24,081 nucleotides of DNA from a virus: the IMG/VR virus record IMGVR_UViG_3300037137_001296, positions 1 through 24,081 of that record; one strand, given 5' to 3'. Numbering within the stretch: position 1 is the stretch's first letter; the number at the start of each line of letters is the position of its first letter. Made by a program: the position numbers and the translations under genes. The notes beneath the pieces were generated by a model that ran no database searches, was not told the DNA's origin, and saw nothing but the letters and a program-made list of their open reading frames with translations. Below are positions 1 to 24,081 of the stretch, one piece after another.

Positions 1-631
1 CACTACAGAAGTTGCACACCTTCAAGATATCATGGCGCCTGTTACATGGTGTGAAGTCTGGGTTCGCGTTCTGACACTCCTCACGTGTACAGCAACGCGC
101 ACACCGTCGAAAGCTCACGGGTGAGGATTGCTCAGGTGGGTGGTGTTGCAAGCAGCTATGCGTAGACGCCTCACTACAGTGTCCACACTTGAAGCGTACT
201 TGCCGACGCTCAACCGCAGTACGGTCAGCATTCGCCACAAAGCGTGAAATGTGAACGGGTGTGTTAGGCGTGTTGCGTATCTGCGCACGCCACACCACTT
301 GTTGCTCGCGTGTGCATGTGCAGTGATTCGCGCACAAGCTGTACTTACAGCCTGTGCCATGATGCTTGATGGCACGCAAAGCAGGAAGTACATCGCCTCG
401 CCAGCCCATACCAAGGGCCAGTAGCTCTACGTTTGAGAAGTGATCGGTCAACGTTGGCGTGTTGATCTTGTCGCGTGAACGTGCCGCGTAGCGATAGTGT
501 GCCATGTTACGTGCAAGCTGCAGTGGGTCAACGTACATGCGTTCATGGAGGAGTGCAAGGTTGTTCTGTTCGTTGACGAACTTACGTTGCTTACGATGTA
601 GCCAACGACATACTGTGCATGTCTCAGTCAT
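1..631 (-). CDS. Cys-rich putative zinc-binding protein, partial (runs off left edge)
   Basis: An open frame starts at the ATG at 631 and continues without a stop for 210 codons to the edge of the window, so its C-terminus is missing. The start is well supported: AAAGGAGG (636-643) sits 4 nt upstream of the ATG. The protein begins MTETCTVCRW and has several Cys pairs: CxxC at residues 5-8, a CKYSLCANHCTC cluster near residue 95-106, CGHC near residue 150, a CARCCTREC cluster near residue 180, and a last CxxC at the truncated end. These look like successive zinc-knuckle or zinc-ribbon modules; that is inference from Cys spacing, and no named family is recognised. The middle (about 55-90) is ordinary globular-looking sequence. 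It is the last visible gene of the leftward array and is separated from the preceding gene by a hairpin. Confidence 0.75.
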   Translation of the reverse strand, partial: MTETCTVCRWLHRKQRKFVNEQNNLALLHERMYVDPLQLARNMAHYRYAARSRDKINTPTLTDHFSNVELLALGMGWRGDVLPALRAIKHHGTGCKYSLCANHCTCTREQQVVWRAQIRNTPNTPVHISRFVANADRTAVERRQVRFKCGHCSEASTHSCLQHHPPEQSSPVSFRRCARCCTREECQNANPDFTPCNRRHDILKVCNFCS

Positions 632-670
632 AGTGCCTCCTTTCCATGTGAGTGGGAACGATCACATGCG

Positions 671-696
671 GTGCCACACTCAGGAGAGCGTGGCAC
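671..696 (-). terminator. Hairpin after the 78-residue gene, no U tract
   Basis: GTGCCAC and GTGGCAC form a 7-bp stem, followed by one mismatch, a 3-bp CTC/GAG stem and a 4-nt loop. It begins 9 nt after the stop codon of the leftward gene ending at 706 and lies 27 nt before the ribosome-binding site of the next gene. No T-run follows on either strand, so it is either an atypical terminator or an mRNA processing/stability element. Confidence 0.4.
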
Positions 697-705
697 AGTA
701 TACGA

Positions 706-942
706 TCATTGTCCTTGACAAATACGATGTCTTGCTGCGTATTTATCAGCATGACAGATACCACAGTGCTCACCATATTGCTTATCGACTCGCATGATAT
801 GCGTGCTAAGATTACGATGATACTGCGCCTGTGTGCTACGCTGTTTTTCGCGTGTTGTTAGCGCACGTTCGACTCGCTGCATATGCACACGAGGCCACTC
901 AATCTGTTTTTTGAGGTTATGCAATGTGCGCCACCTGGTCAT
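706..942 (-). CDS. Small Cys/His-containing hypothetical protein (about 78 aa)
   Basis: Unrecognised. The N-terminal half is a basic, probably helical segment (MTRWRTLHNLKKQIEW and onward). The C-terminus has a compact Cys/His cluster, EHCGICHADKYAARHRIC, which could bind one zinc ion. It overlaps the end of the gene upstream by 26 nt, as is usual in this array. The start is uncertain. A GTG at 969 would add nine residues, and a TTG at 924 has a plausible AGGTGG ribosome-binding site 6 nt upstream. The ATG at 942 is used because it is the only ATG near the junction. A DNA-binding or nuclease-associated role is possible but unsupported. Confidence 0.55.
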   Translation of the reverse strand: MTRWRTLHNLKKQIEWPRVHMQRVERALTTREKQRSTQAQYHRNLSTHIMRVDKQYGEHCGICHADKYAARHRICQGQ

Positions 943-1177
943 CCGTGAACGTGATCCAGTGTGGGGCACCCGTCACAAGGGTGGCCATCTCCTCATCGCC
1001 CGTCTCGTAGAACACCAAGGCGCACAGCTTGCGATAACCACGAGCCGCTGCGATGTGCCATTGCCGTTGACGTGGTGTGAGCGTGGCTGCCATGTGGTCG
1101 ATGATGAACACATGCTTCTTGTACTTGCGCACAAGCTCGCTCACGTCGATGTCTGCGATGTACTCAGCGTCGCTCAT
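917..1177 (-). CDS. Hypothetical protein, 86 aa
   Basis: No family recognised. The sequence is soluble-looking and mixed alpha/beta: an acidic start (MSDAEYIADIDVSELV), then a hydrophobic strand-like KHVFIIDHMAATL, a helical QRQWHIAAARGYRKLC, and an acidic C-terminus ending DDQVAHIA. The ATG at 1177 overlaps the stop of the 48-residue membrane peptide upstream by 4 nt (ATGA), which supports both frames and suggests translational coupling; the ribosome-binding site itself is weak. It lies in the middle of the leftward chain of small genes, probably an early or accessory phage region. Confidence 0.65.
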   Translation of the reverse strand: MSDAEYIADIDVSELVRKYKKHVFIIDHMAATLTPRQRQWHIAAARGYRKLCALVFYETGDEEMATLVTGAPHWITFTDDQVAHIA

Positions 1178-1320
1178 ACGTCACCACTACGCAGTACCGT
1201 CAGGATACCTGTGAGCAGTACGACAGCAAGCAACAACGCATTGCCGTCAATCTCAGGTGCTGCAAGGCCACGTACAGCGTGGTCATGACAGAACCAACCT
1301 AGTGTTTCACACCAACCCAT
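1174..1320 (-). CDS. Small single-pass membrane peptide, 48 aa
   Basis: A 48-codon frame not long enough for most gene callers. Its ATG shares the last base of the upstream stop codon (TAATG at 1320) and is preceded by a good GGGAGAAG ribosome-binding site; its stop overlaps the next ATG (ATGA). Residues 1-25 contain two Cys and two His (MGWCETLGWFCHDH). Residues about 27-43 are hydrophobic (ALLLAVVLLTGILTVL), long enough for one membrane helix, and are followed by a short RSGDV tail. Such peptides in phages can be holin-like, spanin-like or superinfection-related, but nothing here distinguishes these. The exact gene junctions make it very likely to be translated. Confidence 0.7.
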   Translation of the reverse strand: MGWCETLGWFCHDHAVRGLAAPEIDGNALLLAVVLLTGILTVLRSGDV

Positions 1321-1709
1321 TATGCTTCTCCCTTCATGTAACGTCGGAATGATCCATGTGGAATGACACGCCAGCCCTTACCAGCTTGTAAGGGTGCGTA
1401 TATCCACACGTTCTCGTACACTGTGCCATTGGTCATGGTCACAACGCATGTGAGTCGCTTGTACCATGTTGGGTCATCGGCGTACGCGCGTAGATTCTCC
1501 AAGTGATCGAATACTCTCAGTGTGGAGTCACCCATCTCATGTACTTCACCATGTACAAGAGACGTGCCACCCAAGAGCACACGCGGGAAGCCAGCATAGT
1601 ACATAGTGCCATGTACTGTGCCTGTACCGAGGATGGTCACACCATCGCTCGTACTGTACAACGGCATACCTTCCATGAGGTTGCCATATGCAAACACCTT
1701 ATGCCTCAC
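1320..1709 (-). CDS. Gamma-glutamylcyclotransferase-like (AIG2/GGCT fold) protein
   Basis: The 129-residue protein has the layout of the GGCT/AIG2-like family. Near the N-terminus (about residues 5-12) is the Tyr-Gly loop, FAYGNLMEG, that holds the gamma-glutamyl group. A central GxVHG/GEVHE strand region follows. Then comes FDHLEN with Glu71 in the place of the family's catalytic acid, followed by YKR and a VYENVWIY strand. Known members release 5-oxoproline from gamma-glutamyl amino acids or peptides; the substrate here is unknown. The ATG at 1739 is available, but the GTG at 1709 is preferred because GGAGG lies exactly 6 nt upstream and this places the Tyr-Gly motif at the usual distance from the N-terminus. 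It overlaps the upstream gene by 11 nt. Confidence 0.8.
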   Translation of the reverse strand: MRHKVFAYGNLMEGMPLYSTSDGVTILGTGTVHGTMYYAGFPRVLLGGTSLVHGEVHEMGDSTLRVFDHLENLRAYADDPTWYKRLTCVVTMTNGTVYENVWIYAPLQAGKGWRVIPHGSFRRYMKGEA

Positions 1710-1890
1710 CTGTGACCTCCGTATCGCAGAAGCAGTCAATGCCTTGGCACTTAGTGCATACTCTGTGCATCTCCATGATCTGTGCTATCCACGCACCTAT
1801 ACGTGCTGCTATACACACAGCGTCATGTTGTAGTATGCAGCGGTATGTGCCATGTTGGTTCGTGATGTCAAGGAAGCCGCATGATGTCAT
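1699..1890 (-). CDS. Small Cys-rich hypothetical protein, 63 aa
   Basis: Unrecognised. The start ATG (1890) overlaps the upstream stop by 4 nt (ATGA) and the end overlaps the GTG of the GGCT-like gene, so it sits precisely in the gene chain. The first 22 residues have two isolated Cys, the middle (CIAARIGAWIAQIMEM) is a hydrophobic helix, and the end has a tight cluster, CTKCQGIDCFCD, with a CxxC...CxC spacing typical of small metal-binding knuckles. Metal binding is inference. The cluster shares its Cys density with the partial protein at the left edge. Confidence 0.65.
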   Translation of the reverse strand: MTSCGFLDITNQHGTYRCILQHDAVCIAARIGAWIAQIMEMHRVCTKCQGIDCFCDTEVTGEA

Positions 1891-2216
1891 GGCAGTTTGG
1901 TCTTCTTTCCTAAGTTATAGAATGGCGTATCCTTATCGCATATGCTCCTAGGGTGCTTACTTACACGCTTCACGAAAGCCGAATTTATCACTATTGGGTG
2001 CTCGAATGCGTCACCGGAACGCGGCGCAAGCCGCGAAATCGCGCCAGCAAGCCGCGCCAGAATGCTCGCTGGGCGCGCCAGGTTCGATTCTGCCGCGTTC
2101 GCTGGCGCGGCTGGCGCCGAGGTGCCCGCGAGTGCCGCGCGTCGCGCTAATCGACTCCTGAGCGCATCCAAGCGCCTATTGCGTTTCGCTTGCTTGTTTG
2201 ATATGGCGGTTGTCAT
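1887..2216 (-). CDS. Basic, Ala/Arg-rich hypothetical protein, about 109 aa
   Basis: The N-terminal part (MTTAISNKQAKRNRRLDAL and on) is strongly basic and helical. It is followed by a low-complexity Ala/Pro/Arg segment and a more ordinary C-terminal stretch ending FYNLGKKTKLP. The stop overlaps the next ATG by 4 nt. The start is uncertain: ATGs lie at 2246 and 2216 and a TTG at 2258, none with a good ribosome-binding site; 2216 is chosen because the sequence looks protein-like from there. The Ala/Arg segment is encoded by GC-rich DNA with repeated GCGCC/GGCGC words, unlike the flanking genes. A nucleic-acid-binding role is plausible from charge alone. Confidence 0.55.
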   Translation of the reverse strand: MTTAISNKQAKRNRRLDALRSRLARRAALAGTSAPAAPANAAESNLARPASILARLAGAISRLAPRSGDAFEHPIVINSAFVKRVSKHPRSICDKDTPFYNLGKKTKLP

Positions 2217-2425
2217 GTTCGCGTACGAGCGCACACTGTAGTACATGCGATGTAGCAAGCAGTCTGTACGCTTGCACCGTCGGCTTGCCTACTATTGCAT
2301 GACATGCGGGTTGTGATGTTACAGCCTATAACCGCAGAGGCCACGCGCAAGGGTCGCGCTTGGAGCGTTGGCACATGCTACGTTACATCACACGCACTAC
2401 AGTGTGCGCTTCCAGAGCCTATGAC
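2217..2425. other. Non-coding gap in the leftward array
   Basis: No convincing ORF on either strand. It lies between the hairpin that follows the 49-residue gene and the first gene of the second leftward block, so it would be the natural place for a promoter serving the genes at 2216 to 1. No clear -35/-10 pair was found. Confidence 0.4.
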
Positions 2426-2452
2426 CTAGAGCATGCCACACGCATGCTCTAG
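2426..2452 (-). terminator. Perfect 11-bp hairpin after the 49-residue gene
   Basis: CTAGAGCATGC and GCATGCTCTAG form a perfect 11-bp inverted repeat with a 5-nt loop. It starts 12 nt after the stop codon of the leftward gene ending at 2465. There is no T-run on either side, so it is either a non-canonical terminator or an mRNA 3'-end stabiliser. Confidence 0.5.
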
Positions 2453-2464
2453 TGCTACGCTCTG

Positions 2465-2614
2465 CTACTTGCGCGCGGCTGCGCGTCTTGCGCGGTCATG
2501 TCGCATCTGAATCCGCTTACGCTCTGCCATGCTCATCGGCATAGGACGCCGTGAGCATGTTGCTGTATGCTGCGGGAAGTAGCGCGATGTGCGACCTGCG
2601 CATTCATCGCACAT
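2465..2614 (-). CDS. Basic mini-protein with Cys/His motif, 49 aa
   Basis: A 49-codon frame, MCDECAGRTS to ARRAAARK, starting 11 nt inside the end of the upstream 43-codon gene. The N-terminus has CxxC (residues 2-5), then His16 and Cys20, the spacing of a small C2HC-like zinc knuckle. The C-terminal half is a very basic amphipathic helix (ERKRIQMRHDRARR). Zinc and nucleic-acid binding are inferred from this composition. Its own ribosome-binding site is weak, which fits coupling to the gene upstream. A strong hairpin follows 12 nt after the stop. Confidence 0.65.
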   Translation of the reverse strand: MCDECAGRTSRYFPQHTATCSRRPMPMSMAERKRIQMRHDRARRAAARK

Positions 2615-2735
2615 AGTGGATCACATGCACGTTGTATTGCATTGTGCGGTAGCCTGTGACACCTAGCACATCAGCTACCACGTCAACGAGGTTCAGCGTG
2701 AGCATGAACATGTCGAACATCCAAGCGTTTGACAT
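2604..2735 (-). CDS. Hydrophobic mini-protein, 43 aa
   Basis: Forty-three codons from ATG at 2735, with a clear GGGAGAA ribosome-binding site 4 nt upstream. Residues 5-27 (WMFDMFMLTLNLVDVVADVL) are hydrophobic with three Asp on the same sequence, so it could be a peripheral or weak membrane segment or an amphipathic helix. The C-terminus (YRTMQYNVHVIHYVR) is strand-like. No family recognised. It lies 38 nt beyond a hairpin that ends the preceding gene. Confidence 0.55.
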   Translation of the reverse strand: MSNAWMFDMFMLTLNLVDVVADVLGVTGYRTMQYNVHVIHYVR

Positions 2736-2772
2736 ACGTTCTCCCATCCCGTGCTAGAGTACAGCGCACGTA

Positions 2773-2804
2773 GCATGCCCTACCTATGGGAGCGTAGGGC
2801 ATGC
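2773..2804 (-). terminator. Perfect 11-bp hairpin after the 66-residue gene
   Basis: GCATGCCCTAC and GTAGGGCATGC form a perfect 11-bp stem with a 10-nt loop, starting 11 nt after the stop codon of the leftward gene ending at 2816. No T-run follows. It shares the GCATGC core with the hairpin at 2426-2452. Confidence 0.5.
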
Positions 2805-2815
2805 GGCTTGCGTTG

Positions 2816-3016
2816 TTACTCTGCGGCGGTCGCGTCGTCGTCGTCGTGCGCAACCTGCAACGGCTTGCTGCCGATGCGCACGATGTTAAGCGAAACCTGG
2901 TAACGCGCGCCGTCAATCTCGATCTTGCCGAACGCGCCAAAGCCTGTACTCCCAGTCTTGAACGTCTTGCTATTCGCGCTGAGCGTAGGGCCATTCTGGC
3001 CAAAGGTAACGAGCAT
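2816..3016 (-). CDS. Small beta-rich hypothetical protein, 66 aa
   Basis: First gene of the leftward array. The ATG at 3016 has a GGGAGA ribosome-binding site 5 nt upstream; an in-frame ATG at 3028 contains that site and is therefore less likely. The protein starts MLVTFGQNGPTLSANSKTF, has a strand-like KIEIDGARYQVSLNIVRIG centre and ends with an acidic tail rich in Asp (HDDDDATAAE). The size and strand pattern recall small phage single-domain proteins such as modulators of host enzymes, but no family is recognised. Confidence 0.65.
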   Translation of the reverse strand: MLVTFGQNGPTLSANSKTFKTGSTGFGAFGKIEIDGARYQVSLNIVRIGSKPLQVAHDDDDATAAE

Positions 3017-3187
3017 GGTATCTCCCATGTTCCCGTTGCGCCCCGTGTACGGTGGCGGCTTATGCGGGGAGCGCCGTTCGATTCGCGCCGCTCGGCAGGA
3101 GGCTTTGCAGGGGCCGTGCCAGGAGCTAAGTCCGCGAAATCGTTGGGATGGCACTATCGCAGATCGGCACGAAAGCATCGCGCAGAC

Positions 3188-3303
3188 CGCATAGCATCGG
3201 GCCTAACACCGCGGAATCGCTCGGCTTTTCCGCCGTGGCACATTTGCGACATCGGGCATTTCTGCACGCTTCGTCCAATAGCAGCGCAAAGCGCATAGCA
3301 TCG
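3188..3303. repeat. Two direct copies of a 12-bp word
   Basis: CGCATAGCATCG occurs at 3188-3199 and again at 3292-3303, 104 nt apart, both in the non-coding control region. A shorter relative (GCATCGCGC) lies just before the first copy. They could be regulator-binding sites; only the repetition is observed. Confidence 0.5.
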
Positions 3304-3466
3304 CGGTGATGCGCTGCGCATTGTATGTAGTGCTCTATGCTGTATGCCAGTGACCCCCCTGGGTGGCGCCCCTGGCCCTATGATATCATAACAGCCGCAA
3401 ACAGAATGCCGTTTTTGGTTTCACGGCACCTGTGCGATTTTGCTGGGGAATTTTTTGGTTTCCTCC

Positions 3467-3492
3467 ACCGGTTGCCGATCACCGTTGCCGGT
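3467..3492. repeat. Paired ACCG(G)TTGCCG repeats
   Basis: ACCGGTTGCCG and ACCGTTGCCGG follow each other with ATC between them, and the unit begins and ends with CCGG. This makes both an imperfect direct repeat and a small dyad, the layout of a dimeric operator. Function is inferred only from position in the control region. Confidence 0.4.
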
Positions 3493-3703
3493 CTTTGGAC
3501 CTTACCGAACTTATGCGTGCGGAGGATAAGGTGGCTAATCTCCGCATAACTCTCGTGCACCGCTGCACGATTCGGGGCTCGCGCTGGGAAGCGCGCTCGC
3601 CCCTCCCGCACCCTCGATACTGTTCTATTCTGACAAACACTGTTCTTCCTCCTCCCTATAAAGATATGCTTTTGGAGGAAGGAAGCTGATCCCACCTACG
3701 GCT

Positions 3704-3719
3704 CGCGCCTGACGGCGCG
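3704..3719. other. GC-rich hairpin before the small terminase promoter
   Basis: CGCGCC and GGCGCG form a 6-bp stem around a TGAC loop, about 85 nt upstream of the TTGACA box. There is no T-run. It could insulate the rightward promoter from readthrough. Confidence 0.35.
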
Positions 3720-3802
3720 CGGGCCTGCCCGTCCAGCCATTGGTGGGAGATTCAGACTTCAGCGCCATGATTTGGAACGAGTGTCCTGGCGAGCGGAAAC
3801 GG

Positions 3803-3831
3803 TTGACAAGGCGAGCGGTGTTCTGTACTGT
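3803..3831 (+). promoter_or_regulatory. Promoter of the packaging operon, predicted leaderless
   Basis: A perfect TTGACA -35 box (3803-3808), a 17-nt spacer, and a TACTGT -10 box (3826-3831, fits TAnnnT). The expected transcription start is at about 3838, at or next to the ATG at 3839. The last 8 nt of the spacer plus the -10 region (GTGTTCTG, then TACTGTAGAAC) align without gaps to the promoter at 8837. This is the main argument that it is a real element rather than chance. Confidence 0.65.
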
Positions 3832-3838
3832 AGAACGA

Positions 3839-4411
3839 ATGGCGATGCAATCACGACTCAAGGCGATCCAGCGCCGCCTCATCAGCGGTCAGCTAGAGCC
3901 CGAGGACAAGGAGGCGATCACCACCGTACGGCAGATCATCGCCTGCAAGCGTGAGGGCGCGACCCTGGTCGAAGTCGCCCGTGAGACGGGGATGACGGAG
4001 CCCCAAGTTCGGCAGTACATCAAGCGCGGGGTCTATCGGCTGTACGCCGACTACCTCGCGCAGCTTGAACAGGGCGACGATGAGAAGCAGGTTGAGAAAC
4101 TCGTCAAGACTGCCAAGCAACGCTTTGCGTCATTCGCACCCGATGCGATAGACTACTATCAGGAGTGCTTCCAGCGAAATCCCATTGACCTCCAGACAAC
4201 GGATGGGATTTTCAAGGACAGCGCGCGAGCAATGTGGGCCACCGAGAAGGTGAGCAAAGGGCTGGGCTTCACCGAGCCTGAGCATGTCGCTCGCCCCGTG
4301 GTCCACATTGACTTGCGCCTGATTCATGCCGAGATGGCGATGGTAGCTACGGACGATGCGACAGCAGCCGAGGCGGCGAGGACCATAGATGTCACGCCCA
4401 CTCAAGCCTAA
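3839..4411 (+). CDS. terS: Terminase small subunit (putative)
   Basis: A 190-residue protein immediately upstream of the large terminase. Residues about 43-66 (LVEVARETGMTEPQVRQYIKRG) form a helix-turn-helix typical of small terminases, which bind the packaging site on concatemeric DNA and deliver it to the large subunit. Residues 75-150 are helical and probably form the oligomerisation domain. The frame is open upstream to a TTG at 3740, but that extension has no ribosome-binding site and contains the promoter, so the ATG at 3839 (or 3845) is chosen; it lies 7 nt after the -10 box, predicting leaderless translation. The C-terminal tail is Ala/Thr-rich. The assignment rests on position, size and HTH rather than on a specific signature. 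Confidence 0.75.
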   Translation: MAMQSRLKAIQRRLISGQLEPEDKEAITTVRQIIACKREGATLVEVARETGMTEPQVRQYIKRGVYRLYADYLAQLEQGDDEKQVEKLVKTAKQRFASFAPDAIDYYQECFQRNPIDLQTTDGIFKDSARAMWATEKVSKGLGFTEPEHVARPVVHIDLRLIHAEMAMVATDDATAAEAARTIDVTPTQA

Positions 4412-4529
4412 GCGTCCTCCTGAAATGCGACCCAGCACTCCTCTTACGAGGATGCGCGTGCGTCGCGCCCGCAGCAAAGCCAAGGTGAAAGCTGGCGCTG
4501 CGGGCACCGTTGTCGAAGTGGAGAGCTAA
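4389..4529 (+). CDS. Basic peptide between the terminase genes, 46 aa
   Basis: A short frame that starts 23 nt inside the end of the small terminase gene and ends in TAATG, sharing a base with the large terminase ATG. GAGGA lies 6 nt upstream of its ATG (4389). The product is rich in Arg, Lys and Pro (MSRPLKPKRPPEMRP, then RMRVRRARSKAKVK) and ends with a short acidic/hydrophobic stretch (TVVEVES). It is probably disordered and nucleic-acid-binding. Its placement between terS and terL suggests a packaging role or simply translational coupling; the family is unknown. Confidence 0.65.
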   Translation: MSRPLKPKRPPEMRPSTPLTRMRVRRARSKAKVKAGAAGTVVEVES

Positions 4530-6430
4530 TGTCCTTTCGCTTCGACCCACCTCGGTCTGATGAGCCGAACTACTACTTGTTCCCTGCTCCACCCCCTTAC
4601 CGTTTCTGGCTGAAAGGCACGAGGCTTATTGAGTTGCAGGGACGCCTCGACAGCGGCCAAGTACTCGAAGGCGCCGACTTCCTCGAATACAAACGGCTGC
4701 GCGGTAAGGAAGATTTCTTCTACTTCGCCAAGCACATCGTCGGCTTCAGTTGGTTGGAATGGGACTTGCATGGGCCGATCGCGTACGCGTGGTCCTGCGC
4801 CAACGGCACCCGCAATGGCAAGCAGCGATACGGGCGCTTCCGCCTAGGCGTGATCCCCCGAGCCCACCTCAAGACTTCGTTGATGACCCAGGCGTTCGCC
4901 ATGTGGCGTCTCGTGCGGGACCCCGAGGAACGCATCCTGATCTACACCAGCACGTTTGACTTTGCTGGCACGATCATGAACTACATTCGTACCACATTCG
5001 AGGGAGGCGGGAATCATGGACAGTTGTTCTTGCAATGCTATGGTGACATTATTCCCCGCCCCAACGACCGTTCAAAGTGGACAGCAAATGACATTACCAT
5101 TGTACGTCAGGGCGCCTTCTCTGATCCCTCCATCAAAGCCCGAGGTATCGGGTCTAGAGTCGTCGGTGGCCACCACACACTCCAACTTGTTGATGACCTC
5201 GTTGTCGAAGAACTCACCCGACAACAGATGGACAAAGCGATCCGAGAGCTAGATGGCCTTGATCCTCTATACCACAGTGTCGCTCTTGGTGAGCGCCGGT
5301 ACGTTGGGACTCCATGGGCTTTCTATGATCCTATCGTCTATATCTGCCGGTACTGGCGGGACGCTTTGGTGGTTAGGATACCCTGGCGCGACGCCAATAA
5401 GCAGCCCGTTTTCAAATACCGGGAGGCAGATCGCGCCTTGGGGCTTCCCAAAGACTCCTCCCTCAAGGAGTACACCGCCTATGCCGAAGGTATCAAGCGC
5501 CGGAACTCGTGGTTCTTCGCCTGTCAGTACGAATGCTACCCCCAATCCGAGGACGGCATCGGATTCCGCAAGGAATGGTTCAAGTATTTCAAGGTGGTGG
5601 CGGGCACGTTCATCGAATTGGACCGCGAGGAGAAGGAAACAGGCCGAAAGGTCCGCGCTGCGGAGTGCAACACCTTCATCTTGGTCGATCCCAACGTCAT
5701 TGACCCCCCTGGTTCCCGCACGGGCAACACGAACGTGGAGATTCGGCGCAAGGGGGACTTCGCAGCCTGGATTGTTCTATGCGTCTCCCCCGATAATAAC
5801 TGGTATATACCAAGGGTTATCCGTTGGCGGTGTAACGTGGACCAATTCCTTGCCCGGACCCACGAATTGGTCGCGTTATGGGCGCCAAAATGGGTCGCTA
5901 TCGAGCAAGTAGCCGCTCAACGCCTGTTTTTCCACCTGTTCACGCGAGACTTTCGCGATGGCAAGCCCAAATTCCAGATCATTCCCTGGGCAGGGGGCCA
6001 TGCCTCCAAGCCCGTGCGCATTAAGGGGCTGATTCCCTTCTACTCCAACGGGTTTGTGCACCACCGCGTGGCCGATCAGCCCGAAATCACCCAAGGCTTC
6101 AGTGATTTGGAGGGCGAATTGCTCGATGGGGAGGGCGCGGAGCATGATGACGCCTCTGACGCACTGTCCGCAGCCGTTCCTCTGGTCTACCCACCTGGCA
6201 AGGACCGCCCTGGACAACTCGATGCCGCCATTGCAGCCATCAAACAGGATGCGCACCTTCGTCGCCTCGATCCCAACTCCCGTGCCGAGGCAATCGCCTG
6301 GGCACGAAAGAAGCAGGGTGGTATTATCACGGGAGATATGCTACTAGCTGGAGCAAGTACCGAGGATGACGAAAGCGAGGACGAACTCACAGGGCTCGTC
6401 GATCGCCAAGCATGGGAGGCGCTACATTGA
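4529..6430 (+). CDS. terL: Terminase large subunit (packaging ATPase and nuclease)
   Basis: A 633-residue protein with the two-domain layout of large terminases. ATPase domain: a deviant Walker A, GVIPRAHLKTSL (residues 108-118), a Walker B, LVDDLV (220-225) with Asp222/Asp223, and a coupling-type motif YVGTPW (258-263). RNase H-like nuclease domain: acidic residues at Asp387 (ILVDPN), Glu459 (VAIEQ) and Asp544 in HDDASDAL. It pumps DNA into the prohead through the portal and cuts unit-length genomes. The length is typical of the family. The ATG shares a base with the upstream stop (TAATG) and has GGAGAG as ribosome-binding site. It is followed by a TGATG junction. The motif set is complete, so it is probably active. 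Confidence 0.95.
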   Translation: MSFRFDPPRSDEPNYYLFPAPPPYRFWLKGTRLIELQGRLDSGQVLEGADFLEYKRLRGKEDFFYFAKHIVGFSWLEWDLHGPIAYAWSCANGTRNGKQRYGRFRLGVIPRAHLKTSLMTQAFAMWRLVRDPEERILIYTSTFDFAGTIMNYIRTTFEGGGNHGQLFLQCYGDIIPRPNDRSKWTANDITIVRQGAFSDPSIKARGIGSRVVGGHHTLQLVDDLVVEELTRQQMDKAIRELDGLDPLYHSVALGERRYVGTPWAFYDPIVYICRYWRDALVVRIPWRDANKQPVFKYREADRALGLPKDSSLKEYTAYAEGIKRRNSWFFACQYECYPQSEDGIGFRKEWFKYFKVVAGTFIELDREEKETGRKVRAAECNTFILVDPNVIDPPGSRTGNTNVEIRRKGDFAAWIVLCVSPDNNWYIPRVIRWRCNVDQFLARTHELVALWAPKWVAIEQVAAQRLFFHLFTRDFRDGKPKFQIIPWAGGHASKPVRIKGLIPFYSNGFVHHRVADQPEITQGFSDLEGELLDGEGAEHDDASDALSAAVPLVYPPGKDRPGQLDAAIAAIKQDAHLRRLDPNSRAEAIAWARKKQGGIITGDMLLAGASTEDDESEDELTGLVDRQAWEALH

Positions 6431-6810
6431 TGTGGAAAGGATACAGTCGTGGCTACGCAGATGGAATCGAAAAAGGACGAGTTCAGATCCTTCAAGACTT
6501 TGAAAGAGTTCTTGCAGTATGTCGAGAAGAGTTGTCCGATGTGCGGCGAGATCGAGACTTGCAGATGCAGCGAGCCGACGCTGCCGCTGATCTTCTCCTA
6601 CACCACCTCGGTGCCAAAGCGATTTCACTCGTAGGCCAGCAGGAGGAAGCAGCCTCCCGTGCCCGTCAACTCGCTGCCGTACGGACATTGAGCAATCTCC
6701 CCGATCCAACTGAGGATCTACCCTACAACGATCCGCGAGGCACCTACCGCTCCGCGCGTGACGCTTCTCTCTTTGCCGATGGCGAAGATGTGAATAGCGC
6801 GGAGGGTTAG
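6430..6810 (+). CDS. Hypothetical protein between terminase and portal, 126 aa
   Basis: The ATG at 6430 shares the last base of the large terminase stop (TGATG) and is preceded by GGAGG with a 10-nt gap. An ATG 18 nt upstream contains that ribosome-binding site and is less likely. The N-terminus (GYSRGYADGIEKGR) and the following 60 residues are helical and charged, with coiled-coil character (EELSDVRRDRDLQMQRADAA). The C-terminus is polar and probably disordered. It ends in TAGTG, overlapping the portal start. The family is not recognised; small helical proteins at this position can be packaging or portal accessory factors. Codon third positions in its first half are unusually AT-rich, explained by the nested frame described separately. 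Confidence 0.7.
   Translation: MWKGYSRGYADGIEKGRVQILQDFERVLAVCREELSDVRRDRDLQMQRADAAADLLLHHLGAKAISLVGQQEEAASRARQLAAVRTLSNLPDPTEDLPYNDPRGTYRSARDASLFADGEDVNSAEG
6449..6634 (+). CDS. Nested overlapping ORF, Cys-motif protein, 61 aa (candidate)
   Basis: A 61-codon frame lying wholly inside the preceding gene in another reading frame. It starts at GTG (6449) with AAAGGA 8 nt upstream. The product is well formed: a charged helical N-terminus (KKDEFRSFKTLKEFLQYVEK) and then a CPMCGEIETCRC cluster that could bind a metal ion. A hand count gives G or C in the third position of about 47 of 61 codons. The overlapped part of the host frame has only about 29 of 68, while the rest of that gene has about 33 of 58. 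This suggests the nested frame is under coding constraint. The alternative is that only the longer frame is translated and the pattern is accidental. Confidence 0.5.
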   Translation: MATQMESKKDEFRSFKTLKEFLQYVEKSCPMCGEIETCRCSEPTLPLIFSYTTSVPKRFHS

Positions 6811-8840
6811 TGGATAAGGACAAGATCAAAGTCTTTCACGACAAGTCGATCTCGCGCATGCAGAAGGGGCGCGAGGCTGTCTTGCGTGCAGCCTACGAGA
6901 ACATCTTGTTCTGGCTGGACATTCAGTGGATTCGCTGGTCGGGTGCCGAGCAGACGTTCCTGCGCGCGAACACGGCGCGTGGTGTACCGCGCCCAGTCGA
7001 GAATGTCTACCGCCCCAAGCTGATGAAGCCCATCTCGCGGCTCTCCTCGATTGAGCCGTCACTTTCTTTCGCGCCAGGTAGTGAGCGAAAGGATGATCGG
7101 ATCACGGCAGATTCAGGACGTATGGTCCTGCACTACATCGAGAATGTCGTCAAGATCGAGAAGCTTCGTAACCGCCTCGCGTATCAAACCACGCTCTTTG
7201 GCAATGCATGGCTCATCAATGGCTACGATCCTGACGCGGGTCCACTCATCGACGTGGGCAAAGGCAAGATGGCGCCCCAAGGTGAGATTACCTCTGAGGT
7301 CGCCAACATCTTCGAGTTGATGTGTGACTACACCATTCCTGACATGGACCGCCAGCCTGTCATTGTGTGGCGCAAGATGCGTTCCCTCGAATGGGTCCGC
7401 GAGCACTACCCCGAGGCCAAGGTTCGGGAGGAAGATACGGCTGCCCAGTCGAGTGACATGGGCATGACCATGCTCCAAAACATTGTGCGTCTCCAACCCA
7501 CGCTCGTGTCGATCGTAGGATCGAGCGCGCAGTTCTCTCGCTCCGTCATTGTCGATGACGTGTACGCGCTTCCCTGTCGTGACTTTCCCGAGGGCTTGCT
7601 CGCGCGTGTGGTCGGTGACGATGCCGAGGTTGTCGAGAACAAACCACTCCCCTTCCACTACGGTACACTCGACAAGCGCGGTAAGGTGTTTCTCCCGGCT
7701 GTCCACTTTGGTTACGATGAAGTCCCAGGAGCCCTCCTATGTACTACCCCGGCCAACTCACTGAAAGAGCCGCAACGTCAGCGGAACAAGCTCATTTCAC
7801 ACATTCTCCTCTACTTCGCGCGTTCTGCGAATGGTGTCTGGGCTGTCCCCGAGAATGCCGATGTATCAACTATCGGAGGGACGGAAGGTGTCGTCATCCG
7901 GTATACTGCAAACTCTACCGGTGGTGGCGCACCCCAACGTCTCAGCGGCGACACGCTCCCAAGTACGTTTGCGGAACGGCTCAACCAGATCGACAAGACG
8001 ATGGACGACATCATCACGGTGGGGGATCTGGCCGACAAATTCCCCCGAGCGGACTCGGCCGTATTCATTAACACGGTCATCGAGCAACAGCAGCAACAAC
8101 TTGGTCCGGTGTTCAAGCGGTGGGGTCAGTCGTGGGTAGACTTCGCGACGCAGGCATTCCACATCTTCCGCAACTTCGCGCCCGAGGAAGTATTCTACAA
8201 GATCAAGGGTGAGGAGGCCCGATGGTCGTTCAAGAAGATTGCCACTGCCGAATTGTGCGGTGGAATCGACATCCGGGTCGAGTCGAACTCGCTCCAGCCC
8301 AAGACCCTACTCCAACACAAAGCCGCCTACGAGCAAATGGCAAACCTCCTGCCCATGCTCTTGCAGGACCCTGATGTCCAGTTGAAGTACGCCCGCGTCA
8401 TTGGGGCGGTCGAACTCATGGAGGGGTTGGAGGCTGACGACAACCAGATTGCTCGTGAGCACGATGCTCTCATCGAATGGGCCAAGCAGTTCTTCAACAT
8501 GGAGACGGGCGAGCTACTCCCGAATGTGGACCCCGAGGACCCGGCGCTCACCATGCCGATCCATGTCGATCAGGACTTTGACAACCACGCTCTCCACCTC
8601 CAGCGCCACCGTGAATGGTGCTTGAGCGAGGAGTTCCAGGGCCTGCCCCTCAGTGTGCAAGATGCGTTCCGTGCCATGCACTATAGAGTGCATGCTCAGT
8701 TGTTTGCTATGCAGCAAGCCGCAGCCGCAGCGCCGCAAGGCAGCGGAGGCGAAGGCGACGCCCAGGGCAAAGACAAAGGCGAGGGTGGGGGCGGCGCGGA
8801 CAAAATGGAGTCAGGTAAGCCTGGGAAACCAGGCTCTTGA
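6810..8840 (+). CDS. Portal protein
   Basis: A 676-residue protein directly after the terminase genes, with size, order and composition expected of a podovirus-type portal. It forms the dodecameric ring at one vertex through which the terminase pumps DNA and to which the neck attaches. The N-terminus is helical and aromatic (ILFWLDIQWIRWSG), followed by a conserved-looking NVYRPKLMKPISRLSS stretch. The centre is mixed alpha/beta. A helical region with a Gln run lies near residue 430 (VIEQQQQQLGPVFKRWG), as in the crown/stem region of portals. The last 50 residues are Gly/Lys/Ala-rich and disordered. The start is GTG at 6810 with GGAGGG 4-5 nt upstream, overlapping the previous stop. The stop at 8840 lies within the next promoter. 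Confidence 0.85.
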   Translation: MDKDKIKVFHDKSISRMQKGREAVLRAAYENILFWLDIQWIRWSGAEQTFLRANTARGVPRPVENVYRPKLMKPISRLSSIEPSLSFAPGSERKDDRITADSGRMVLHYIENVVKIEKLRNRLAYQTTLFGNAWLINGYDPDAGPLIDVGKGKMAPQGEITSEVANIFELMCDYTIPDMDRQPVIVWRKMRSLEWVREHYPEAKVREEDTAAQSSDMGMTMLQNIVRLQPTLVSIVGSSAQFSRSVIVDDVYALPCRDFPEGLLARVVGDDAEVVENKPLPFHYGTLDKRGKVFLPAVHFGYDEVPGALLCTTPANSLKEPQRQRNKLISHILLYFARSANGVWAVPENADVSTIGGTEGVVIRYTANSTGGGAPQRLSGDTLPSTFAERLNQIDKTMDDIITVGDLADKFPRADSAVFINTVIEQQQQQLGPVFKRWGQSWVDFATQAFHIFRNFAPEEVFYKIKGEEARWSFKKIATAELCGGIDIRVESNSLQPKTLLQHKAAYEQMANLLPMLLQDPDVQLKYARVIGAVELMEGLEADDNQIAREHDALIEWAKQFFNMETGELLPNVDPEDPALTMPIHVDQDFDNHALHLQRHREWCLSEEFQGLPLSVQDAFRAMHYRVHAQLFAMQQAAAAAPQGSGGEGDAQGKDKGEGGGGADKMESGKPGKPGS

Positions 8841-8865
8841 CAGTCCTCACAGTGTTTGGTAGGGT
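8837..8865 (+). promoter_or_regulatory. Promoter inside the head module, predicted leaderless
   Basis: TTGACA (8837-8842), a 17-nt spacer and TAGGGT (8860-8865), with the ATG at 8874 lying 8 nt further on. The TTGA of the -35 box overlaps the portal stop codon. The end of the spacer and the -10 region (GTGTTTGG, then TAGGGTAAAAC) match the promoter at 3803 in register: the same 9-nt gap after TTGACA, then GTGTTYKG, TANNGTANAAC. It would give extra transcription of the scaffold and capsid genes. Confidence 0.65.
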
Positions 8866-8873
8866 AAAACACA

Positions 8874-9260
8874 ATGGCTGGGATTGAGTATGGTCAATCA
8901 GAAGCTGAGAAGCAGGGTCAGACCGGCACGCCACAACCTGGCGCAATGCTTTCTGGACCCAATGGACCTCTCGCCTTCATGGGATCTACTCCTGGTATCG
9001 GCCCAAACTCACCACAGGCTCTTGCCGGGGCAGCGGGCGCCGTTGCACCAGGATTCGTCCCGCCCACGATACAAGGCGCTGGAGGCCCCCAGTTTGGCTC
9101 TAGCGCCGTTAGAAAAGAACAAGCGAGTGTACGCGCACCCGGCTTGACCTTCGCAGCCCTGGCCCAGCCAGGGGCGCCTAGAAGCAACAAACCACTCGCG
9201 CCAAAAGAGCCGAGTGTCAATCTTACAAAACCAGAATACCCGCTAGGAGGCGGTGCATGA
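8874..9260 (+). CDS. Gly/Pro/Ala-rich hypothetical protein, 128 aa
   Basis: Low-complexity protein dominated by Gly, Pro, Ala, Gln and Ser (GNGPLAF-like and GAAGAVAPGF-like stretches), without a clear folded core; probably disordered. The ATG is 8 nt after a -10 box and has only a weak AGGGT upstream, so a leaderless start is likely. Its stop overlaps the next ATG (ATGA). Position after the portal suggests a minor head or assembly protein. The disordered Gly-rich tail of the portal just upstream has similar composition. The family is not recognised. Confidence 0.6.
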   Translation: MAGIEYGQSEAEKQGQTGTPQPGAMLSGPNGPLAFMGSTPGIGPNSPQALAGAAGAVAPGFVPPTIQGAGGPQFGSSAVRKEQASVRAPGLTFAALAQPGAPRSNKPLAPKEPSVNLTKPEYPLGGGA

Positions 9261-9487
9261 GTAAGTTTGGACTCACCCGTGTTACGTATGACGGAGATCG
9301 GTGTGTTGTTATCGCTGGCTCCGTGTCTGAAGCGGTCCTCGAAGGAGCGGTCAAGGTGGAACCTGTGGCATCCCCTGGGCGCCCTCTCCGCATTGTTCGT
9401 AAACCTGATGCTCCAGCCGCCACAGTGGAGTCGCTCACACAGCCCGCAGTCGATGCGGTAAAGGAAGGAAAGTCAGATGGCAAGTAA
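9257..9487 (+). CDS. Hypothetical protein, 76 aa
   Basis: Starts at ATG 9257, overlapping the previous stop by 4 nt, with GGAGG 8 nt upstream. The first 50 residues look like a small beta domain (LTRVTYDGDRCVVIAGSV, then GAVKVEPV, PLRIVRK), followed by a polar tail. Unrecognised; it sits in a run of very small genes between portal and scaffold that may encode minor virion components. Confidence 0.65.
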   Translation: MSKFGLTRVTYDGDRCVVIAGSVSEAVLEGAVKVEPVASPGRPLRIVRKPDAPAATVESLTQPAVDAVKEGKSDGK

Positions 9488-9749
9488 TGCATTTACTGTT
9501 GTGACCAATGACGCGCGGGCCGCGAAAGTTACCGGCATGCAGCGTCATGAGATGCAGGAGGCCCAACCGGGAACCGGCAAGGAAACCAAGGTGATTTTCG
9601 ATGAGCGCGGGCTTATCGCGGTGATCGGGCGGGGTGAAACCAATCCACTCATTACCTATAAAGCCCTGAACAATGCTGCGGGCGTTCTCTGCTACATCTA
9701 TCCCAACGCTGCCGGGAATGGTGTGCTCTGCTCGACGGTGAAGCCGTGA
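9477..9749 (+). CDS. Small beta-rich hypothetical protein, 90 aa
   Basis: ATG at 9477 with AAGGAAAG upstream, overlapping the previous gene by 11 nt. The sequence is strand-rich (TKVIFDERGLIAVIGRG, GVLCYIYPN, GVLCSTV) and Gly/Asn-containing, like small phage capsid-decoration or head-fibre proteins, but no family is recognised. The stop overlaps the next GTG (GTGA). The location in the head module is the only functional clue. Confidence 0.65.
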   Translation: MASNAFTVVTNDARAAKVTGMQRHEMQEAQPGTGKETKVIFDERGLIAVIGRGETNPLITYKALNNAAGVLCYIYPNAAGNGVLCSTVKP

Positions 9750-10036
9750 ACCGCCTTGTGGTTGTGACCCTCGTCCTGTTCCTTGGTGCTGCAAGCGCCG
9801 AGGCTCAGGTGTCTCGTCCCAATCCCACTACGACCCCACAACCCGATACCATCGGCGTGGGTGGTGGTGGCTTCGGCTTGCCGAAACCTTCGTCAGCGCC
9901 GACGTGTGGCAACACGGATGCGAAGTTGTATGGTGATCCAACTGGCTGCATCTATGCGTGTGCAGACGGTAGTGTCTCGATTCTCAAAGGAATTAGCTGC
10001 GCGTTTCCAACTCCGTCAGCCACTGCCACACCGTAA
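9746..10036 (+). CDS. Secreted small protein with Cys pairs and Thr-Pro tail, 96 aa
   Basis: Starts at GTG 9746 in a GTGA overlap. Residues 1-20 (MNRLVVVTLVLFLGAASAEA) are a classical signal peptide: basic N-terminus, hydrophobic core and an AxA-type site before Gln21. The mature part has a Pro/Thr and Gly-rich segment (GVGGGGFGLPKP), then four Cys (near residues 54, 68, 72 and 84) that could form disulfides, and ends with TPSATATP. The Thr-Pro tail resembles, in miniature, the tracts of the two secreted proteins at the right end of the window. An exported product in a head gene run is unexpected; a surface or periplasmic role (for example altering host receptors) is speculation. Confidence 0.7.
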   Translation: MNRLVVVTLVLFLGAASAEAQVSRPNPTTTPQPDTIGVGGGGFGLPKPSSAPTCGNTDAKLYGDPTGCIYACADGSVSILKGISCAFPTPSATATP

Positions 10037-10039
10037 CGC

Positions 10040-10264
10040 ATGGAAGCTGGGCCGACATTTGGAGCACTCATGAACCAGCCTGGACCTCAGAGTGCAGCCC
10101 CCACCCCTATTGTGGGTGGGGGTACCATCTTGCCAGATGCGGCACAGAACGTCATCAAGACTGCTCCCGTGCAACAGGCGCGCATAGCGTACATGGGAGC
10201 ACTCGAAGCCATGAAGAAGCTTGCACACAACCTTGCACGGGAGCGCAACGCCAATGAGTACTAG
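10040..10264 (+). CDS. Hypothetical protein, 74 aa
   Basis: Begins 4 nt after the previous stop, without a clear ribosome-binding site, so probably translated by coupling. The N-terminal half is Pro/Gly/Ala-rich (PGPQSAAPTPIVGGGT) and the C-terminal half is an amphipathic helix (QQARIAYMGALEAMKKLAHNLARERN). Unrecognised. The Gly/Pro part is encoded by a strong DNA inverted repeat, listed separately. Confidence 0.6.
   Translation: MEAGPTFGALMNQPGPQSAAPTPIVGGGTILPDAAQNVIKTAPVQQARIAYMGALEAMKKLAHNLARERNANEY
10098..10122 (+). other. GC-only hairpin inside a small coding gene
   Basis: CCCCCACCC and GGGTGGGGG form a perfect 9-bp stem with a 7-nt loop (CTATTGT), inside the gene at 10040-10264 (codons for PTPIVGGG). 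Such a stem could slow ribosomes or polymerase; there is no T-run. Confidence 0.4.
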
Positions 10265-10691
10265 CCTTCGCATTCGGTACTTCGTGGACATCGGGGGCCA
10301 GCCCTACCCGTTTGCGAATCCGTTCACCCTTCAATCGTTGGATGTGGACCCTGATCCTCTGATCTATCAGGTTGCGGTCCCCGTCAGTACCACGTCAACG
10401 ATCTGGCTCAATACGTACCCCATCACCACGCTCGACATGATCGTGGTGCAATCCGACATTGCGGTGAACCTTGAAATCGTCGTGGGTTCAGACGCACAAC
10501 ACTTCACCCTCCCCGTCCTCGCAGGCGGGTGGCCGACCATTGTACCGGGTGGTCAGTGCTATGCAGGGCAGACCGGTGCACAGAGTGCTTTCACCAGTGG
10601 AACGTTGCAGGAAATCACGCGCATCAATGCGCACAATGCTGACACACTCAACATTGCAAATGTGAGTGTGTTGATCGCTAAGGCCGCGTAG
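10254..10691 (+). CDS. Beta-rich virion protein candidate, 145 aa
   Basis: The ATG at 10254 overlaps the previous gene by 11 nt and has GGGAG about 10 nt upstream; a TTG upstream is less likely. The protein is almost entirely predicted beta: alternating hydrophobic strands (LRIRYFVDIGGQPYPF, STTSTIWLNTYPITT, IVVQSDIAVNLEIVVG, TLNIANVSVLIAKAA). This resembles single-domain jelly-roll or Ig-like proteins that decorate capsids. No specific family is recognised. It is the last gene before the scaffold. Confidence 0.65.
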   Translation: MSTSLRIRYFVDIGGQPYPFANPFTLQSLDVDPDPLIYQVAVPVSTTSTIWLNTYPITTLDMIVVQSDIAVNLEIVVGSDAQHFTLPVLAGGWPTIVPGGQCYAGQTGAQSAFTSGTLQEITRINAHNADTLNIANVSVLIAKAA

Positions 10692-10730
10692 GACCGCAGA
10701 TCCTTCACGGACCTCACTAAAGGAGACGGT

Positions 10731-11606
10731 ATGGCAAAGCACACGAGTGACGAGGATACCAAAGACATCGACCTTGAGGGCGATGACGATGGAGTAGGCA
10801 AGCGCAGCGAAGCGGACATCGAAGGCCAGAAGGCCGATGGTGCCAATGATGATGGCGAGCAGGACCGTGACGCCGACGATACGGGCGACGCCAAGTCAGA
10901 CGACACCGCAGGTTTCCGCAAGCGTCTCGCGAGGCTTACGGCTCAGCGCAATGATGCACGACAGAAAGCGGCAGACCGTGAGGTACTAGCTGCACGCGTT
11001 CGTGCGTACGAACAGCGCGAGTTGGACCAGATCACTAAGCAGGAGAAGGAACGCAGCCGTACACCCGAGGCCATGAAGGCCGAGGAACGTCGGCAAGCAA
11101 TTCGAGAGATGATGGAGGAGGGAATTGGGCGGGGTGCCCTGGATGACATCGCAGAACTTCGCGCTGAACGCCAGACCACCAAGGAATCCTATGCCCACCA
11201 GGGTATCAGTTATCTCAAGAGTGAACTAGAGGATCATGGGATTACCATTACAGACACCGCCATGCTCCGCTGGGAACGTGCCGTGGGGAGCGAGTTGGCC
11301 GAGGACGCATCGTTGCATGCCGCGTTCCGACGCCCGGGCTCTCAGCAAGCTGCGATTCAAGAAGCCTTCAAGCGCGTGCGAGATGGCCTCGCCAACCCTG
11401 CCATTGAACAGCAGGGCGGCAAGCCACTCGAACGCATTGAACGAAACCGACAAGCCGTGCTCGGCAGTGGATCACGCGATAGTATCGCGGAGCCGACACA
11501 TGACCCGAAACCACCCAAGAACCTCACTGGGCGTCCCTTGCAGGATTGGTGGGACGCACAACGCGACAAGCTGTGGGCCGAGTTGAACGCAGCCGATCGC
11601 GGGTAA
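10731..11606 (+). CDS. Scaffolding protein (putative)
   Basis: A 291-residue, highly charged protein directly upstream of the major capsid gene, the usual site of the scaffold. Residues 1-60 are very acidic and low-complexity (Asp/Glu/Gly/Lys). Residues about 60-165 are a long charged helical region (FRKRLARLTAQRNDAR to ELRAERQTTKES), probably coiled coil. The C-terminal part contains a PLQDWWDAQRDKLW stretch that could be the capsid-binding end. Scaffolds shape the procapsid and leave or are degraded before maturation. The ATG follows AAAGGAG, a strong site, fitting high expression. No sequence signature proves the role; it rests on position, charge and length. Confidence 0.75.
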   Translation: MAKHTSDEDTKDIDLEGDDDGVGKRSEADIEGQKADGANDDGEQDRDADDTGDAKSDDTAGFRKRLARLTAQRNDARQKAADREVLAARVRAYEQRELDQITKQEKERSRTPEAMKAEERRQAIREMMEEGIGRGALDDIAELRAERQTTKESYAHQGISYLKSELEDHGITITDTAMLRWERAVGSELAEDASLHAAFRRPGSQQAAIQEAFKRVRDGLANPAIEQQGGKPLERIERNRQAVLGSGSRDSIAEPTHDPKPPKNLTGRPLQDWWDAQRDKLWAELNAADRG

Positions 11607-11629
11607 GGTAACCGGGCAAGGAGAAAACA

Positions 11630-12922
11630 GTGGCTCAGTCACTTACCAATTTTGCGAGCATGCTCAAGTTGCACTATCGTCAGATGGTGCTCAACTTGAT
11701 GAACAATGAAATCGCAATCTACAACCGTTGCAAGCGCGCTCCCAGTGAAGTCTGGGAGGGACGTGATGTCATCAAGTGGCCTCTCATCACCGGTCGTTCC
11801 CAGGCTTTCGGCTCTGGGCGTCCTGGTGGGGCGCTGCCTGATCCGCAGCACACCCCGACTGCCGACATGGAAGTGCCTCTCCGCTTCATCTGGGGTTCCA
11901 TCGGCATCGACGCTCCGACCATGAAGGTGGCGAAGTCGGATAAGGGCTCGTTCGCGCGTGCTCTCGACTTCGAGATGGATCGCTTCAAGGAGGCGTTCTT
12001 CGACTACCTCAACGAGATCACCTGGGCCGATGGCCGTGGTATTCTCGCACTGGTTAGCGCGGTGGGCGCGAGCACCACGACTCTTTCTGTCGATTCCCCG
12101 ATGGGTATTGCCGGAACGATCAACGGTGCGCGCTTCCTCCAGCCGTCTATGCGTGTTGCTATCCTCTCGACTGATGGTTCGTCCATCGCATCGGTTCGTC
12201 GAGTGGAGAGCATCGCGGCTGACGGCAACAGTGTCACCCTCAACAGCGCCGTCACCGCTGGTCAGGCTCCCGATAACGGGCTGATCTGCCGTGCGCCGTC
12301 GCTGCTCACCACCGATGTCAGCGACGTGTCGTACCTGTCCGATCCGATGGGCATGCTCGGCATGATCGACGATGGCACCTACGTCAACGACTACTTCGGA
12401 TTCAACCGCACCACGCAGCCCTTGGCTCGTGCGTCGGTGTTCCCGAACGTTGGCGCGCTCAACCTGGATATCATCCAGCAGGTGCGGGATGTGATCGACC
12501 AGGTGGGCCGTGGCAAGATCAGTGAGTCGTGGATGCATCACTCGACCCGCCGATCCTACGCCGCATTGACCTTCGCTAACCGCCAGTTCATTTCCTCGGG
12601 CGGCGCGATGGACAATGATGCGGGCTACAAGAACAACCTCCAGGGGGGCAAGAACATCGAGTGTGGTGGGGTGCCCTGTTTCGTGGACAAGGACGCGCCG
12701 TACCGTCAGTGGTACGACATGGATTGGAAGGAAGCGGTCAAGTTCCCGAACACTGAGTTCGAGTGGGCCTCTGAGTCTGGAGCCATCTTGAAGCAAGTGC
12801 CGGGAGTGGACGCTTTCACCGCGTACGCCCGGATGTTCTACAACATGTGCCACGGGAAGCCGCTGGCATGTGGGCGTCTCGACGATATCAACACCAACGT
12901 CGTCGTCGCGCACGTCCGGTAG
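11630..12922 (+). CDS. Major capsid protein
   Basis: A 430-residue protein, start GTG at 11630 with AAGGAG upstream, matching HK97-fold capsid proteins in size and position. An N-terminal helical arm is followed by a GRxxIKWPLITGRSQAFG stretch and a long spine-helix region (FEMDRFKEAFFDYLNEITWADG, residues about 113-135). Residues about 147-222 form a beta insertion (TTTLSVDSPMGIAG to VTLNSAVTAG) of the kind seen in many capsid proteins. The C-terminal part has the usual substrate-like run (VPCFVDKDAPY, WYDMD). It assembles the icosahedral shell. A terminator-like hairpin follows. A 424-codon frame on the opposite strand is a codon-bias shadow. Confidence 0.88.
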   Translation: MAQSLTNFASMLKLHYRQMVLNLMNNEIAIYNRCKRAPSEVWEGRDVIKWPLITGRSQAFGSGRPGGALPDPQHTPTADMEVPLRFIWGSIGIDAPTMKVAKSDKGSFARALDFEMDRFKEAFFDYLNEITWADGRGILALVSAVGASTTTLSVDSPMGIAGTINGARFLQPSMRVAILSTDGSSIASVRRVESIAADGNSVTLNSAVTAGQAPDNGLICRAPSLLTTDVSDVSYLSDPMGMLGMIDDGTYVNDYFGFNRTTQPLARASVFPNVGALNLDIIQQVRDVIDQVGRGKISESWMHHSTRRSYAALTFANRQFISSGGAMDNDAGYKNNLQGGKNIECGGVPCFVDKDAPYRQWYDMDWKEAVKFPNTEFEWASESGAILKQVPGVDAFTAYARMFYNMCHGKPLACGRLDDINTNVVVAHVR

Positions 12923-12938
12923 TTCAACACCTAGTGGG

Positions 12939-12960
12939 GGGCCAGCCTACGGGCTGGCTC
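12939..12960 (+). terminator. Terminator-like hairpin after the capsid gene
   Basis: GCCAGCC and GGCTGGC form a 7-bp GC-rich stem extendable to 9 bp with one wobble pair, around a TACG loop, followed by TCCTTCCTAT. The T-tract is imperfect, so it may be a partial terminator that boosts capsid over downstream genes, or an mRNA 3' stabiliser. Confidence 0.6.
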
Positions 12961-12988
12961 CTTCCTATACAAACAAAGGAGAAGGACA

Positions 12989-13504
12989 ATGCTTCGTACC
13001 AAAACTCGTGAGCGTCTCTACCAGGTCCACGCCTATCGGGCTGGCCGCGTCGATGTGCTCGCGTTGCGTGGTTTCTTCCATGTGGTGGAGCGGGTGCAGG
13101 GGCAGAACGCCTCGATTCCCGATCTGACCATTACCACAAATGTTGCGTTGAATGCACAAGCGGCACCTCTTTTGATTCTGACGGGGCCAGGTCGTCTGTA
13201 TTTCTCGTGGGCTACCTCGCCTGCGACGGGTAGTACACTCGACGCAATCATCAGTTACACGGACAATGCGATTCCTTTCGCACGTTACAAGGTGAAAAGT
13301 GGAAAGTCTGCCGAGGCATACTTCTACGCTGGCGATGACGGTGTTGGGATTCCGTTCACGACCAATCTCAAAGTGAACTGTCTTGATGCTGCTACTGGTG
13401 CCGCTGATCCCGCCGTGGGTGATCGTCCTGATGTGACTACGGTTTGGGGCGACAACACTGTGAACACCAGCGACAGCAACCTCATCAACACCAACTACGG
13501 TTGA
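12989..13504 (+). CDS. Beta-rich head protein candidate, 171 aa
   Basis: ATG with AAAGGAGAAGG upstream, so well translated, placed just after the capsid terminator-like hairpin. The first 40 residues are basic. The rest is strand-rich (LTITTNVALNAQ, LLILTGPGRLYFSWATS, AIISYTDNAIPFARYKV, AEAYFYAGDDGVGIPF), resembling phage single-domain beta-sandwich proteins used as decoration or head-tail proteins. It is similar in style, not evidently in sequence, to the proteins at 10254 and 15447. Two hairpins follow the stop. Confidence 0.68.
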   Translation: MLRTKTRERLYQVHAYRAGRVDVLALRGFFHVVERVQGQNASIPDLTITTNVALNAQAAPLLILTGPGRLYFSWATSPATGSTLDAIISYTDNAIPFARYKVKSGKSAEAYFYAGDDGVGIPFTTNLKVNCLDAATGAADPAVGDRPDVTTVWGDNTVNTSDSNLINTNYG

Positions 13505-13508
13505 TCCT

Positions 13509-13530
13509 AGCGTCCCCTAACCGGGACGCT
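13509..13530 (+). terminator. First of two tandem hairpins
   Basis: AGCGTCCC and GGGACGCT form a perfect 8-bp stem with a 6-nt loop, starting 4 nt after the stop codon at 13504. No T-run follows. Confidence 0.55.
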
Positions 13531-13533
13531 TGT

Positions 13534-13570
13534 CGCCCCCTCCTACGATGCCGTCTAGTGGGAGGGGGCG
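13534..13570 (+). terminator. Second of two tandem hairpins
   Basis: CGCCCCCTCC and GGAGGGGGCG form a perfect 10-bp stem, extendable by three more pairs (one wobble), with an 11-nt loop. It lies 3 nt after the first hairpin. The pair resembles a double termination or RNA-processing site between the capsid block and the next genes. Confidence 0.55.
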
Positions 13571-13625
13571 CTGCCTTACGACGGCAACACGCGGCCCGCA
13601 GAGCCGCCAGAAAGAGGACGGTAAC

Positions 13626-14177
13626 ATGGCTGACATCGGTATCAATGACGTGATGGACACGGTTCAGGTGAAGAATCGCCTGGTGGATGCACCCGTGCGT
13701 ATTACCTTCGATGGCAAACAAGTGGTGTGGAATGCGGGACAGACACGTTCCCTTCCCCGGAAGCTTGCCGAGTGGTTCCAGGCGAAGTCGCTGTACTGCT
13801 TCAATCCTGGTGACATTGACGAGGGCATCTCCGCACAGTCGCAGTACAAGTTGGTGATCGTTGGCTCAGGCCAGTCCGAGAGTGATCTCACCAAAGAGGA
13901 CGTGAAGGCGGTGCGGGAGTTGCTGGACACCCAGAACATGCCCGGCCTCGCGCGTGTAGACCCGACTACGGGCCAGTTGATGCGCCGAGTGTACATCGAC
14001 CCGCGTTCAACCGGTGCGAATGACCAGGCGCAGCGTCAGGCCGAGGAGCGCGTGACCAAGGGTATCTCCTCGCGTATCGTGCAGGAGGCTGCTGAACAGA
14101 TTGCCGAGGCCGCACAGGGTGCGTCAGAGGCTGAGATCGACGAGGCGGTGGTGTCGATGACCGGTGCCCGCGCATGA
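13626..14177 (+). CDS. Head-associated hypothetical protein, 183 aa
   Basis: ATG at 13626 preceded by AGAAAGAGGACGG, so AGAGGA is the ribosome-binding site; the frame upstream of it crosses the hairpins and is not coding. The N-terminal 80 residues look folded, with a strand region (APVRITFDGKQVVWNAG) and an LPRKLAEWF helix. The C-terminal part is charged, helical and Ala/Gln/Glu-rich (RIVQEAAEQIAEAAQG). The first part resembles small neck or head-completion proteins that follow capsid genes, but it is not recognised as a defined family. It overlaps the next gene by 4 nt (ATGA). Confidence 0.65.
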   Translation: MADIGINDVMDTVQVKNRLVDAPVRITFDGKQVVWNAGQTRSLPRKLAEWFQAKSLYCFNPGDIDEGISAQSQYKLVIVGSGQSESDLTKEDVKAVRELLDTQNMPGLARVDPTTGQLMRRVYIDPRSTGANDQAQRQAEERVTKGISSRIVQEAAEQIAEAAQGASEAEIDEAVVSMTGARA

Positions 14178-14638
14178 TGCGAGCCCAGGAGCGCCGAATC
14201 AACAAGGTGCTTCAGCGTGCCTACCCTGATTGCCGGATTCGGTGGTCGGGGCGGGACGAGGAGTGGCGCCTGGAGCGCAAGGCAAACTACCAGCGCACGG
14301 ACATCAACCCTGAGAAGTACCCCGAGGATGCCGTGGACACCTTCATCATGCGTCGGGATGGGTACTACCTTGCCGGAAAGTACATGCCACGGCACTTTCT
14401 CATGAACCATCCTGAGATTCTCGTGAAGGTGCTCCTTGCCAATGACACCACGCGCATGGACGTGGCGGGTGCTACGGATGAGGAGCGGGCTGCTAACTTT
14501 GCGAAAAGCCTGGAGGAAGCGGAAACGGCTGCCAAGATGAAGGTGCAGCACGACCAGAGCTTCTACGAGAGTGGCCTCGGTGCCCAGTTGTACGATGACC
14601 TCGCCTGGGCTGAAGGACGGCGGGTTGCTGTCCCATGA
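14174..14638 (+). CDS. Hypothetical protein, 154 aa
   Basis: Starts at ATG 14174 or the adjacent ATG 14177, overlapping the previous stop. The basic N-terminus (MMRAQERRINKVLQRAYPDCRIRWSGRDEEW) is followed by a compact middle with YYLAGKYMPRHFLMNHPEIL and a helical acidic C-terminus. A similar small protein sits between capsid and adaptor genes in many podophages; no specific family is claimed. It ends just before a promoter. Confidence 0.6.
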   Translation: MMRAQERRINKVLQRAYPDCRIRWSGRDEEWRLERKANYQRTDINPEKYPEDAVDTFIMRRDGYYLAGKYMPRHFLMNHPEILVKVLLANDTTRMDVAGATDEERAANFAKSLEEAETAAKMKVQHDQSFYESGLGAQLYDDLAWAEGRRVAVP

Positions 14639-14653
14639 CCAACGTGGTATAAC
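14625..14653 (+). promoter_or_regulatory. Promoter of the neck/tail genes, predicted leaderless
   Basis: TTGCTG (14625-14630), a 17-nt spacer and TATAAC (14648-14653, five of six bases of TATAAT). The ATG at 14662 is 8 nt downstream and has no ribosome-binding site, so transcription should start at or within 2 nt of it. The -35 box overlaps the end of the upstream gene. It lacks the GTGTT motif of the other two promoters. Confidence 0.55.
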
Positions 14654-14661
14654 GACGTATC

Positions 14662-15447
14662 ATGTACTCAAACGAAACAGTTGACAACCTGATCCGGCGC
14701 ACCATGGTGCGTATGGACCAGGAAGTGGACCAGTCGAGCAATTTCTGGTCACGGGCTGAGATGTTGGAGTACCTGAACGAAGGTATCCATGAGTTGTGGC
14801 AGAACATCCGTGAGACGCACCAGAACTGGTTCGTCCGTGAGATGTCCTCGCGTGATGCTGTTGTGCGAATCGGGGGGCGGGATTATGACACGGCCAATCT
14901 TCGTGTCCTAGACAACCGCGAACGACTCCTCCTGCCCCCCGATTTCCAAGAACTCCTGTTCATTGAGGGCCTCGCAGACGAAGGCGCAAGCCTTGAGGTC
15001 AGTGACCCGTTCTTCCCCCGTATTCAGTTCGAGTACAAGAACTTGACGCAGCGTCGGTTCCGCAACGATGCCATGAACAACATCACCACGAATGTGCGGC
15101 GGTACCTGTATGACGTGGTGTATGGGGCGACGGGGCCATACATCATCTTCTCGCCGCCCATCAGTCTTGCGGCACCCCTCGACATCAAGATCATGTACCT
15201 CGCCATGCCCCCGAAACTCGCCATCAAGGATACCTTCGAGGCGACAGGATTCACCACCCTCATGACGGACGCATTGCTCGCGTACATGTGCTATGCTGCC
15301 GCCACCAAAGAGAATCTGACCGAGAACCTGGCGAACTTCGGACGAACGTGGAATCTCAAGCGTGAGCTAGCGGTACGCGCCGCTGGTCCGAAGCAGACCC
15401 GAGACGAGGAAACTGTAGAAGGTTACCTTGAGGAAGAAGAAGCCTAA
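14662..15447 (+). CDS. Neck/head-tail adaptor-like protein, 261 aa
   Basis: The protein starts with helices typical of podophage adaptor/tail-tube-A proteins: NLIRRTMVRMDQEVDQSSNFWSRAEM and then EYLNEGIHELW, where the pattern S..FWS..E...YLN.GI is the usual opening. The centre is strand-rich (LRVLDNRERLLLPPDF, YIIFSPPISLAAPLDIKIMYLAMP). The C-terminal portion is helical and Ala-rich, ending with an acidic tail. Adaptors of this type form the ring that joins portal to tail nozzle. There is no ribosome-binding site, but a promoter ends 8 nt before the ATG. It ends with TAATG, shared with the next gene. Confidence 0.7.
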   Translation: MYSNETVDNLIRRTMVRMDQEVDQSSNFWSRAEMLEYLNEGIHELWQNIRETHQNWFVREMSSRDAVVRIGGRDYDTANLRVLDNRERLLLPPDFQELLFIEGLADEGASLEVSDPFFPRIQFEYKNLTQRRFRNDAMNNITTNVRRYLYDVVYGATGPYIIFSPPISLAAPLDIKIMYLAMPPKLAIKDTFEATGFTTLMTDALLAYMCYAAATKENLTENLANFGRTWNLKRELAVRAAGPKQTRDEETVEGYLEEEEA

Positions 15448-15809
15448 TGGCATCCTTGCTACTTGGACCAACCGGGCGTACGCCTGATTACTCTGCGAAC
15501 GATCATCAGTATGCGAACATTAAGTTAGCACAAACAGCGGTACTCGTGTCGCGAGGCGGCGGGCATTTACACACCGTCATTGTCGGTGTGGTGGGTACGC
15601 TTGCAAAGTTTTACGACGTGGCCTCGGGTGGCACGACGGATGCGACGACAGAAATCGCAACGATTTCCCTCGCGGCGCTTACGCACGGTACGTACATTCT
15701 TGACGTGGCCTTTTCCCAAGGCTTAACGTGTATCGTGACGGGCACCGCTGAGATTTTCGTATCGTTCCAGGGTTCGCAGACCACCAATCCTCGTACCTTC
15801 GGAGTCTAG
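15447..15809 (+). CDS. Small beta-sandwich virion protein, 120 aa
   Basis: ATG at 15447 overlaps the upstream stop (TAATG), with GAGGAAGAAG upstream. The sequence is a run of strands: TAVLVSRGGGHLHTVIVGVVG, LAKFYDVASGGTTDATTEIATIS, THGTYILDVAFSQGLTCIVTG, AEIFVSFQG. This pattern (a binding loop, a Gly-rich turn, a GTY..DV.F..GL..V.TG..E..VS.. ending) is common to small phage proteins of a single beta-sandwich, likely decoration or fibre-linked. Function is inferred from this resemblance. Confidence 0.65.
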   Translation: MASLLLGPTGRTPDYSANDHQYANIKLAQTAVLVSRGGGHLHTVIVGVVGTLAKFYDVASGGTTDATTEIATISLAALTHGTYILDVAFSQGLTCIVTGTAEIFVSFQGSQTTNPRTFGV

Positions 15810-15814
15810 CGCGC

Positions 15815-17200
15815 GTGTCGTCGCGTGACTCACAGACGTTCGATGGGTACTGGCGCGGCATTTTTCAACGTGAATCGCCGCGATCCCAAGAACCTGGCTG
15901 GCAGAACGAAGCCCTAAATGTTCAGTTTCGGGGTGGTGCCTGTCAAGGTCGCCCAGGGCTGCGCCCGCTCCATGGCATCGACTTTGCTGGGAACATCACG
16001 GGTCTCCATTGGCATGTCAATGCTGATGGAACGCGCCAGCTACTCGCAGCGAACGACATTGGTACGTTTGAGCGGTGCTCATTTGGTGGCGATCCGATTG
16101 CGTTGACCTTCGATGGGCTCCCGCTTGTCGATCAGACACGCGTCGCTCAGCAGAAAGTATGGTTCCTTTCTCTCTCCGGGGGGCTCAATCACACCTTCAT
16201 CTATGATGGGGTGAATCAGAACCTCAAGTGGGATGGTACGAACCTATCAAAGATGGGGCTGCCAGATGCCCCGACGCCTCCTATTGGCGCGGTCACACCT
16301 CATGCCATTACAGACCCACCGACTGGCCTCTCCAAAGGATTATACCGCTACATCATGACTCTCAATACTGTCTCGCACGAGGGAGATACTTCCGTCGTCG
16401 AGCGAGAGGTCCTCATTAGCGGGGGCGGGGTGAATAGCGTTGAGTTTGCGTCACCCTCTCCAGTACCGGATGCCGTGGGAAATGTTGCGTCGATTTCCCT
16501 CGCGGCGTCAAACAACGAGTATGATGACCCCCAGGTTACGGCCTGGCGGCTGTACCGTACACTCGCGGATCTTGCCGACTACTACTTTGTGGCCGAAGCA
16601 GATATTGGGACGAGTATCATTGATAATCTCACGGATACCGAACTCATTGCAACGGACAAAGCAGAGCAATTCGCCAACAGCTATCCCGAGGCGCCCATTA
16701 TTGCGATGGCAGAACACCGGGGTCAACTTGTTGCGGTACTTGCGAACAACCCATCAGTCCTGCGCTTCAGTAATTGGGACCCCTCCTACATGGTTCCAGA
16801 AGGGTGGCCAAAGCATCAAGCCATTCCTGTCGCGATTGGTGACGGGGATTTGCTGACGGCACTCGCCTCGTTCAATGAGTGGCTCGTTGTGTTCAAATCG
16901 AATGCTACCTATGCGGTTGTTGGCGATTCTTTTTCTGCGTACAAACTGGTTCCGGTGCTCGCGAGTGGTACACGTCAGGGCATTGGCACGAACTTTCCGG
17001 GGTCGGTGTTACACATTGAGAACTCCGTGCATTTCGCCTCACGTGATGGCATCTACCGCATTGAACGCGGCGGAAATCTTTCTGCTGTGCGTATTAGCTC
17101 TGCGATTGACGATCTCTATAGCGCCGTGAATTTCTCATTGGGGAGCGCAACCTTTTTCGACCGCAAAAAACGCCTGTTCTGGTGGGGGAGTCACGGCTGA
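15815..17200 (+). CDS. Predicted beta-propeller tail protein, 461 aa
   Basis: Start GTG at 15815 with GGAG about 10 nt upstream. The protein has the hallmarks of podophage tail-hub/nozzle proteins: a WQNEALNVQFRGGACQGRPGLRPL opening, then repeated blade-like strands (GNITGLHWHVNADGTRQLLAAN, VWFLSLSGGLNHTFIYDGV, YLGD-type DGDLLTALASFNEWLVVFKSNATYAV). A fibronectin-like stretch lies in the middle (GLYRYIMTLNTVSHEGDTS, near residue 170). The C-terminus ends abruptly at FWWGSHG, earlier than expected for a full last blade, and its stop is shared with the next ATG (TGATG). This end may be a real terminus or a programmed frameshift point. Confidence 0.7.
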   Translation: MSSRDSQTFDGYWRGIFQRESPRSQEPGWQNEALNVQFRGGACQGRPGLRPLHGIDFAGNITGLHWHVNADGTRQLLAANDIGTFERCSFGGDPIALTFDGLPLVDQTRVAQQKVWFLSLSGGLNHTFIYDGVNQNLKWDGTNLSKMGLPDAPTPPIGAVTPHAITDPPTGLSKGLYRYIMTLNTVSHEGDTSVVEREVLISGGGVNSVEFASPSPVPDAVGNVASISLAASNNEYDDPQVTAWRLYRTLADLADYYFVAEADIGTSIIDNLTDTELIATDKAEQFANSYPEAPIIAMAEHRGQLVAVLANNPSVLRFSNWDPSYMVPEGWPKHQAIPVAIGDGDLLTALASFNEWLVVFKSNATYAVVGDSFSAYKLVPVLASGTRQGIGTNFPGSVLHIENSVHFASRDGIYRIERGGNLSAVRISSAIDDLYSAVNFSLGSATFFDRKKRLFWWGSHG

Positions 17201-19131
17201 TGGGGCGCATTGTACGCATTGGGGTGAACACGAATTACACGGTCGAAGCAACCTCGAACTACGTCGAGGACACGCCCGCTGCGACCACAAGTGCGTGGAC
17301 TGATCCGACGATCCTCGATCAGAATGTGTACGAGCCAGGCGCCCTTTCGGAATCGCATCAGGGTTGCTTACTGACCTTCGTACGCTTCCCCACTGTACTT
17401 ACGTCGATCATGGCGAAGCTTGTCGTGACCTACGACCAGAGTAGCGGTGAGAACCCAGCCATCGAGTTCTGGACTTTCGACACCACCAACGGCTGGCGCA
17501 AGATTTCACGCTACCCCATGGTGAGCATTTTCGAGGGCGCAACTACGGGTGAGTCGAAAATTTACGATGTAGCTATCTACCCGAACCTTGCGGGTTGCAC
17601 CAAGATTTGGGTGACGCTCGATCCAGGGCTCGTGGGCGCACCAACGATGGCGTTCAAGTCCTTGTCAGTGTTCGGGCTGTGCGACACGAAGAAGAAGTTC
17701 AAGTCGAACTCATCGGGGGACCCGTGTGCTGATCCGAATGGTCCCGGTTATGACGGGACCGATCAGGGCGACCCGCCACAACCTTGTATTCCGATCCCTG
17801 GTGACACTGGTGGCGATGATTGTCCTGCACCCGATCTGTGCGATGGTGCATCCATCGAGTTGTACCGAACATGTCTTGACACGTACGGTGCTGGCTTGCG
17901 GGAACAGTTCGATGCGTGGTATCAGATCAATGCACAACTAATCCAAGACTACTGCAATGACTCAAACACTGATCCACCGACGTTGCCGCCATTACCAGGG
18001 CCGCAGCCGCCACCCGTCTTTCCACCACTCTGCGACTTCAAGGACCCTGTTAAGCTTGCTGCATTTCAAGCGACTCTCACCGCAACGCAGTTAGCAACGT
18101 TCACGACGTTCTACAACGGGTTGATTGACGATGGATTTTTTGAGTTGGTTTGTCCTGATCTTCCTCCTACAGAAATCGAACTTGATCCGAAGACTCTTAA
18201 GCCGGTGGAGATCAGTCCTGAACCACCGCCACGTCCATTTGGTGGTGGGCCTGGCGGTGATCCTCTGGATGATCCTGATCCTGCTCCGAGTCGCGCGCCA
18301 CAAGATGTGTATGAGTCCGTGGGGGAGTTTACGCAGCGATACATTATCACGTGGAGCGGGAATGATCTTGCCGCTGCTGCGGCCTACACTGATGCCAACA
18401 TTACTCCCATTCCCGCTACGACCGTAAATGCGTATCGGCCCGCGCGTATCCTTGCGAACTACGGCCCTGCCATCGGGCAGACAACGCTCGGATTGCAACA
18501 CACGCCTGCGCCCTATGCACTCGTACTCAAAATCAAGCGTATGCCCTTTCGGGCTACGATTGGCCTTCGGATGCGTACCTTTTTTCAAAGACGTACTGCT
18601 GATCTTCGGTTTTCTATCAGTGATGCCAGTATTCGTGAAGTTCCTGCTGCTGGTTTGTGTCCAATAAATCCTGATTGGATCATCACGCCCGGCCCAAATG
18701 TTGAACTAAGCACAGGGATAAATCCAGTCTACATTGGGGATAATTACTATGAGTATCGCTTTAACTCCTCATTAGTCGGGAATAAAACAGCTATACTTAC
18801 TCTCGCGGTTCCGCGTGATACACCAGGGCAAAATGATATTCCAGCCTGTATTGCTGGCACAAAAGCACGTTCAGAACTTGCTGGAGATCGCGGTGGGTGT
18901 ATCATTGGTTTTGTTGGAAAAGCACGTCTCATCTTTCTCAATGACGTATCCATCGAGGATTATGATAGTGACCCTACTGGTATCTACTTTGCAAAAGCTC
19001 TTACTACAGTTGCAATGGTTCTTGACGTGACCGTTCGCCCCGATCTTGCAGGTAAAGGTGTGGATGCTGCGAACACCTATACCGCACTCTCGTCGCTCTC
19101 AGCAGCGCAGACTGTGGAGACGTGCCCCTAA
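17200..19131 (+). CDS. Large Cys/Pro-rich virion protein, 643 aa
   Basis: Starts at ATG 17200, sharing the upstream stop (TGATG), with GGGGGAG 10 nt before. Residues 1-165 form a beta domain (VVTYDQSSGENPAIEFWTF, IWVTLDPGLVG). Residues about 170-290 are Cys/Asp/Gly/Pro-rich with about ten Cys and Pro runs such as LPPLPGPQPPPVFPPL. Residues about 330-380 are another Pro-rich linker. The last 260 residues form a second beta-rich domain (YRFNSSLVGNKTAILTLAV, GGCIIGFVGKARLIFLNDV). The DNA for about 18580-19030 is visibly more AT-rich than its surroundings, suggesting an imported module. It is probably a tail/fibre or host-contact protein; no named family is recognised. Confidence 0.65.
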   Translation: MGRIVRIGVNTNYTVEATSNYVEDTPAATTSAWTDPTILDQNVYEPGALSESHQGCLLTFVRFPTVLTSIMAKLVVTYDQSSGENPAIEFWTFDTTNGWRKISRYPMVSIFEGATTGESKIYDVAIYPNLAGCTKIWVTLDPGLVGAPTMAFKSLSVFGLCDTKKKFKSNSSGDPCADPNGPGYDGTDQGDPPQPCIPIPGDTGGDDCPAPDLCDGASIELYRTCLDTYGAGLREQFDAWYQINAQLIQDYCNDSNTDPPTLPPLPGPQPPPVFPPLCDFKDPVKLAAFQATLTATQLATFTTFYNGLIDDGFFELVCPDLPPTEIELDPKTLKPVEISPEPPPRPFGGGPGGDPLDDPDPAPSRAPQDVYESVGEFTQRYIITWSGNDLAAAAAYTDANITPIPATTVNAYRPARILANYGPAIGQTTLGLQHTPAPYALVLKIKRMPFRATIGLRMRTFFQRRTADLRFSISDASIREVPAAGLCPINPDWIITPGPNVELSTGINPVYIGDNYYEYRFNSSLVGNKTAILTLAVPRDTPGQNDIPACIAGTKARSELAGDRGGCIIGFVGKARLIFLNDVSIEDYDSDPTGIYFAKALTTVAMVLDVTVRPDLAGKGVDAANTYTALSSLSAAQTVETCP

Positions 19132-19838
19132 TGGCTCTGATTGTCTGTGCTGATTTCGTAACCGATCCCGCACCCCCGATACCCAAGCGTGTGACGTGTA
19201 CCCATCGTACGTGTCTCGCGAACCGCTGGGCGAACTTCGTGTTCTCCATGGACTTGTCTCCTGACCAGAAAGATGACGCTGGCGCAGGAGTTGGTGCGTG
19301 GAGTTTGTGGGATATTCCGTGTAGTCATGCTTGTCAGATTGATGATGATCGTGGCGAGGACCTGATCTGCCTGGCCGTCCTCAATCGTGTGTACTGGCTG
19401 GACTGGGATCGCTACCGTGACGAATTTGCCTGGAATGCCTTCACGCCCATCAATCGACGTATCAAGCTTGGGCCAATTCCTTCGACGCAGCAAGCAGTCG
19501 ATGGTCAATACCGATCCACGCTCAAGGGCTATGATCTGAGCAAGCTCAAACGGTTCCGTGAATTTCAGTGGTCACTTGAAGATGGCTCGACACGTGCTCC
19601 AGGTGCCTTCTGGACTGTCACCGTGGGAGAGTGGAACAATGAGGATAACACCTCACGTTCAACTGTACGTCGGACTGACAGTCGGATGCGTGCTAAGGTG
19701 GTTACCAAAGGACGAACCTTCGTAGTTACCCTTGAGCATAGCGCCAATGAGCCTGTACGTATCGAACATTGGGAAGCGATGTGGGATGTCCTGGGTCCGC
19801 GCATCCGCGAATCAGGGACACGAGGATCGACGATATGA
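19131..19838 (+). CDS. Tail-associated protein, 235 aa
   Basis: ATG at 19131 shares the upstream stop (TAATG); the GTG at 19122 is less likely. It begins with a Cys-containing segment (IPKRVTCTHRTCLANRW). Next come strand-rich sequences LICLAVLNRVYWLDWDRYRDEF and AFTPINRRIKLGPIP, then GRTFVVTLEHSANEPVRIEHWEA. The lineup of aromatic strand motifs and the WTVTVGEW element recall the C-terminal domain of phage tail-hub proteins; a link to the propeller protein two genes upstream is inference. It ends with an ATGA overlap. Confidence 0.6.
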   Translation: MALIVCADFVTDPAPPIPKRVTCTHRTCLANRWANFVFSMDLSPDQKDDAGAGVGAWSLWDIPCSHACQIDDDRGEDLICLAVLNRVYWLDWDRYRDEFAWNAFTPINRRIKLGPIPSTQQAVDGQYRSTLKGYDLSKLKRFREFQWSLEDGSTRAPGAFWTVTVGEWNNEDNTSRSTVRRTDSRMRAKVVTKGRTFVVTLEHSANEPVRIEHWEAMWDVLGPRIRESGTRGSTI

Positions 19839-20278
19839 GTACTATTCGCGATGAGACACGCGCCGCCCGCACCGATCTGTACAATACAGCCATGAAGTCT
19901 GGCATCACTATGGACGTGGAGCGAAGTAAAACAGGGTCGGACCAACAGGTCCTCATGTACGAGGCTGGGAAATTATTGAACTCCGCAACTCCGCGTATTG
20001 ACCGGGAGCAACTCGTAGTAGAAAGTCCTCCGCTCGTGGGTACGTTTGATGGTGGCAACACGGCCTTTACACTAGGTCAAGTGGTCAAGGGGTTGAACAT
20101 TGGTGTCTCCTGGGGTTCGACGGCGGAGAACACAACATGGCCTCTGACACGTACCAATGCTAACCCCCCAGGAAATCACAGTTTTTTCTTCGATCCGGCT
20201 TCACCCACACAGATCGTCGTCGGCAATCCGCCGCTCGACACTGATAGACTTATCGTCACCTATCTGGTAGAAAGGTAA
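19835..20278 (+). CDS. Hypothetical virion protein, 147 aa
   Basis: ATG at 19835 in an ATGA overlap, with GAGG about 10 nt upstream. The N-terminal 50 residues are helical and charged (STIRDETRAARTDLYNTAMK). The C-terminal part is beta-like and ends with PTQIVVGNPPLDTDRLIVTYLVE, the kind of strand pair seen at the end of small phage structural domains. Unrecognised; position among tail genes is the main clue. Confidence 0.6.
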   Translation: MSTIRDETRAARTDLYNTAMKSGITMDVERSKTGSDQQVLMYEAGKLLNSATPRIDREQLVVESPPLVGTFDGGNTAFTLGQVVKGLNIGVSWGSTAENTTWPLTRTNANPPGNHSFFFDPASPTQIVVGNPPLDTDRLIVTYLVER

Positions 20279-20282
20279 CATC

Positions 20283-21251
20283 ATGCCAATTTCGGGAACT
20301 GTCGTTGGGTCTACGGGGAGCGTGGGCGGCATCAATCAGGTCGGGACGAACTTCAACAAGTTGGTGAGCGGGAAGCCGAACGCACCCATCAAACCACCGG
20401 TCGTGTCTATGCCGAATCGTGGTGACTATGGCGTTCCGGGCGTCGCTCCCACTGTTGGTGACCCGAACCGGAAGAACTATGGCGAGCCTTCTAACGCGGG
20501 GATTCCGCAGGCTGCGGCTGCCGCGAGACGCGCACTCGCGGACGTTAACAACCCTACGGGAAGTGAGTACTTCAAGAGTCTGATGGGCGCAGCAAGCCAA
20601 ACCCAAGCAGCGGGGGAGGCTTCGACAACCTTCGCGGCGAAGGAAGCAGGGCAACGTTCCGGGTATGCGAATGCTGACGCGGGGCGCGAAGCCCATCAAG
20701 CACGTCTGAGTAACCTCGCCATTGCCGAAACAGGTGCAGGAAAAGATGCCGCAGAACTCGCGGAGAAAACCTACGGAACGGCTGAGAATGCCTTCGTAGG
20801 GCTCCAGACCTCGTACAACCAGGCGAAACAGGCGGGTGATACCGCCTACGCGCAGGACCTCACCCAGACCCATCTGGCGAATGCCCAGAACTTCTTGCAG
20901 AACGCGGGCCTCAATATGAACCAGCAAGTGTCATTCGCCCATGATCTGAATGAGGCGAAGGGCCTTCAGGCGAAGCTCGATCAGGACTTCAACAACTCCT
21001 TGATCGACAACAACCGCTACATCGAGCAGAGCCAGCAGATTGCTGCCCAGTTGGCGATGCAGCAAGCGGCGCTCAAGCAGCATGCCTATGAGTTCGACGT
21101 TGGCCAAAAGACGCACAAGGAAGATCAGGCGTTTGCGGCTCGTGAGCATGACAAGGACTTGTTGGCAAATACCAACACTGCGATCCCGTTGCGTGAGGAA
21201 CTTCGTCCAAATGGGCCAAAGAATAGGTCCCCTGGTTTTGGCACCGCGTAA
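20283..21251 (+). CDS. Ala/Gln-rich helical virion or ejection protein candidate, 322 aa
   Basis: ATG 20283 with AAAGG upstream, 4 nt after the previous stop. Residues 1-85 are Gly/Pro-rich and probably flexible. From about residue 75 on, the protein is one long run of Ala, Gln, Asn and charged residues with helix-forming periodicity ([48 protein letters not shown]). No Cys and few aromatic residues. Internal or ejection proteins of podophages often look like this, as do tail-fibre shafts. No family is recognised. Confidence 0.6.
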
Positions 21252-21259
21252 CGTGGTTC

Positions 21260-23716
21260 ATGCGGCGACTATGGCCCTTTTTCGGACTTTTAGCCTTCCT
21301 TCTCGGGCTTACTAGTCCTGCATTTGGTACGGTTGATGGTGGACCGCTTTTTTCGGGGCAAGCATCGACTAGCCAAACTGTCACCTTCTATGCGGGTGAT
21401 CGGAATGTCAGTGCCACACAGACCCTAGAGTCCGTGTGGTGGGTCACGACCGAGGCGTATACTACCGCAAAGGGTCGCGTCACAGTCAGCGTCGCCCCTG
21501 GTGCCGCCGCATCTGGCAAAGCTTGGGATGTTGAACTGCTTTACAATGAAGCTGCGACCGCAGGTTCTGCTAGTTGTACCTCTGACCTCACTCCCTATGT
21601 CTCCTCGGGTGTGGTCTGTAGTATCACCGAAACGGCAAAGAACTGCTCGTTCACCGTCGATCTTACGACGAAGAATGGTGGAACTGGTATTGCCGCAGGG
21701 TCTTGCTTTCAGTACAAATTCACCGCTGTAAGTACCCCGACTGGTACAGGTGCAACGACTTTCGGGGTAACGACTGAAACAGCGGCGGGTGATGGATACG
21801 ACCAAACCGCAGGAACATCCACACTCAATACAGCAGCAACCGCCTATTGTGGGCCTACGTGTAGTACAACATCTAGTAGCAATGCGACATTCTGGGTCAC
21901 GCCCAAGGCCATCGAAGCCACCAACATTTACTTCGATGTGGACACGGCTCCTGGCGGTGGGCAAAGTTGGACGGTCGATATCCAGTACACTGCAACGGCG
22001 CCCACCAGTACTCAACAGTGTAGCGACGCGACACTGACAACGATCGAGGATGTCTGCACGATCTCGGGTACCAATCGGTCATGCGCCGCCCTGACGATGG
22101 ACACGACCATCGCCGTGCCCATTGGCGGGTGTTATCGTTTCCGGTTGCAGGAGACGAGTGCGAGCGCCGGGACGACGGGCGAGCACTTCGGCATGGGCGT
22201 TACGTCCGATACGTCGGCCACGTTCGAGTCTATGGCCGCAGCGTTCCGCGACCAGGATAGCGCCAACGCAGCAGAAGGACAGAATCTCAGTCGGCAGAGT
22301 TCGAGTGGTATTGCGAACAATACCTACATCGTCATCCCCTATGATCTAAGTACGTGCTCGATTATAGCGATGGTCAATACCGCACCTAGTGCTGGAACAT
22401 GGACTATCTCTGCGGAGTGGTCCCAAAATAGTATGGGAACCACTGATAATTGTAACACCATCGGTGGTACCGCTCCAACGACTTCCTGTTGTTCCTTCAC
22501 AAGTACAGACAAGAACTGTAATTGCCAAGACATCTCTGTTAGTGGCGCCAATGCTGGGAAGTGCATGCGCATTAAGTTTCAAGAGACGGGTGGGACTACT
22601 GATCCTGGGCAGCAAGAGTGGGCGATGACATGTCTAAAGGTGGGCGTGACCGCGACGCCGACACCCACCACAACACCCACCGCGACTAAGACTGCGACCC
22701 CTACACCTACCCCAACACCGACGTTGACGGGACCAACAGCGACACCCACGCCTACACCCACGCGCACGCCTGAACCCTGTGCTGCCATTGTTGGCTTTGC
22801 CTTTTGTGCCGCATACGGTACCTGTGCCGTGGGGTGTTCGTGCGAAATTTCTGGGGGTGCCACAGACTGTGCATGTATATGCCCAACCCCAACGCCGACT
22901 CCTACTGCAACAGTAACAGGAGCTACCCCCACCCTTACGCTAACACCTACGCCGACGCCTACAGCAACACCTGGTGTTGCCTCATGTTGTAGTGGTGGTA
23001 CTGATGCTGGGCGTATCTGTGCGCAAAGTACTGTTTGTTTTGGCGGGTTCTGTTACATTGACAATACCTGCGGCGACTCAGGTTTCTGTGGCTTTTCTGT
23101 TGGAAGTCAAGGTCGTTACTGTAAGTCATTCCCGGCACCTTACAATGCGGACCTTTGTACGAATAACTATAGTGATACGGTCCCATTCCCTGGAACTCCG
23201 TGTACCAATACTTGCTCACGCCCAGGCTCGATTGGTAGTGTATGCCTGACAACAGAAATTGGGAATACGTGCTTGAATCTACTTGCATGTACACTTGATA
23301 CTGAATGTTTATATACCTGCATTGATGGCACATGTGGCGGGCCTTCAGATTGTGCCACCCCAACACCCACGGCGACACCCATTGCAACACCCACACCCAC
23401 CTTTACGGCACCACCAACTGCGACGCCGCAGCAAACACGTACGCGTACACCTTCGCCTACGCCTACGCGCACCGCAACACCGACCAGAACGGCTACCCCC
23501 ACGCCGACTCCAACAATCACGACAACGCCCACACCTACGCCCACGATTACCTGTCGATTGCCGCGTATCTGCCTCAATGACGATACGTCGTGCCTGTTGA
23601 CGCCTACGCCATCGTCAACACCTACGCTATCACCAACGCCGACATTAACATCTACTCCCACGTTGACGCCTACACCTACATTAACCCCAACGCCTACCGT
23701 GACGAGTACCCCGTGA
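21260..23716 (+). CDS. Secreted multi-domain protein with Thr-Pro linkers, 818 aa
   Basis: A signal peptide ([23 protein letters not shown]) is followed by three similar beta domains in residues about 24-460. Each has a WxVxIxY-type strand pair, paired Cys and a GxCxxxxF/L end (for example [37 protein letters not shown]). Four Thr-Pro-rich tracts follow (about residues 464-505, 541-570, 698-763 and 778-818). Between them lie Cys-rich modules: a [13 protein letters not shown] knot, and a longer one with about 20 Cys (570-695). The TP tracts act as extended, possibly glycosylated stalks. An exported, disulfide-rich product at the end of a virion cluster is unusual. The ATG at 21260 lacks a good ribosome-binding site. 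No specific family is recognised. Confidence 0.75.
22650..23713 (+). repeat. Degenerate tandem Thr-Pro-coding repeats
   Basis: Four stretches of short repeats of the type ACNCCNACNCCN (for example ACACCTACGCC, ACGCCGACNCC), around 22650-22773, 22883-22970, 23354-23550 and 23594-23713. They encode alternating Thr and Pro. Such arrays are prone to slippage and assembly collapse, so the true repeat count may differ. Confidence 0.8.
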
Positions 23717-24081
23717 AGTGGCCCGCGCTGATGACCCTCATGTTCCTCGCGGCACCCGCGTATGGCGCACAATCCGTGGCACCCAGCGAGCTATTTGCGC
23801 CGCAGGACACGCCCGAGGTCGAGGATTGTCCTACATACCAGGGGAACGTATTCGAGTGGAAACCGACGTGTGGCGGGGTCAGGGGGTTGGCATGCCACAC
23901 TCATGAGTGTATAACGAAATTATGTTTCGCACCTCCGGTATGTCCAGATATAGGTGGCGCTCCAACCTTCATGCGCGGGATGGACGCCTATGGCAATCCG
24001 TATTGCGGCCCAATCAACGCAACGTACACGCCAACGCCAACAACGACACCAACTCTCGCAGCGACGGCGACGCCTACGATC
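23713..24081 (+). CDS. Second secreted Cys-rich Thr-Pro protein, partial at right edge
   Basis: Starts at GTG 23713, overlapping the stop of the previous gene (GTGA), and stays open for 123 codons to the edge. A signal peptide covers about residues 1-18 ([18 protein letters not shown]), then an acidic segment, and a Cys-rich domain ([49 protein letters not shown]). A Thr-Pro tract begins near residue 106 and continues past the edge. Domain order (signal peptide, Cys module, TP tract) matches the neighbour, so the two probably share a pathway. Nothing here shows whether it has a membrane anchor. Confidence 0.7.

Follow-up and report, generated by a model that had tools for sequence, protein, structure and literature searches.

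Candidate promoters at the terminase and portal genes

The window, by which we mean the whole stretch of DNA analysed, is a 24-kb viral contig (24,081 nucleotides) in which packaging and structural genes are interspersed with two promoter-like sites, here called P1 and P2:

3803-3831, plus strand: candidate promoter P1 (TTGACA at 3803-3808, 17-bp spacer, TACTGT at 3826-3831)
3839-4411, plus strand: gene for a helix-turn-helix protein, the probable small terminase subunit, first after P1 (Pfam Sigma70_r4, 2.4e-5)
4529-6430, plus strand: terminase large subunit gene, terL (PHROG 38, E = 1.1e-39)
6810-8840, plus strand: portal protein gene (PHROG 156, E = 3.6e-12)
8837-8865, plus strand: candidate promoter P2 (TTGACA at 8837-8842, 17-bp spacer, TAGGGT at 8860-8865)
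8874-9260, plus strand: gene for a Pro/Gly-rich 128-aa protein of unassigned function, first after P2, with a predicted leaderless start at ATG 8874
11630-12922: major capsid gene

An earlier note on this DNA had pointed to a TTGACA, spacer and -10 pattern shared by the sites at 3803 and 8837, and its coordinates and letters are exact to the base. The P1 spacer (N17) ends in GTGTTCTG and the -10 box is followed by AGAACGA and ATG 3839, while the P2 spacer (N17) ends in GTGTTTGG and its -10 box is followed by AAAACACA and ATG 8874. The gaps between -10 box and ATG, given earlier as 7-8 nt, measure 7 nt at P1 and 8 nt at P2, within the 6-9 nt range used here for leaderless genes, and the common core, TTGACA-N17-TANNGT, has the layout of sigma-70/SigA-type promoters (a TTGACA-like -35 box and a TANNNT -10 box 16-18 bp apart). 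The sites had also been described as two unrelated intergenic ones; there are indeed two, but P2 is partly genic, with the stop codon of the portal gene (TGA, 8838-8840) inside its -35 box.

Start codons and Shine-Dalgarno sequences

The role of the 3839 gene as small terminase is inferred from its location before terL, and homologues are present in the related contigs G3, G4, G5 and L023 (defined below). Its reading frame is open 5´ to position 3713 and contains several TTG, GTG and ATG codons, so that automatic annotation may pick a start overlapping P1; if an in-frame upstream TTG or GTG is taken as the start, the annotated gene would be over-long. ATG 3839 is supported because homology begins there and because, in the G4 homologue, the matching ATG is closely preceded by an in-frame stop codon. 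No Shine-Dalgarno (SD) sequence precedes this codon: its anti-SD energy is 0.2, against a window median of -6.4, and no other gene among the 28 scored in the window pairs as weakly.

We regard the 8874 gene as coding because it is 71% identical to its counterpart in G2, with an identical start region; a similar ORF of 114 aa lies at the matching position in G4. The claim that this gene has at most a weak AGGGT upstream holds in part. The SD-like GGTAGGG has a duplex energy of -6.0, mid-range among the window genes and near their median, but it overlaps the P2 -10 box and would therefore be absent from a transcript begun at P2. Neither predicted transcript would thus carry an SD sequence.

Occurrence of the promoter core relative to chance

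On both strands of the window, P1 and P2 are the only exact matches to TTGACA-N17-TANNNT (2 versus a mean of 0.05 in shuffled sequences), and both are followed by an ATG after 6-8 nt (2 versus 0.00). Extending the search to the window plus ten related contigs (264 kb, both strands) gave seven exact sites versus a shuffle mean of 1.1. All seven lie just 5´ of a gene, with start distances of 7, 8, 8, 7, 12, 16 and ~46 nt, where the G4 site at 12806 was counted with ATG 12842 as the start rather than the TTG picked by a simple gene caller. An ATG follows the -10 box at 6-8 nt at four of these sites, versus a shuffle mean of 0.1. A simple promoter scan recovered neither P1 nor P2, since its rule demands a 4/6 match to TATAAT. 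The 34-nt pattern proposed in the earlier note has two exact matches, with no third at up to three mismatches; since those two sites were what it was derived from, its absence from shuffled sequences says little.

Conservation in related contigs

Relatives were found through their terminase, portal and capsid proteins; W denotes the window and G2, G3, G4 and G5 the records of L004, L005, L006 and L007. Equivalents of P2 were detected in G2 (L004, 1698; TTGACA-17-TAGTGT-8-ATG), G4 (12806; TTGACA-17-TACAGT-7-ATG) and G5 (19175; TTGACA-17-TAGCGT-12-ATG, with AGGGAG between the -10 box and the ATG), and in all four of W, G2, G4 and G5 the portal stop TGA falls inside TTGACA. The P2 spacers of W, G4 and G5 share little, while the core stays. 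P1 has an equivalent in G5, before the homologous gene (TTGACA-17-CATGGT-7-GTG), and in G4, where it is followed by a tRNA and a small gene (TTGACG-17-TAGAGT). Overall, the core was kept more than the spacer at P2 in G2, G4 and G5 and at P1 in G5 and, with one -35 change, in G4.

At the P1 position, L023 keeps the spacing and has TTGACT, but CAGAAC stands where the -10 box is expected. The more distant L026 has TTGACA-17-TATGGT further 3´ of the portal gene, 16 nt before an ATG and with AAGGAG, and in Manatee Spring phage (MW202554) a core site lies ~46 nt from an annotated gene ahead of the terminase. We found no clear P2 equivalent in the region after the portal gene in G3 or L019. Both have diverged in the region before the small-terminase-like gene.

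These comparisons indicate that the promoter core and its position are conserved and that leader length drifts, given that the distances to the post-portal start are 8, 8, 7 and 12 nt in W, G2, G4 and G5. Leaderlessness itself is apparently less conserved: with 12 nt and AGGGAG in G5, and G3 and L019 lacking a clear equivalent, it is not family-wide. The earlier proposal of real promoters that launch leaderless mRNAs is thus borne out in its promoter part by the fact that relatives keep the hexamers, their 17-bp separation and their location, and at 3839 by the lack of an SD sequence, but the leaderless part is not fixed among relatives (12 nt in G5, 16 nt with AAGGAG in L026).

Additional letters shared by P1 and P2

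The same note had defined the promoter class by a shared motif of 29-34 nt and suggested searching related phages for it. Relatives keep TTGACA-N17-TANNGT, but beyond the window the long pattern occurs in a single very close relative: among 2.9 million viral contigs scanned, GTGTTYKG and ANAAC were found together only in the window and L004, and this combination is absent at P2 of G4 and G5. We therefore rejected the idea of a wide promoter class marked by the 34-nt motif, as more distant relatives keep the core only. The extra letters look more like a separate 19-bp dyad-like element, TGTTY-N9-RAACR, of which the window holds three copies (no strand assigned):

3621-3639: third copy, TGTTCTATTCTGACAAACA, 182 bp 5´ of P1, kept in G4 (7101) and L023 (301)
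3819-3837: TGTTCTGTACTGTAGAACG, overlapping the P1 -10 box
8853-8871: TGTTTGGTAGGGTAAAACA, overlapping the P2 -10 box, with 6-bp arms at 8852-8872

Shuffled sequences contain 0.26 copies on average and none of 200 shuffles reached three, a suggestive excess for a motif that was defined after two of its three copies had been seen. All three copies lie outside the stronger gene calls, and the arms are better than in most shuffles at the P2 copy only. The distal copy belongs to a block at 3621-3649, TGTTCTATTCTGACAAACACTGTTCTTCC, that is matched at 26/29 positions in L023 and, over its first 19 nt, at 18/19 in G4, and that sits 179-190 bp 5´ of P1 across the window, G4 and L023. The dyad is absent from the G4 and G5 promoters. 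The dyads may be operators, may mark a packaging site or may have arisen by chance.

Several other readings of these letters were discarded. GTTY-N9-RAAC as a family-wide operator fails, as G3, G4 and G5 contain no more copies than expected by chance; the distal element (3621) lacks the properly spaced -10 box that a leftward promoter would need; and two additional viral matches to the distal element, TGTTCTAYTCTGWCAAAC, were taken as chance because their phages show no similarity to the window proteins. The RecA-NDp/PafBC-type motif is TTGTCRGTG-N8-TANNNT, and the sequence between the boxes of P1 and P2 does not fit it.

Host and comparison with known systems

The relatives of the capsid and portal proteins with known hosts are phages of Arthrobacter, Microbacterium and Cellulosimicrobium, all actinobacterial, at only 21-25% identity, and the host is probably actinobacterial by this comparison. 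No relative turned up when bacterial genomes were scanned twice with the capsid and terminase as queries. Arthrobacter phage Jasmine (NC_041875), whose capsid protein is a distant homologue, has TTGACA-N17-TACGGT-6-ATG at the annotated start of gp2, unchanged in three sister phages, and so shows the same promoter layout at the first gene of its rightward structural operon. Exact TTGACA-N17-TANNNT sites occur in Jasmine (L040) at 1362 (plus strand), 38642 (minus) and 45138 (minus); only the site at 1362 has a start codon at 6-8 nt. Unlike the window, where the spacers contain GTGTT, the three Jasmine spacers share CTCTATGC before the -10 box.

A TANNNT box placed about 12 bp 5´ of the start codon is a recognised signature of leaderless genes, which are commonest, at >20%, in Actinobacteria and Deinococcus-Thermus (PMC3160421). 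In M. tuberculosis they make up 22-26% of the genes, by the set counted (PMC3898074). The window resembles the leaderless genes of these groups (PMC3160421, PMC3898074; mycobacteria, PMC4633059) in having TANNNT ~12 bp before the start codon (ATG or GTG) and an expected transcript without an SD sequence, but has a full TTGACA -35 box at 17 bp, whereas the leaderless genes of M. tuberculosis showed no -35 consensus. SigA promoters giving leaderless mRNAs have already been predicted for cluster O mycobacteriophages (PMC4351075); there, two leaderless promoters diverge near the left end, while those of the window lie before the probable small terminase gene and after the portal gene. Leaderless initiation has also been found in phage lambda (PMC3160421), with cI named in PMC9031893. 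A phage mRNA would start at its AUG in both cases, but the lambda gene is regulatory, in Escherichia coli, and those of the window belong to a packaging/structural operon.

Interpretation of P1 and P2

We consider it likely that P1 and P2 are host housekeeping-sigma promoters producing leaderless mRNAs, or mRNAs with leaders of 1-3 nt, in a probable actinobacterial host. The host housekeeping (sigma-70/SigA-type) RNA polymerase would read both sites, with P1 serving the operon on the terminase side. P2, which overlaps the portal stop codon, would give the post-portal and capsid-side genes a second point of transcript entry. Since the -10 boxes end 7 and 8 nt from the start codons, transcripts should begin at the A of the ATG or 1-3 nt earlier; assuming that 6 nt separate the -10 box from +1, as is usual, and that transcription starts on a purine preceded by a pyrimidine, the predicted 5´ ends are 3837-3839 and 8871-8874 (leaders of 0-3 nt). 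The ribosome would then start on the 5´-terminal AUG without SD pairing. The 8874 gene may also be translated from mRNA reading through from P1, which would carry GGTAGGG and the nearby portal stop.

That last route is central to an alternative that we judge unlikely, in which the promoters are real but translation proceeds from leadered mRNAs of other upstream promoters, the short distance between -10 box and ATG being incidental, and the 8874 gene is served by P1 read-through and re-initiation after the portal gene. The position of ATG 8874, 33 nt past the portal stop and with the SD-like GGTAGGG, fits this account, as does a short leader or SD sequence at a similar place in G5 and L026. The account fares worse at 3839, which has no SD sequence and no confidently called gene just 5´ from which to re-initiate, and it leaves the recurrence of an ATG at 6-8 nt in W (twice), G2, G4 and Jasmine to coincidence. 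That neither P1 nor P2 is a promoter and the resemblance arose by chance seems very improbable: the core has nine fixed positions only, and it is through its -10 rule that the simple promoter scan misses it, but both the shuffle tests and the conservation contradict this explanation.

A phage-specific regulated class, in which a phage or host regulator would bind the dyad at each -10 box as its operator, is compatible with the housekeeping-promoter reading rather than exclusive of it, and we hold it only tentatively, as improbable on balance though less so than translation from leadered mRNAs. An operator over both -10 boxes, with the third copy, would mean that P1 and P2 are switched together. 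The excess of copies over the shuffled sequences and the distal copy, which G4 and L023 retain about as far from P1, speak for this; against it, the motif is post hoc, has good arms only at P2 and is missing from the G4 and G5 promoters, and a search near the left end of the window yielded no regulator gene.

We therefore read P1 and P2 as real promoters whose mRNAs probably have no leader or almost none, and as a new, fairly ordinary example of a known arrangement that adds no new mechanism. For a poorly known family of uncultured phages they offer a sequence rule by which operon starts may be located, and the comparison with relatives adds to the evidence that leaderless initiation may serve packaging-operon genes in phages whose hosts are probably actinobacterial.

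Other features of the window and its relatives

Directly 3´ of the P1-equivalent promoter in G4 lies a tRNA-Met(CAT) gene (L013:7320-7394) that encodes its CCA end and has the C1-A72 mismatch seen in initiator tRNAs; positions 29-41 are A-U and 11-24 C-G, so initiator identity is uncertain. Leaderless translation is reported to be stronger when more initiator tRNA is available (PMC9031893). A single regulon, in which a regulator binds the dyads and the distal copy and the G4 promoter drives an initiator-like tRNA-Met that could favour leaderless translation, is a speculative extension that we think quite unlikely.

We also noted a non-coding block at 3344-3358, ATGCCAGTGACCCCC, 5´ of the small-terminase-like gene, that is exact in G5 and partial in G3 and L019 and is a possible packaging or regulatory site. 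The window encodes a Gamma-glutamyl cyclotransferase-like protein (1320-1709, minus strand; PF06094), and in G4 an amidoligase gene adjoins a glutamine amidotransferase gene (L013:1602-3833, minus strand); these genes possibly belong to a shared gamma-glutamyl modification pathway.
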